Shown: positions 1 to 56,398 of the stretch, in pieces
How the letters are laid out: each line of letters begins with the position of its first letter
How positions within the stretch are numbered: position 1 is the first letter of the stretch
Assembly: GCA_026197095.1 (NCBI GenBank)
Contig: JAPHTF010000047.1
Span: forward strand, 1-56,398
Direction: 5' to 3'
Length of the DNA: 56,398 bases
From: Gammaproteobacteria bacterium
GTDB taxonomy: Bacteria > Pseudomonadota > Gammaproteobacteria > UBA6429 > Thiohalophilaceae
The notes under the pieces: generated by a model
What the model saw: only the letters and a program-made list of their open reading frames with translations
What the model was told of the DNA's origin: nothing
Databases searched by the model: none
Program-made: the position numbers and the translations under genes

Positions 1-1885
<1,885 letters not shown>

Positions 1886-2082
1886 TTATATTTCAGATAG
1901 TGGATGGGTTCACGTCTCCATTAGCTCTAATAGCTCTATTAGCCCCATTCATTTAACCGACTTAATACCAATTAATTAAATATAAAGCCGAGATTTAACG
2001 TAAAATATATCGCACTAATATCTGCATAGTTTTCTTTGTTAATTAAATTAATTTAAGTTCGGTTCAGTTTTGAGGTTTTAAA

Positions 2083-2955
2083 ATGAATAATTCAGACCTA
2101 ATGGTTTATGAAGCATCCAGAAGTAGTTTTAATACAACGGTAATCCTAAATTCTTACAAGTATCCCGTACTGGTTGAGTTTATGGGAATGTGGTCTGAGC
2201 CATGCATTCATATGTCTGAAGACTTAGCCACACTCGCGGCTGAATTTGCAGGGCAATTTGCCTTTGTGAAGATTGATAGCGCTGAGCAAGAAGAACTTAT
2301 GAAAGAATATAATGTAAAAAATATTCCCACCTTAAAAGTCTTTAAGGACGGCGAAGTTACACTTACAGAAGAAGGCCAGTTAGATCAGGCTAATTTACGT
2401 GATTTATTAAAATCACAAGGTATTTATCGCCAGTCAGATGAATTACGCAGTCAAGCCCGTGCTAAACATATGGCCGGCGACATGATAGCTGCAGTGACTT
2501 TACTTACCCAGGCCATTCAGCAAGATCCCACTAATACGCGTGTGGCAATGGATATGGTTCAAGTATTCCTTGATATGAATGAAATTGAACAAGCCACCTC
2601 ACTCTTTAATAAATTACCCGACCGGGATAAAAATAGCGAAACAGGTAAAATATTAATTGGGCAATTTACATTTAAAGATCTCGCATCGAAAACAGATGGA
2701 AAAGAAGCCCTTATGGCAAGAATAGAGACTAATCCAGCTGATTTTGATGCTTATTTTGATTTATCGACATGTTTAGTGGCTGAAAACAATTATCAGGAAG
2801 CAATGAATTACCTGTTTAAAATATTTGATCAGGAACCCGAATATAAAAATGGTGCCGCGAGAGAAATGATCATCAACCTGACAAATATGCTAGCCCCTAA
2901 TGAACCCGAACTGGCACAGGAATTCCGCCGTCGTTTGGGTAATGTTATAAATTAA
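2083..2955 (+). CDS. cnoX: CnoX-like chaperedoxin (thioredoxin fold plus TPR)
   Basis: The 290 residues match the usual length of E. coli CnoX/YbbN (about 284). Residues about 10-110 form a thioredoxin fold (FAFVKIDSAEQEELMKEYNV, then the cis-Pro region NIPTLKVF). Residues about 120-285 are alpha-helical TPR-like repeats. The active-site stretch is W37-S-E-P-C41: the first catalytic Cys is Ser and only the second remains, as in E. coli CnoX, which has SQHC. Members hold unfolding, oxidised proteins and hand them to DnaK/GroEL; they do not act as general disulfide reductases. A GAGG ribosome site lies 7 nt before the ATG. It is monocistronic, and its 3' end overlaps the convergent gene at 2945 by 11 bp. 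Confidence 0.88.
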   Translation: MNNSDLMVYEASRSSFNTTVILNSYKYPVLVEFMGMWSEPCIHMSEDLATLAAEFAGQFAFVKIDSAEQEELMKEYNVKNIPTLKVFKDGEVTLTEEGQLDQANLRDLLKSQGIYRQSDELRSQARAKHMAGDMIAAVTLLTQAIQQDPTNTRVAMDMVQVFLDMNEIEQATSLFNKLPDRDKNSETGKILIGQFTFKDLASKTDGKEALMARIETNPADFDAYFDLSTCLVAENNYQEAMNYLFKIFDQEPEYKNGAAREMIINLTNMLAPNEPELAQEFRRRLGNVIN

Positions 2956-3526
2956 CAGAAATACACTTCTGGGCCTGAACATAACTCAAACCATGGATAC
3001 CACTTTTTTGCATAGAACGCTTAAGCGAGTTTGCCAAAGCAGAAGCATAAACACGCTGATAAAAAGGTAAACCTGCCAGGTAAAATGGAAGAACAGCATC
3101 AACTGACTCTGCTGAAATTAATGCCCGTTCAAACTCATCTCGCCTGGCTTCAATATATGACATAAGCGCTTTATCATTTGCTGCATTATTGTCTAACGTT
3201 AATGTCCAGGTGATATCCTGCTGTAAAATACATTCCCCCACAAACAAACCAAAACCATTATCCCCCCATTCTTCAGGGGAAATTAATGATAATTGAAATT
3301 GTTTTGCTCGCTGATATAGCCAGTACTGCTTACCCACTACAGGTTTGAATTGAAAGTGACTGTGCAGGACAAATAAAGAAGTAAAAAGCTCACTGCTGAT
3401 TTGACTGATCTGTTTGGGTACAACAGAAATAAGCGCACGGCTTTCTGCCAGGCATTCTAAAACGGGGACTAAGCCTTTGCCCTGTGGGTTAGGTTGATAG
3501 AGTTTTTTCTTTAAATTATTCTGCAT
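2945..3526 (-). CDS. Conserved hypothetical protein, possibly DUF2452
   Basis: 193 residues, no signal peptide and no membrane segment, so probably cytoplasmic. The N-terminus carries a NPQGKGLVPVLE stretch that I associate, with moderate certainty, with the DUF2452 family of unknown function. The rest is mixed alpha/beta with several Trp and Tyr residues. The ATG overlaps the end of the upstream gene (3516-3938) by 11 bp, so the two are probably translationally coupled and co-transcribed. Its 3' end overlaps cnoX tail to tail. No catalytic motif is evident and no function is proposed. Confidence 0.75.
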   Translation of the reverse strand: MQNNLKKKLYQPNPQGKGLVPVLECLAESRALISVVPKQISQISSELFTSLFVLHSHFQFKPVVGKQYWLYQRAKQFQLSLISPEEWGDNGFGLFVGECILQQDITWTLTLDNNAANDKALMSYIEARRDEFERALISAESVDAVLPFYLAGLPFYQRVYASALANSLKRSMQKSGIHGLSYVQAQKCISVNL

Positions 3527-3938
3527 CTCTCATACGCTGGCAATAAGTTTTAGGCTGTGGATTCTCTACAGCATCCGCAATGGCTGTCACAATTTGACCT
3601 AACTCTTCAGGTGAAATAACACTGATAACACGACTTAAGAGTTTAGAATCAATATCCGCATAAGATACAGAACCATCTTTAAGTGTCACAATAACGCCAG
3701 CCATATTGTAGCCATCATTACTTTCTTTTTCTTCATCATTAATAAGATCCTGATTCATATCCATAAGTTCATCATATTTTTCATCGATATCATCAAGTAA
3801 ATCTTCATCCAGATTTTCAGAGACTTTTATGACATAGTTGTCTTCATCAATGTTCACTTCATAAGCCACATTTTTTGCTTTTAACCAGTCAATAAATAAT
3901 TGAAACAGGTTTTCATTAAAGAGAATGTAATCCAGCAT
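3516..3938 (-). CDS. Conserved hypothetical acidic protein
   Basis: 140 residues, strongly acidic in the first half (runs such as LDEDLLDDIDEKYDEL), with no signal peptide or membrane helix. The C-terminal half has the pattern VIVTLKDGSVSYADID followed by SPEELGQIVTAIADAVENP. I recognise this arrangement from uncharacterised cytoplasmic proteins of Pseudomonas-like gammaproteobacteria, but it has no assigned role. It heads a two-gene unit with the DUF2452-like gene, overlapping it by 11 bp. A factor-independent terminator lies just upstream, so this gene probably has its own promoter in the short space between. Confidence 0.72.
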   Translation of the reverse strand: MLDYILFNENLFQLFIDWLKAKNVAYEVNIDEDNYVIKVSENLDEDLLDDIDEKYDELMDMNQDLINDEEKESNDGYNMAGVIVTLKDGSVSYADIDSKLLSRVISVISPEELGQIVTAIADAVENPQPKTYCQRMRDAE

Positions 3939-3973
3939 AATTCGAATAACCTATGTAAAAATTTTATTTCAAT

Positions 3974-4005
3974 AAAAAGGCCGATGTAATTTTATCACAC
4001 CGGCC
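3974..4005 (-). terminator. Probable Rho-independent terminator (minus strand)
   Basis: On the minus strand GGCCG...CGGCC pairs around an AT-rich centre (4005 to 3979), with two mismatches in a stem of about 9 bp, followed by five T (3978-3974). It would end transcription from the ankyrin gene before the next minus-strand gene at 3938. Confidence 0.5.
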
Positions 4006-4037
4006 CTGAGGTATCCCCACAAAATTTAGCGTTACAG

Positions 4038-4151
4038 GTCATTGCGAGGAAACACTTAAAAATACTTGTTTTAAAGTGTTGACGCGGCAATCTACAGAAA
4101 AGTACAACTCAACATAAGATTGCCGCAGTCATTTTATTCCCTCGCAATGAC
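4038..4151. repeat. MITE/REP-like palindromic intergenic repeat
   Basis: The outer arms are a perfect 12-bp inverted repeat, GTCATTGCGAGG at 4038-4049 and CCTCGCAATGAC at 4140-4151. Nested inside is a perfect 10-bp pair, GCGGCAATCT at 4084-4093 and AGATTGCCGC at 4117-4126, and another small pair AACACTT/AAGTGTT (4051-4057 and 4074-4080). TCATTGCGAGG and GCGGCAATCT ends recur as dispersed palindromes in many bacterial genomes. No coding capacity; only one copy was noticed in this window. Confidence 0.75.
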
Positions 4152-4270
4152 ATGCTTGTACTAAGTATTAATGTCTTTTTTACCAAGTTGTTGTTATTGA
4201 TCAAGTTTATTATAAATTTCGTGAAGCCACCTCAGACACCGCCCCTGTTACATTATATTCTAAGTTTTTA

Positions 4271-4711
4271 CTATTCTTTCATTGCATACTTCGCAAAGGC
4301 CTCTTCCAGCCCATCCCCCATAGTTTTTGCAATATATAAAGGGCTACGTCCATGATGATTACTATGATTTGGATTAGCTTTGGCTTTTAACAAGGCAACT
4401 ACAGCCTGATAATTTCCTTTTTTCACATTCATGCCCGCTGTCCAAAGTGGACCATTACCCTGTTTATCATGGATATTTGGATTTGCTTTATATTCCAGAA
4501 GTAATTCTATGGTTTTAAAATGATTATTCTGTGCCGCAAAGTGTAATGCAGTCCAGCCAATATCATCTTGTGCATCAATATTGATACCTTCACCCAATAA
4601 CTTTGTTACCGAAACTAAATTGCCGTTATTTGCTGCATAATGTAGTTTATTTCGCCCAAATTCATCAATGCTATAGAGAAGATCATCATGTACTACTCTA
4701 CCCGGTATCAT
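4271..4711 (-). CDS. Ankyrin-repeat protein
   Basis: 146 residues made of about four ankyrin repeats: FGRNKLHYAANNGN (about residue 18), IGWTALHFAAQNNH (about 51), QGNGPLWTAGMN (about 84) and HGRSPLYIAKTMG (about 120). No signal peptide is seen, so it is predicted cytoplasmic. Ankyrin repeats mediate protein-protein binding, and in bacteria such small proteins are often antitoxin-like or inhibitory partners, but no partner gene is adjacent. The start is the ATG at 4709-4711, with only a weak ribosome site. It stands alone between a 360-bp upstream spacer and the palindromic repeat downstream. Confidence 0.85.
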   Translation of the reverse strand: MIPGRVVHDDLLYSIDEFGRNKLHYAANNGNLVSVTKLLGEGINIDAQDDIGWTALHFAAQNNHFKTIELLLEYKANPNIHDKQGNGPLWTAGMNVKKGNYQAVVALLKAKANPNHSNHHGRSPLYIAKTMGDGLEEAFAKYAMKE

Positions 4712-5072
4712 AATTGTTCTGCACTAATACAAGGGAATAAAAATTTTCCACACTCATTCATATGAAAATACACAATCATGGAAATATTTCCTTTTTACCA
4801 AATCAAGGTGTTGTTTGTATAAACCATCTTCAAGGGGGGAAAGTTAAGATGGTGGTTTGCTTTAAACCGGCAAGGTAGGCGTTAAGTATATATGATCTTT
4901 AACCATTTCGATGCAAAAATAATGATAATTTAGACAGTAATCGATATTGACATGGCCTGTTAAACACTCAATCTGCTAGCGTTAAGTATTCCATAATGCA
5001 GCCTTCAGATAAGGACTAGGAGACTATTGAGAACAGCACGTTAGCCGTTATAAGCAGTAAAAATAGATAACT
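4712..5072. other. Gene-free spacer with two adjacent hairpins
   Basis: No credible ORF. Two overlapping stems occur: ACCATCTT (4823-4830) with AAGATGGT (4846-4853) around a G-rich loop, and GGTTT (4854-4858) with AAACC (4864-4868). Neither has a T-tract on either strand. An 11-nt sequence, gcgttaagtat, occurs twice exactly 100 bp apart (4879 and 4979). The stretch is the 3' side of the DUF6316 gene and the 5' side of the ankyrin gene. It matches no riboswitch consensus I know. Confidence 0.35.
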
Positions 5073-5339
5073 CTAAAATGATACTTCTTTGAGATAGTCT
5101 TCAATCGCTTTTTGAGCATTCTCTTTACTCATAAAAGGACCACGCTCTTTGCCATCACGTGTGCTGAAATACCAGGCGGTGCCACTTGAGAATAATCGGT
5201 TTGCTCTAAATCTTGTCTGCTTGGCATCTTCACCTTTTCGTGGAGAAACAGCATTATTTTGGTATTGGCTAGTCATCTTATCTATTTGGGATTGTTGTGA
5301 AATAATATTTTGTTCAGTTTTGTTGTCAGTTAAGTTCAT
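5073..5339 (-). CDS. DUF6316 family small protein (copy 1)
   Basis: 88 residues from the ATG at 5337-5339. A longer reading from GTG (5360) would place the good ribosome site AGGGGG inside the coding region, so I prefer the ATG. The C-terminal half carries the DUF6316-type core RFRANRLFSSGTAWYFSTR, then G-K-E-R-GPF, then an A..AI..YL tail, as expected for a small beta-rich fold. The N-terminal 40 residues are polar and low in complexity. It is clearly paralogous to the gene at 13026-13235. No function is established; the context is next to a CRP-type regulator. Confidence 0.8.
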   Translation of the reverse strand: MNLTDNKTEQNIISQQSQIDKMTSQYQNNAVSPRKGEDAKQTRFRANRLFSSGTAWYFSTRDGKERGPFMSKENAQKAIEDYLKEVSF

Positions 5340-5650
5340 GTGATCTATCCCCCTGAACACTATAGTCGGCGAATTGATATATTTTACTAAAAGTCATTAA
5401 ATAGAGGCTAAATGACTAGAACATCCCTGTTATACACATCCATTAACAAATCATTGCTTTGTGAGAAGCAGTGTAACTTTATCCATTTTCCCTGATTTTT
5501 TCAGTGATAATTACCACTTTTCGTGATAAATACTGACTATAATTGTATGATAATCAATTACGATAGATTGCAAATCTTTTAATCTGTACATATACATGAT
5601 TATAATATTTACTTAATCAGGAAAATGACTTCAGGATATAAATACAAAAG
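5340..5650. promoter_or_regulatory. Divergent regulatory spacer between DUF6316 and CRP-like genes
   Basis: 311 bp with no ORF, separating two divergent genes and so expected to hold both promoters. Visible elements are an AGTCATT/AATGACT inverted pair near 5390-5425 and two GTGATAA direct repeats around 5503-5526. Neither matches a perfect CRP box (TGTGA-N6-TCACA) or FNR box. Autoregulation is possible but not shown. Confidence 0.35.
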
Positions 5651-6394
5651 ATGGATAGATTACTTTCAAGGCGGGAAACAATGGCTGATGTTATAAAGGT
5701 GACTCCCGAAATTCTTAGCAGCATTGAGGTTTTTCGTGAACTTTCTGCTACCGAATATGAATCTCTTTCGCATATTCTAAAAGCACAGAGCTTTAAGCCT
5801 AATCAACGCATTATTAATTTAGGCGAGCATACTCAAGATGTATTTTTTGTTCTCAAAGGTAAGGTTCGTATAACTACATTCACTTCAAGTGGTAAAGAGG
5901 TCACCTTTCAGGATATGAAAAAAGGTCAAATGTTTGGTGAGCTCTCCGCTATTGATGGTGAGCCTCGTTCTACAAATGTCGTGGCACTAACTGATTCAAT
6001 ACTTGCGGTCGCACCACCTGAATCATTTTTTAAAATATTACGCGATTACCCCAAGGTGAATGAGCTTATATTAAAACAGCTCACTGGTTTAATTCGTAAG
6101 CTTGGCGATCGCATTGTTGAGTTTAGTGCGTTATCTGTAAAAAGCCGGATTCATGCAGAAATTTTAAGGCTGGCAAAAAGTAATATGATATCCATCAATA
6201 CTGCGGAAATCATCCCCTCCCCCACTCATCTTGATATTGCAAATCGTATAAGCACACACAGAGAAGCCGTATCACGTGAAATCAGTGATTTAACGAAAAG
6301 CGGAATCTTACATCGAACTGAAGGTAAGCTTATTGTTCAAGATGTAGCGAAACTAGAAAGTTTTCTAGATCCCCAAACAAAATTTTCAATGTAA
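5651..6394 (+). CDS. CRP/FNR-family transcription regulator, cyclic-nucleotide-binding type
   Basis: 247 residues. Residues about 25-140 form a cNMP-binding domain with the phosphate-binding cassette FGELSAIDGEPRSTNV (E97, R106, S107), the residues that contact cAMP in CRP. A dimerisation helix follows, then a winged HTH with recognition region STHREAVSREISDLTKSGIL near 195-215. There is no N-terminal cysteine cluster, so it is not an oxygen-sensing FNR. The start is either the ATG at 5651 or the ATG at 5681 (MADVIKV); neither ribosome site is strong. It lies convergent to a block containing a class III nucleotide cyclase, which makes a cAMP-type ligand plausible. The ligand is an inference from the cassette and the neighbourhood. 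Confidence 0.88.
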   Translation: MDRLLSRRETMADVIKVTPEILSSIEVFRELSATEYESLSHILKAQSFKPNQRIINLGEHTQDVFFVLKGKVRITTFTSSGKEVTFQDMKKGQMFGELSAIDGEPRSTNVVALTDSILAVAPPESFFKILRDYPKVNELILKQLTGLIRKLGDRIVEFSALSVKSRIHAEILRLAKSNMISINTAEIIPSPTHLDIANRISTHREAVSREISDLTKSGILHRTEGKLIVQDVAKLESFLDPQTKFSM

Positions 6395-6401
6395 GATTAA
6401 A

Positions 6402-6456
6402 TACGCCTTGTCACTTCGTGAGATAATAGTAATAATCTCTAAGTTGTACAGGCGTA
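6402..6456. other. Imperfect long stem-loop between convergent genes
   Basis: TACGCCTTGT at 6402-6411 pairs with ACAGGCGTA at 6448-6456 (one bulge), and an inner GAGAT (6420-6424) pairs with ATCTC (6435-6439). It sits between the 3' ends of the CRP-like gene (plus) and the micropeptide gene (minus). It has no T-tract, so if it acts as a bidirectional terminator it is a poor one. Confidence 0.35.
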
Positions 6457-6526
6457 ATTATCCCACTACTGCTAAAAAGCAATATCAAAGATCAAAAGTA
6501 AAATAATTTAACCTTTAATCAAATAA

Positions 6527-6652
6527 TTAAAAGCAATATAGATTTCCACTAATAATCGCACATCCAGCAGCACTAGCTATTTTACTATAACCAATTCCTG
6601 ATACCACTAATGTTAATAACACTGTGGCGAATAATTTTGCTTTCTTTGTCAT
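6527..6652 (-). CDS. Putative secreted micropeptide precursor (41 aa)
   Basis: A 41-codon ORF beginning MTKKAKLFATVLLTLVVSGI. It has a textbook Sec signal: a basic start (TKKAK), a hydrophobic core (LFATVLLTLVV) and an A-S-A cleavage motif. This would leave a mature peptide of about 13 residues, AGCAIISGNLYCF, with two Cys eight residues apart. An AGGAG ribosome site lies about 7 nt before the ATG, which strongly favours real translation. The gene lies 39 bp downstream of the FecR/barrel gene on the same strand, so the two are probably co-transcribed. No homologue is known to me. It could be a secreted signal, a disulfide-bonded effector, or a decayed fragment of a larger exported protein. 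Confidence 0.6.
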   Translation of the reverse strand: MTKKAKLFATVLLTLVVSGIGYSKIASAAGCAIISGNLYCF

Positions 6653-6691
6653 AAGGTACTCCTGTCTATTAAACGTTATTTGATCAATAAC

Positions 6692-9600
6692 CTAATCAAA
6701 TGTTAATGCCAACCTTAGCCATATACTCCGATCGTAATAAAGTGTTGCAGGTTTTGATGTTTCTGTACGGAAAGCCGCATCATAAAACATAAAGTCTTCA
6801 TCTAATAAGTTACGCACTTCAAGGTTTATAGTTCCTAAGCGCTTTGAAAAACGATAACCAATATTTAAATCAGTCATCCAGAAATCATCTTTATTATTAC
6901 TAAAAGTCGTTGTACTTGTAGGCTGAATAATATCTTGCTCATAATAAGAGGCTGTTAAACTTCCAGTCCAGCCACTGGGATAATTAACTTTGAGGCTAAG
7001 AGGTAATTTATGCGTAACCAATCTTTTTGCTTGGTTTATAATATCATTTCTTTCCCTATCAAATTCTTCATATTGATATTCGGCAGATATGACAGTTGTA
7101 TTGTTTAATGCCCAATTCATATAAACACGATGGCCATATTCAGTTTGATTTTCCAATACTTTATTAATACCACTTTTATATGGCACTTCTAAGTCACGTT
7201 TAGTTAATTCAATACCCGTAAATAGTTTGTTATTTACACGATGTTCAAGTGCAACACCATAGTTTTTTGCATCTGCTGCAGTAGGATCATCATAAAACTG
7301 GTTAAATCCAGCAACCTGGCTTGGCTCGATACTTTGATCAGCAGTAATAGGGCGTTTTAACGTTCTAAAAGCTGCTAAGCGTAATTTCGTCTGAGGTGAA
7401 GCATCCCAGCTTAAACCTAATTTAGGATTAAATTGTTTTGTATCATAGATGGGATCTTTAATCGCATTATGACTTAAGCCAAGTGTCAAAGTAAGATTAT
7501 TAGCAGCATTCCACTGAGAATAGATATAACCATTGGTTAGGCTTCTATCAATATCGTCTAAAGAGATAGGTGGTGGACCTGGAGTGAAAGTAAATGTTCC
7601 ATTTATATCGTTTACATAATCATACCAACCCATTCCCACAATGTAGTCAATATATTTCTGTTTAGAAATATATTGCAACTCAAAAGTTTTCGATTTGGAG
7701 TTTTCTTTTCTATTTTCAGCAGCATATACAGGGCCAACTGGTGAAAATAGTTCGCCACTGTAATTTCGAGTAAACAATGTATCACTTTGTATAACAGAGG
7801 CGATAAAACTTGAGGATGAATTTATTTTATTATGATAACCCAGGCGATAACTCGTTTCCTCAAGCGTTTCACGACGGTTGCTTGAAAAATCCGTTGGATC
7901 AAAACGTAACCGCAAATCACCATTTTCAGTTTCATTATTTTTAACTTCAAATTGCAGACTTTGGCTTGACGTTAAATTTGTTTGCAGAAACGCATTTAAA
8001 ATATCTTGTTTATAATCATTATTCACACGAAAACCGTCAGTCTCATAATGATACTGGCCAAGACTTAACGAGGTATTATCAAACAATTGTGAGTAAGCAA
8101 CTTCATCACCGTAAGTTTTATTATTACCTGCAAGCGCTGAAACCTGTAAGCGTGACTGGTTACGTGCAAAAAGCGGATCATACTGGTTAAAGCTTGCTCC
8201 AGATGGCCCAGCATTCGGTTGAATGCCCAGCTGAGTTTCTGACAAGTGCGGTGCAACAGGAGAAACATTAATCGGCGCAAGCAATTGTGATTGCAATAGT
8301 TCACTAACACGGCCTATCTCATGCCGTGAGCGGTTAGCATAAGACTCTGCCAGAAAACGATGTGCTGAGTGATTAGTAAAGTCTTGATTTATTGAATTAA
8401 AGGCTTGTTGTTGAGCAAGCTGTTCAAAACCAAGATCACTATAAATTCGAGCTAAGCCACTACTGCGCGCGGCTTGATCCTCATCGAGCAATAAACGTGA
8501 ACGATACACTGCACGGTTATCATTTAATTCAGCCGAGGTTTGTAGATCCTGTAATGCTTCTACTTGGCGGTTATTACTTTGTTTTTGGATTGCGCTATAG
8601 AACCAGGCAGTAGGATCTTTAGCATCAAGTTCTTTTGCCATATCAAATTGATCGGTCGCGACCTTATCACGCTTTTCTTCATAATAAGCTTTACCGAGAT
8701 AACTACGAATCAATGCATTATTAGGATCAAGACTGGCAGCGTATTCAATTTCACGTCTACCTTGTTCTAGCTGCCCCTGACGAATTAAAGCTAATCCCAG
8801 TCCCAGGTGCGGTAAAGGATCAGCCTGGTCTAATTCAATGGCTATTTTAAAATTAAGCTCAGCATTCTTCGCATTATTTCTTGTTAAGTTTGCATATCCC
8901 AATACTGCTTGAGATTTTGATAGCTTGTTATCCAGTTTTACTGCATGTTTGGCATGACGAAATGCGTTGTCTAAGTCACCCAGCATTAAATACACTTCGG
9001 CCATACGCGCATAAACAAGCGCATTCAACTTGCTATATTGGAGTAATGGCTCTAATGCAGCGTGAATATTAAAGTGGGCCTGCTGCACATATGACATGGC
9101 CAGGATAGCACTAACATTTTGTTTATCTCTTTCATATGCCTGAGCGGCAAGTGCATTGGCTTCACTCTTGTCATTATTCACCAGGGCAATAATGGCTTTT
9201 AGCGCTAATGCTTCAGTGTAGCTTGATGAAGAGATCGCGATATTATTTAAATCATCAAATGCTTCTTTAACACGACCCAGTGCAAGTTTACTGGCTGCAC
9301 GATTAACTAAATTCTGCGAGCTGGATGAAGTCGTATCAATAATATTTGGATAATATAACGCCCACTGCACTGTATCCCTTGGTTTTAACTTGATATCAAG
9401 TACAGGCGCTTGCCCATTTTTGGCCACGGCAACCTGGTTTTTAGCGAGCAATATTTCACCTGAAGGATTGCTAACACGCACTTTTCCTTCTAAAACAGTC
9501 ACATGGCTATGATTATTGTTCGCAGCAACCACGAACTCAGTGCCTTCAACCGCAGCATTTACAAACGGGGTAACAACTTCAAAGGCCTGTTTCACTCGAC

Positions 9601-9949
9601 TAATAAAATGAGCAACACCTTGTGAAAGATTAAGCTGAGATGCTTTATTTGACGATAGATTTGTAAACGAGATGGTGCTGTTCTGATCAAGGCGTAATAC
9701 AGTATCGTTTGTGAGAATAAGTGCTGCCCGGCTATTGGCTTTTACGCGAACAACATCGTTGGCGCAAAAAGTATCGCCCCGCTTTACCGATGTCCAACGC
9801 TTCGCTGAATCAGGGATAACTTTAGACATGCGTAATTCTACAGTGCCCTGGATAGAGACTGCTTTTGCTACCCATTCCGGACACGGAGCTGCTTTAGCCG
9901 GTGCGGAAAATAGCATTAATAAAACAAGGATAATTCCTAAAAAACGCAT
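6692..9949 (-). CDS. FecR domain-TPR-outer membrane beta-barrel fusion protein
   Basis: About 1085 residues from the ATG at 9947-9949; an upstream TTG at 9961 is less likely. A signal peptide (MRFLGIILVLLMLFSAPAKA) precedes a FecR-type domain at about 40-165 (GDTFCANDVVRVKANSRAAL; VNAAVEGTEFVV). Then come about ten TPR-like helical repeats (about 200-560) and a beta-strand-rich C-terminal half (about 600-1085) that reads like a TonB-dependent-receptor barrel, with INLEVRNLLDEDFMFYD near the end and terminal LRLALTFD. No TonB box or plug domain is seen. Known FecR domains relay signals in the periplasm; here the domain is fused to a barrel instead of an anti-sigma factor. It lies upstream of the micropeptide gene and 189 bp downstream of the CHASE2 cyclase, all on the same strand. 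Confidence 0.82.
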   Translation of the reverse strand: MRFLGIILVLLMLFSAPAKAAPCPEWVAKAVSIQGTVELRMSKVIPDSAKRWTSVKRGDTFCANDVVRVKANSRAALILTNDTVLRLDQNSTISFTNLSSNKASQLNLSQGVAHFISRVKQAFEVVTPFVNAAVEGTEFVVAANNNHSHVTVLEGKVRVSNPSGEILLAKNQVAVAKNGQAPVLDIKLKPRDTVQWALYYPNIIDTTSSSSQNLVNRAASKLALGRVKEAFDDLNNIAISSSSYTEALALKAIIALVNNDKSEANALAAQAYERDKQNVSAILAMSYVQQAHFNIHAALEPLLQYSKLNALVYARMAEVYLMLGDLDNAFRHAKHAVKLDNKLSKSQAVLGYANLTRNNAKNAELNFKIAIELDQADPLPHLGLGLALIRQGQLEQGRREIEYAASLDPNNALIRSYLGKAYYEEKRDKVATDQFDMAKELDAKDPTAWFYSAIQKQSNNRQVEALQDLQTSAELNDNRAVYRSRLLLDEDQAARSSGLARIYSDLGFEQLAQQQAFNSINQDFTNHSAHRFLAESYANRSRHEIGRVSELLQSQLLAPINVSPVAPHLSETQLGIQPNAGPSGASFNQYDPLFARNQSRLQVSALAGNNKTYGDEVAYSQLFDNTSLSLGQYHYETDGFRVNNDYKQDILNAFLQTNLTSSQSLQFEVKNNETENGDLRLRFDPTDFSSNRRETLEETSYRLGYHNKINSSSSFIASVIQSDTLFTRNYSGELFSPVGPVYAAENRKENSKSKTFELQYISKQKYIDYIVGMGWYDYVNDINGTFTFTPGPPPISLDDIDRSLTNGYIYSQWNAANNLTLTLGLSHNAIKDPIYDTKQFNPKLGLSWDASPQTKLRLAAFRTLKRPITADQSIEPSQVAGFNQFYDDPTAADAKNYGVALEHRVNNKLFTGIELTKRDLEVPYKSGINKVLENQTEYGHRVYMNWALNNTTVISAEYQYEEFDRERNDIINQAKRLVTHKLPLSLKVNYPSGWTGSLTASYYEQDIIQPTSTTTFSNNKDDFWMTDLNIGYRFSKRLGTINLEVRNLLDEDFMFYDAAFRTETSKPATLYYDRSIWLRLALTFD

Positions 9950-10138
9950 AATTACACCCAAATATTATGACTATGGCTAACTTACTACAGCCTCTCCTTG
10001 TCAGTTTATCCATCACCTCTATAAATACTTGATAAAATTCAAGCACTTAAGTAAAGCAAACTCATAGGCAAGATTCAAGAAATAAGCAAAGAAAATATCC
10101 CTTTTTTTATCAAGCCTTAGTAGTCAGATTATAGCTGA

Positions 10139-12400
10139 TTACTTTTCGCTCAACTCGATAATACCTTCCCAATCAATGGGAAGTGTCCTTTCGTGAAGAA
10201 GATCACAATATTGTAAGTAAAAATCTGCCGCTTTGTCATTAGAATACTTACGCTTCAATTCAGAAAATTGTGTTCTTGCTCTTTGCCAATCTTGCGCCTG
10301 AAAAGCTGTTATACCTATTGTAAGCATCTCACACCTTTCCTTAATTTGTATGTGTGTTTTATCACATTCAACATCATTATCTCGACATAAAAGTTCATAT
10401 AATTCAAGAGCTTGTTGTTTCCCAGCAAGACGGAATTTACCTAAAGAGCGCATAATAATGCCTTGCACACCTTCAATCACATTTTCTGAGGCAATAACAT
10501 TGCTCCCTATCTGTTTATTGAGGCTTTCGATACGATTTGAGGTGTTTACGATATCGCCAACAGCACGGTATTCATAATGATCCATCGCACCCACATTACC
10601 CAGCATCAATTCACCGGCATGTAGGCCTATGCGAGTCGGTAACAGGTAAGCCTCCCGATTTTCCGTTTGTTTATTCATCACCCTGTCTATTTCTAATGCT
10701 GCTTTACATGCCTGGGTACGTAATTGAACATCAGACAGAGGTGATGACCATATTGCCAACATCGAATCGCCAACAACATCCGAAATAATGCCACCATAAT
10801 GACGAACGGGGCTGAACAAGTTTTCATAATAATGATTAACCAACTGACTTAACTCTGCAGGCGGCATGTTCTCAGCCAGAGTTGTGTATTTTGCTGCATC
10901 AGTTGCTAAACAGATGCCATACATTTGTTGTTGTTGCGCTTCAATATGCCCTGCATTTTGCGCAATCTTGGTAACAACATTGGTTGGTAAATAATAACCG
11001 AATGCTTTTCGTATCTGTTCACGCTCACGTCGTGTATCAGCGTAATGACATAACAAGGCAACAAAGATTGCAAAAGGTGACTGTATTAGTAATGGCACGA
11101 CCCAGGGTAACCATTGATCATATTCACGAAATGAAACGTAAACGAATAAGGCATAACCCATGACTATCGAAATAGCGACGAAGACTGATGGAATGGTATG
11201 AAAATAGCGGCTGGCAAAAGCAATAATAAATCCAAAAACAGCAATGAGTGTTACATATGTAAATGGGTTCAACGTTTTAATGCTTTGATTATTAACCAGG
11301 TTGCTGAACGCCGTTGCAGCTATCTCTACTCCACTTATATCCAGACCGTTTGATTGCGAAAATACTGTATAAAAATTATCTTTTTGTTCAGGTTGTAAAT
11401 ATTCGGAGAAGCCGACAAAAACAACCTTACCTGTGAAATCAAAGGTAAGTTTACTGTCGTCAGCGATCACCTCATGATAAGGAATCGTTGTAATGCTCCG
11501 CGGTGGTCCATAAAAATTCAGGTAATATTGATTGGGTCCTTGATACATATTGATTAATGAAGTTAAGGAAGCTTTTGAACTTGTATTTATATCGCTGTTT
11601 TTATGCACAGCTTGTTTAAGTTTTTTTGCTAAACTCGGATCCTCCTTAAACAATCTGCGCAATTCACTTACCACTTCGGTTAATTGTTGCTTTTGTACAA
11701 TATCATTTATATTTGCGGGTAAATGACTGGCTTTACCAGGGATGATTTCTTGAATAATTTTTCGTAAGCTTAGGTAGTTTTCCATATTGGCTAACTGAAA
11801 AGCCATAACAGGCAAATTAGGAATTTCACCTGCGGGAACGCGAAAGGTCCAGAATTTGCTAACTTTTTGTGGATACTTTAATAAAGCAAAAGGTGCTAAA
11901 ACAGCAGATGCTTGTGCAATCACTGGAGTAGGATAGACGAGTTGCTCAATATTAATCGCATTATTTAACTCAAGAAATTGAGGTGAGCGACCTTGTTGAG
12001 AGAGTATTTGCCTTTTTAATTGACTAAATAATATAACATTGCCTGCATTTTTAATTGCCGTGGCCAGCTTTTCATCTCCCTGCTTATCGCGTGCATCCTT
12101 AAAAAACACATCAAATGCAATCACCTTTGCGCCACGGGCTTTTAAGATATCAATCAATTTTGCATGATAATGACGTGGCCACTTTGCAGGTTCATTCTCA
12201 AGACCAAAATAATCAGATGACATTTTATTAATTGCGATAACCACACTGTCATCAGGTGTAGCAATACTTCCCCGAACTTTAAATAATACATCCAGACCAA
12301 AGTTTTCTTCCAGCTCATAACCAAAAGCAAAAAAATAAACAAGAGCACCTAAAACAGCAGTAATAATCCCGAGGTTAATGGCTTTAAAAACTCGACGCAT
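10139..12400 (-). CDS. CHASE2-domain class III adenylate/guanylate cyclase
   Basis: 753 residues. An N-terminal membrane helix (about 8-27) precedes a periplasmic CHASE2 sensor (about 30-345), three membrane helices (about 378-450) and a cytoplasmic class III cyclase domain (about 490-670). Both metal-binding aspartates are present: D501 in LATDAAKY and D545 in DVVGDSMLAIW, with the usual 44-residue spacing. The later motif YRAVGDIVNTSNRIESLN is also intact. The position that is the substrate-selecting Lys in many adenylate cyclases (K-x-x-GD) appears as D541, so whether ATP or GTP is used is open. A short TPR-like tail follows (about 690-753). CHASE2-cyclases next to FecR proteins recur in proteobacteria, and the FecR/barrel gene follows here. 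Confidence 0.92.
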   Translation of the reverse strand: MRRVFKAINLGIITAVLGALVYFFAFGYELEENFGLDVLFKVRGSIATPDDSVVIAINKMSSDYFGLENEPAKWPRHYHAKLIDILKARGAKVIAFDVFFKDARDKQGDEKLATAIKNAGNVILFSQLKRQILSQQGRSPQFLELNNAINIEQLVYPTPVIAQASAVLAPFALLKYPQKVSKFWTFRVPAGEIPNLPVMAFQLANMENYLSLRKIIQEIIPGKASHLPANINDIVQKQQLTEVVSELRRLFKEDPSLAKKLKQAVHKNSDINTSSKASLTSLINMYQGPNQYYLNFYGPPRSITTIPYHEVIADDSKLTFDFTGKVVFVGFSEYLQPEQKDNFYTVFSQSNGLDISGVEIAATAFSNLVNNQSIKTLNPFTYVTLIAVFGFIIAFASRYFHTIPSVFVAISIVMGYALFVYVSFREYDQWLPWVVPLLIQSPFAIFVALLCHYADTRREREQIRKAFGYYLPTNVVTKIAQNAGHIEAQQQQMYGICLATDAAKYTTLAENMPPAELSQLVNHYYENLFSPVRHYGGIISDVVGDSMLAIWSSPLSDVQLRTQACKAALEIDRVMNKQTENREAYLLPTRIGLHAGELMLGNVGAMDHYEYRAVGDIVNTSNRIESLNKQIGSNVIASENVIEGVQGIIMRSLGKFRLAGKQQALELYELLCRDNDVECDKTHIQIKERCEMLTIGITAFQAQDWQRARTQFSELKRKYSNDKAADFYLQYCDLLHERTLPIDWEGIIELSEK

Positions 12401-12678
12401 AGTGCTTAAAATCCTGTTTTCCTAATTTCTCAAAATAATGCATTTACTCAGTATGAATAAATATTTTTCTACTTTTCGATTAGGCAAGTAATATTTTTAA
12501 TATATGTATATGAAAGTATACATAATTATCAGTCGCGAAGGTGTTCAATTTTGATTTGTAATAAGATGAGTTTAAGAAATAGATAGATATTTCTCTTATT
12601 CATACAGGTGTGGAAGGTGTTTTTAAGATGGCTCAGCTAATGCAAGCATTAATGAAGTTAAGCTCTATATGTAATACA

Positions 12679-12981
12679 TTAATTTAGTTGCAGTTCACCC
12701 ACAAATTTAACACTTGTAATGTAAATATCGCCTTGTTTAGAATTATGAATGACTTCTGCGGTCATATTGACTTCTTTGTTCTTAGGCTCAGTGAGCCAAA
12801 ATTGTAACTCAACAAACTCGCCAGATGATAAAGGTTGTCTGCTATTAAGCGCCATGCCACCCACTGAATAATTAACACCAACAAGCTTCTTTAGATTGCC
12901 AGAATCTTCTGTAACCAGCACTAAGCGATTTAAAGCCAGTCGTGAATGCTCACGTCTCTCATTGATATGTTGCATAGACAT
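12679..12981 (-). CDS. PilZ-domain protein (c-di-GMP binding)
   Basis: 100 residues, a stand-alone PilZ domain. The RxxxR motif is R10-EHS-R14 and the second motif is N37-Y-S-V-G-G42, the two loops that clamp a c-di-GMP dimer. Beta strands follow (VELQFWL, NMTAEVIHNSK, ITSVKFVG). It is cytoplasmic, with no other domain. A strong AGGAGGGG ribosome site precedes the ATG at 12979-12981. It lies 44 bp downstream of the second DUF6316 gene, with which it probably forms an operon. Stand-alone PilZ proteins usually act as c-di-GMP adaptors for motility, polysaccharide or adhesion machinery; the partner here is unknown. Confidence 0.9.
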   Translation of the reverse strand: MSMQHINERREHSRLALNRLVLVTEDSGNLKKLVGVNYSVGGMALNSRQPLSSGEFVELQFWLTEPKNKEVNMTAEVIHNSKQGDIYITSVKFVGELQLN

Positions 12982-13025
12982 CTGACACCCCTCCTTTAAA
13001 TTTTCTGGCTTACTGAATATCTCAA

Positions 13026-13235
13026 TTAAGACATAAACTGTTTTTCACGAATATACTTTTGAATAGCATCATGAGCCGAAATCCTGTTTGGAAATGGTCC
13101 CTGATCGATGCCTTCACGTGTGCTGAAATACCAGTCTGTACCACTCGTAAAAAAACGATTATTTCGAAAACTTACAGGGGCTTTAGCCTCGCCTGCTCGA
13201 TGAGTCATTTGCCTATTGTTATATTGATTTGCCAT
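13026..13235 (-). CDS. DUF6316 family small protein (copy 2)
   Basis: 69 residues with the same core as the protein at 5073-5339: FRNNRFFTSGTDWYFSTREG, then GPF, then an A..AI.KYI.EK tail. It is nearly all core, without the longer N-terminal tail of copy 1. An excellent AAGGAGG ribosome site lies 8 nt before the ATG. It is the first gene of a likely two-gene operon with the PilZ gene 44 bp downstream. The function of the family is unknown; the pairing with PilZ suggests, but does not show, a link to c-di-GMP signalling. Confidence 0.82.
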   Translation of the reverse strand: MANQYNNRQMTHRAGEAKAPVSFRNNRFFTSGTDWYFSTREGIDQGPFPNRISAHDAIQKYIREKQFMS

Positions 13236-13476
13236 AACTAAACCTCCTTTCTTATCTAACAGGCATATTGGTAAGCATCACCAATTTAAACCATGCCGCT
13301 AGCAAAAAATTTCTTTATGTATTATTTGTCAGCACAATAAGCCTACACTTAACATTATCGTTTGAGGAACTCATTAAAATCGTAAGTGTTATCTGGATCA
13401 CATTTATTTTGTGTGATTTAAAAGTTCGATTACTGGGGAGAAAAGAGAGATTGAGGGCTAAGTGGACAGTTAATTA

Positions 13477-14133
13477 TTATATTGCGTTAAATAACTGGAT
13501 AGCATTTCCTGGATGCCAGGGGGGATATTTATTCATAACTTCCTTAAATATAGCCATATCGAGTAGATTATTTAACCATATATGTATTTTTTTATACTCT
13601 GAGTATTCAAACCAGTCTTTATCAACTAAAACAAACTGCCGAATAAAAGGAAAAATAGCCATATCAGCAAGTGTAATATGATCAGAAACTAAAAACCGGG
13701 CTTGATTGAGATTTTCTTCTAACATTTTTAAAAACACTTCAGCCTGTTCTCTGTAATATGTTTTTGAATGCTCAGGAAAACGATCTGCATATTTATAATG
13801 ATCAAGACATTGTTTAAATTCATTATCATTAAAACTGATTAAACGATTTGTTTCTTCGCTTTTTTTAAAATCAGCTAACAGCCAGTTGTGTGGATCATGT
13901 TTAGATAACGCCCATTTCATTATTTCGAGACTTTCATCGATAACAGTATTATCCAACAAGTGTAAAACAGGAACGGTTCCTTTGGGCGAACACTCAAGCA
14001 TTTGCATGGGTTTATCAGCAAGCTTTACTTCACGTAATTCAACCTGAATACTACACACTTTTATCGCAAGCCGTGCCCTTATTGCATAAGGGCAACGGCG
14101 AAAAGAATAAAGAATGGGAAACGTTTCAGACAT
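13477..14133 (-). CDS. Glutathione S-transferase family protein
   Basis: 218 residues, the standard GST size. The N-terminal thioredoxin-like domain holds a CPYA motif (C14 in FRRCPYAIRARLAI), then the cis-Pro glutathione-binding stretch GTVPVLHL and the following DESLEIMKW. The C-terminal half is the all-helical GST domain (SDHITLADMAIFPFIRQF is the typical N-capping region). The Cys at the active site suggests an omega/beta-like thiol-transferase or glutaredoxin-2-like activity rather than a Tyr/Ser conjugating enzyme. It follows the YdjM-like gene by 22 bp and is probably in the same transcript as arfB. Confidence 0.88.
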   Translation of the reverse strand: MSETFPILYSFRRCPYAIRARLAIKVCSIQVELREVKLADKPMQMLECSPKGTVPVLHLLDNTVIDESLEIMKWALSKHDPHNWLLADFKKSEETNRLISFNDNEFKQCLDHYKYADRFPEHSKTYYREQAEVFLKMLEENLNQARFLVSDHITLADMAIFPFIRQFVLVDKDWFEYSEYKKIHIWLNNLLDMAIFKEVMNKYPPWHPGNAIQLFNAI

Positions 14134-14155
14134 TTTTTATTGCTTTTATCTCAAA

Positions 14156-15163
14156 TTATTTTGCATCTCTTGCTAATAGCATGTTAATAAATTGTTCCCT
14201 TATATGCGGACTATTATCCCGAAAAAACTTATACTCAGCATGCTCATCGAGTTTTTCTTTGTTTATAACAATTCCCCATAATGGCTTAACACTTGTTGGC
14301 AACATACTGTAGCGTAAATCACCAATCACATCAGGTTGAGTTTTATCAATAGCCACATAACCAGAAGAAAAGCGAGTAAAGCGTTTAATATCTTCATTAA
14401 GCACCGATTTCAATTCCTGAGCCGAAAGGTGTTCTGTTACAATAAATTTTTCAGCTGAGTCACCGCTATAGATTTTATCTTTGGAGAATAAACCCAATCG
14501 AATGGCATCTACATATATGTGGCTATCAGTAATATATACTGAACGCCATAGCAAATTATTTGCCATTGTGGGTTTTACTACATGTTGTATTGCTATATGT
14601 CCTCTTGATTTAGCCAGTTCATCAGCAACACTTTGGGCTCGATGGTGTTGTACAACCCCAAGCAACATATATGAAAAACTTATCACTAAACCAACCTGAG
14701 CAATATGTTTTGCTTTTGTCGTTAATGAATACACAAGGGCGACAAAGAGCGTTAAAGTAAAAACGGGATCAATAATCGAGATAATATTAAAGGCAATACG
14801 TTCATCATATAAAGGCCACAAAAGATGAGTACCATAACTGGTACAGGCATCTAAAAATCCACTCATGCTGTAACCCAGGAAACTATATAAATAGAGTCGC
14901 CGATTGCTTAATTTTTTATGTAAAAACGGCCAGAGGATAGCCATTGCGATCAATGCGCCAAAAGGTATAAAAAAGAGTGAATGGGTAAAATGACGATGAA
15001 ATTCAATATTAAGTAAAGGATCACTCGAGGAGTAGATGAAAATGTCTGCATCAGCAATTAATCCGGCGAACACACCTACTGCGGTCGCTAATTTAGTCTC
15101 TTTTTTAGTTGCTACACTTTGGGCTAAAACACCACCTAATAAACCCTGAGTTAAAATATCCAT
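14156..15163 (-). CDS. YdjM/DUF457 family inner membrane protein, putative metal-dependent hydrolase
   Basis: 335 residues with several membrane helices in the first 180 residues (GVLAQSV, LFFIPFGALIAMAILWPF, LYLYSFLGYSMSGFLDA, IIDPVFTLTLFVALVYSL) and a soluble C-terminal part. Family motifs are the N-terminal MDILTQGLLGGVLAQ, ADADIF and HRHFTHS, the last giving a potential metal-binding His cluster. The family is annotated as membrane-bound metal-dependent hydrolase, and some members are LexA-regulated in E. coli, but biochemical evidence is thin. It lies 12 bp from arfB and 22 bp from the GST gene, suggesting one operon. Confidence 0.85.
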   Translation of the reverse strand: MDILTQGLLGGVLAQSVATKKETKLATAVGVFAGLIADADIFIYSSSDPLLNIEFHRHFTHSLFFIPFGALIAMAILWPFLHKKLSNRRLYLYSFLGYSMSGFLDACTSYGTHLLWPLYDERIAFNIISIIDPVFTLTLFVALVYSLTTKAKHIAQVGLVISFSYMLLGVVQHHRAQSVADELAKSRGHIAIQHVVKPTMANNLLWRSVYITDSHIYVDAIRLGLFSKDKIYSGDSAEKFIVTEHLSAQELKSVLNEDIKRFTRFSSGYVAIDKTQPDVIGDLRYSMLPTSVKPLWGIVINKEKLDEHAEYKFFRDNSPHIREQFINMLLARDAK

Positions 15164-15175
15164 TAATACTTCCTG

Positions 15176-15595
15176 TTATTCAAAATCTGAGACCTTACGG
15201 CGCAAATGTTTATCTTTACCACGTTTTGTTTTTTCATCCAGACGTTTTAATTTAGCTGATTGACTTGGCCTGGTTGAAATTCTTTTCTTTTGTACAACCG
15301 CAACACTCTTTATTAATTCTTGTAATCGTTCGAGTGCCTCAGCACGATTTTTCTCTTGAGTACGATAACGCTGTGCTTTAATAATCACCACACCATCTTT
15401 ACTAATTCGTTTATCCTTTAAATTAAGCAAACGGGTTTTATAAAAATCGGGTAAGGACGATGCATTAATATCAAAGCGTAAATGGATCGCACTGGAAACC
15501 TTATTGACGTTTTGCCCACCCGCGCCCTGTGCACGAATAGCATTAATCTCTATTTCATTATCGGGAAGGCTGACATTATTTGATATCTGGAGCAT
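15176..15595 (-). CDS. arfB: Alternative ribosome-rescue factor ArfB (YaeJ)
   Basis: 139 residues, matching E. coli ArfB (140). It hydrolyses peptidyl-tRNA on ribosomes stalled on non-stop mRNA. The catalytic GGQ lies in IRAQGAGGQNVNKVSSAIHL (about residues 20-40), as in class I release factors but without a codon-recognition domain. The C-terminal tail is strongly basic (KRISTRPSQSAKLKRLDEKT and onward), as needed to insert in the empty mRNA channel. It begins 18 bp after the stop of the large OmpA/barrel gene, so readthrough transcription from that operon is possible, although the function is unrelated. Confidence 0.95.
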   Translation of the reverse strand: MLQISNNVSLPDNEIEINAIRAQGAGGQNVNKVSSAIHLRFDINASSLPDFYKTRLLNLKDKRISKDGVVIIKAQRYRTQEKNRAEALERLQELIKSVAVVQKKRISTRPSQSAKLKRLDEKTKRGKDKHLRRKVSDFE

Positions 15596-15613
15596 GAAGC
15601 TAGTATAAAGATA

Positions 15614-18600
15614 TTACATCTTGGCTACAAAGTTTATGAAAACACCTCTGCTATCATAATCAAGGTCGGTTAAATCATCAGAGAAATCGGTGAAGTTATA
15701 GCCAACACCTAATTTCATTTTTTTACCCAGGTGGTAATATAATGCAAACAATCCACCCTGACGGGTATCCCCTGCTTCTGGAATCGTCAGCATTCGACCT
15801 TCCATTAATGCATCCCAACGATGCGTCACATGCCAGTCAGCACGTAAAATATATAAATTTGCTGAGCTACTGAAGAATTCTGGATTAACACGGTCTAAAC
15901 TGATTTCCCCAAAACGGCGGGCAACCTTACCGCCAATACTCCAGCTTTTAGAAATATCATAGGTCATATCAAATGCGAGAATATGACTCCTTTGTATATA
16001 TTCTGATGCCGTGTTATTTAACGTCACCTGATCTGCAGCAGGCAAATTATAGAAATATGTATATTTAAATAAAGCATTGAGGTTGTCATTATCAACAGGA
16101 CGATATGCATAACCCAGTACAGCCTCAGTAAAATTGCCATTATAAAAATCACCCTGGCTACTAACACTGGTTGAATGGTTAAATTTTCCAATAAAACGCC
16201 AGTTTGGATTCACCTGATATTTCAGATTATTTTTATATAATGTCGTGACCCGGTTAGTAATTGAAGTATCAGGGTTTTCAGTATTATCTGTGCGATGTTC
16301 AATTGCACCTGCATATTTAAAACTATCAAAACCATATCCTAACTTAACACCATAAGCATTTCGCTCAATAATAGCACCGGTATTGTTATCTTGCAGACTC
16401 CCTATGTCCACTGTCGCACCAAGCGTCAAACGATCTGTTGGTGCAAGATCAACACCCATAGAATGGGTTAATCCTGTCGGAATATCACCATGTGTGTAAC
16501 GTTCTTCAAGATAAATACTGGCACTATCTGAGTACTTCGTTTTGAAACCAGATGATAAATTTCCTTTTTGTGCACGCAATCCATTATCGGTACGTTCATT
16601 TTCTAAAGCATAATTTAAATAAATATTGGTGCGATCAGAAACCAGATAATCTGTGCCTAGTTTTGCCGCAGTACCGAGATCACCACCCGAAACTTCAGCC
16701 AGAACTTTAAACTTGTCTGTCACACGATATTCAGTGCCTATGCCAGTACGAGCATTTTTCTCACGGTTACCTGTTGATTTTACGGTATCTTGTACAAAGC
16801 TATATAAAGTCCATTTTTCTTTTGAATCGTATGTAGCTTTTACCGCAAGGTCTGTGCGATCACCTTGTTTCTGAGTTAAAGGAACAACTGCAGATTGATC
16901 GCTTCGGTTATCATTTCTAACACCCGCTGATAATGTCCATTTATCTGTTATGCCATAATCTGCATCAAGCTCAACGGCAGATGAATGTAGTCCTTCTGTT
17001 ATCGTTTTTTTATCCACTTTAAGCTTGAGGTTCAGGTTCTCTAATACTGGATATTCAACTGACCCACCCGATTGTTTTGTATCAGTAACGGCAGATAAAC
17101 CAGGAGCTGAGTAACCCGCTTTAAGTTCTTGATTATATAACGTGGCTTTACCTTTAATGCCATCAACCACTTCATCAAAACGCACACTGGCATCTACACG
17201 GGTTGCACCTGCGGTAATATTATCACCTGATAATTGAGTTACTGGATTAAAATTATAGCCGCCATCAGTTGTTATTTGGCTGGTACTGGTTTGTCCTTTA
17301 CTAGTAGATTGCTCTACCTTCAACCAGGTACCCGCACTCTTACGTAAAGTAACATCGGCTGCATTAACACTATTACCATCTACTGAACCGCCAAATTGAC
17401 TCGCAGTAGCACCTACTTTTAAATAGTCGGTTATCCAGAAATGTGTTCGCCCACCTGTAGATAAATCTTTTGTTTCACCGAGTACGGAGGCATATTCATA
17501 TCGTGAAACTAAATACACTTCATTCGTTCCGCCATTGCCACTATCAACAACTAAATTATCACTGCTTGACGCAGACAAGGGTTCAGTTAATAAAATTCGG
17601 CCCTGAATATAATCAATATCATAATCAAGTGCAGGAGTAAGATTTTTTACTGCCAGAACAAGGCCGGATGTTTTTTCACGTATCTCAATACGCAAACGAT
17701 CAGAACCGGCGAGGATATCCTGATGTTTTAGATAATAGAGTGATCCACCCGTACCACGGAATTCGTCACGACCACCGATAGTGCCTGATTCAGCAGCAAA
17801 GATATCAGCTTTAAATGTTTTTTCACCAAATGTTGTCGTGGCCGCATTCTCATAATGAAGATTGGCGCCATATAAACTGCGATCAACATGCGCAAGATTA
17901 TTATCGGTGTAATTAATATTAAAATTACCCCATAAACCATAGTCTGTACCTTTTTGTAATTTAAGGTAGAACTTACCCATGGTCGGAGCCATTTCTTCTG
18001 TCGTACTATCATCACCAAAAGTTGGATAGTAATAGTCGGGATCAATACGGCGGAAAACCGAATCCGGTGATTTATCCATAAAGTTGGTAAACAAATCAGC
18101 TAATGGTCCCTCACGGGTATCCGCACTCCCTGTAAATTCCCAGTTATCACCAAACTTGCCTTTAGAGAAAAAGGCCAACCGTCCATCTACAGTAGTATCA
18201 TTATCATAATGCGTAGTATCACCAGTAAGCAGAGCAGCTGGGCCATTGGTAGCATCACGGCTTGCGGTAATATCTGCAATACCTACGATAAACCAGTCAT
18301 TTTGTTTTAACTCTAAATCACGCAAATAAAGTTCACCATTGCCGGCTGAGTTAAGAATGGATACCTCAACGGTATGTAATCCTGCAGGTAATATAACTTC
18401 ACTGGTAAATTCTCCATTATGACTTACAGGAATGGATTGACCTGCAAACCAAACACTATGATCTTCAGGTACATTTTTACCATAGACCTTAACTGCTCCA
18501 CCCTTGTGTGAAATATTATTTAAACCTAAACGGTTTTCACCATAACCTATGAGTAATTCAGATGATGAATTTTTATCTTTATTATCATCACTTAATTCAT

Positions 18601-20728
18601 CAACTAACCAAATTTCCTGTGGTTTGGTTTCATCAAAGTTATCGTCTTTATCATAGACACGCACAAGATATTGCAACTCAATAGACGGCGCGACAAATGT
18701 TTCAAGTTTAGCGAACCATTCACCGTTGCCTTTACTATCAAGTTCAACTATAGCAAAAGGTGTATCGCGTGTTGATTGTTCTTTTTTGAAGATTCTTACT
18801 TCTGAACGCTGAATCACATTGTCATAATTACTATAACGTTTAAAGCTCACCAGGTTTTCAGGGTAGCTGGTTGTTAGTTTATCGCGATAACGGACTACAT
18901 TAGGCCATGCAGTAATATTAAGACGAGGCTTTATACTCAGATTATCAAATTTAAATTGCACATCTGCTTTTTCAAGTTCAACGTCAGTACAACGTTGGAT
19001 ATCTGCACTGCTTTTACCAGGATCATCAATGGGAGTACCATCAATCGAAATACGCATCATATTAAGTGCATAAGGGTTACGTATAGGTACTTCACGTACG
19101 ATACGATCTATCTCAACACCTGTTTCATCATCAATAACAGCCAGATCATCATAGACTACTCGCGCTTCAACGCGCGACTCATCAAATTTTAAGAAACCGG
19201 CATTGACCACATCATCTGAATGTACAAAGCCTCGGCCTTCAAATTCAGTCTGTTCGCTGGTTAAGTTACCCAGTTCTTGTACTGTTTCTTTTACCCGTCG
19301 GGCACGAGAAGTCGATAAACCAATATCATCACCGTAAACCATTGCAGTACGACGATCTAAACGTTCATTATTGGTGTAACCAATAAAGCGCACACGTACA
19401 TTACCTTTATCAGAAACTTCTGCCATGATGCGCTTTAAACGTTCAACATAACCTGGTGGAATAACGGGTTTGCCTTTATCAAAATAAACCGGTTTTACAT
19501 TTCCTGCGGGTGGCTCATATACCCGGGCCACATTTTCTGCAGCCGCTGCTTCAGGACAAAGTTGTGGCTCATCTGTGAGTTGTTCAAGTGAATCATCGTG
19601 CCAGAACTCAACTTCGATTCGGCGATTAGCCGCACGCCCTGTTTCAAAATCATTAGAAGCAATAGGGACAGCTGCACCGCGGCCATCACTATCAATCTGG
19701 CGATTAGTTAAATTCATAGCCCCCTGAACTGCAAGTGCAACACGACGTGCCTGAGCTTTTGATAAAGCAGTATGCTCACCATAAATACGCGCCATACGTC
19801 CTTCTAAAGGAATACTATCTGTATGACCAATGAGTTTAATTTGTACATTGGCTTTATCGCGTAAGTTATAACGTGCTTCTTTAAGTTGTTTAATAAACTG
19901 CGCAGGAATTTCGGCCATACCTTCAACATAACGTAAAGGTGGCACCAGGTTTTTTAGTCGCGCTCTTTTTGCATGGCCCGCTTTGTAACGAATTTTACAG
20001 AGTGTTTCTATTCTGCATAACTTAACACGTTTTATTTCTTGCTTAACCTGTACTACTTTTTCAACCAGTTTTTCATCTATTTCATCGTACCAGACCTGTA
20101 CTTCAACACGACGGTTTTTAGCTCTACCTGCATTTGTATTATTACTTACGACAGGTTTGCTTTCGCCTAAACCGTCAAATGAAATCGCTTCCGGCGGTAA
20201 ATCCAATGCCCGCTGGAAATATTCCGCAGTTGTGCCTGCCCGTTCACGAGATAACCCGGTATTATTAATATATTTTTCTTTGAGTGCACCTGAAAGTTTT
20301 GCACTGTCGGTATGCCCTATAAAGTGAAGCCTGACATTCACTTTAGTTTTCATACCATCAAGAATATCGCGCAATAATTTAACGTAGTTTTCAGGTATAT
20401 CTGCCTCACCCGATTTAAACTGAATTGGTGGAACCACGTTTTCCAGTTTTACCGTATTGGCATTTTGTTCAAGGACTTTTTTTACTTCAACCTTTTGTTC
20501 TTGCGTGGCCTTTTCGGTTTCTTGTATCCACTCTTTGGCCTGACCATCATTGATGAGTTGTTTTTCAGCATTATCAGCTGGTGAAGTAATTTCCATTACA
20601 TCTGATGCTGTCTCAGCATTTGCAGTTAATGAAGTAATTAACAAGATTGCAAACAAACCAAGCATCAATGCAAGCATTGATAAAATAATGGCACAGAATC
20701 GTTTACATATTGATTTTAGTAAGTTCAT
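15614..20728 (-). CDS. Outer-membrane protein with three N-terminal OmpA-like domains and a large beta-barrel
   Basis: 1704 residues from the ATG at 20726-20728, preceded by AAGGGGG; a TTG one codon earlier is possible. After a signal peptide ending about A-N-A there are three OmpA-like domains at about 98-215, 260-380 and 408-528. The first two keep the peptidoglycan-binding TD and NRRVE/NRRIE signatures (FIGHTDSAKL, LIGHTDSIPL). In the third the Asp is lost (FIGYTNNERL) and NRR is ESR. An Ig-like/beta linker follows (about 560-840), then a strand-rich region of about 850 residues resembling a large outer-membrane barrel and ending VFINFVAKM. Usually the OmpA domain lies after the barrel, so the order is reversed. 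The ATG overlaps the stop of the giant gene (TGATG), implying translational coupling. Confidence 0.85.
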   Translation of the reverse strand: MNLLKSICKRFCAIILSMLALMLGLFAILLITSLTANAETASDVMEITSPADNAEKQLINDGQAKEWIQETEKATQEQKVEVKKVLEQNANTVKLENVVPPIQFKSGEADIPENYVKLLRDILDGMKTKVNVRLHFIGHTDSAKLSGALKEKYINNTGLSRERAGTTAEYFQRALDLPPEAISFDGLGESKPVVSNNTNAGRAKNRRVEVQVWYDEIDEKLVEKVVQVKQEIKRVKLCRIETLCKIRYKAGHAKRARLKNLVPPLRYVEGMAEIPAQFIKQLKEARYNLRDKANVQIKLIGHTDSIPLEGRMARIYGEHTALSKAQARRVALAVQGAMNLTNRQIDSDGRGAAVPIASNDFETGRAANRRIEVEFWHDDSLEQLTDEPQLCPEAAAAENVARVYEPPAGNVKPVYFDKGKPVIPPGYVERLKRIMAEVSDKGNVRVRFIGYTNNERLDRRTAMVYGDDIGLSTSRARRVKETVQELGNLTSEQTEFEGRGFVHSDDVVNAGFLKFDESRVEARVVYDDLAVIDDETGVEIDRIVREVPIRNPYALNMMRISIDGTPIDDPGKSSADIQRCTDVELEKADVQFKFDNLSIKPRLNITAWPNVVRYRDKLTTSYPENLVSFKRYSNYDNVIQRSEVRIFKKEQSTRDTPFAIVELDSKGNGEWFAKLETFVAPSIELQYLVRVYDKDDNFDETKPQEIWLVDELSDDNKDKNSSSELLIGYGENRLGLNNISHKGGAVKVYGKNVPEDHSVWFAGQSIPVSHNGEFTSEVILPAGLHTVEVSILNSAGNGELYLRDLELKQNDWFIVGIADITASRDATNGPAALLTGDTTHYDNDTTVDGRLAFFSKGKFGDNWEFTGSADTREGPLADLFTNFMDKSPDSVFRRIDPDYYYPTFGDDSTTEEMAPTMGKFYLKLQKGTDYGLWGNFNINYTDNNLAHVDRSLYGANLHYENAATTTFGEKTFKADIFAAESGTIGGRDEFRGTGGSLYYLKHQDILAGSDRLRIEIREKTSGLVLAVKNLTPALDYDIDYIQGRILLTEPLSASSSDNLVVDSGNGGTNEVYLVSRYEYASVLGETKDLSTGGRTHFWITDYLKVGATASQFGGSVDGNSVNAADVTLRKSAGTWLKVEQSTSKGQTSTSQITTDGGYNFNPVTQLSGDNITAGATRVDASVRFDEVVDGIKGKATLYNQELKAGYSAPGLSAVTDTKQSGGSVEYPVLENLNLKLKVDKKTITEGLHSSAVELDADYGITDKWTLSAGVRNDNRSDQSAVVPLTQKQGDRTDLAVKATYDSKEKWTLYSFVQDTVKSTGNREKNARTGIGTEYRVTDKFKVLAEVSGGDLGTAAKLGTDYLVSDRTNIYLNYALENERTDNGLRAQKGNLSSGFKTKYSDSASIYLEERYTHGDIPTGLTHSMGVDLAPTDRLTLGATVDIGSLQDNNTGAIIERNAYGVKLGYGFDSFKYAGAIEHRTDNTENPDTSITNRVTTLYKNNLKYQVNPNWRFIGKFNHSTSVSSQGDFYNGNFTEAVLGYAYRPVDNDNLNALFKYTYFYNLPAADQVTLNNTASEYIQRSHILAFDMTYDISKSWSIGGKVARRFGEISLDRVNPEFFSSSANLYILRADWHVTHRWDALMEGRMLTIPEAGDTRQGGLFALYYHLGKKMKLGVGYNFTDFSDDLTDLDYDSRGVFINFVAKM

Positions 20729-23700
20729 CAATCAATTCCCCCTTTATCAGGTGGGCTGCCACGACGCCAGAATATTTCTGTTTCAATGGTCAATTTGTAT
20801 TTTTCGTCTTCTAGCCATTTATTAATAAGATCTTGTTTAACTTTTTCTAAACGATCTTCTACAAGATCTTCATCATCTACATCAGCTAAATAAGACAGAC
20901 GTAAGATCGAAGGTTTGTCTTTTAACTGTTTAATTAATAAATCTAAACGAGGTTTCCATTGACTGTTCATTTGTGTGCTACCAGGCACAAATACACCATC
21001 AGCAATATCCATACTGACTACACGATGTAATGCACTACCAAAATTAAATTTCAGCATTTTACCGCGAGTCGCACGTTGTACACGTGGGTTCTCAGTTGTC
21101 ATGCGGTAACCGGTTGGTAAACTTCTTTCGTCCAACTTAAGAATAAAGTTAGTTCCACGATCTTCATTGGGTACAACCGCGCAGGTCACATGGAAACGTC
21201 CGTGTTTATCACTCGTAGAAGTTATTCCACGAACCGTAACCAGCTTGACGCCAGCGAGTCCTTTTTCATTTTTATCCTGGTATCCATCTAGATTTTCATC
21301 ATCAAAGACCTTTCCAATTACATCGGAACAATCGAAATCAGGATCAGCCGTCACCCTAACCGTTGCATTAGCAATACCTGATGCTCTTGTATTGGTTAAG
21401 GTATCAAAAACATAGGCCTTATTAATATATGGTCCCTCATTAACAGCAGCACCCACGATAAGTAATAACTTAATCGTCTGCGTTTGACCAACAGGTAAAT
21501 TAATATTACTCCAGGTTAATTCAAGCCCACTGCGAGTGGGTTCAAGCGCGACTTCAGTTGATCCGTTGTTATAGCGAGCAGAGCCTTCAATATATTTAAA
21601 ACCAGCCGGGAAGTTATCCACAATATTACTGTTGTTCAAATCAACAGGTAATGAATTTGTAAACGTTATTGTATAGGGAACCAGTTTGCCACGTGTTACA
21701 TTAACAAACGCAGATGTTTTTGTGATAGCAACGGCATTGGTTAAAATTGGATCAATGGGCAGATGATTATTAAATATCTGGCTATCACCAGGTATATCAA
21801 CATTATCCAGGATTAAGTGTAAATAATAACTTGTTCCTGCACTTGCCGGTGCAACTGCAAGTGTTGGTGCGAGTTCAGAAGGTTGAACTTCACAGAAATC
21901 AACAGGCGCAGCCACATCATCATCAGCTGTTCCCGGGCAATTAGGTACATTAAATGCAGCCGTTGTCGCATCTGTTTGTGGTGTAATTACAGTTGATGGC
22001 AACAAGTTGTAATCAGTTGCTGGTGGTGTGATGCGAATCAGGTAGCTACCCCCTGCTCCACAATCACCCTGACTGAAATTCAGATCAAACTTATAGTAAC
22101 CATTTGCTGTTGTAACCTGGCTTTGTTGATTAACATCGTCAAAGCAACCTGATGATAGTTCTAGTCCGGTACCTGCATTTAATAAACTTATTGTTGCACC
22201 AGGAATGGCTGCTCGAGTTACTGAATTATAAACAACGCCATTTGGATCAATCGGTAAATTCAGATTTTGAACATTAGCACCAGGATTTAAAACAATGTCA
22301 TAAATACGATGCAATGCATTAATATATGTTAAAGCCGGATCTGAATACGCCATGCCTAACTTGGCTGTTGTTGAATTAGAACCAGGTGATCGGAAACGAA
22401 TATCATAACGATCCGTACCAATATAATTAGGTATCAAACCATTAATTGAATAATTACCATCTGTGTCAGTTGTGACTGTTCCTAATAGAGTCGTGTTTCG
22501 ATAAATATCTACATACCAATTACTTAAAACCACTTCACCAGCATCATAAATATTATCGTAATTCTTATCATGCCAGACTTTACCATTAACGTTCGCGACA
22601 CCCGGAGTACCACCCACATCAACCGAAATGGTGGCGCTGTCAGTTTGAGTTGCAGCATTCCAGTAGACATTAGCTGTATTAGTAATTGTGGTTCCAATAG
22701 GTAAGGTGTTATTTACATCAACTCTAAATACCAGCTCAGCAGTTTGACCTGCGGGTAAGTTTCCATAAGGTGCATCGTAATCTGCTGAAATAACAGGTAA
22801 TCCGGAAACATCAACACCCGCAGGTAAGCCATTAAGTAACCCAGATCCCACTACATAGGTTAATTGCCCTGCAACTGGCAAATCTAAATTATCTGTTATC
22901 GTGACGTTAGTTGCATCAACAGCACTTACGTTTCTTACAAGAACCCGGTATTCAAGTTGTCCACCTGCGACTACAGGGCCACCACCCACTACTGCCACGC
23001 TCTTAGTTATGGTAAGTAATTGACCGTTACCAACTACAATTACCGTTGGTTGATCACCATTACTATCAATTCCATCTGCATCAGTTGGTTCAACAGGAAG
23101 TTCATTACTATAAACATTACCCTGATTACTAATGATTGTACCGCCAGCTACCGCAGCATCAACTTGTACATCAAAGGTAATAACAGCATTCGCACCCGCT
23201 GAGAGAATACCATTGCCTGCAGTTGGTAATGGTGGTGTTAAATCTGATGAGCTGACTGGAATTCCAGCAATTAAAGGTGAGGTGCCAGCATCAGGCTGGC
23301 CAACAGGTAAAGTATTTAATGTAACACTGTCTGTTATATAAGTTGTATTTGCAGGAACAGCATCAACAAAGCGTACACCAGTAGCAGGTGTTGCACCGAT
23401 ATTTGATAGTGTAATGGTATATCGAATTATATCGCCTGGATCTAAAAAGCCATCACTATTATTATCCACATAAAGGCTTACCGTTTTAAGCGCATCAACT
23501 AAAGGTTGGTTACCCACAACATCACGAGTAGGATCGTTAGGTATGCCAGGTGTTCCAGGATCATCAGATGGTGTATCAGCCATTGCCCCACTTGCAATAC
23601 CCTCTGCTGAAACATAAGCCTGGTTAGAAATAATGGTGCCATTTACAACATTAGTATTTATCGTTACATCAAATATAATGGTTGCAACATTTGCTACAGA

Positions 23701-26700
23701 CGCTGTTGCATCTGCTCGCATTGCCCCCGGCGTTGCATTTTCAGCTGCATTAATCAATATACCAAGCTGTAATGGTAATGTTCCAGGTGTCGGTTCAGCA
23801 ACGGCATTACCATTAAGTGTTGTACTACCTGCTACATAAGTTGTATTCGCAGGTAACTGATCACGAAGGTAAGTATTTATTGCATCTTCTGTGCCCGTGT
23901 TTTTAACTGTAATGGTATAGCGAAGCGTATCACCAGAAAGTAAAATATTTGGATCACCGGTTAAGTCCGTAGATATTTTTTCAACGACAAAATTAGGCGC
24001 AGAATTAATTAATGTTTCAGTAGGATCATTTGCGATAACGGCTAAGGCAGGATCATCTGTTGGAAAATCAAGACCATTGGTTAGCATATGGCCCTGGTTG
24101 TAAACAATTGTTGCATCTGGTATTGAAGCGGTTAGTTGTACCTCAAATTCAATTATTATAGTTTCATTGCCTGAACCTGCCGCGCCGAGTGATAAACTGC
24201 CAATATCAACAAGCCCTGTTCCTTTTGTGCCGCCATTAACATCCGTATTAGTTATATCTGCACCAACAGGTACTGTGGTTAAGTTTAAAGTACCCGCAAT
24301 AAACCGTGCTGTTGCGTTTAAAGCATCCAGGTCATCTGTAAATCTAAAACCAAAAAGTTCTACCGCACTCGTGTTCGTGATATTAATGGTATAACGTAAT
24401 AAATTACCAGGGCTGGCGTTAGCACCAGTTGCACTTGTAGTGACGTTATATACAGATTTTTCAACTGTTAACGTTGGGATATCACTCGTTACGGTATACG
24501 CATCTTCATGATCCAGTGTACCAACGGTACCTTGATTAGGTGAAACAGACAAATCACGTGTATATGTTCGTGTTTCACCCGTCGCCCCCGCTCCTGCTGT
24601 ATCCTGACTAAACCATTGAGTCGCCCATGCATAGTTGGTTAATGAAGACCCATGTGGTGTATCAGAATCTAGCTCAGCGTCATAAGTAATAATTAAACGA
24701 TTATTTAATGTTGATGAAGCAATAATCGCTGCATCTGAACTTTGCATAGTAAGCGTTAAGGTACAACCCGAATAATTAACAACATAATCAGTACCTTGAA
24801 CTAATACACCACCAACAGTCGTAACACCATCTGCGAGATACATTTGGGCAACAATATTTGTTGGTGTAGTAGCACACATGCCACCTGCTGCAGGAGAAAA
24901 ATCTGGCAGGACATCAGTAACAGTTAAATCCCAGGCGGTTGATGTACCTGTATTTTGAATGTTTAAGGTAAACGTTTCAGGTGTTCCAATATTAATTGAT
25001 GCAGGTCCCGTTTTAGTCATGGTTAAGGTATCAGGTTCTACAATCGTCATGTTAGCCGTTGCACCGGGATCACCATTTTGTTGAGTTGTTGCATCATTCG
25101 CAACCTGGTTATAGGTGTACCTCGCTGTATTAATGAAATTCAGGCCTGCTATATTTGGTGGGTTTGTATCCATAAGCCTGACTGTAATACCAATTTCAAC
25201 CCGTTGATTAGGTGGGATATCAATACCATTTGTAACATCTTCAATTACAAGGTTAGTTGCTGTCCCAGTATTAGTTAGTGTCCCGGAATATGGTCCACCA
25301 ATAACTGCTGCACTAACAAAAGTTAAATCAGCAAGAGAATCCCCAAGATTATCGGTTATACGCACATCATGCAGATATGTTGACACGGCTATAGCAGGTA
25401 CAGTTATTTTGTAAGTAAATGTTTCACCTATCGTTACATTAGTAATCGCTGGATTTTCTTTTAATAAAACTCCGGGAGAGCCTGTTGTTAAAGTAGTAAC
25501 TGCAGTATTACTTGGTCCATAAATTTCACGAACTCCAGTAACACTTCCTATAACAGGAACATCATCATCGTCAAATGAATAATATAATCTCGCGAGTGCC
25601 TGATTACTTAAGGTTAAGTTAGCACCAATGTTTGAGTCTGCTTGCACGGTATAAACAATACGAAGTGATTGGCCCACTGGAATGTTGTACGCATCTGCCA
25701 CGCCCGAATCGAAGTCCCATGTAGCAAGCCCAGTTGCTGAATTATAGGTAGGTGCAAGATTGGTTAAGACTGTACCTGCAGGCTGCAAGGTTGTACTTAC
25801 CATTGTAATCGTTGCTGTGCCGTTACGCATACCAACAGGTATTACATCATCAACGACCACATCATAGGCTGGTGTTGTTCCCGTATTAGTAACATTAACG
25901 GTATAAGTCACTAACTCATCAGGCTCAAGAATCGTATTTGTAGGATCAGCAACAGTTACGCCATTTGCCGCAAGTGCCGTTTTTGTTACTGTTAACGTAG
26001 GTTGCAATAGCGTCAAACTTATTGCAGAGTTAGTTGTTGCTCCACCTGAGGCGGTATCGTAGGTTAGTGTTGCAGTATTGGTTAACGTTGTACTATTAAC
26101 TTGTGTAAAAACATTATCCAGAACGCGAGCACGGTATCTTATAATAAAATTGTCATTAGCTGCATTGTTATCCGCTGTGTTAGTAACATTCCCTAAGGTA
26201 AAAGTAACTGTACTTGCCCCTGTTAACGGGTTGCCAGCTGTTACTGCAGTTATATCATTATGAACAAAAGGTGCGATCGCACTATAAGGTGAACTTGTAT
26301 CAGTATTGATATGCACAACAGATTCAAATGCCAGGCCTTGCGGCAAGGAATCTGTTAACACAACATTATTCGTTAAGCCTTCTTGTAAGGTGACACTTAA
26401 CTGGTACTCAACAATATCACCAATACGAACATCAGTATCACCTGCACCATAGGTGTCGGTCACACGCGTTTTTGCCAGCACAGTAGTATCAGGTGTGGTT
26501 AGAGTTGTTGTAGCGGGACCTGTAAAATAATCATTCAAAGCAGGCGCTGCTGTTCCAGTGCGTTCAAGAACATTAACACCATCTAAACTGGTCCATTGAA
26601 TTACAGCACTGTTTGTTAATACCTGATTTGCTAATACCGTGTTGAGTACAACAACATCATAGGTCACTGTAACTGTTGTTCCTTCTACAACATCAATATC

Positions 26701-29700
26701 AGCCGTGGCATCTGCTAAGTTCCAGGTTAAGGATTGGCCGGTATTAACACCATCACCCACTACTGTAGGGTCAGTAATCGTATTACCTGCCCCATCTACT
26801 GTACTCGTTGTGGTTTGATAAGCCAGCCCCAGACTTAACGTATCGATTATGCCAACATCAAATGCATCTTCAAAATTATCATTTGCTACACCACCCGACG
26901 CGGTAAAAGTTAAACTATAACGTAGAACATCACCGGCATTTGGTGGGTTACCGGGGCTAGTTGTATTGGATACTGTTTTAGCTAATGCTAGAACTGGTTC
27001 AACAATTTTTAAAGTATCGGCAGTTGTTATTACACCACCATTTACCGTTGCGCCCCCGGATATATATGCATAATCATATGTTGTAGTATTGGCAAAGCTG
27101 ACACCGGCATTAGCGTTAACATTATTCGCAACTCGAGCCGTTACCTGTATAACGGCATTTTGAAGAGCGGGAATATAAGTTATACCCAACCTGACAGTAC
27201 CAGGCAAAGTTGTAGTATCAACTAAAGTAAATCCATTACCACTTACTTCAGTTGCACTGACAAATTCCAGACTTGAATGTAAGTCATCAGATACGACAAC
27301 ATCATGACGAGCACCATTACTTGCAGGTAAAGTAATCTGATATACAACAGTCTCACCCACTGTAGCTTCATCAGATACAGGACTTAACATGACTTTTGCA
27401 GGTGGCACAAAAGGATCGTTATTTGTCATGCTAAAGGTAGTGGGCCCTAATGCAGCATACTGTTGACCGGCTTTTGCTGGCAAAGACCAATACTCATTTA
27501 CCGTGACAGTGTTATCCCACGTGGTATTAACGGGGAAATCATTATAGATACCTATATCATAGTCAATTCTGACGCACTGAGCTGGATCAACTGCAGTCGT
27601 CAAATCAAACTGCATAAAGCCACCGCGGGCAAGGGGTGCGGTATAGGTATAATCCACACCTGCAGTTGCGGCTACACCGTTTATCGTTACCACTAGATTC
27701 GCAATGGTAGTTTGATTTAATTCTGAATCCAGATCATCCGTAATTTGTACGTTATACGCTGGACTTAAACCCGAGGTATTACAACTTTCTAAACGGAATT
27801 GCATCGTATCAGAAACAAGTACACTGGCAGGACTGGTTCGACCTGTGCTTTCTGTTTTTGTCGGTACTGTCATCACAGGTTGATAAACTGTAATACTTGC
27901 AGTATCAGAACGCGTGATTGTGTTTGGAGGTGTATCCCCATCAATATATTGAAGTGTTGCAGTATTAGTTAATATTGTTGAAGGATTTTGAGGAGATAAT
28001 GGTAGAGTGTTTTCTATTACACGTGCACGATACACTATAACTAAACTATCATTTGTATCATTACCGTCTGGCGTATTAACTACATCACCTATTACAAAAT
28101 TAAATGTAGTTTGACCTGCTGTAGGTAAAGCCGCAGGTAAAATTGTTGAATAACTAAAATTAGAACCTCCAGGTGGACTATAATCAGCAATGGTATCGCC
28201 ATTAATACTAACAATTTCAACAAACTCTAACCCGGCCGGTAACACGTCCTGCACATTAACACTACGTGTTGTGCCTTCTTGCAGGTTAAGTGAGAGTTGA
28301 TACGTTACAGTATCACCAACGCGGACTATTCCATCGAGTAATGATGGTGTTGCATATGTATCTGCCGTAACAGTTTTAACTAATGTATTTGTATCAACAA
28401 CGGTAATAGTTGATGTTGCTGGGCCAGTACAATAATCATTAAATGTTGCTGGTGTTGGACAGCCATCTCCGTACCGTTCATATGTTGCTGAGTTAGCAAT
28501 ACTATTATCGAGTGATGTCCAGTCAACCTGAACACTATTCGTATAATCTGTATTGGATAAAGCACCCGCTTCTACGATAACTCGATAAGTCAGAATTAAC
28601 GGGTTTGCCACAACGGCAGGAATATCTAAACTGTTATCTCCATTTCCTCGCCCCCAAATTAGAGGACCATTTGGTGAACCCATTGGGGCTGTAACAAATC
28701 CGACTACATCAATTCCATTGATTGTCGCGGTTGGTGTGAAAGTAAGATCCAGACCTAAATTGGCGGGCAAGGTATCGACAATATTAAGGTCGTATGCTGT
28801 CGCATTACCTGAGTTAGGAATAGTAATAACATATTGAATAATATCGCCACCCGTAATAGGAGCAGCAGATATCAATGTTGCCGTTTTGCTAACTGTTAAG
28901 ACTGATTCGGTTACTGTTAATACAGGCGTTGTATCAACTAACGCTTCTGTAGTTGCGGGTGTTTCACCGTTCTGATAATTAGTAGTGACCTGATTTTGTA
29001 ATGTGCTACCCGTATTAGTATTTACATCGTTATTAATACGGGCGAAATAATTAATCGTAATGCTTGGATTAATACTTGGTGCGGGGGCTACCGCTGTATC
29101 ATCTTCAGTAGTTGTCACAACTGTACCGATATTCCAAACTGCTGTACCGGTAGCACCATCAGCTGGGAAAGCAGTAAAGTTTGCTTCATCAGCTGCTAAG
29201 CCATTAATGGTTGCGATACCATTAAAAGTATACGTAACATCATAGGTAGCATTATTTTCTAAAATATAAGATAGGCCAGTAGGTAAAGCAGAAAAATCCA
29301 GCTGATCATTAACGACTAAATTATTCGTTGTACCTTCTGGTAAGTTTATAACGATTTGATAATTTTTATGAACACCAACTTCAACCGGCTGAGTATTATC
29401 TAAATCTGTCTTTGTCATTGTAAGTGCGGGTACTGTACTTAGAGCACTCGCTGTCGTTTGATAATCATTAATTGTATCAGCAGGTGTATTTGGGATCGTG
29501 CCATTACGCATACCCGTAGTGCTACCATTTGCACCAATGAGGCCGGTGGAATTTAAGGCCGTACTTTGGCCAGGCAAAGACTGCCACGCGGCCTGAATGG
29601 TATTATTTAATATCTCGTGTGGTTGTGCGCCTGTATCAACACTTATATCAAATGTAAAAGTTTTTGCATTAGCGGGTCCCGGTATAATAGTAATTCCGCC

Positions 29701-32700
29701 TGGCCACCAAAATATAGGACGATTTGCTCCTAATGCAAGATCGACCGTAGGAGGACCCGTACCGAGTACATTGCCATCAAAAGTGAGATTACTCACTGCA
29801 TCAAGATCATCGAATACTTTTAAGTTATATGCATTTGCAGTACCAATGTTCTCTGCTCTTACCGTTACGGTAATCACATCACCCGCATCATTACTCACGG
29901 TTTCATATGTTTTAGTTAAAACAATATTAGGTTCTTTAACATCTACACTGACCTGATTAAATGGAAGTGTAATCGGAGTGCCTGCTTCATTTTCATATCG
30001 TAAATATGTATCTACAGTTGCCAGTGTAGAGCCGTTACTAATCGTAACGCCGTCGTCAACTCCTGTAACATTATCAACACGAGTAATAAATTTAACAATA
30101 AATTCAAAGTAATTATTAGCTAAATCTGCTGTGACTTCCTGGGGACCAAAATACCAACTTACTTCATTTCCATTACAGACTGGCACCCATGGACCACCAC
30201 CGGGAAAGAATCCTGCACCACTATAGGCTGCATCAGTCGTTAAATTAATTGTAGGTGCTTCACTACAGCTTATACCTGCTGGCAATGTATCGTGTATTTC
30301 AAAGGCATCTAAACTTGCAGCAGGAATCCAGGCTTTTAATTCATATTCAATTTCTTCACCAATCGAGACTTCGTCAGGAGAGGTAAGCCCAATATTTTTA
30401 TTTGATAACCGTGTTACAGTTTTATCAAACGTTTGCAGCGCTTTCATTTGAATCGTTGCTGAATCTGAGGCGTCGTTATAAAAACGCGCGCCACCAGCTT
30501 CACTGGTATTACTTTCAGCAAGTGGTGCAGGTTCAGTTTGATTGCCCGATCGGCCTTCTAAACTGTCGTACGTGACTGATACAGTATTTGTTAATTGTTG
30601 TAATGGTGCGACATCATCATCCGGATTAACTCGGTAATAAAGATCAACCGTTGCACCCGGATTAATTTTTTCCAGTGCAGTACTATGTGTATGAGAAAAT
30701 GTTAATACCGCCGGATCATTAACCGGGTTTGCAGGCGGATCATAAACTAAATTATCGCTGATAGATCCTTCACTTCCAGCACCTGCTTCATCTGATCCGT
30801 CCCCGTCATTATCTAATCCATCATTCTCAAAAGGAATAACTAGCATAAGATCACTAGAATCAAGTGTATCCGTGACTTCTATATTATAAGCTGGCGCGCG
30901 TGCAACACTCCCACTTGCCGCTTCATTTTCAACTCGAATACGATAAACATATAAGTCCTGGGTATCACCACCATTAGCAGCAGGTAAACTTGAAGAGAAT
31001 GGTGTACATGCTGCGCCAGCACCTGTTCCGCTTAATGTTTCATTACACGCTGTTTTTGTTACGGTAATTCTTGGTTCAGTTATGGTTAAATCGACCTGGC
31101 GCACCGCAACATTTGGATAACCAATAGTACTGGGTCCTAAGTTAAAAATTTCATCTAAACCAGTAGACGCATTATTAAACACAGCCTCAAAGTTAGAAAC
31201 AAGAATATTCGTACTCGTCGCGGCATGAACATTCGGTGTTGATCGGGTGTCGATGGGATCATTAAGTATGCGTGTGGTGGCATCCATACGGAACCATTGA
31301 TCTTTTATGGTGATTCGTTCCCCAGGAACAGCCTGGTTAAACTGCCAGCTAAAGGTTCCTACATCCAGCGGTGCTGGTGGTGGCAATAACGTAATACTTT
31401 GTATAGTGGCATCACTCGCCGGTGCAGGTACTGCGGTTGATATATAGCCCTGACCGTTTGGTAATTGATCATCAACCTGAATTCGTTGTACCGCTATGTA
31501 GGTGTAACCTGGTGTTTGAAAACCAAACCAGCCCCCGGTTTCAATGTGAACGGTACATTCTTCACCAATTTCAACAAAGGCTTCCTGCCCCGCAAGAGGA
31601 GGATTATTTTCTGAACAGTTGCCCACCTGATTCTTAGTCAGGTTAAAACCTATGACCTTCGCTCTCACTGAATCCAGGGTATAATTATTCGCACGATTAT
31701 TTATGATCGTTGTATTAACTGCCGGAAAAGTTAATAAAGCACCACTACCCGTTAAAGTATTATCACTTAAACGAACTTCACCAATTACATCAGCACGAAA
31801 AGTTAAGTCATCTTCAGCGAGTCTTCCTGCATCAGTCGTTTTAATAACTTCAAAATCAAGATCAATTGAACCACCATTTGGTGTAATAGTTCCAAGGTTT
31901 GCATCAGTACATTCATAAATTTGTGCCGACGCAGGTATATCAACCGGATCTTCCCAAACTTCTAATATTGCAGGTGCTGGAGGAACAGCTAAACGAGTAC
32001 AACTTCCCGGTGCGGTTACAACTTCCATTGTTGAACCAAAACTTACATAAGTGGTGTAGTCATCAGCATAATGACCACCATTATTTGTTAATGTGACTGT
32101 TAAGGGTAACCGTTGAGTGGGATCATTGGTCAGAATAAATACTGCACCTCCCGGAATAGAAACATCAATGTCTTCAGGAAAAGAATCAAAGTTATCGTTA
32201 TAGGTAGCTGATTGTTGTGTTCCGTTACAAAAATTATTAAACGTAATGTCCAGTTGATTCGCAAGTTGATCACCACCGGTGTTATGCATGTTTACAGGAT
32301 CGGTTGTATCGCCTGTTACTTCAGGCGTCACGTCCATATTGGCATTATTATCAAAATGATCTGTTGGGATCATAACGACCCGGAATTGAATAGTGACAAC
32401 ATCACCATGTCTAATCATATTTTCCTGATCAGGGTAACTCGGATGTGCAGCCGCGCTTGTTAGTGTAAAAACAGGCGTTCTAAAAGTAAGCGGGTCGGCG
32501 GGAGTTGGAGTAACAGCCATCGTATCTACCCTGCCTGGATATGCACCAAATGTTGAAGTGATATTAAAGGTTGGTGTAAAAGATGAATCAACTACGTACT
32601 CGATGGGAAGAGTATTTGTTAACTCCAGGTTTTTAACCGTACCACCAGTGTTATTTGTAACAGTTAATGTCATTAATCCGCGACTACCAACAGGTTGAGA

Positions 32701-33921
32701 AGTATTCAAACCAGTAAGTGCACGTGTGATTTGTAATCCATTGTTATTCACTAACGAACTTAACGTTGTCGTTGAGCTACCACCAGTTGCACCCGTTGAG
32801 GTTTGCGTAATTCCTCCATCAGGAGAGTCAACCTCACAACCCCATTCAACATTATTTGCTGTATTGGTTCGATTAGGTGTACATGAGTTAAGTATTTTGC
32901 CGACTAAATAAATATAGGTACTGCCACCTGCGGGAACATCAACATAAGCACCAGGTTCATCATTGGCTGGATTCCCAAAAGGATCATCCACTCTAAAATC
33001 TGGAATTGAATTTCCTATAGGGTTGATAGCTGAACCCGCATGTTTACAATCACCGCCATTCGTATCAAGCAACCCAGCTGGTGCCACACCGTTATTGGTA
33101 TTGTTCGCAATGGTGTCGGCATCCCCCGCGGTGGGACAAGCATAGTTAATCTGGAAGTTACCATTTTGCATTAAATCATCAAACTTAAGATCCTGTAATG
33201 CAGCTAAACCACTATTAGAGACCTGTATGCGCCAAATTACATCATCGTCAATGTTTCCGTATACCGTGGTTCTCCATGAAGTTTGGTTAGCATCAACATT
33301 ACGACCTCGTTTTCTAATTGTTGGTGTTGGTTCATGAATCGCAAGTGGAAATTTATTTGTTGAAACAGAGCCCGCTGTATTTGTGCTTGCAGGACAAAAA
33401 TTGAAATCAGCAAAAGCTTGAATATCTCTATCAATATTAACCAGGTTTTCTTCGGTGCCTGCACGGCTTCTTACATTAAAAACAATTTCAACAGTATTGT
33501 AATTAAAATGGTTACTTCTACCATCAATTTGCATAAGCGCAGGAATTTGTGCTGAAGTCCAGGTTAATATTCTACCGCCACCTGAAATAACAGGGTTCTG
33601 AGTTGGATCACCATTTGTTGAGTCAGGAACATATTCAAGTTCATTTGAATCAAAGACATGCTGAACTGAAAAATTAGCCATATCCTCATGTGTAGGATTT
33701 GTAACAACAATTCGAACTTGCCCAACACCGCAAAGCTCACAAAATGTGTTTGTAGTACCACTGGTATTATATGAAATGATGCCGGAGATATTATCAGGAT
33801 TACTGCTGCAGTTTATTGTATGTGCGTATAACGTTTCGATCGGCAACGAGAGGCCCACAACGACGAAAATCGTTTTTAATACGCGTGACGCGAACGTTCT
33901 GATGTCAGTCATCGAGCACAT
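20728..33921 (-). CDS. Giant DUF11-repeat surface protein (4397 aa)
   Basis: A 13.2-kb uninterrupted frame. A signal peptide (TIFVVVGLSLPIETLYAH) precedes an N-terminal beta domain and, by eye, about 20 DUF11-type modules, each starting with a pattern like L-T-x-x-K-T and later GDxxxYxxxxxNxG...D.LP.G. Near the C-terminus are SdrD/CnaB-like folds at about 3775-3845 (VNGKVWHDKNYDNIYDAGE), 3895-3950, and 4199 onward (DVIGKVFDDENLDGYQDKNE, a calcium-loop-like DxNxDGxxD). A degenerate OmpA-like segment spans about 4304-4397. DUF11 proteins are commonly surface-exposed or adhesive. No sortase motif or type I export signal is seen; retention through the following OmpA/barrel protein is inferred. 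It follows the AgmX-like gene by 61 bp, with no strong ribosome site before its ATG. Confidence 0.88.
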   Translation of the reverse strand: MCSMTDIRTFASRVLKTIFVVVGLSLPIETLYAHTINCSSNPDNISGIISYNTSGTTNTFCELCGVGQVRIVVTNPTHEDMANFSVQHVFDSNELEYVPDSTNGDPTQNPVISGGGRILTWTSAQIPALMQIDGRSNHFNYNTVEIVFNVRSRAGTEENLVNIDRDIQAFADFNFCPASTNTAGSVSTNKFPLAIHEPTPTIRKRGRNVDANQTSWRTTVYGNIDDDVIWRIQVSNSGLAALQDLKFDDLMQNGNFQINYACPTAGDADTIANNTNNGVAPAGLLDTNGGDCKHAGSAINPIGNSIPDFRVDDPFGNPANDEPGAYVDVPAGGSTYIYLVGKILNSCTPNRTNTANNVEWGCEVDSPDGGITQTSTGATGGSSTTTLSSLVNNNGLQITRALTGLNTSQPVGSRGLMTLTVTNNTGGTVKNLELTNTLPIEYVVDSSFTPTFNITSTFGAYPGRVDTMAVTPTPADPLTFRTPVFTLTSAAAHPSYPDQENMIRHGDVVTIQFRVVMIPTDHFDNNANMDVTPEVTGDTTDPVNMHNTGGDQLANQLDITFNNFCNGTQQSATYNDNFDSFPEDIDVSIPGGAVFILTNDPTQRLPLTVTLTNNGGHYADDYTTYVSFGSTMEVVTAPGSCTRLAVPPAPAILEVWEDPVDIPASAQIYECTDANLGTITPNGGSIDLDFEVIKTTDAGRLAEDDLTFRADVIGEVRLSDNTLTGSGALLTFPAVNTTIINNRANNYTLDSVRAKVIGFNLTKNQVGNCSENNPPLAGQEAFVEIGEECTVHIETGGWFGFQTPGYTYIAVQRIQVDDQLPNGQGYISTAVPAPASDATIQSITLLPPPAPLDVGTFSWQFNQAVPGERITIKDQWFRMDATTRILNDPIDTRSTPNVHAATSTNILVSNFEAVFNNASTGLDEIFNLGPSTIGYPNVAVRQVDLTITEPRITVTKTACNETLSGTGAGAACTPFSSSLPAANGGDTQDLYVYRIRVENEAASGSVARAPAYNIEVTDTLDSSDLMLVIPFENDGLDNDGDGSDEAGAGSEGSISDNLVYDPPANPVNDPAVLTFSHTHSTALEKINPGATVDLYYRVNPDDDVAPLQQLTNTVSVTYDSLEGRSGNQTEPAPLAESNTSEAGGARFYNDASDSATIQMKALQTFDKTVTRLSNKNIGLTSPDEVSIGEEIEYELKAWIPAASLDAFEIHDTLPAGISCSEAPTINLTTDAAYSGAGFFPGGGPWVPVCNGNEVSWYFGPQEVTADLANNYFEFIVKFITRVDNVTGVDDGVTISNGSTLATVDTYLRYENEAGTPITLPFNQVSVDVKEPNIVLTKTYETVSNDAGDVITVTVRAENIGTANAYNLKVFDDLDAVSNLTFDGNVLGTGPPTVDLALGANRPIFWWPGGITIIPGPANAKTFTFDISVDTGAQPHEILNNTIQAAWQSLPGQSTALNSTGLIGANGSTTGMRNGTIPNTPADTINDYQTTASALSTVPALTMTKTDLDNTQPVEVGVHKNYQIVINLPEGTTNNLVVNDQLDFSALPTGLSYILENNATYDVTYTFNGIATINGLAADEANFTAFPADGATGTAVWNIGTVVTTTEDDTAVAPAPSINPSITINYFARINNDVNTNTGSTLQNQVTTNYQNGETPATTEALVDTTPVLTVTESVLTVSKTATLISAAPITGGDIIQYVITIPNSGNATAYDLNIVDTLPANLGLDLTFTPTATINGIDVVGFVTAPMGSPNGPLIWGRGNGDNSLDIPAVVANPLILTYRVIVEAGALSNTDYTNSVQVDWTSLDNSIANSATYERYGDGCPTPATFNDYCTGPATSTITVVDTNTLVKTVTADTYATPSLLDGIVRVGDTVTYQLSLNLQEGTTRSVNVQDVLPAGLEFVEIVSINGDTIADYSPPGGSNFSYSTILPAALPTAGQTTFNFVIGDVVNTPDGNDTNDSLVIVYRARVIENTLPLSPQNPSTILTNTATLQYIDGDTPPNTITRSDTASITVYQPVMTVPTKTESTGRTSPASVLVSDTMQFRLESCNTSGLSPAYNVQITDDLDSELNQTTIANLVVTINGVAATAGVDYTYTAPLARGGFMQFDLTTAVDPAQCVRIDYDIGIYNDFPVNTTWDNTVTVNEYWSLPAKAGQQYAALGPTTFSMTNNDPFVPPAKVMLSPVSDEATVGETVVYQITLPASNGARHDVVVSDDLHSSLEFVSATEVSGNGFTLVDTTTLPGTVRLGITYIPALQNAVIQVTARVANNVNANAGVSFANTTTYDYAYISGGATVNGGVITTADTLKIVEPVLALAKTVSNTTSPGNPPNAGDVLRYSLTFTASGGVANDNFEDAFDVGIIDTLSLGLAYQTTTSTVDGAGNTITDPTVVGDGVNTGQSLTWNLADATADIDVVEGTTVTVTYDVVVLNTVLANQVLTNSAVIQWTSLDGVNVLERTGTAAPALNDYFTGPATTTLTTPDTTVLAKTRVTDTYGAGDTDVRIGDIVEYQLSVTLQEGLTNNVVLTDSLPQGLAFESVVHINTDTSSPYSAIAPFVHNDITAVTAGNPLTGASTVTFTLGNVTNTADNNAANDNFIIRYRARVLDNVFTQVNSTTLTNTATLTYDTASGGATTNSAISLTLLQPTLTVTKTALAANGVTVADPTNTILEPDELVTYTVNVTNTGTTPAYDVVVDDVIPVGMRNGTATITMVSTTLQPAGTVLTNLAPTYNSATGLATWDFDSGVADAYNIPVGQSLRIVYTVQADSNIGANLTLSNQALARLYYSFDDDDVPVIGSVTGVREIYGPSNTAVTTLTTGSPGVLLKENPAITNVTIGETFTYKITVPAIAVSTYLHDVRITDNLGDSLADLTFVSAAVIGGPYSGTLTNTGTATNLVIEDVTNGIDIPPNQRVEIGITVRLMDTNPPNIAGLNFINTARYTYNQVANDATTQQNGDPGATANMTIVEPDTLTMTKTGPASINIGTPETFTLNIQNTGTSTAWDLTVTDVLPDFSPAAGGMCATTPTNIVAQMYLADGVTTVGGVLVQGTDYVVNYSGCTLTLTMQSSDAAIIASSTLNNRLIITYDAELDSDTPHGSSLTNYAWATQWFSQDTAGAGATGETRTYTRDLSVSPNQGTVGTLDHEDAYTVTSDIPTLTVEKSVYNVTTSATGANASPGNLLRYTINITNTSAVELFGFRFTDDLDALNATARFIAGTLNLTTVPVGADITNTDVNGGTKGTGLVDIGSLSLGAAGSGNETIIIEFEVQLTASIPDATIVYNQGHMLTNGLDFPTDDPALAVIANDPTETLINSAPNFVVEKISTDLTGDPNILLSGDTLRYTITVKNTGTEDAINTYLRDQLPANTTYVAGSTTLNGNAVAEPTPGTLPLQLGILINAAENATPGAMRADATASVANVATIIFDVTINTNVVNGTIISNQAYVSAEGIASGAMADTPSDDPGTPGIPNDPTRDVVGNQPLVDALKTVSLYVDNNSDGFLDPGDIIRYTITLSNIGATPATGVRFVDAVPANTTYITDSVTLNTLPVGQPDAGTSPLIAGIPVSSSDLTPPLPTAGNGILSAGANAVITFDVQVDAAVAGGTIISNQGNVYSNELPVEPTDADGIDSNGDQPTVIVVGNGQLLTITKSVAVVGGGPVVAGGQLEYRVLVRNVSAVDATNVTITDNLDLPVAGQLTYVVGSGLLNGLPAGVDVSGLPVISADYDAPYGNLPAGQTAELVFRVDVNNTLPIGTTITNTANVYWNAATQTDSATISVDVGGTPGVANVNGKVWHDKNYDNIYDAGEVVLSNWYVDIYRNTTLLGTVTTDTDGNYSINGLIPNYIGTDRYDIRFRSPGSNSTTAKLGMAYSDPALTYINALHRIYDIVLNPGANVQNLNLPIDPNGVVYNSVTRAAIPGATISLLNAGTGLELSSGCFDDVNQQSQVTTANGYYKFDLNFSQGDCGAGGSYLIRITPPATDYNLLPSTVITPQTDATTAAFNVPNCPGTADDDVAAPVDFCEVQPSELAPTLAVAPASAGTSYYLHLILDNVDIPGDSQIFNNHLPIDPILTNAVAITKTSAFVNVTRGKLVPYTITFTNSLPVDLNNSNIVDNFPAGFKYIEGSARYNNGSTEVALEPTRSGLELTWSNINLPVGQTQTIKLLLIVGAAVNEGPYINKAYVFDTLTNTRASGIANATVRVTADPDFDCSDVIGKVFDDENLDGYQDKNEKGLAGVKLVTVRGITSTSDKHGRFHVTCAVVPNEDRGTNFILKLDERSLPTGYRMTTENPRVQRATRGKMLKFNFGSALHRVVSMDIADGVFVPGSTQMNSQWKPRLDLLIKQLKDKPSILRLSYLADVDDEDLVEDRLEKVKQDLINKWLEDEKYKLTIETEIFWRRGSPPDKGGID
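25035..28910 (-). repeat. Two-copy higher-order repeat of four DUF11 modules
   Basis: Within the giant protein, four distinguishable module types occur in the order X-Y-Z-W twice, each copy about 640 residues (boundaries about 28910, 26995 and 25035). X modules end NDYCTGPATSTIT and NDYFTGPATTTLT. Y modules carry LSLNLQEGTT and LSVTLQEGLT. W modules carry ATVGETVVYQITLP and VTIGETFTYKITVP and end near IVEP. The copies have diverged, so the duplication is old. Confidence 0.65.
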
Positions 33922-33982
33922 AGCTTGTAAAACCTATAGATCTTTAACTAATGCTACATTTAGAGTGAACATAATCATCACC

Positions 33983-35305
33983 CTATGTCGCCGGTAAAAA
34001 ATCTATTGGATAAAGAATTGTTATAGTCGGAACATCCTTTTTAGCTCCAAAATTAAAACGAGTTACTCGTTCAACAATTTTCTTTGATAATAAAGCCGAA
34101 TCTAAATCACTCGATTCAACTTTTGCTTTCGAAACCTTGCCGTCAGGTAAAATCGTAATGCGCAAAACCATTTTTCCCTGCAGAGTGGGATTTTTACGAA
34201 GCTCCCGGTTATATATTCTATAAAGCGCGGCTTTGTAGCGATCAAAGACAATTTGAATTTCTTCATCTGTTCGTGATGGTCCAGGACCAGAACTGAGTGG
34301 CCTGTCCCCAGCTGCAGCTGTTCCAATTTCACTGGTTACACGTGAGAATTTAACTGAGCCTATCTTGCCACCTGCAATACCAACATCACGACTTAAGGCA
34401 GATGAATTAATACCACCACTGCCACTTTGAGCCTGGGCTAATACTAATGACCTTGATGTCGACTTCGCCTGTGTACCTTGATCAGATAATTTGGCATTCG
34501 CACCAAGTTTTGCGTCATTTACATCATCCATCAAGTCGGCAAAATTATTTTTAAATGCGAGTAAACCGGTCTTTGCTGCTTTTTCACGTGCCTTAACTTT
34601 TTCTTCCACACTGGGTTTTTTCTTCTCTGCAAGCTGAGTTTGTTTCTTCGGTTTTGGTTCTGGCTGTTTTTTCTTAATAAATTTAGCTATACGCTCAGGG
34701 ACTTCAACAACCTCTTCCTTGTCGGGTATAGGAAGCTCGATATAGGGAATAACTAATGCAAATAAAATACTGTATAGGAATGCTAATAATAAATATTTTT
34801 TAAAACGCTTTTCATCTTCACCCTTGTTACTCCAGGGCATGACCATTTCACGATAAGAATCAGGTGTGTATTCCCTGTTAACGATATAATCATTTTTACT
34901 TTCAGCTTCTTCGAGTTTAGTAAGCTCAAGATCTTCTTTTAAATAACCAATCTCATAAGCAGAATCCTCAACCTTCTTTTCTAACTCAATCTTTCTGCCA
35001 TCGATAATGGCTATTTGATCATTAAATTTTTTCGCCTTACCACGTAATCCATGCAGATGTTCTATTAAATCATTTTCATTTGTGTACTTGTCTTCCCAGA
35101 AAAGTTTACCTCCACCTAACGCATGCAATTCCTCAAGTTTTTCACTAACCTCGGATAAATGGGCATAAATCGAAATTTGAGATGCCATACTCTCAAGATC
35201 AGCCTCAACCAGTGCAAGTTCTTTAACTAATTTTTCACGACGACGCTCAGCTTCAACGATTTCTATCGCGATTTTTTCTTGTTCAGATGAAACAACAGAG
35301 TTCAA
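33983..35305 (-). CDS. AgmX/TonB-like envelope-spanning energy transducer
   Basis: 440 residues in the arrangement expected of a TonB/AgmX (Glt) transducer. A cytoplasmic coiled coil (about 8-135, rich in Glu/Lys) is followed by one membrane helix (170-188, YLLLAFLYSILFALVIPYI), a periplasmic Pro/Lys linker (200-240, KKKQPEPKPKKQTQ), a flexible region, and a C-terminal AgmX/PglI-type domain (345-440) with LQGKMVLRITILPDGKVSKA. The start is TTG at 35303-35305, chosen because AGGGG lies 7 nt upstream and no ATG fits. It follows the second ExbD gene by 10 bp. TonB lacks such a long cytoplasmic coiled coil, whereas Glt-type proteins carry cytoplasmic domains, so a regulated motor link is the better reading. 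Confidence 0.85.
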   Translation of the reverse strand: MNSVVSSEQEKIAIEIVEAERRREKLVKELALVEADLESMASQISIYAHLSEVSEKLEELHALGGGKLFWEDKYTNENDLIEHLHGLRGKAKKFNDQIAIIDGRKIELEKKVEDSAYEIGYLKEDLELTKLEEAESKNDYIVNREYTPDSYREMVMPWSNKGEDEKRFKKYLLLAFLYSILFALVIPYIELPIPDKEEVVEVPERIAKFIKKKQPEPKPKKQTQLAEKKKPSVEEKVKAREKAAKTGLLAFKNNFADLMDDVNDAKLGANAKLSDQGTQAKSTSRSLVLAQAQSGSGGINSSALSRDVGIAGGKIGSVKFSRVTSEIGTAAAGDRPLSSGPGPSRTDEEIQIVFDRYKAALYRIYNRELRKNPTLQGKMVLRITILPDGKVSKAKVESSDLDSALLSKKIVERVTRFNFGAKKDVPTITILYPIDFLPAT

Positions 35306-35315
35306 TGTTAAACCC

Positions 35316-35810
35316 CTAACCCTGTGAAGCTTTTTGAATTACAGCTAATGATATTTTTCCATACCCGGCACTGGTGCATGTTGACATAATCCGTTTTAAC
35401 AATTTAAAGGGAATTTTCTTGTCAGCAAGCAATGTCACTTCCTTCCCTTCAATAGCCGCTTTTGTACTTGTACCAATAACGTTTTTCTTTTGCTCCAGTA
35501 ATTTTTCTCTTAAAAAAGAAATTGTTTCATCTTTTGATGTAAGCGCATCACTTGTTTTCATTATTGGTTCACCCTGTAACAAGATGACTTCAGGTGACAC
35601 AAAAATCACAATCGTTTCACGTGGCTTTGATTCAACAACAGAGTCTGGCAGAGCTATTTCTTTTGGGTTAGATAAAACTTCATTCGAAGCTGAATTCGTT
35701 AACAGGAAGAATACTAAAATAGTAAACACGTCCATAAGAGAAACCAGGCTTAAGCCTGCTACTCTCTTTTTACTGCGAGACATACGTTTTATACGACGTG
35801 AACTTTTCAT
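35316..35810 (-). CDS. ExbD/TolR-family proton-channel subunit (Asp-containing copy)
   Basis: 164 residues: a short basic cytoplasmic start, one membrane helix (about 20-38, LSLVSLMDVFTILVFFLL) and a periplasmic domain. D27 aligns with ExbD D25 and TolR D23, the protonatable residue that drives rotation and conformational change with the TolQ/ExbB ring. The ATG overlaps the stop of the preceding ExbD-like gene by 4 bp (ATGA), so the two are translationally coupled and probably assemble together. In the Myxococcus Agl motor two TolR-like proteins (AglQ, AglS) pair with one TolQ-like protein (AglR), the same gene content as here. Confidence 0.9.
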   Translation of the reverse strand: MKSSRRIKRMSRSKKRVAGLSLVSLMDVFTILVFFLLTNSASNEVLSNPKEIALPDSVVESKPRETIVIFVSPEVILLQGEPIMKTSDALTSKDETISFLREKLLEQKKNVIGTSTKAAIEGKEVTLLADKKIPFKLLKRIMSTCTSAGYGKISLAVIQKASQG

Positions 35811-36328
35811 GGTGCATCACCAACAGAAATATTCGTAAATAAAATAATTTTCTCAGGCGGCTTATTTGAGACTGGCGCTGGCGTTTCTGTTAAATCCTCT
35901 TCTTCTGGTTTTTTTTCGGCACTACGTACTGCATCCATAACCTTGACTAAAAATTCATACTCAAGTTCTGACTCCATTAAAACCACAGCATCTGTTTTAT
36001 CCGGATAATTTTTTTTAATTTTTTGTAAGTAGGTTGATAGCTGTGGAATATCATATTTATCCTCAACTTTAGGCATGTTCGCAACAACACCTTTGCCATT
36101 ACTAATCTCAATACCTTTTTTACGCACAATGACTTCAAGCACCAACTTTGGCTTGTCAACCTGTCCTGCTCCCCCCACGGGTACATCTAACTCCAGAATT
36201 GTAATGCGTGAAAATACCGCAGAAATTAAAAGAAAAGGAATCAACACAACCATTAAGTTTAAAAAAGTCGTGATATCTAATTCAGGAACTTCCTTATCCT
36301 TGCGTCTGTAATGATGTCTTCTAGCCAT
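35807..36328 (-). CDS. ExbD/TolR-family subunit lacking the canonical membrane Asp
   Basis: 173 residues with one membrane helix (about 18-42, ITTFLNLMVVLIPFLLISAVF) and a periplasmic domain with a Pro/Glu-rich stretch (about 145-160, [20 protein letters not shown]). Aligned with E. coli ExbD (VTPFIDVMLVLLIIF), the proton-carrying Asp is Asn (N24); D18 at the membrane edge is the only nearby acid. It lies 8 bp after the TolQ/ExbB gene and overlaps the next ExbD by 4 bp. Probably a structural or stator partner in a heteromeric motor in which the other copy carries protons. Confidence 0.88.
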   Translation of the reverse strand: MARRHHYRRKDKEVPELDITTFLNLMVVLIPFLLISAVFSRITILELDVPVGGAGQVDKPKLVLEVIVRKKGIEISNGKGVVANMPKVEDKYDIPQLSTYLQKIKKNYPDKTDAVVLMESELEYEFLVKVMDAVRSAEKKPEEEDLTETPAPVSNKPPEKIILFTNISVGDAP

Positions 36329-36336
36329 AATATGCT

Positions 36337-36981
36337 CTAGCCCTGGCGTTTAACCGATTCAGAAATAATATTGAGTGTTTTTACTGAAGCCATTTCTAAA
36401 CTATCAATAATTTCGCCGGTCTTTGAGGTTAAATATGTATGAGTAATGAGTAATGGAATTGCGGCCATTAAGCCGAATGCAGTTGTGTTCATTGCAACCG
36501 AGATACTGGCTGATAATAAATCCGCCTTCTCTGCCGGGTTAGCATTGGCGACTGCGGTAAAGGCTTCGATCAAACCCATGATGGTACCCAGTAAACCTAA
36601 CAGTGTTGATATATTGGCAAACAGGGCAACATAAGGCGTTCGTTTTTCAAGTTGAGGAATAATTTCCATCATGCTTTCTTCCATCGCGATTTCAATATCA
36701 TCACGACGACGCACAGCACCTTCTCGTGCTAAGCCCATACCTAAAAGCTGGCTAATGAATGAGTTATCTTCAGAGGTTAATTGTCTGGCCTCATCAAAAT
36801 TACCTTCAGACATAACGGGATGGAGCTTATCCCATACCTTGCGGTTTTTACCTCTTACTGAGGCAAGTACAACAGCACGCTCGATTGCGATTGCGCTACC
36901 AACTGCAAAGACAATAAGAATGGGGTACATAAATGCACCACCGGCCTGAACAAATCCAACTACTGTATAGAGAAAGTCCAT
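36337..36981 (-). CDS. MotA/TolQ/ExbB-family motor protein
   Basis: 214 residues with the three-helix topology of the family: helix 1 at about 13-35 (AGGAFMYPILIVFAVGSAIAI), a cytoplasmic loop, helix 2 at about 118-140 (YVALFANISTLLGLLGTIMGLI) and helix 3 at about 163-182 (NTTAFGLMAAIPLLITHTYL). The conserved TLLGLLGTIMGLIEAF and NTTAFGLMAAIP segments line the proton path. It is followed at 8 bp by two ExbD-type genes and then the AgmX-like transducer, giving a complete proton-driven inner-membrane engine. Among known systems this set (one TolQ, two TolR, AgmX) fits AglR/AglQ/AglS with GltG/GltJ better than Tol-Pal or TonB-ExbBD, because no TolB, Pal or receptor gene is adjacent. Confidence 0.93.
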   Translation of the reverse strand: MDFLYTVVGFVQAGGAFMYPILIVFAVGSAIAIERAVVLASVRGKNRKVWDKLHPVMSEGNFDEARQLTSEDNSFISQLLGMGLAREGAVRRRDDIEIAMEESMMEIIPQLEKRTPYVALFANISTLLGLLGTIMGLIEAFTAVANANPAEKADLLSASISVAMNTTAFGLMAAIPLLITHTYLTSKTGEIIDSLEMASVKTLNIISESVKRQG

Positions 36982-37019
36982 AATACTGTTACCTCATACC
37001 TATATTTTGATTTTCAAAA

Positions 37020-37304
37020 TTATTTAACTGTACTAATTTCATAAAAATTAAGTTCACGAACAAACACATCTTTATCAACCGGATGCATTCCTTCATTTAA
37101 AAGACTTGAATTTAAATCTGATTCAATTCCCAATTCAGAACTGCGCCATGGGACAATATAAAGTGACTTCGGTGCATCTTTGTTGCCGATAATTGAAATA
37201 CCCGATAATGTTTTAGCATCATCCTTTTTCTTCTTTTCTGCATAACTCATGCTGCTCATGCTTAATGACAAAAATAGAATTAAAAAAATATGTCGAAATT
37301 TCAT
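37020..37304 (-). CDS. Small exported protein of unknown function
   Basis: 94 residues: a clear signal peptide (MKFRHIFLILFLSLSMSSMSYA) then a Lys-rich stretch (EKKKKDDAKTLSG) and a 60-residue periplasmic domain containing SLYIVPWRSSELG and HPVDKDVFVRELNFYEI. No Cys, lipobox or known domain. It starts 1 bp after the stop of the TPR lipoprotein gene and lies 38 bp before the TolQ/ExbB gene, so it is firmly inside the operon and is probably a periplasmic component of the same machine. I do not recognise the family. Confidence 0.75.
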   Translation of the reverse strand: MKFRHIFLILFLSLSMSSMSYAEKKKKDDAKTLSGISIIGNKDAPKSLYIVPWRSSELGIESDLNSSLLNEGMHPVDKDVFVRELNFYEISTVK

Positions 37305-37305
37305 T

Positions 37306-37965
37306 TTATTGTCCCGCCCTTTTTTTCAAATCAGCTAACCATATCGAAACTTCTTTTTCATCAGGCCTTACATTTAAATACGCTTCATATTGTTCAATGG
37401 CACAATTAAGATCACTCATAAATAAATCACATAAAATACCTAAATTTTTTCTGGCAGGTAAAAACTGGGGGTAATTTTTAATGACTTGTTCGTAGGTTGT
37501 TTTAGCTTTGGCAAATTGACCTGTTTTTCTGTAGACCAATCCAAGTTCATTATTGGTTACAGGATGTAATGGATTAATAGTGAGTGCTTTTAATAATATT
37601 GTCTCAGCATCCTTAATTTTTCCTGTTTCAGAATACGCAATGGCTAAATTTATGTAGGGGGCACTGTGTTTATCTGTTTGGCTTGTCACCTCAACCAGCA
37701 GTTCGATTGCATCATCATATTTTTTATTGTTGATATGAATAACGGCTTGCTTAAATTTGTCAGATAAATAGGTATCAATGCCAAACTCTTCTGAAATGAC
37801 AATATCGTCTGTATCAAACGTTGCAACTTTTGAGGTCGTTCCACATGCGGCTAGCATTAATACCAGCAGCAAAATAAACATTCTTTTGCAGCTTACAGTT
37901 GCTAAATTATCTGCGTTTTCACTAAACATCATTGCTGAATCCGGCTGATTTACATTAGACCTCAT
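37306..37965 (-). CDS. TPR lipoprotein
   Basis: 219 residues with a lipobox (LMLAAC at about residue 41 from the first ATG). The long N-terminal extension suggests that the true start may be an internal Met nearer FILLLVLMLAAC. The first ATG has AGGA about 7 nt upstream, so I keep it. About three to four TPRs follow (KKYDDAIELLVEVTSQ, GKIKDAETILLKALTINPLH, GQFAKAKTTYEQVIKNYP). A short outer- or inner-membrane-anchored TPR lipoprotein beside a TolQ/TolR-type engine parallels GltE/AglT of the Myxococcus system; this equivalence is inference. A 289-bp gap upstream of it may hold a second, internal promoter. Confidence 0.82.
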   Translation of the reverse strand: MRSNVNQPDSAMMFSENADNLATVSCKRMFILLLVLMLAACGTTSKVATFDTDDIVISEEFGIDTYLSDKFKQAVIHINNKKYDDAIELLVEVTSQTDKHSAPYINLAIAYSETGKIKDAETILLKALTINPLHPVTNNELGLVYRKTGQFAKAKTTYEQVIKNYPQFLPARKNLGILCDLFMSDLNCAIEQYEAYLNVRPDEKEVSIWLADLKKRAGQ

Positions 37966-38254
37966 ATAAGGGTCCTGACTACACTATTAAGTTTATATTG
38001 TTTATCGGCAGATTAATCTAAACTTATGATTTCATTGTTATTTTTGCGAAACAAGTCACTCTTTATCTGGACTTATGCACGTCTACATTATCGGTGGGAA
38101 AGTGCTTATTCTTTAATATAAAAAACCTTGGGATATTAAGACTTTTAAGGTGTGAACCAGCTAGCAAAATGACAATTTTTGACTCATTTTAAGCTAAAAA
38201 AGCTAAAGTTTTTTAACTGAGACATTTCACTAAAGCAAGAGAATTTAATGCAGG

Positions 38255-41200
38255 TTACTTTGAACTTTCTGCTGCATTTTTAACCGAATTTGTTGCTTCC
38301 GGTATAGCAGCAATTGAAGAGGTTTCAGATGAACCATCTAAAGCATAACGATAAGACATCAATGAGCTGATCACACCTGTACTCACCTCATACTTAGCGT
38401 AACGGCCAGGAACAAGCCCGCCTAATTTTCTTAAACTACGATCAATCCAAAGACTATATACGCCTCCATTAAGGAGTTCGAGATTCTTCTTGTGGATGTT
38501 GATGCCCTTTTCCTCAAATGGATACGCTTGTTCCTCAAGCATCAGGTTATATTCCTCTAATTCCAATTCAGAGAGCTTTCGGGGGCGTTCTGAATCCATC
38601 AATGCCCGGCTAAAATGATAATATGTTTCAGCAATGTAATAGGTCGCAGCTGCAGTTACATCACCCACATGGTAATCAACTAAACTGTTATATCGACTGA
38701 TATTAGCTTTCATTTTCTTTTTCTTTATAGCAAGATTACGTTTAAATGGGCGTTTAAGTTTTATTGCGACAAACTCATCATATATAGGTGCAATTATTTC
38801 CAGAGACGCTATACCGGCTAAATAACGTGTACGCTCGGTGCGCTGAGAACCCGCCTTTGCATCCATTGCGATAATGTATTTAAGCTTATTAATATGATTT
38901 TTAGTTTCATTATTTGCTTTATAAAACGCAGCAATTTTTGCATGTATCTCAAGCGATTCTTCTAAAGGCTTAGGGAAATATTGAACATAACGTTCATATA
39001 CACGTAAGGTATTTTTTCTATCCGGTATCTTTTGATACAATTCAGCCGCGATTTGCAGTGATTCACGACGTATTGTCCGATCCGTTGACTCTGCAAATAT
39101 ACGCTCAAATTCTTTAGCCGCTTTTACATACTTCTTATCCTCACGATAAACATAAGCAATCTTTTTAGTCACCTCAGTTCGATACTTATGATTTGGATAT
39201 GTTTCTCTAAAAGCAAACAATACACTTGCCGCCTTGGTCCAGTCCTGTAGTTTAATCAGTGCCGTGGCGGCATCATATTCTGCCGTCGCCCGAATTTTAG
39301 AATCAGGTGCTAATTGGCGTATACGCAAGAAATGATCAGCAGCAACCTGGTATTCCTTCAGCGTATTCGCCTGTTCACCTTGCTTGTAAACAGATGCTGC
39401 AAGATTTTCGATTAACTTTTTACGTAACTCATTGTCTTTATTCGGCATCGCAAGAACTTTAACGTAAGCAAGTTCAGACTCTTTGAATTTATGTATATCA
39501 AATGATGAGTATGCAATAACCAGCCATGCAGAACGACGTAGATCTTGTTCAGCTTTAGGATAATTTTCAATCAGCTGATGTGCAGTATTGATTGCCAACT
39601 GAAAATCTTTCATTTCATATAAATTATCAGCCGTAGCTGCAAGAATAACCGAGGCTTTTTCATGCCTAGGAAAAACATCAACAAAGGTTAATGAAACACG
39701 AATAACTTCACGCTTTACCCTGTTTTTTTCATATTGAGAAACACTTTTCAAATGTTCTCGATAAGCAAAAACTGTAGCATAGCCCGCTTTTGAGGATTTC
39801 TTGTTTACCGGATAAGTATATGCCGTTTTTTCATATTCTTTTGCTGCGGCAAGGAAATCTTTGTTTTCCAGGTATAAATCAGCAAGCAGATAGTTTATTT
39901 CTGCTGACTCTTTGTCTTTTGGAAAAGACACCAGGAATTGTTTATACCAATGTGCTGCATCTTTGAAAGTTTGTTTTTTCTGATTCCGGTAATTGATGTC
40001 TTGATAAACAGCATGATAATGATTAGCTAAATCAACAATGTTTTTCTTTAAAAACTCAACGACTTTAGGGTTTTCATTAATGTTATAATATTTCCAGTAG
40101 GCTTCATTAATGCCGTAGGCCGAGGCATAATCCTTCTTCGCTTCTATAACCAGTTTAGGAAATTGGCCTTTATGATAAATCTCAATCATCCTCATACTAA
40201 AATGAGGAGAGAGCTTATGAAACTGGTTATTAGATATAAAAGCTTTATAGGTCAAAGCCGCATCACTATAACGACGTTTCACTAAATAAAATTCAGCTAA
40301 ATAACTATATACATCACTCTCGTAAGATTTCTTACCTTGTTTTTTAAAGTAATCAATAACAGCATCTGCCCCCCCCATATTTGAAAAACTCAGACTAATG
40401 ACACGAAATGTATCTTCGACACGTTTTTTAATGGATTGGTTGTGTGTTTGCCCGAAATCGTAACCAATACTGACTTTATAATCGAGTAAGGCAATAAAAT
40501 GATTAAGCGCTTCTTCATATAAATCTTGTTTATAAAACGTCCAGCCTTGTTTATATAAAGCTAACTCATAAAATTCAGTACCCTTGCCAATTTGAAGAAT
40601 CGACTTATATGCATCTTCGGCATCTAATAATTTCTTTCGGGTAAAATAATACTCTGCCCGTCTAAATTGAACTTCGGCAAAATGGCGTGATCCTGGATAT
40701 TCTCTAACCAAACGGTTCATGACATCCATCGCTGGATTAATCTGCCCAACCTCTTCATAAGCTCGCGATAATTGGTAAAGAACTTGATCCTTATGCTGGT
40801 ACATTGGAAACTTTTCGAGTAATTTTTTATAAAGCCGTATCGCCTTCTTGGCACCTTCTGTTTGCAAATCATCAATTTTCGAACCATCGGGCAAGGGAGC
40901 CACAGCTGATGATTTCGTGGCAGAGATTTTCTCGCTCGCCGACGCCCTTTTTTCAAAATTTTGAGTGGATTCAGATTTTACATCAGCTATAACAGACTCT
41001 GTATTTTCAGCTTTTGATGATTTTTTTTCACCCCCGGTATTTTTCACCTGTTCTACAGCTTTTTCTTTCTTCTCAACGACCTGGGCTTTAGTTTCATTAA
41101 TAACACCATATTCTTTTTCAACATTTAAATCCGCAAGACGGCGAATTGCATCAGGTGTCATAGCAGATTCAGGTGTTTGTTGTAAAAAACGTTGATAGCT

Positions 41201-41350
41201 TTTCATGGCTTTTTCAAGACCACCTTCAATACGCGCATCAACAATATCCGCATCAACATCTCGTAAATCTGCAATAGTCCCATTTTCATTAAAAGCACAT
41301 GCATTTAGCAGTAAAAGAAAAAACACAAGTAATAAGTTTTTAACTATCAT
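38255..41350 (-). CDS. Large TPR lipoprotein (Glt-like periplasmic scaffold)
   Basis: 1031 residues from the ATG at 41348-41350 (AAGGTGA upstream; an overlapping GTG one codon earlier is possible). A signal peptide with lipobox LLNAC (C about 18) is followed by a charged linker (60-140) and a long series of TPR-like helical pairs from about 150 to 800 (MYQHKDQVLYQLSRAYEEVG; FPKDKESAEINYLLADLYLE; YPNHKYRTEVTKKIAYVYRE). The last 200 residues are different and probably form a docking domain. The start overlaps the stop of the preceding gene as TGATG, so translation is coupled. Giant periplasmic TPR proteins (for example GltD/AgmU, GltI/AgmK) are hallmarks of the Glt machinery. Confidence 0.85.
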   Translation of the reverse strand: MIVKNLLLVFFLLLLNACAFNENGTIADLRDVDADIVDARIEGGLEKAMKSYQRFLQQTPESAMTPDAIRRLADLNVEKEYGVINETKAQVVEKKEKAVEQVKNTGGEKKSSKAENTESVIADVKSESTQNFEKRASASEKISATKSSAVAPLPDGSKIDDLQTEGAKKAIRLYKKLLEKFPMYQHKDQVLYQLSRAYEEVGQINPAMDVMNRLVREYPGSRHFAEVQFRRAEYYFTRKKLLDAEDAYKSILQIGKGTEFYELALYKQGWTFYKQDLYEEALNHFIALLDYKVSIGYDFGQTHNQSIKKRVEDTFRVISLSFSNMGGADAVIDYFKKQGKKSYESDVYSYLAEFYLVKRRYSDAALTYKAFISNNQFHKLSPHFSMRMIEIYHKGQFPKLVIEAKKDYASAYGINEAYWKYYNINENPKVVEFLKKNIVDLANHYHAVYQDINYRNQKKQTFKDAAHWYKQFLVSFPKDKESAEINYLLADLYLENKDFLAAAKEYEKTAYTYPVNKKSSKAGYATVFAYREHLKSVSQYEKNRVKREVIRVSLTFVDVFPRHEKASVILAATADNLYEMKDFQLAINTAHQLIENYPKAEQDLRRSAWLVIAYSSFDIHKFKESELAYVKVLAMPNKDNELRKKLIENLAASVYKQGEQANTLKEYQVAADHFLRIRQLAPDSKIRATAEYDAATALIKLQDWTKAASVLFAFRETYPNHKYRTEVTKKIAYVYREDKKYVKAAKEFERIFAESTDRTIRRESLQIAAELYQKIPDRKNTLRVYERYVQYFPKPLEESLEIHAKIAAFYKANNETKNHINKLKYIIAMDAKAGSQRTERTRYLAGIASLEIIAPIYDEFVAIKLKRPFKRNLAIKKKKMKANISRYNSLVDYHVGDVTAAATYYIAETYYHFSRALMDSERPRKLSELELEEYNLMLEEQAYPFEEKGINIHKKNLELLNGGVYSLWIDRSLRKLGGLVPGRYAKYEVSTGVISSLMSYRYALDGSSETSSIAAIPEATNSVKNAAESSK

Positions 41351-43398
41351 CACTTATCACCTTCATTTTTTTCTTCTTTATCTTGAACTTCTTCAGCTTT
41401 CAACTTTTCTTTATTGTTCTGTATTTTTTCCTGTTCAAGTTTTTGTTTCTTTAAAGCACGCTGATAAATATCTTCAGCTTCAGCCGCCTCTTGTATTAGC
41501 AAGGCTTTTGCCTTGTCTTTTTCTAACTCGATATTCTGTTGTTTTTTCAGTGCGCGATCATAACTTTCAGCAATAGAGAATCGTGCTTTAATTTGAAGCT
41601 CTTCAATTCTCTTACGTCTGTTTGATAATTCCTTAATCGACATTAATTCCAGCATATGTCCTTGTCTGGCCAGCAATAACTTTATTTTTTCATCTGCAAA
41701 GCGAATACGATTTTTAAGCTGATTAATCTGATCGGCATAACCCATAAAGCTCTGCGTAGCGGCTTGCCGCGTTCGAACAAACGAGCGGTAATTTTCATCC
41801 AGCTTGTCAACATGGGTATTTAACAAACGTAAATTTTTATCTGCTTGAGTAAACCTTTCCTGATACTCAGTTTCTATATTCCACTGAATAGCGCCTTTAA
41901 GCCTGTTTATTCTTGCCTGTACAGACTGAGGTAACGGTTTTTTCCCTGTTGTATATTTTTTTTCAATAGCATATAAATTATTCAGCACAATCCTTTCATT
42001 CACTTTTGCCAGGTAATCAGGTCGTGGAGCTATCAACATTTTATTTAAACGTTCTGAAATTTTATTGCGCTGCTCTAGCCGAAGCTTCATTCTGGAATCA
42101 AGCAGTCTGAATTTTTCCTGCATAGCCGGAAATATCGGAGTGTAATAATTCTGGCGCTGAGCGATTACTTCAGTGTAAGAATCTAAATACCCATCCCAGG
42201 ATGATACTTTTTTCTGCAAATCGTCCAGATCGAAATAGTTTTTAAGTGACTCCTGAAAATCATTGGAGGCAAGCATTGTCATCAGGTAATGAGTTTCAGG
42301 CGTATCCGGAAGATTACGTAAGTTAATTAACCAGTTTTTATCTTGTCGTGATTCTTCACGCACAACAGCTTCCAAAAACTTGCCTTCACGAATGCTTTTA
42401 ATTGAACTATCCAGTCTCTCCAGTTCTTTAGAGTATGTTTCCAGTGCATTTCCATAAAGTATGGCGGCCCGACCATGGGCCTCAAGTTTTCCATATGCAA
42501 AAGGTAAACCTAATAAAACTTCCTGCACAGATTGATCTGTGACATTTCGCTTCGATAAAATTGTCCATGGAACAATTGCCTTCTTTGGAACCTCGTCAGC
42601 CACAGATGCCCATCCTGAACCGAGCAATGCTTTATTTGAAAAGGGACCATTTATACGAATGCGATCAAAATATTTCTTTGCTCGGTATGGCTGCTTGTTC
42701 TCCATTAGTTTATAACCAAGTACAAGATTTGCTTTATCACGCAGACCTAATACATATTTATCCGATGAGCTTATCTGCCCTGCTGTATCCAGCTGTAGAA
42801 TACCTTTTTCTATTTCATTATTACCTATATATGCTATTGCCAGGTTATAACTTGCATAGCCATCAACAGCAGATACATTTTCAATTTTACTCAGTATCTT
42901 TATTGCATCCTGGAAGCGGCCATTTGATATATAAATTTGCGCTTTTAATAACTCAAAATCATATTTAATTTTATCCGGAATTTTACCTTTGCTACTTTCA
43001 ATAGTATGCAATGCATTTATCGGCTGTTGTTTTTGATGATAAATTTTGGCAAGACGATAAACAGCACCATTTCGAATCTCATCATCCACATTGCCTTCAA
43101 GTACAGATTTAATTGCGCGGCCGGCACGGTTGTGCATGCGATAATATAATTCAAAATCACCAATAGAAAATTCTGCGTGATTCAAATAAAAATGAAGAGA
43201 GTTTAACTCAGGCTCATCCAGACCATAATACTGACCAAGTTCAGCATCTATTTTACTAATAGCATCAAAGTATTGTTCTTGATATGCGTAATAAAGTCCC
43301 TCGTTAAAAAAGAGATCTTTATTATTAGTATTTTTATTTTCAGCATATACGATAGCTGAAAAAAAAATACTCAGGAAAATGATAATTCGATGTGACAC
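41350..43398 (-). CDS. Periplasmic TPR and coiled-coil protein
   Basis: About 682 residues. I place the start at GTG 43396-43398 because it gives a clean signal peptide (SHRIIIFLSIFFSAIVYA then ENKN). A TTG at 43422 would add eight residues and overlap the previous gene by 11 bp; neither has a strong ribosome site and there is no ATG. Residues about 40-270 are TPR-like (PINALHTIESSKGKIPDKIK; RFQDAIKILSKIENVSAVDG). The middle is helical, and the last 200 residues form a long, very charged coiled coil ending in runs of Lys/Glu. The stop overlaps the next start (TGATG). Presumed periplasmic rod or scaffold of the motor complex. Confidence 0.8.
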   Translation of the reverse strand: MSHRIIIFLSIFFSAIVYAENKNTNNKDLFFNEGLYYAYQEQYFDAISKIDAELGQYYGLDEPELNSLHFYLNHAEFSIGDFELYYRMHNRAGRAIKSVLEGNVDDEIRNGAVYRLAKIYHQKQQPINALHTIESSKGKIPDKIKYDFELLKAQIYISNGRFQDAIKILSKIENVSAVDGYASYNLAIAYIGNNEIEKGILQLDTAGQISSSDKYVLGLRDKANLVLGYKLMENKQPYRAKKYFDRIRINGPFSNKALLGSGWASVADEVPKKAIVPWTILSKRNVTDQSVQEVLLGLPFAYGKLEAHGRAAILYGNALETYSKELERLDSSIKSIREGKFLEAVVREESRQDKNWLINLRNLPDTPETHYLMTMLASNDFQESLKNYFDLDDLQKKVSSWDGYLDSYTEVIAQRQNYYTPIFPAMQEKFRLLDSRMKLRLEQRNKISERLNKMLIAPRPDYLAKVNERIVLNNLYAIEKKYTTGKKPLPQSVQARINRLKGAIQWNIETEYQERFTQADKNLRLLNTHVDKLDENYRSFVRTRQAATQSFMGYADQINQLKNRIRFADEKIKLLLARQGHMLELMSIKELSNRRKRIEELQIKARFSIAESYDRALKKQQNIELEKDKAKALLIQEAAEAEDIYQRALKKQKLEQEKIQNNKEKLKAEEVQDKEEKNEGDK

Positions 43399-43411
43399 AC
43401 AAATTACCCAG

Positions 43412-43927
43412 TTATTGATCAAGAATTTTAATTGCCGAGCTTCCAGAACCTAAACTTATTTCAATAAGTTTGGGGCCAACGCCCTTATTGATAGTATAAG
43501 TAATTTTTCGACTGGTTTTGCTTCCGCCCTTTTTTCCTATAACACTGACATCTAATTGGTGATTACCCGACTGAATATTGCCAGTAAAAATACGCTGTAC
43601 GCCACCCCGGCGTAAAGCATCAACTTCCTTAAAACTATAAATATGATAAGCCACTTTTTTGCCATCTAATGTAATTTGTACCGCATCAGGTGAATAGCCT
43701 TCTTCCTTACTCATGGAGACAAAAAGTGAGACCTGGCTAGTAGAGGGGTATAATAATTTTTCTTCTAAAAGTTGCAGTTCTGCTGAAATTGCCAGCACAT
43801 CCTTTTTAATGTCCTGAACTTGCTCATCAAGTCCTTTAATTTGCTCTCGTGACAAACCTGCTGACCAGCATGATAATGGGAGACTGACTAATAAAAGTGC
43901 AGTAATAACTGTTCTAATCTTGTTCAT
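43412..43927 (-). CDS. Exported protein with short coiled coil, first gene of the motor cluster
   Basis: 171 residues from the ATG at 43925-43927; an upstream in-frame start at 43963 would put 12 residues before the signal sequence and is less likely. The signal peptide (MNKIRTVITALLLVSLPLSCWSA) is followed by a coiled-coil segment (LDEQVQDIKKDVLAISAELQ, about 31-58) and a beta-rich domain (QVSLFVSMSKEEGYSPDAVQ; GNHQLDVSVIGKKGGSKTSR) that resembles a small Ig-like fold. Its stop lies 13 bp before the next GTG. No family is recognised. As the first gene of the 28-kb run its upstream region should carry the main promoter. Confidence 0.75.
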   Translation of the reverse strand: MNKIRTVITALLLVSLPLSCWSAGLSREQIKGLDEQVQDIKKDVLAISAELQLLEEKLLYPSTSQVSLFVSMSKEEGYSPDAVQITLDGKKVAYHIYSFKEVDALRRGGVQRIFTGNIQSGNHQLDVSVIGKKGGSKTSRKITYTINKGVGPKLIEISLGSGSSAIKILDQ

Positions 43928-44272
43928 AATATATATCCGGTTTTCGATTAAAAACATACCCATTTACATATTTTAGGGTAAAGCTGATAACATCATCTTA
44001 TCCGAAACAGTGCTCTAAAATAGTATTTTTGCAGAGCTTAATTCGTTTTGTAACAAATAGTTAGATTATCATTTTATAACCATTCTTTATTTGAACTTAT
44101 CGACAAATTCTGACAATACTGAAGCCATCAGTAGACGAAAACAGTCCTGTATTGAGACACAATAGAATATCTGTGCACCAGTTCACTATTTATAAGAAGC
44201 AGGCACAGTTGATGAGATTTCAGTCATTTATCTTGATATAAAAACAACTCATTTCCCCTATAACTAGCAATA
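43928..44272. promoter_or_regulatory. Spacer upstream of the motor cluster
   Basis: About 345 bp, AT-rich, no credible ORF. It should carry the main promoter of the minus-strand cluster. I found no convincing sigma-54, sigma-28 or CRP site. A GCTCT/AGAGC inverted pair flanks an AT-rich 16-nt centre around 44012-44037. Confidence 0.35.
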
Positions 44273-44297
44273 AAAAAGGCGCACTATGTGCACCTTT
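44273..44297 (-). terminator. Rho-independent terminator after soxYZ
   Basis: On the minus strand AAAAAGG-T-GCAC pairs with GTGC-G-CCTTTTT around a 3-nt loop (one mismatch), followed by a T-run. It lies 24 bp after the soxZ stop. Confidence 0.8.
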
Positions 44298-44320
44298 TTA
44301 AGCAGTATAATACGCAGGGT

Positions 44321-44635
44321 TTATGAAATCGTTGCCGATGAGTCACCTTTTCCACCCTGATTATCGAGCCATGAGATTTTTATCTTGTCTCCCTTCTTCG
44401 CGCCATTAAAATCAAAAGAAAGAAATGGATTTTTTGAAACCCCTGGCCCCCATAAGCAGGTGAGAATATTTTTTCCATTATGCTCACAGTTAACTTCAGT
44501 AATATAATGTCCAGGAATTTTTTTGCCTGTTTTCTTATCTTTACGTAACCCGGTTTCCATTGGATGAAAAATAATCGCTTTAATTGATGTGTTCTTACCG
44601 TTATCCCATGCCCGAATTTTCATATCTCTAGCCAT
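44321..44635 (-). CDS. soxZ: Thiosulfate oxidation carrier subunit SoxZ
   Basis: 104 residues, the typical SoxZ length, with an all-beta Ig-like fold. Characteristic stretches are IKAIIFHPMETGLRKD, IPGHYITEVNCEHNGK and GPGVSKNPFLSFDF, ending in the hydrophilic KISWLDNQGG segment. SoxZ pairs with SoxY, and the periplasmic SoxYZ complex carries sulfur intermediates on a SoxY cysteine during thiosulfate oxidation. No signal peptide is present, as expected, since SoxZ is exported bound to SoxY. AAGGA precedes the ATG. It follows soxY by 64 bp; no soxA, B, X, C or D is in this window. Confidence 0.96.
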   Translation of the reverse strand: MARDMKIRAWDNGKNTSIKAIIFHPMETGLRKDKKTGKKIPGHYITEVNCEHNGKNILTCLWGPGVSKNPFLSFDFNGAKKGDKIKISWLDNQGGKGDSSATIS

Positions 44636-44699
44636 GATAAATTCCTTATGTAATGTCTTTAAGTCAAATTAATATGCATTAAAAAAAGTGCAGCAGTAC

Positions 44700-45170
44700 T
44701 TATCCACCACAACCGCCCAATGTGACTTTAACGCCCTTTTTAGCGGTATAAAGCTTGCCGTTTGATTTAACAATAGCAACGATATCTGCTGTTTTAGCCA
44801 TTTTAATGCGGCCTGCAATCGCCGTTTCCATTTGGTTAGATAAAATATAACTCGCGGAAAGAGGAAATGAATTTACAGGAACATATACTGAAATACTTTC
44901 AACTTTAGGTAATGTCGTGGTCACCTTTACTGAAACGACTGCGCCGTTCTCAGCAATATCCGGTGCGACAACAGTGATATCAGCACTTTCCTCTGGCCGG
45001 TCTTTGCCCGTCAAAAGATCCATAGCGGCATCCATTTTTGTTGCTTCAAATGCTTTTGCTGGCCAGGCTGCCAAGACTGAACTTGGTGTTAATAAGTTAG
45101 CTCCAGCTGCTACAGCAAGTGTCCCCCCAGCCATAGTGGCTTTGAGAATAATTCGACGCATAGTATCCAT
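44700..45170 (-). CDS. soxY: Thiosulfate oxidation carrier protein SoxY
   Basis: 156 residues from the ATG at 45168-45170 (AAGGAG, 7 nt spacing). The N-terminus MDTMRRIILKATMAGGTLAV carries a twin-arginine-type motif (RRIILK) and ends near SSVLA-A, so it is probably exported folded by Tat together with SoxZ. The mature SoxY domain holds ITVVAPDIAENGAVVSVKVT and NSFPLSASYILSNQ, and the protein ends with the carrier arm KVTLGGCGG, in which the Cys is the covalent sulfur attachment point. It forms an operon with soxZ. Confidence 0.96.
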   Translation of the reverse strand: MDTMRRIILKATMAGGTLAVAAGANLLTPSSVLAAWPAKAFEATKMDAAMDLLTGKDRPEESADITVVAPDIAENGAVVSVKVTTTLPKVESISVYVPVNSFPLSASYILSNQMETAIAGRIKMAKTADIVAIVKSNGKLYTAKKGVKVTLGGCGG

Positions 45171-45453
45171 CAAAAGACTCCTTCATACAGTCACTGATAT
45201 AAGCTGACCGCGATTAATTATGTAAAATCACATTATTTAAAAACGCCATAAAAACAAATCGCTATACTGAACTTAAAAAGTAACAAACCCTAATTGTTCT
45301 GCAAAATGCAATTTATTTTCTGTTTCTGAGGTAATTGTAGCCTTGTTTTTCAGCTAATTCTGAAATCATCTGACATATTTCACTATATCCGAGTTTTGCA
45401 CCGTTAATGGTTGCAAATTACCCTGTTAGTTTATATATTCTTCACATTAATAC

Positions 45454-45482
45454 TTGCTAATACTGCTGTTAATCCGTAGAAT
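45454..45482 (+). promoter_or_regulatory. Predicted sigma-70 promoter of the initiator tRNA
   Basis: TTGCTA (45454-45459) and TAGAAT (45477-45482) are separated by 17 bp, 12 bp before the tRNA 5' end. The following gcggcc is a GC-rich discriminator, typical of stable-RNA promoters under stringent control. The rest of the space back to soxY (45171-45453) shows no ORF. Confidence 0.6.
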
Positions 45483-45494
45483 GCGGCCATCGAT

Positions 45495-45571
<77 letters not shown>

Positions 45572-45581
45572 AAATTCTAAA

Positions 45582-45615
45582 AAGCCTAACTTATTCAATA
45601 AGTTAGGCTTTTTTA
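45582..45615 (+). terminator. Rho-independent terminator after tRNA-fMet
   Basis: AAGCCTAACTTATT and AATAAGTTAGGCTT form a 14-nt perfect inverted repeat (45582-45595, 45597-45610), followed by a T-run to 45615. It lies 10 nt after the CCA end. Confidence 0.92.
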
Positions 45616-45682
45616 TTGCGTATCCATTACCCTGCTGGCTTATTTCGCAAATACAATCAGCACAGATTATTTTATCCATAAA

Positions 45683-45708
45683 AAAACGGATGCCGAAGCA
45701 TCCGTTTT
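45683..45708 (-). terminator. Rho-independent terminator after the DsrE-like gene
   Basis: Reading the minus strand, AAAACGGATGC-TTCG-GCATCCGTTTT is an 11-bp perfect stem with a stable UUCG tetraloop, followed by further T. It lies 21 bp after the stop of the gene at 45730. Confidence 0.92.
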
Positions 45709-45729
45709 ATGTACCGCAGTTAATAAGAC

Positions 45730-46206
45730 TTACGGCTTAACATACATGTAGCCTTTTTGTTGTAAGAAAGCAACTTCAGCAACACCTGAAGGAATAATTT
45801 CTACATTTTCGTTAATTTTATTTTTATCAATTTTTTTACCGCGAATAGTATTTGCACAGATGGTGAATTTAACTCCACGGTTAGCTAAACCAGCAATAGT
45901 ATCGTTAAAGTTATAAACTTTACCGGTTTTTTTATCTTTCTTACCCATAGAACCATCTACCATAGCAAATGCACCTGAACTATGAGTAACAACAATAAGT
46001 TCTATATTTTCATCACCTACAGCGTTTAAATGGTTCTTTACATTACGTAATGCACCCGTCGCTGTGTGGATGTCATTAACGTGATAAACAACTTTAGATT
46101 TTAAATATCCATTTTTCGCAGTACCATCTTTAGCGGGACCTGCTGCAAACACGGATGTAGCAAACACACTTAATAAAGTTGCTGCTATGACTATACCTTT
46201 TTTCAT
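45730..46206 (-). CDS. Exported DsrE/DsrF-like family protein
   Basis: 158 residues: a signal peptide (MKKGIVIAATLLSVFATSVF, cleaved after AA) then a DsrE-type alpha/beta fold (KVVYHVNDIHTATGALRNVK; IELIVVTHSSGAFAMVDGSM; NRGVKFTICANTIRGKKI; VEIIPSGVAEVAFLQQKGYM). The single Cys in TICANT sits where many DsrE-like proteins carry their sulfur-handling Cys. A strong AGGAGGAG ribosome site precedes the ATG. Cytoplasmic DsrEFH proteins relay sulfur in sulfur oxidisers. An exported relative near soxYZ suggests periplasmic sulfur chemistry, but many such paralogues are uncharacterised. It is monocistronic, with its own terminator. Confidence 0.88.
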   Translation of the reverse strand: MKKGIVIAATLLSVFATSVFAAGPAKDGTAKNGYLKSKVVYHVNDIHTATGALRNVKNHLNAVGDENIELIVVTHSSGAFAMVDGSMGKKDKKTGKVYNFNDTIAGLANRGVKFTICANTIRGKKIDKNKINENVEIIPSGVAEVAFLQQKGYMYVKP

Positions 46207-46424
46207 TGCGGACTCCTCCTGATATTATATACACCCTTCGCTTAGCGGAAGGGCAATATTATTAAAGATTATTCAGAAATATTAACCATACTTAACATTT
46301 TAGTATTGAAAGTATTTCTGCATATTCATTGTTCAACTATATGTCTATACTGGTTTCATGCAACTAAAATTCATTGTGTGCTGCAATATGCATTCATAAT
46401 GGACGGTCAAATCTGCATATCACA

Positions 46425-47810
46425 CTAATTTTCATCATCACTAATATCATAGCGACGTAACTTTCTCCATAAAGTCGTTTTATCAATACCCAGGGTTTTT
46501 GCTGCTTTAGTTTTTTTACCTTTAAAGCAATGTAAAACATGATTGATATATTGTTCCTCCAATTGTTCTAATGACATAAAACTATCATCCGAAAAATTAA
46601 TATTTGAGCGCCCCTCATCATGAGTTATATCGTCCATACCGTTCCAATGCAGCATTTTCTCTTCAGAGAGAATGACTTCACGTTCAATAACATTACGTAG
46701 TTCCCGAACATTACCTGCCCAGGTTGCGTTACAAAGCAACCTTAAAGAAGCCGCATCAAACCCTTTAATATCTCGGTTATATTGCTCTGCAAACTCTTGC
46801 ACGAATTGTTGAACTAAAACTGGGATATCTTCACGTCGATCGGCTAATGTTGGTATATGAATATTCACCACATTTAAACGATGATAAAAATCATGCCGGA
46901 GTTCTTCTTTTTCTACTGCTTTTTCTAAATTTCGATTACTTGCTGCAATAATACGAACATCAACTTTTATCTCATCTGAACTTCCCAGGCGGGTAATTTT
47001 ATTAGATTCAATTGTGCGCATAAGCTTAATTTGCATCGCATCAGAAATATTACAAATTTCATCCAGGAACAACGTCCCGCCACTGGCTTGCTCCATTAAA
47101 CCATGATGTCGTTGCTCGGCACCAGAAAATGCATTTTTCTCATGCCCAAATAACTCACTTTCCAACATGTGTTCATTTAGGGCACCACAATCAACAGTAA
47201 CAAACGGCGCATCTTTACGTGAACTGTAATCATGTAAAGCACGCGCAACAAGTTCCTTGCCTGTGCCTGATTCACCCGTAATAATAACATTACAGTTAAC
47301 CTTGGTAACTTTATCAATAGTGTTGAACAGTTTTCGCATTACATCAGTATCACCCACCATCCCAAAACGATTACGCTCTTGTTCCAATCGGCGTTTCAAG
47401 AGCCTGTTTTCATTTTTTAGTTTTACCCCTTTCATAGTGCGATCTAACATGAGCTTTAACTCAGTAAAATCAAATGGCTTTTTAATAAAATCTGTTGCAC
47501 CCCGTTTCATTGCTTCAACCGCATTTTCAACAGATGAATAGCCTGTCATTACTAATACAGGCACGTTTTCATCGACTGCGCGCAATTCACTCAAAAGTTC
47601 AAACCCGTTCATACCAGGCATACGTAAATCAGTAATTACAATATCTGCATTTGATTTTTTAAACGCTCTAAGACAATCATTTCCGTTTTGAAAAACTGAG
47701 CAAGCATAATTAGCATTATCACAATTTCGTTTCATGACCCTGCCAGTAACCAAATCATCATCTACAAACATAATTTTTGTCTGCTTATCCGACATCTGTT
47801 TTTCTAACAT
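46425..47810 (-). CDS. Sigma-54-dependent response regulator (NtrC family)
   Basis: 461 residues: receiver domain 10-125 (D61 in VITDLRMPG is the phosphoacceptor, K110 in FIKKPF), AAA+ sigma-54 interaction domain about 150-385 (Walker A GESGTGKE 179-186; Walker B GGTLFLDE 244-251) and Fis-type HTH about 420-455 (KTKAAKTLGIDKTTLWRKLR). The sigma-54-contacting GAFTGA loop reads NAFSGA (226-231). The start is the ATG at 47808-47810 with GGAGG 7 nt upstream, lying inside the 3' end of the kinase gene (26-bp overlap), so the pair is translationally coupled. Targets are unknown; the DsrE-like gene lies next downstream. Confidence 0.93.
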   Translation of the reverse strand: MLEKQMSDKQTKIMFVDDDLVTGRVMKRNCDNANYACSVFQNGNDCLRAFKKSNADIVITDLRMPGMNGFELLSELRAVDENVPVLVMTGYSSVENAVEAMKRGATDFIKKPFDFTELKLMLDRTMKGVKLKNENRLLKRRLEQERNRFGMVGDTDVMRKLFNTIDKVTKVNCNVIITGESGTGKELVARALHDYSSRKDAPFVTVDCGALNEHMLESELFGHEKNAFSGAEQRHHGLMEQASGGTLFLDEICNISDAMQIKLMRTIESNKITRLGSSDEIKVDVRIIAASNRNLEKAVEKEELRHDFYHRLNVVNIHIPTLADRREDIPVLVQQFVQEFAEQYNRDIKGFDAASLRLLCNATWAGNVRELRNVIEREVILSEEKMLHWNGMDDITHDEGRSNINFSDDSFMSLEQLEEQYINHVLHCFKGKKTKAAKTLGIDKTTLWRKLRRYDISDDEN

Positions 47811-49755
47811 CGTTAACCTCCAGATAATCCAGTTCTTTGTTTTCTATTGCGCTCTTAACAGGCAGCGTTATTTTTACTTTCACTCCCTGCACGTTCATAT
47901 TTGCTATTGATATGCTTCCTCCGTGATGCTTTATAATCCCATAACTCACAGATAAGCCCAGGCCCGTTCCCTCGCCTTCAGCTTTTGTAGTGAAGAAAGG
48001 ATCAAATATCTTTGAAAAATCTTTGCCCTGAATGCCCTTGCCCTGATCAATAATTTCTATCACTAAATTTTCGCCCTGTTGTTTAGCAATAATTTTTATT
48101 TCAGCATTCGTATTAGACGCTTGTATCGCATTTAAAAGAATATTAACCAGAACTTGCTGTAACATTCCGGCATCACCTTCCATAATTAAATCAGCTTCTA
48201 AATTTGTGACAACATTTATTCCAGACGAGTCTATACGATGTGATAATAACTCTAATGTTTCATTAATGAGTTCTGATAAATTAAAAGGAACATAACTTGG
48301 CTCATTTTCTCTTGCAAAGTTCAGTATCCCTTGAATAATACGGGCACATCGTTGACCTTCTTTTCTTAAAATAAGAATGTCATTTTTTGTATCATCATAG
48401 CCTTCCCCTAATGCTTCTTCGATTAAAGTCGCAAGCGACATAATATTCATTAAGGGGTTATTAATTTCATGGCCAATACCTGCAGCCATTTGTCCTAATG
48501 CTGCGAGACGTTCTGATTGACACGCAGCACGGACAGCTTTTTCTTTTTCTTTCTCAGTTTGTTCCAGTCTAGTCGTTAAATAATTAAAGGCTTTACCTGC
48601 CAGCCCTACTTCGTCATTAACTGGTCCTTGATATTTAACACCACGTTCTCCATCAGCAAACTTTCGAATAATTTCAGCAAGACGATGTACTGGTTGAGTT
48701 AAACGGCCCGATGCCCAGACGGCAAGTAATAAACTAATAAAAATCAAACTCGCGACAAGTAACCAGATTGATCTTCGCATATTATTTATAGACTCAAATA
48801 TTTTTTCACTTGATGCTTCTATAAGTAATAACCACTTTGTGTCACGATTTTGAAAAGGTGATATGGTTTTATAAAAAAACATGCGTCCATCTTTATGAAA
48901 GCTGGATCCATAAGATTCAATAGTCTGCATATTTTTCCACTCTTCTTCTGTCACTTCATTAGAAAAACGAAAATTAGATTTTAACTGGTTTGCAAAACGT
49001 TTCTGATTATCTCTATGATAAAGATAGATACCATCACGAAGTTTATTTTTGTTTACTTCAACAATATAACTATTGGCAGGATAGCCACTCATGGTCGATT
49101 TCACAGCAGAATCTAAACGTGTTCCCCACATATTGACAACAAGCAAGCCCTGAAGCTGTTCAGCTTCATCTCTTACTGGAACAGAATATCGAACCATTGA
49201 TGGGCAGAAATCTGCGCCAAAAGTTACCTGACCTAATTCAAAATCTGAAATAACAACATTGCCTTGATATGCTGATTTAATCGCATCTTTGAAAAATTGT
49301 TTGGGCGATTGATCCGCTACATAATAACGATCATTAACTGCATCAAACTTTTTCGCATCAATTAACTTACCTTCTTTAATTTTGACCAGCGTTTTTCCTG
49401 AGGTATCAATAAAGCGTAATGCCTGAATACTCGGTACTGAATGTTGATAATTCAGAAAAAAGTTTTCCAGGTTGCTGGCTAGCAGACTATAAACATTGGG
49501 ATCTTGTTTTGGAACGATATTATTTGCAAACTCACTTACTGCCGGGACACGGGATAACCCATTAGATATAGATTTTTGATTATTGAGAATTAAGGTAATT
49601 TCACCTTCCATTTTATCGAGTGATGAATTAATTTCATGCTCAGTTCGTAGCAGCACTTCTTGTTCCATTCGCTCTACAACACCAAACTGTAATATCAGCA
49701 GTGGCAGAGTCGTGAGTAAAGAAATGGAAATGAAAAACTTGTGTCGTAGCTGCAT
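47785..49755 (-). CDS. Membrane sensor histidine kinase (Cache-HAMP-HisKA-HATPase)
   Basis: 656 residues: membrane helix 1 (about 8-26), a periplasmic sensor of about 300 residues (27-328) with double-Cache-like features (IQALRFIDTSGKTLVKIKEG; GLLVVNMWGTRLDSAV; TKWLLLIEASSEKIFESI), helix 2 (329-348), HAMP (about 350-405), a short coiled coil, HisKA with H429 in MAAGIGHEINNPLMN, and HATPase about 525-635 (N-box NILLNAIQA, G1 IDQGKGI, G2 GEGTGLGLSVSYGIIKHHGG). This is the NtrB/ZraS-like class that works with sigma-54 regulators, here the gene that overlaps its 3' end. The ligand is unknown; Cache domains often bind small organic molecules. Confidence 0.93.
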   Translation of the reverse strand: MQLRHKFFISISLLTTLPLLILQFGVVERMEQEVLLRTEHEINSSLDKMEGEITLILNNQKSISNGLSRVPAVSEFANNIVPKQDPNVYSLLASNLENFFLNYQHSVPSIQALRFIDTSGKTLVKIKEGKLIDAKKFDAVNDRYYVADQSPKQFFKDAIKSAYQGNVVISDFELGQVTFGADFCPSMVRYSVPVRDEAEQLQGLLVVNMWGTRLDSAVKSTMSGYPANSYIVEVNKNKLRDGIYLYHRDNQKRFANQLKSNFRFSNEVTEEEWKNMQTIESYGSSFHKDGRMFFYKTISPFQNRDTKWLLLIEASSEKIFESINNMRRSIWLLVASLIFISLLLAVWASGRLTQPVHRLAEIIRKFADGERGVKYQGPVNDEVGLAGKAFNYLTTRLEQTEKEKEKAVRAACQSERLAALGQMAAGIGHEINNPLMNIMSLATLIEEALGEGYDDTKNDILILRKEGQRCARIIQGILNFARENEPSYVPFNLSELINETLELLSHRIDSSGINVVTNLEADLIMEGDAGMLQQVLVNILLNAIQASNTNAEIKIIAKQQGENLVIEIIDQGKGIQGKDFSKIFDPFFTTKAEGEGTGLGLSVSYGIIKHHGGSISIANMNVQGVKVKITLPVKSAIENKELDYLEVNDVRKTDVG

Positions 49756-49906
49756 TTAGCAATACCAAATAGAATTGCAAGATGCAAACAATTTTAGAGT
49801 AGCTTTGTCAGGATAACAATGAAGACCTGATATATTAGTTAATGCAGATATACTTAATTATGCAATAAAGCATGTTTTTATTTCATTATGCAATCTAGAT
49901 TATCTA

Positions 49907-50233
49907 TTATTTAGTGACTTTTGATCTCTCGAGCAAGTGTTTAAGATCAAAACGATAAATAAAGCCAGGTAAGGCAAAAACGACAAATAAACAAAAGGTC
50001 GAAGCGTAAAACTCCCAATCCTGGGAATAAATATCAGAGGTGAATTTTTTCTCAATACCTAATGCGACCATTCCAATCATTAGATACAAAACAAGCCATT
50101 CTAACAAACTCATCCAAATAGCTTTTTTACCCGCTTTGACGGGAATTAATCCAAATAGACGTTCACTTATCCAGGGCAAATTTGCGGCAACAAATGCAGC
50201 AATGAGAAAAATTATTATGATAGTGCCCAACAT
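49907..50233 (-). CDS. DUF2818 family membrane protein
   Basis: 108 residues with three membrane helices (GTIIIIFLIAAFVAANLPWI, about 3-22; about 41-61; EFYASTFCLFVVFALPGFIY, about 74-93). The pattern ANLPWISERLFG near the start and ALPGFIYRFDLKH near the end mark the DUF2818 family, whose genes usually follow nuoN in beta- and gammaproteobacteria. It lies 105 bp after nuoN on the same strand. The role is unknown, presumably an accessory to complex I or its assembly. Confidence 0.88.
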   Translation of the reverse strand: MLGTIIIIFLIAAFVAANLPWISERLFGLIPVKAGKKAIWMSLLEWLVLYLMIGMVALGIEKKFTSDIYSQDWEFYASTFCLFVVFALPGFIYRFDLKHLLERSKVTK

Positions 50234-50338
50234 GAAAATACCCTTGATTGATTCAGCGAATATGGATCGAAGTCAAATTGACATCCACAGAGGGCTATTG
50301 AGAGCATGGTTTAACAATTTGCCCCCGACCCTGAATTA

Positions 50339-51778
50339 TTACGACATAACAACCTGTTTACACAAAGCCAATAAACTCTCGGGCATTAAACCGATCAACA
50401 GAATTAAGCCAGCGTTGAGAGAGAAAACCCATCGTAGATCTATCGCACATTCGATAGGTTCTGATACTTCTGCTTTATCAAAATACATTAATTTAATAAT
50501 ACGTAAGTAGTAGAACGCACCAATAATTGAGAAGACAACAGCGACAATAGCCAACCAAAGTAAGTCAGCTGAAACAACGGCCTTTAGCACGGATAGTTTT
50601 GCCCAGAAGCCAACAAAAGGTGGGACGCCGGCCATAGAAAACATAATGAAAAGCATCATCAGTGCTAACCATGGACTACGTTGGTTCAGACCTTTGTAGT
50701 CATCAAGTTTATCTGCCTCAAAGCCTTTGCGACTCATAATAATGACTGCGCCAAAACTGGCCATGGACATTAGCACATAAGTAAGAGTGTAAAACATAGA
50801 AGCAGCGAAACCTTCTGCCGTTCCTGAAAGAACACCTAGCATCAAAAAACCAATATGCGAAATGGTTGAATACGCCAGCATCCGTTTAATGTTTGTTTGT
50901 GCAATGGCAACAATATTACCAATCGCCATTGAAGAGACCGCAAGAATAATCAGTATACCCTGCCACTGCGCATGTATCTCGAGTAACCCCCCTACCAATA
51001 AACGCATAAGCATAGCGAATGCTGCAATTTTGGGTGCAGTCGCAATGAAAATTGTAACGGCTGTTGGAGAGCCCTGATAAACATCAGGCACCCACATATG
51101 AAAGGGAACGGCGCCCAGTTTAAATGCAACACCCACAATAATGAACACTAAACCAAAGGCTAAAATGGTTTTATTAGTTACTGCGCCCAGTTGTTGGCTG
51201 ACTATCTGTATATCCAGGCTTCCTGTTACACCATAGAGCATCGACATGCCATAGAGCAACATACCCGATGCAATGGCACCAAGAACAAAATATTTCATAG
51301 CCGATTCAGAAGCAACACTTGAGTCACGCTGTAAGGCAACCATGGCATAAAGGCACAATGATAAAAGCTCAAGACCAAGATATAAAGTCAGGAAGCTACT
51401 TGCTGAAATCATGATCATCATACCCAGCACAGCAAACAAACCAAGCACAAAATATTCACCAGAGAAAATATTGCGTTGAATTAAATAGTCTTTTGAGTAT
51501 AAAAAGGTGACAAAAGTCGCAAAGTAAACACCCAACTTTAAAATAGAGCTCATTGGATCAGAAACAAATGTTTGGCTGAATATATAAAAAGTATCGCCGC
51601 TAAATAAATTAAGTGTTAATAAAAAAGCAACAACCAGGGTGAACTGCGACAATAGATAAGTAATGTAGCGATTATTTTCTGTCAAAAACAAATCAACGAC
51701 CAGAATAATACTCGCCATACTGAGAATAAATATTTCAGGTGTTGCCAAATGTAAGTTTGTTAATAATGTAGCGGTCAT
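50339..51778 (-). CDS. nuoN: NADH-quinone oxidoreductase subunit N
   Basis: 479 residues, an antiporter-like proton-pumping subunit of the complex I membrane arm with about 14 membrane helices. The conserved Lys-containing segment VAFKLGAVPFHMWVPDVYQG and the discontinuous-helix region IKRMLAYSTISHIGFLMLG are intact. It is the last canonical gene of the nuo operon, 21 bp after nuoM and before DUF2818. The length agrees with the family (E. coli 485). Confidence 0.97.
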   Translation of the reverse strand: MTATLLTNLHLATPEIFILSMASIILVVDLFLTENNRYITYLLSQFTLVVAFLLTLNLFSGDTFYIFSQTFVSDPMSSILKLGVYFATFVTFLYSKDYLIQRNIFSGEYFVLGLFAVLGMMIMISASSFLTLYLGLELLSLCLYAMVALQRDSSVASESAMKYFVLGAIASGMLLYGMSMLYGVTGSLDIQIVSQQLGAVTNKTILAFGLVFIIVGVAFKLGAVPFHMWVPDVYQGSPTAVTIFIATAPKIAAFAMLMRLLVGGLLEIHAQWQGILIILAVSSMAIGNIVAIAQTNIKRMLAYSTISHIGFLMLGVLSGTAEGFAASMFYTLTYVLMSMASFGAVIIMSRKGFEADKLDDYKGLNQRSPWLALMMLFIMFSMAGVPPFVGFWAKLSVLKAVVSADLLWLAIVAVVFSIIGAFYYLRIIKLMYFDKAEVSEPIECAIDLRWVFSLNAGLILLIGLMPESLLALCKQVVMS

Positions 51779-51799
51779 TACTTTGCTCTCAATTCACTC

Positions 51800-53320
51800 T
51801 TATAATTTACTTTGCATAACATGTTGCAATAAGTTCACAACAGTAACGTCCATTACTTCAACTAATGGCGCTGGCCATACACCAAATAACAATACTACAA
51901 AGGCTAATATCGCAAGGAAGAAAAATTCACGTTTATTGATATCTTGCATTGTGGTAACAGCTTCGTTAACAACTTTACCGAAGATGACGCGCTTAACCAT
52001 CCACAGCGTATAAGCTGCACCAATAATTAATGTGCTTGCAGCAAGAAAGGCATACCAGAAGTTAGCTTTAAAACTACTTAAGATAACCATAAATTCACCC
52101 ACGAAACCTGAAGTACCGGGTAAGCCTGCATTAGCCATGGCAAAGAACACCATAAATGCAGCGAATTTTGGCATGTGGTTTACTACCCCACCATAATCTT
52201 TAATTTGACGGCTGTGTAAACGGTCATACATCACACCCACACAAAGGAACATCGCACCTGAAATAAAACCATGCGAAATCATTTGCACCATGCCACCTTC
52301 CATGCCTAAAGCAGCACCTTTTAAATTGCCACTGTTTTCAAGAATTTGGTATGAAATAAAGAAGCCGAGAGTAACAAAACCCATGTGTGAGATTGATGAA
52401 TAAGCAATCAGCTTTTTCATATCTTTCTGTACAAGCGCAACAAAACCGATATAAACAACCGCAATTAACGACAAGGCAATCATTAACCAGTCAAGTTCAT
52501 GACTTGCATCTGGAGTAATCGGTAATGAGAAACGTAAAAATCCATAGCCACCCAGTTTCAACATAATTGCAGCCAGTATGACTGAACCACCTGTGGGCGC
52601 TTCAACGTGTGCATCCGGTAGCCAGGTATGAACCGGCCACATTGGAACTTTAACGGCAAACGCTAGCAGGAAAGCAATAAAAATAAGTATTTGTGCAGTT
52701 AAGCCTATTTTTAAATTATGGTATGCCAAAATTTCAAAACTGTTGCTTTGTGTATAGAGATACAACAAGGCAATTAACATAAAGACTGAACCAAAGAAGG
52801 TATAAAGGAAGAACTTAATGGTGGCATAAACGCGGTTTTCACCACCCCAAACACCGATAACAATAAACATCGGTATTAGCAGCGCTTCCCAAAAAACATA
52901 AAACAACGCGGCATCTAAAGCGGAAAACACACCTACCATTAGACCTTCCATAATGAGGAAAGCAGCCATGTATTGCTCAACTCTATTTTTAATAACTTCC
53001 CAGCCGGCGATAACAACAATCACTGTCATAAATGTTGTTAATACGATTAGCGGCATTGAAATACCATCAATACCCAGATGGTAATTGATATTAAAAGAAC
53101 TGATCCACGATATAGGCTCACCTGAAAACTGCATAGCTGCAGTTGAAGTGTCAAAATGTGTATAAAGAGGAATTGAAAGAATGAATGTAATGATCGATAT
53201 CAATAAGGCAATAATACGCGTATTTGCTGCATTCCCTTTTTTAGGTAACGCAAGCAATAACAGGCCGCCGATAATCGGTGTCCAAATAACCAGACTTAAT
53301 AATGGCCAATCCACAAACAT
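51800..53320 (-). CDS. nuoM: NADH-quinone oxidoreductase subunit M
   Basis: 506 residues from the ATG at 53318-53320, preceded by AAAGG; a TTG three codons earlier is less likely. Antiporter-like subunit of complex I. It keeps the key Glu in FYVFWEALLIPMFI, the Lys in FAVKVPMWPVHTWLPDAHVE, and MKKLIAYSSISHMGFVTLG in the broken helix. About 14 membrane helices. The order L-M-N and the short spacings (59 bp from nuoL, 21 bp to nuoN) show a normal proteobacterial nuo operon. Confidence 0.97.
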   Translation of the reverse strand: MFVDWPLLSLVIWTPIIGGLLLLALPKKGNAANTRIIALLISIITFILSIPLYTHFDTSTAAMQFSGEPISWISSFNINYHLGIDGISMPLIVLTTFMTVIVVIAGWEVIKNRVEQYMAAFLIMEGLMVGVFSALDAALFYVFWEALLIPMFIVIGVWGGENRVYATIKFFLYTFFGSVFMLIALLYLYTQSNSFEILAYHNLKIGLTAQILIFIAFLLAFAVKVPMWPVHTWLPDAHVEAPTGGSVILAAIMLKLGGYGFLRFSLPITPDASHELDWLMIALSLIAVVYIGFVALVQKDMKKLIAYSSISHMGFVTLGFFISYQILENSGNLKGAALGMEGGMVQMISHGFISGAMFLCVGVMYDRLHSRQIKDYGGVVNHMPKFAAFMVFFAMANAGLPGTSGFVGEFMVILSSFKANFWYAFLAASTLIIGAAYTLWMVKRVIFGKVVNEAVTTMQDINKREFFFLAILAFVVLLFGVWPAPLVEVMDVTVVNLLQHVMQSKL

Positions 53321-53379
53321 GTTATACAACCTTTTTTTCTTGAGACTTTTTAGAAAAAAGCCTCATTATTATTTTAAAT

Positions 53380-55344
53380 TTAGAGTACAAATAAACCCAT
53401 CAATACAATTAAACCAATAATCATTGCAAACGCATAATGATAGAGATAACCCGTTTGAACATGACGTACTACACTGCTGACATAACCGACTGCTTTTGCA
53501 GAACCATTTACAACTAAACCATCAATGAGTTTTTCATCACCAAACTTCCAAAGCGCTTTACCTATACCTACACTACCTGCAGCAAAAAAAACTTCATTAA
53601 ACTTATCAGCATAATATTTATTCACGAGTACCTTATGAACAAATGAAAGTTTTTGTTCAAACCACTCAGGGATATCAGGGCGCTTCATATATAAGAACCA
53701 GGCAACACCGACACCTGCAGCAGCTAACCATGCAGGGCCAGGAACAAACGCATGTAGCCCCATACTAAACCAGCCATGGAAGAAATCTTTACTCAACTGA
53801 CCTAGTACATCATGTTCAGGTAATACAAATATCGCTTTACCAAAGAAATCACCAAAGGCCATATCACCAACAAATATCGCACCAATAACAACTGAAGGTA
53901 TGGCTAACAGGACTAGTGGCACCCAGACCACTTTATCAGTTTCATGTAGATGTTCACGCGTATGTTCATCCATACGTTCTTTACCATGGAATACCAGGAA
54001 GTACATACGGAAGCTATATAAAGCAGTAATAAATACGCCTGCGAGTACGGCGAAATAAGCAAAACTCGAACCGGCTAGCTGAGACTTTTGTACTGCTAGA
54101 ATAATTGAATCTTTTGAGTAAAAACCTGCAAAGAATGGCGCACCTATTAAGGCAAGCGAACCGACTAATGAAGTTATCCAGGTAAATGGCATGTATTTAC
54201 GTAAACCACCCATTTTGCGCATGTCTTGTTCATGATGCATGGCAATAATGACTGAGCCTGCACCTAAGAAGAGTAACGCTTTAAAGAAGGCATGCGTCAT
54301 TAAATGGAAAACACCCGCTGCATAAGCAGAAGCACCTAATGCAACAGTCATGTAACCTAGTTGCGACAGTGTTGAATAGGCAACAACACGTTTAATATCA
54401 TTTTGCACTAAACCCAAGAAACCCATAAATAATGCAGTAATAGCACCGATGACCAGGACAAAACTCAATGCGGTTTCAGAAAATTCAAATAATGGCGACA
54501 TGCGCGTCACCATGAAGATACCTGCGGTTACCATTGTTGCCGCATGAATTAATGCTGAAATAGGCGTTGGGCCTTCCATTGAATCAGGTAACCAGACATG
54601 TAACGGCACTTGTGCAGACTTGCCCATGGCACCGATAAATAATGAAATACAAATCACGGTCATAACAGACCATTGGCTACCAGGAATAATTTCCATGGTC
54701 TGGCCGTTCACTTCACCTACACCAGCAAACACTGTCGCGTAATCAAGCGAACCGAAATACATTAAGACGCCCGCAATACCCAGAAGGAAACCAAAGTCAC
54801 CTACACGGTTAACTAAAAAGGCTTTCATATTGGCATATATAGCTGTATCGCGGGTATACCAGAAACCAATCAATAAATATGAAACTAAACCCACGGCTTC
54901 CCAGCCAAAGAACAACTGCATGAAGTTATTTGCCATGATCAGCATTAACATCGAGAAGGTAAATAATGAGATATAACTAAAGAAACGTTGATAACCGGGA
55001 TCTTCTTTCATGTAACCAATAGTATAGATATGAACCATCAATGATACGAAGGTTACGACAACCATCATCATTGAGGTTAACTGGTCAACTAAAAACCCAA
55101 CTTCTAAACGTAAACCATCAACAACCATCCAGGTATAAATAGAACCATTAAACGTTGCGCCACCATCAATATTTATATGTTTGAATACATATATTGAAAG
55201 CACACAAGAAATAGCCACACCAATAATAGTTACCCAGTGCGCACCTGCACGACCCACTTTATGTCCAAAAAGACCCGCGATGATTGCACCAATTAGCGGA
55301 GCTAATACAATCCAGAGATAAATATTTTGCATATTATCTGTCAT
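53380..55344 (-). CDS. nuoL: NADH-quinone oxidoreductase subunit L
   Basis: 654 residues, the distal proton-pumping subunit with the long lateral helix. It shows LFFGWEAVGLVSYLLIGFW (key Glu), GKSAQVPLHVWLPDSMEGPT (key Lys) and IKRVVAYSTLSQLGYMTVAL, followed by the amphipathic lateral helix and a final membrane anchor (YHYAFAMIIGLIVLMGLFVL). The start ATG at 55342-55344 lies 3 bp after nuoK, indicating coupling. The expected length is about 613-660. Confidence 0.97.
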   Translation of the reverse strand: MTDNMQNIYLWIVLAPLIGAIIAGLFGHKVGRAGAHWVTIIGVAISCVLSIYVFKHINIDGGATFNGSIYTWMVVDGLRLEVGFLVDQLTSMMMVVVTFVSLMVHIYTIGYMKEDPGYQRFFSYISLFTFSMLMLIMANNFMQLFFGWEAVGLVSYLLIGFWYTRDTAIYANMKAFLVNRVGDFGFLLGIAGVLMYFGSLDYATVFAGVGEVNGQTMEIIPGSQWSVMTVICISLFIGAMGKSAQVPLHVWLPDSMEGPTPISALIHAATMVTAGIFMVTRMSPLFEFSETALSFVLVIGAITALFMGFLGLVQNDIKRVVAYSTLSQLGYMTVALGASAYAAGVFHLMTHAFFKALLFLGAGSVIIAMHHEQDMRKMGGLRKYMPFTWITSLVGSLALIGAPFFAGFYSKDSIILAVQKSQLAGSSFAYFAVLAGVFITALYSFRMYFLVFHGKERMDEHTREHLHETDKVVWVPLVLLAIPSVVIGAIFVGDMAFGDFFGKAIFVLPEHDVLGQLSKDFFHGWFSMGLHAFVPGPAWLAAAGVGVAWFLYMKRPDIPEWFEQKLSFVHKVLVNKYYADKFNEVFFAAGSVGIGKALWKFGDEKLIDGLVVNGSAKAVGYVSSVVRHVQTGYLYHYAFAMIIGLIVLMGLFVL

Positions 55345-55347
55345 GCC

Positions 55348-55653
55348 CTACCCCTTCATGGTATCGAGTTCATCGACATCAATGGTTCGTTTGTTACGGA
55401 ATAACACGACTAAAATAGCTAAACCAATTGCCGCTTCAGCAGCAGCAACGGTAAGAATAAAGAAAACAAAAACTTGTCCGGACAAATCACCAAGAAAATG
55501 AGAAAAAGCAATAAAGTTAATATTTACCGATAACAACATAAGCTCAATCGACATCAAAATAATGATGATATTTTTTCGATTAAGAAAAATGCCGGCAACA
55601 CTTAAGCTAAATAAAATAGCTGCCAGTGTCAGATAGTCAGTTAATGCAATCAT
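55348..55653 (-). CDS. nuoK: NADH-quinone oxidoreductase subunit K
   Basis: 101 residues, three membrane helices, family length (100). The two conserved membrane glutamates are present in [14 protein letters not shown] (E36-equivalent) and [19 protein letters not shown] (E72-equivalent), which form part of the proton channel next to NuoJ. It begins 8 bp after the nuoJ stop and ends 3 bp before nuoL. Confidence 0.97.
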
Positions 55654-55661
55654 AATAAAGC

Positions 55662-56252
55662 CTATTTCTTTTCTTCTGTGTCCATTTTGACCATACGAAT
55701 ACGATCATCACGTTTAACGGCAATTTGTAAATCAGGGTTTTGATGTTTTGTATTTGGTCTGCGTCGTAAAGTTAATGCAATCGCAGCAATAATAGCCACT
55801 AATAAGATAACTGCCGCAATTTCAAAGGGGTAAACATATACTGTATATAAAACCAAACCTAACTCACGCGTGTTATTATAATTGGCAGCTGCCCGTCCTG
55901 GCGCATCAATGTGAATCTGGTTCACTACCATAAACATCATAACCGCCATGGTAACTAAAACAGCTATGCCTATTGGTAAATACTGCATAAACGCAGCACG
56001 CATTCGTGCAACATTAATATCCAGCATCATCACCACAAACAGGAACAACACCATTACCGCACCCACATAAACCAGCACTAAAGCAATGGCCAGGAATTCA
56101 GCTTCGAGCAACATCCAGATTGCAGCACATGAAAAAAATGTTAAAACTAAAAATAACGCTGCCTGAACTGGATTTTTTACAGTGATCACCATCAAGGCAC
56201 TAAAGACCATAATGCCTGCGAACACATAAAAAACGATATTTTCAAATCCCAT
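55662..56252 (-). CDS. nuoJ: NADH-quinone oxidoreductase subunit J
   Basis: 196 residues with five membrane helices and a charged cytoplasmic tail. The conserved helix [20 protein letters not shown] (the helix with the pi-bulge in structures) and [20 protein letters not shown] are intact. It is 36 bp downstream of nuoI and 8 bp upstream of nuoK, within the operon. Confidence 0.96.
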
Positions 56253-56288
56253 TATTCTAAATCCTGTTCTAAATTATGATCGACGTGC

Positions 56289-56398
56289 TTAACGATATTT
56301 TGCATCAAGGCTACGCGCAGCCGCAATTTCTTTTTCATACTTGTCACCTACCGCGAGTAAACGTTCTTTAGTCATATAAAGATCGCCTTTTTTCTCAC
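56289..56398 (-). CDS. nuoI: NADH-quinone oxidoreductase subunit I (C-terminal fragment)
   Basis: Only the last 35 residues are in the window, running off the right edge: [20 protein letters not shown] then [15 protein letters not shown]. This matches the usual NuoI tail ([15 protein letters not shown]...IAAAR). The [4Fe-4S]-binding part lies outside the window. Its position immediately before nuoJ supports the call. Confidence 0.92.

Follow-up and report, generated by a model that had tools for sequence, protein, structure and literature searches.

The gliding machinery of Myxococcus has a core of seven genes that has also been described as a standalone cluster in Gammaproteobacteria and Geobacter (PMC3169522; PMC3858216). 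In the accessible parts of these accounts, this Agl-Glt core comprises one ExbB-like gene, two ExbD-like genes, a GltG/TonB-like gene, and three TPR genes; the 2011 study left its function unknown and reported one extra gene (PMC3169522). Those parts deal with the seven core genes and the extra one, and mention neither a giant DUF11 protein nor an OmpA-array barrel protein. The same core composition was found in a 56,398-nt stretch of gammaproteobacterial DNA, referred to here as the window.

Judged by sequence, and as far as the published core is described, the window operon matches it, with AglR/AglQ/AglS-like and GltC/GltD/GltE/GltG-like genes (Table 1). The AglR/AglQ/AglS-type set is complete, with one PF01618 gene and two PF02472 genes in adjacent positions, and is conserved in other genomes; the GltG/TonB-like product scores 43.7 bits against the full GltG model (cutoff 650). 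The core genes lie upstream, and the operon ends with the genes for a giant DUF11 repeat protein and a large barrel protein. All eight core-operon genes are located beside this pair in G055, G335, and G172, and six of them are beside it in the part of G345 that was read. Core TPR genes also accompany the pair at about 20 additional loci and follow the barrel gene in many Geobacter-type loci. In L062, a homologue in which giant and barrel are fused, the fused gene comes immediately after the end of a TonB-like gene. A connection between motor and giant is suggested by this gene neighbourhood. The 183-aa protein at the head of the set is about 43-58% identical between loci, is conserved together with the core operon, and may correspond to the additional gene of Luciano et al. 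(2011; PMC3169522). The genome of the window (G000) also contains two more genes whose AgmX/PglI C-terminal domains exceed the family cutoff (C11:11443-11712 and C59:588-836), possibly belonging to further Glt-like systems.

Table 1. Coordinates of the giant-barrel pair, its domains, and the neighbouring core genes in the window.
Feature	Coordinates	Strand	Remarks
Barrel gene	15614..20728	-	signal peptide, three OmpA domains, large C-terminal beta-barrel-type region
Barrel core	15620..18931	-	basis of family tree, about 1104 positions
OmpA unit 3 of barrel protein	19148..19501	-	divergent; Pfam and profile
OmpA unit 2 of barrel protein	19595..19954	-	GHTD and NRR present; Pfam and profile
OmpA unit 1 of barrel protein	20084..20443	-	GHTD and NRR present; Pfam and profile
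Signal peptide of barrel protein	20615..20728	-	MNLLKSICKRF...SLTANA; hydrophobic 13-mer mean 3.05
TGATG, giant stop and barrel start	20726..20730	-	one shared base
Giant DUF11 repeat protein, 4397 aa	20728..33921	-	Sec-type N-terminus; SdrD_B-like domains near C-terminus
R, C-terminal OmpA-like tail of giant	20731..21039	-	predicted beta-alpha-beta-alpha-beta; profile 135 bits
S, last SdrD_B-like domain of giant	21031..21345	-	ends in NFG; profile match 191 bits
GltG/TonB-like, AgmX/PglI C-terminal domain	33983..35305	-	NF033768 67.4 bits, cutoff 40
ExbD/TolR-like (AglQ/AglS-type)	35316..35810	-	PF02472
Second ExbD/TolR-like (AglQ/AglS-type)	35807..36328	-	PF02472
ExbB/TolQ/MotA-like proton channel (AglR-type)	36337..36981	-	PF01618
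TPR lipoprotein-like, GltE-like (weak)	37306..37965	-	GltE model 31 bits, cutoff 225
Large TPR protein, GltD/GltC-like by position	38255..41353	-	
TPR protein, GltC/GltD-like by position	41350..43422	-	
183-aa protein	43412..43963	-	no family match; conserved in operon

The giant shares a long DUF11-type array with isopeptide-forming and DUF11 repeat surface proteins (TIGR04226, TIGR01451, PF01345). Unlike those proteins, it ends not in a cell-wall sorting signal but in a C-terminal module of two domains, S and R, and has a dedicated barrel partner. A literature search on DUF11 together with OmpA or Ton/Exb yielded no paper on the giant-barrel pair; a T11SS paper (PMC12282271) was considered and found to be unrelated to it.

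S has a mean pairwise identity of 77% within the family. The tail that follows it, R, closes the giant with about 97 residues that include FVPGSTQMNSQWKPRLDLLI and LRLSYLADVDDEDL. The initial annotation held that this tail resembles the OmpA-like domains encoded by the following gene while lacking TD and NRR; its letters and coordinates are correct, and the resemblance exceeds chance. Both the GH-T-D and NRR motifs are missing from R, and Pfam, which called DUF11, SdrD_B, and similar domains, returned no OmpA match anywhere in the giant at E<=1. Direct similarity between R and the barrel's OmpA units is weak (hhalign P of about 1e-3 to 4e-4), with scores of 24.1 for unit 1 (maximum of 23.3 among 100 column-shuffled controls), 24.5 for unit 2, and 26.8 for unit 3 (maximum of 20.4 among 100 such controls). 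A chance resemblance was excluded, as the scores for units 1 and 3 lie above all shuffles.

More distant relatives provide the intermediates. In outgroup giants, an OmpA-type unit directly follows S and grades from canonical (L128, with IEGHADKRHNARYNLDLARRRAASV, and L120) to degenerate (L123, L127, and L130). The region after S in these giants scores 37 against OmpA, and R scores 30.7 against the equivalent region (best shuffle 15.8); of the 171 positions in a profile of the outgroup S and OmpA region, 1-166 are covered by the match to S and R of the window. By its position, these graded intermediates, and the profile scores, R shares descent with OmpA units. Structure prediction agrees: AlphaFold2 modelled R alone as beta-alpha-beta-alpha-beta (pLDDT 86.4, pTM 0.77), and the top PDB match of this model in Foldseek, by probability and TM-score, was the periplasmic OmpA-like domain of TssL (6AEO; prob 0.99, TMq 0.54, 21% identity), at Foldseek E-values of about 0.05, by which two unrelated GRAS-domain chains outrank TssL. 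Foldseek with S and R combined gave no useful match, and a PDB sequence search with the tail gave none. A joint alignment of a fused protein, unpaired giant tails, and barrel starts produced a consensus that seemed to lay OmpA units onto R, and was kept out of the structure prediction. Like PF00691 and the TssL domain, R has the predicted beta-alpha-beta-alpha-beta order, an F..G/S..L opening, and an arginine in the second helix; unlike PF00691, it lacks GH-T-D, NRR, and the intervening loop and falls below Pfam detection, and an invariant W178 and a WRRG ending set it apart from the OmpA units compared here. The earlier description of the tail as a degenerate OmpA unit thus agrees with the outgroup intermediates, the profile links, and the predicted fold, which is OmpA-like and not unrelated. 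As modelled, R is a strongly derived OmpA-type fold.

Degenerate in motif, R is not degenerate in constraint. Its dN/dS of 0.03-0.10 denotes strong purifying selection and rules out a decaying domain, so the label of remnant given in the initial annotation is misleading. In 78 sequences, F120, Y153, an acid at 158 (E/D), R166, W178, E189, W194, and R195 (numbered within the 206-residue S and R segment) are invariant or nearly so.

Bacterial and archaeal genomes were scanned with the tail region; 344 relatives were detected, and the 79 best loci among them were retained. Among the 77 distinct loci around the conserved tail in this best-scoring set, one is fused, and the barrel gene comes next in about 70 of the rest. 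A giant with R has no barrel gene directly next to it in three cases: L013 and L133 (G335:C47), which have none nearby, although a second copy elsewhere in G335 does, and L038, where a second giant intervenes. L038 (Microbulbifer donghaiensis) is one of several Microbulbifer loci with paired giant genes close by, together with L054/L059 (sp. YPW16) and L050/L053 (M. sediminum); the tails within the latter two pairs are near-identical.

The search for fused homologues that had been suggested was fruitful. S, R, three OmpA units, and the barrel occupy a single open frame in three genomes: L062 (5193 aa), L118 (2785 aa), and L119, whose frame reaches the contig edge unclosed (at least 3046 aa). 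In these forms, the end of R joins the mature N-terminus of the barrel protein. A further candidate, L082, was rejected: its open barrel frame extends a long way upstream, but the giant lies in a different frame. Single polypeptides also occur among farther relatives (L120, L122-L126, L129, and L176), and in L127, L130, and L190-L192, the split falls after the giant's OmpA units. One locus, L120/L121 (G148:C2), contains an 11,777-aa open frame with an SdrD_B-like domain, an OmpA unit, and a barrel. R is absent altogether from some lineages (L183, L188, and L189), in which three genes are found: a giant ending right after the SdrD_B-like domain, an OmpA-less barrel gene, and then an OmpA-type gene.

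Signal-peptide-like stretches ending in AxA occur inside the polypeptide, ahead of the barrel region, in fused L120 (open-frame residues about 5480-5505; MMKNLGGLLLSAVVGTAHA) and L123 (about 1365-1395; NWRAGLGLALGLMFASANA), as expected if a separate gene had been absorbed; they could be either relics of gene fusion or cut sites of a polyprotein. A similar stretch is present in L128 (about 1265-1290), where the contig stops before any barrel.

At the junction itself, the giant's TGA (20730-20728) and the ATG of the barrel gene (20728-20726) have the A in common, so the fused stop and start is present exactly as first reported. Such an overlap is unremarkable, as four-base overlaps were seen at several other junctions of the same operon, for example at 41350/41353 and 35807/35810. 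In the two-gene relatives examined, with start codons picked mechanically, the junction is a one-base overlap in 26, a four-base overlap (ATGA) in 7, a larger overlap in 9, a gap of less than 30 nt in 12, and a longer gap in 16. Because the junction type varies in this way, the TGATG overlap is no scar of a split; the ordinary reading is that a barrel start placed on the giant's stop probably allows translational coupling.

How the two-gene arrangement arose, and what R does in it, can be weighed against the family trees, both of which were quick searches with SH-aLRT support only, long branches, and an uncertain root. The initial annotation had suggested that giant and barrel could be one ancestral polypeptide split by a stop; read as gene fission, a stop or a frameshift would have broken it at the present junction. 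Fused homologues do occur, L118 within the same family-level group and L062 and L119 outside it, and since deep relatives are often single polypeptides, a far older split, where the R-bearing clade begins, is conceivable. On the barrel tree, however, the close fused trio forms one group nested in two-gene rows (SH-aLRT 100 and 99), and the window sits with two-gene forms in the same eight-row set. The tree requires at least four changes between one gene and two; for the close forms, fission would need a fusion and several fissions where one fusion suffices. Moreover, the split barrel gene carries a strong signal peptide, a stretch absent from the close fused proteins, and the junction varies by clade from an overlap of several bases to a gap of more than 200 nt, unlike a fresh break. 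Fission as the origin of the window's pair is therefore highly improbable and was rejected on the nesting. Because the trio is nested in two-gene relatives and one fusion suffices, the close fusion is derived on this tree, and the window keeps the two-gene state that appears ancestral within its clade.

The other suggestion was that the tail is a degenerate OmpA unit now used to dock on the OmpA array of the barrel protein; in a fuller version, it would be a unit of that very array stranded on the giant side. The same broad fold, the weak profile similarity, and the fact that most close relatives carry both R and three OmpA units are consistent with such docking. Nevertheless, R is conserved opposite partners with no OmpA unit (L196, L197, L177, L178, L181, L184, L185, and L187), and it is closer to the units of the outgroup giants (30.7) than to those of the barrel (24-27). 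In the tree as drawn, lineages with zero or one OmpA unit branch before those with three, so the array of the barrel gene appears to have grown later, from none to one and then three. Because R persists with an OmpA-less partner and the array seems to be a later growth, the data do not favour array docking as R's conserved role; as an explanation of the tail, it is very unlikely. A different possibility is that R itself binds peptidoglycan as ordinary OmpA domains do, anchoring the giant without touching the barrel protein. Its predicted OmpA-type fold would suit this role, as would E/D158 and R166, which are invariant and lie near the canonical OmpA ligand positions in a domain with a shortened loop. 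The absence of GH-T-D and of the loop before the arginine, together with the position of R right beside the partner in fused forms, makes this function unlikely.

What the fused proteins indicate is proximity: because they join R to the barrel's mature N-terminus, the C-terminus of the giant and the mature N-terminus of the barrel protein almost certainly lie close together in one compartment, the periplasm. Taken as a whole, the evidence is probably best explained by R being a functional OmpA-like tail that seats the giant on its barrel partner, the surface output of the motor. R would be a functional, strongly derived OmpA-like domain that follows S and shows where the giant ends in the periplasm. 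Its outer-membrane partner would come from the next gene, which encodes a large barrel preceded by a signal peptide and an OmpA array of the peptidoglycan-binding type, such that giant and barrel may be regarded as halves of one envelope assembly, repeatedly joined or separated in evolution. The most likely role of R is to seat the C-terminus of the giant at this partner, close to the cell wall or outer membrane, and we infer that contact would be made through the periplasmic N-terminal region of the barrel core and not through the OmpA array. From its gene neighbourhood, this assembly probably serves as the surface-exposed output of a motor, the AglRQS/GltCDEG-like one that the operon also encodes. 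More tentatively, the standalone Agl-Glt-type motor of Gammaproteobacteria and Desulfuromonadales could drive or display a giant DUF11 surface fibre through the OmpA-barrel protein, with the tail coupling fibre, barrel, and wall, and with some lineages having welded these parts into one polypeptide.

The analysis is most useful for bringing out a modular giant-barrel pair that closes an Agl-Glt-type operon. The repeated joining and separation of the two genes is natural evidence that their products belong to one assembly, and it reveals which ends meet. The position of the pair in the operon provides a concrete candidate target for the motor core outside gliding bacteria, a question left by the 2011 study, and this candidate is open to test in culturable species such as those of Geomonas and Microbulbifer.
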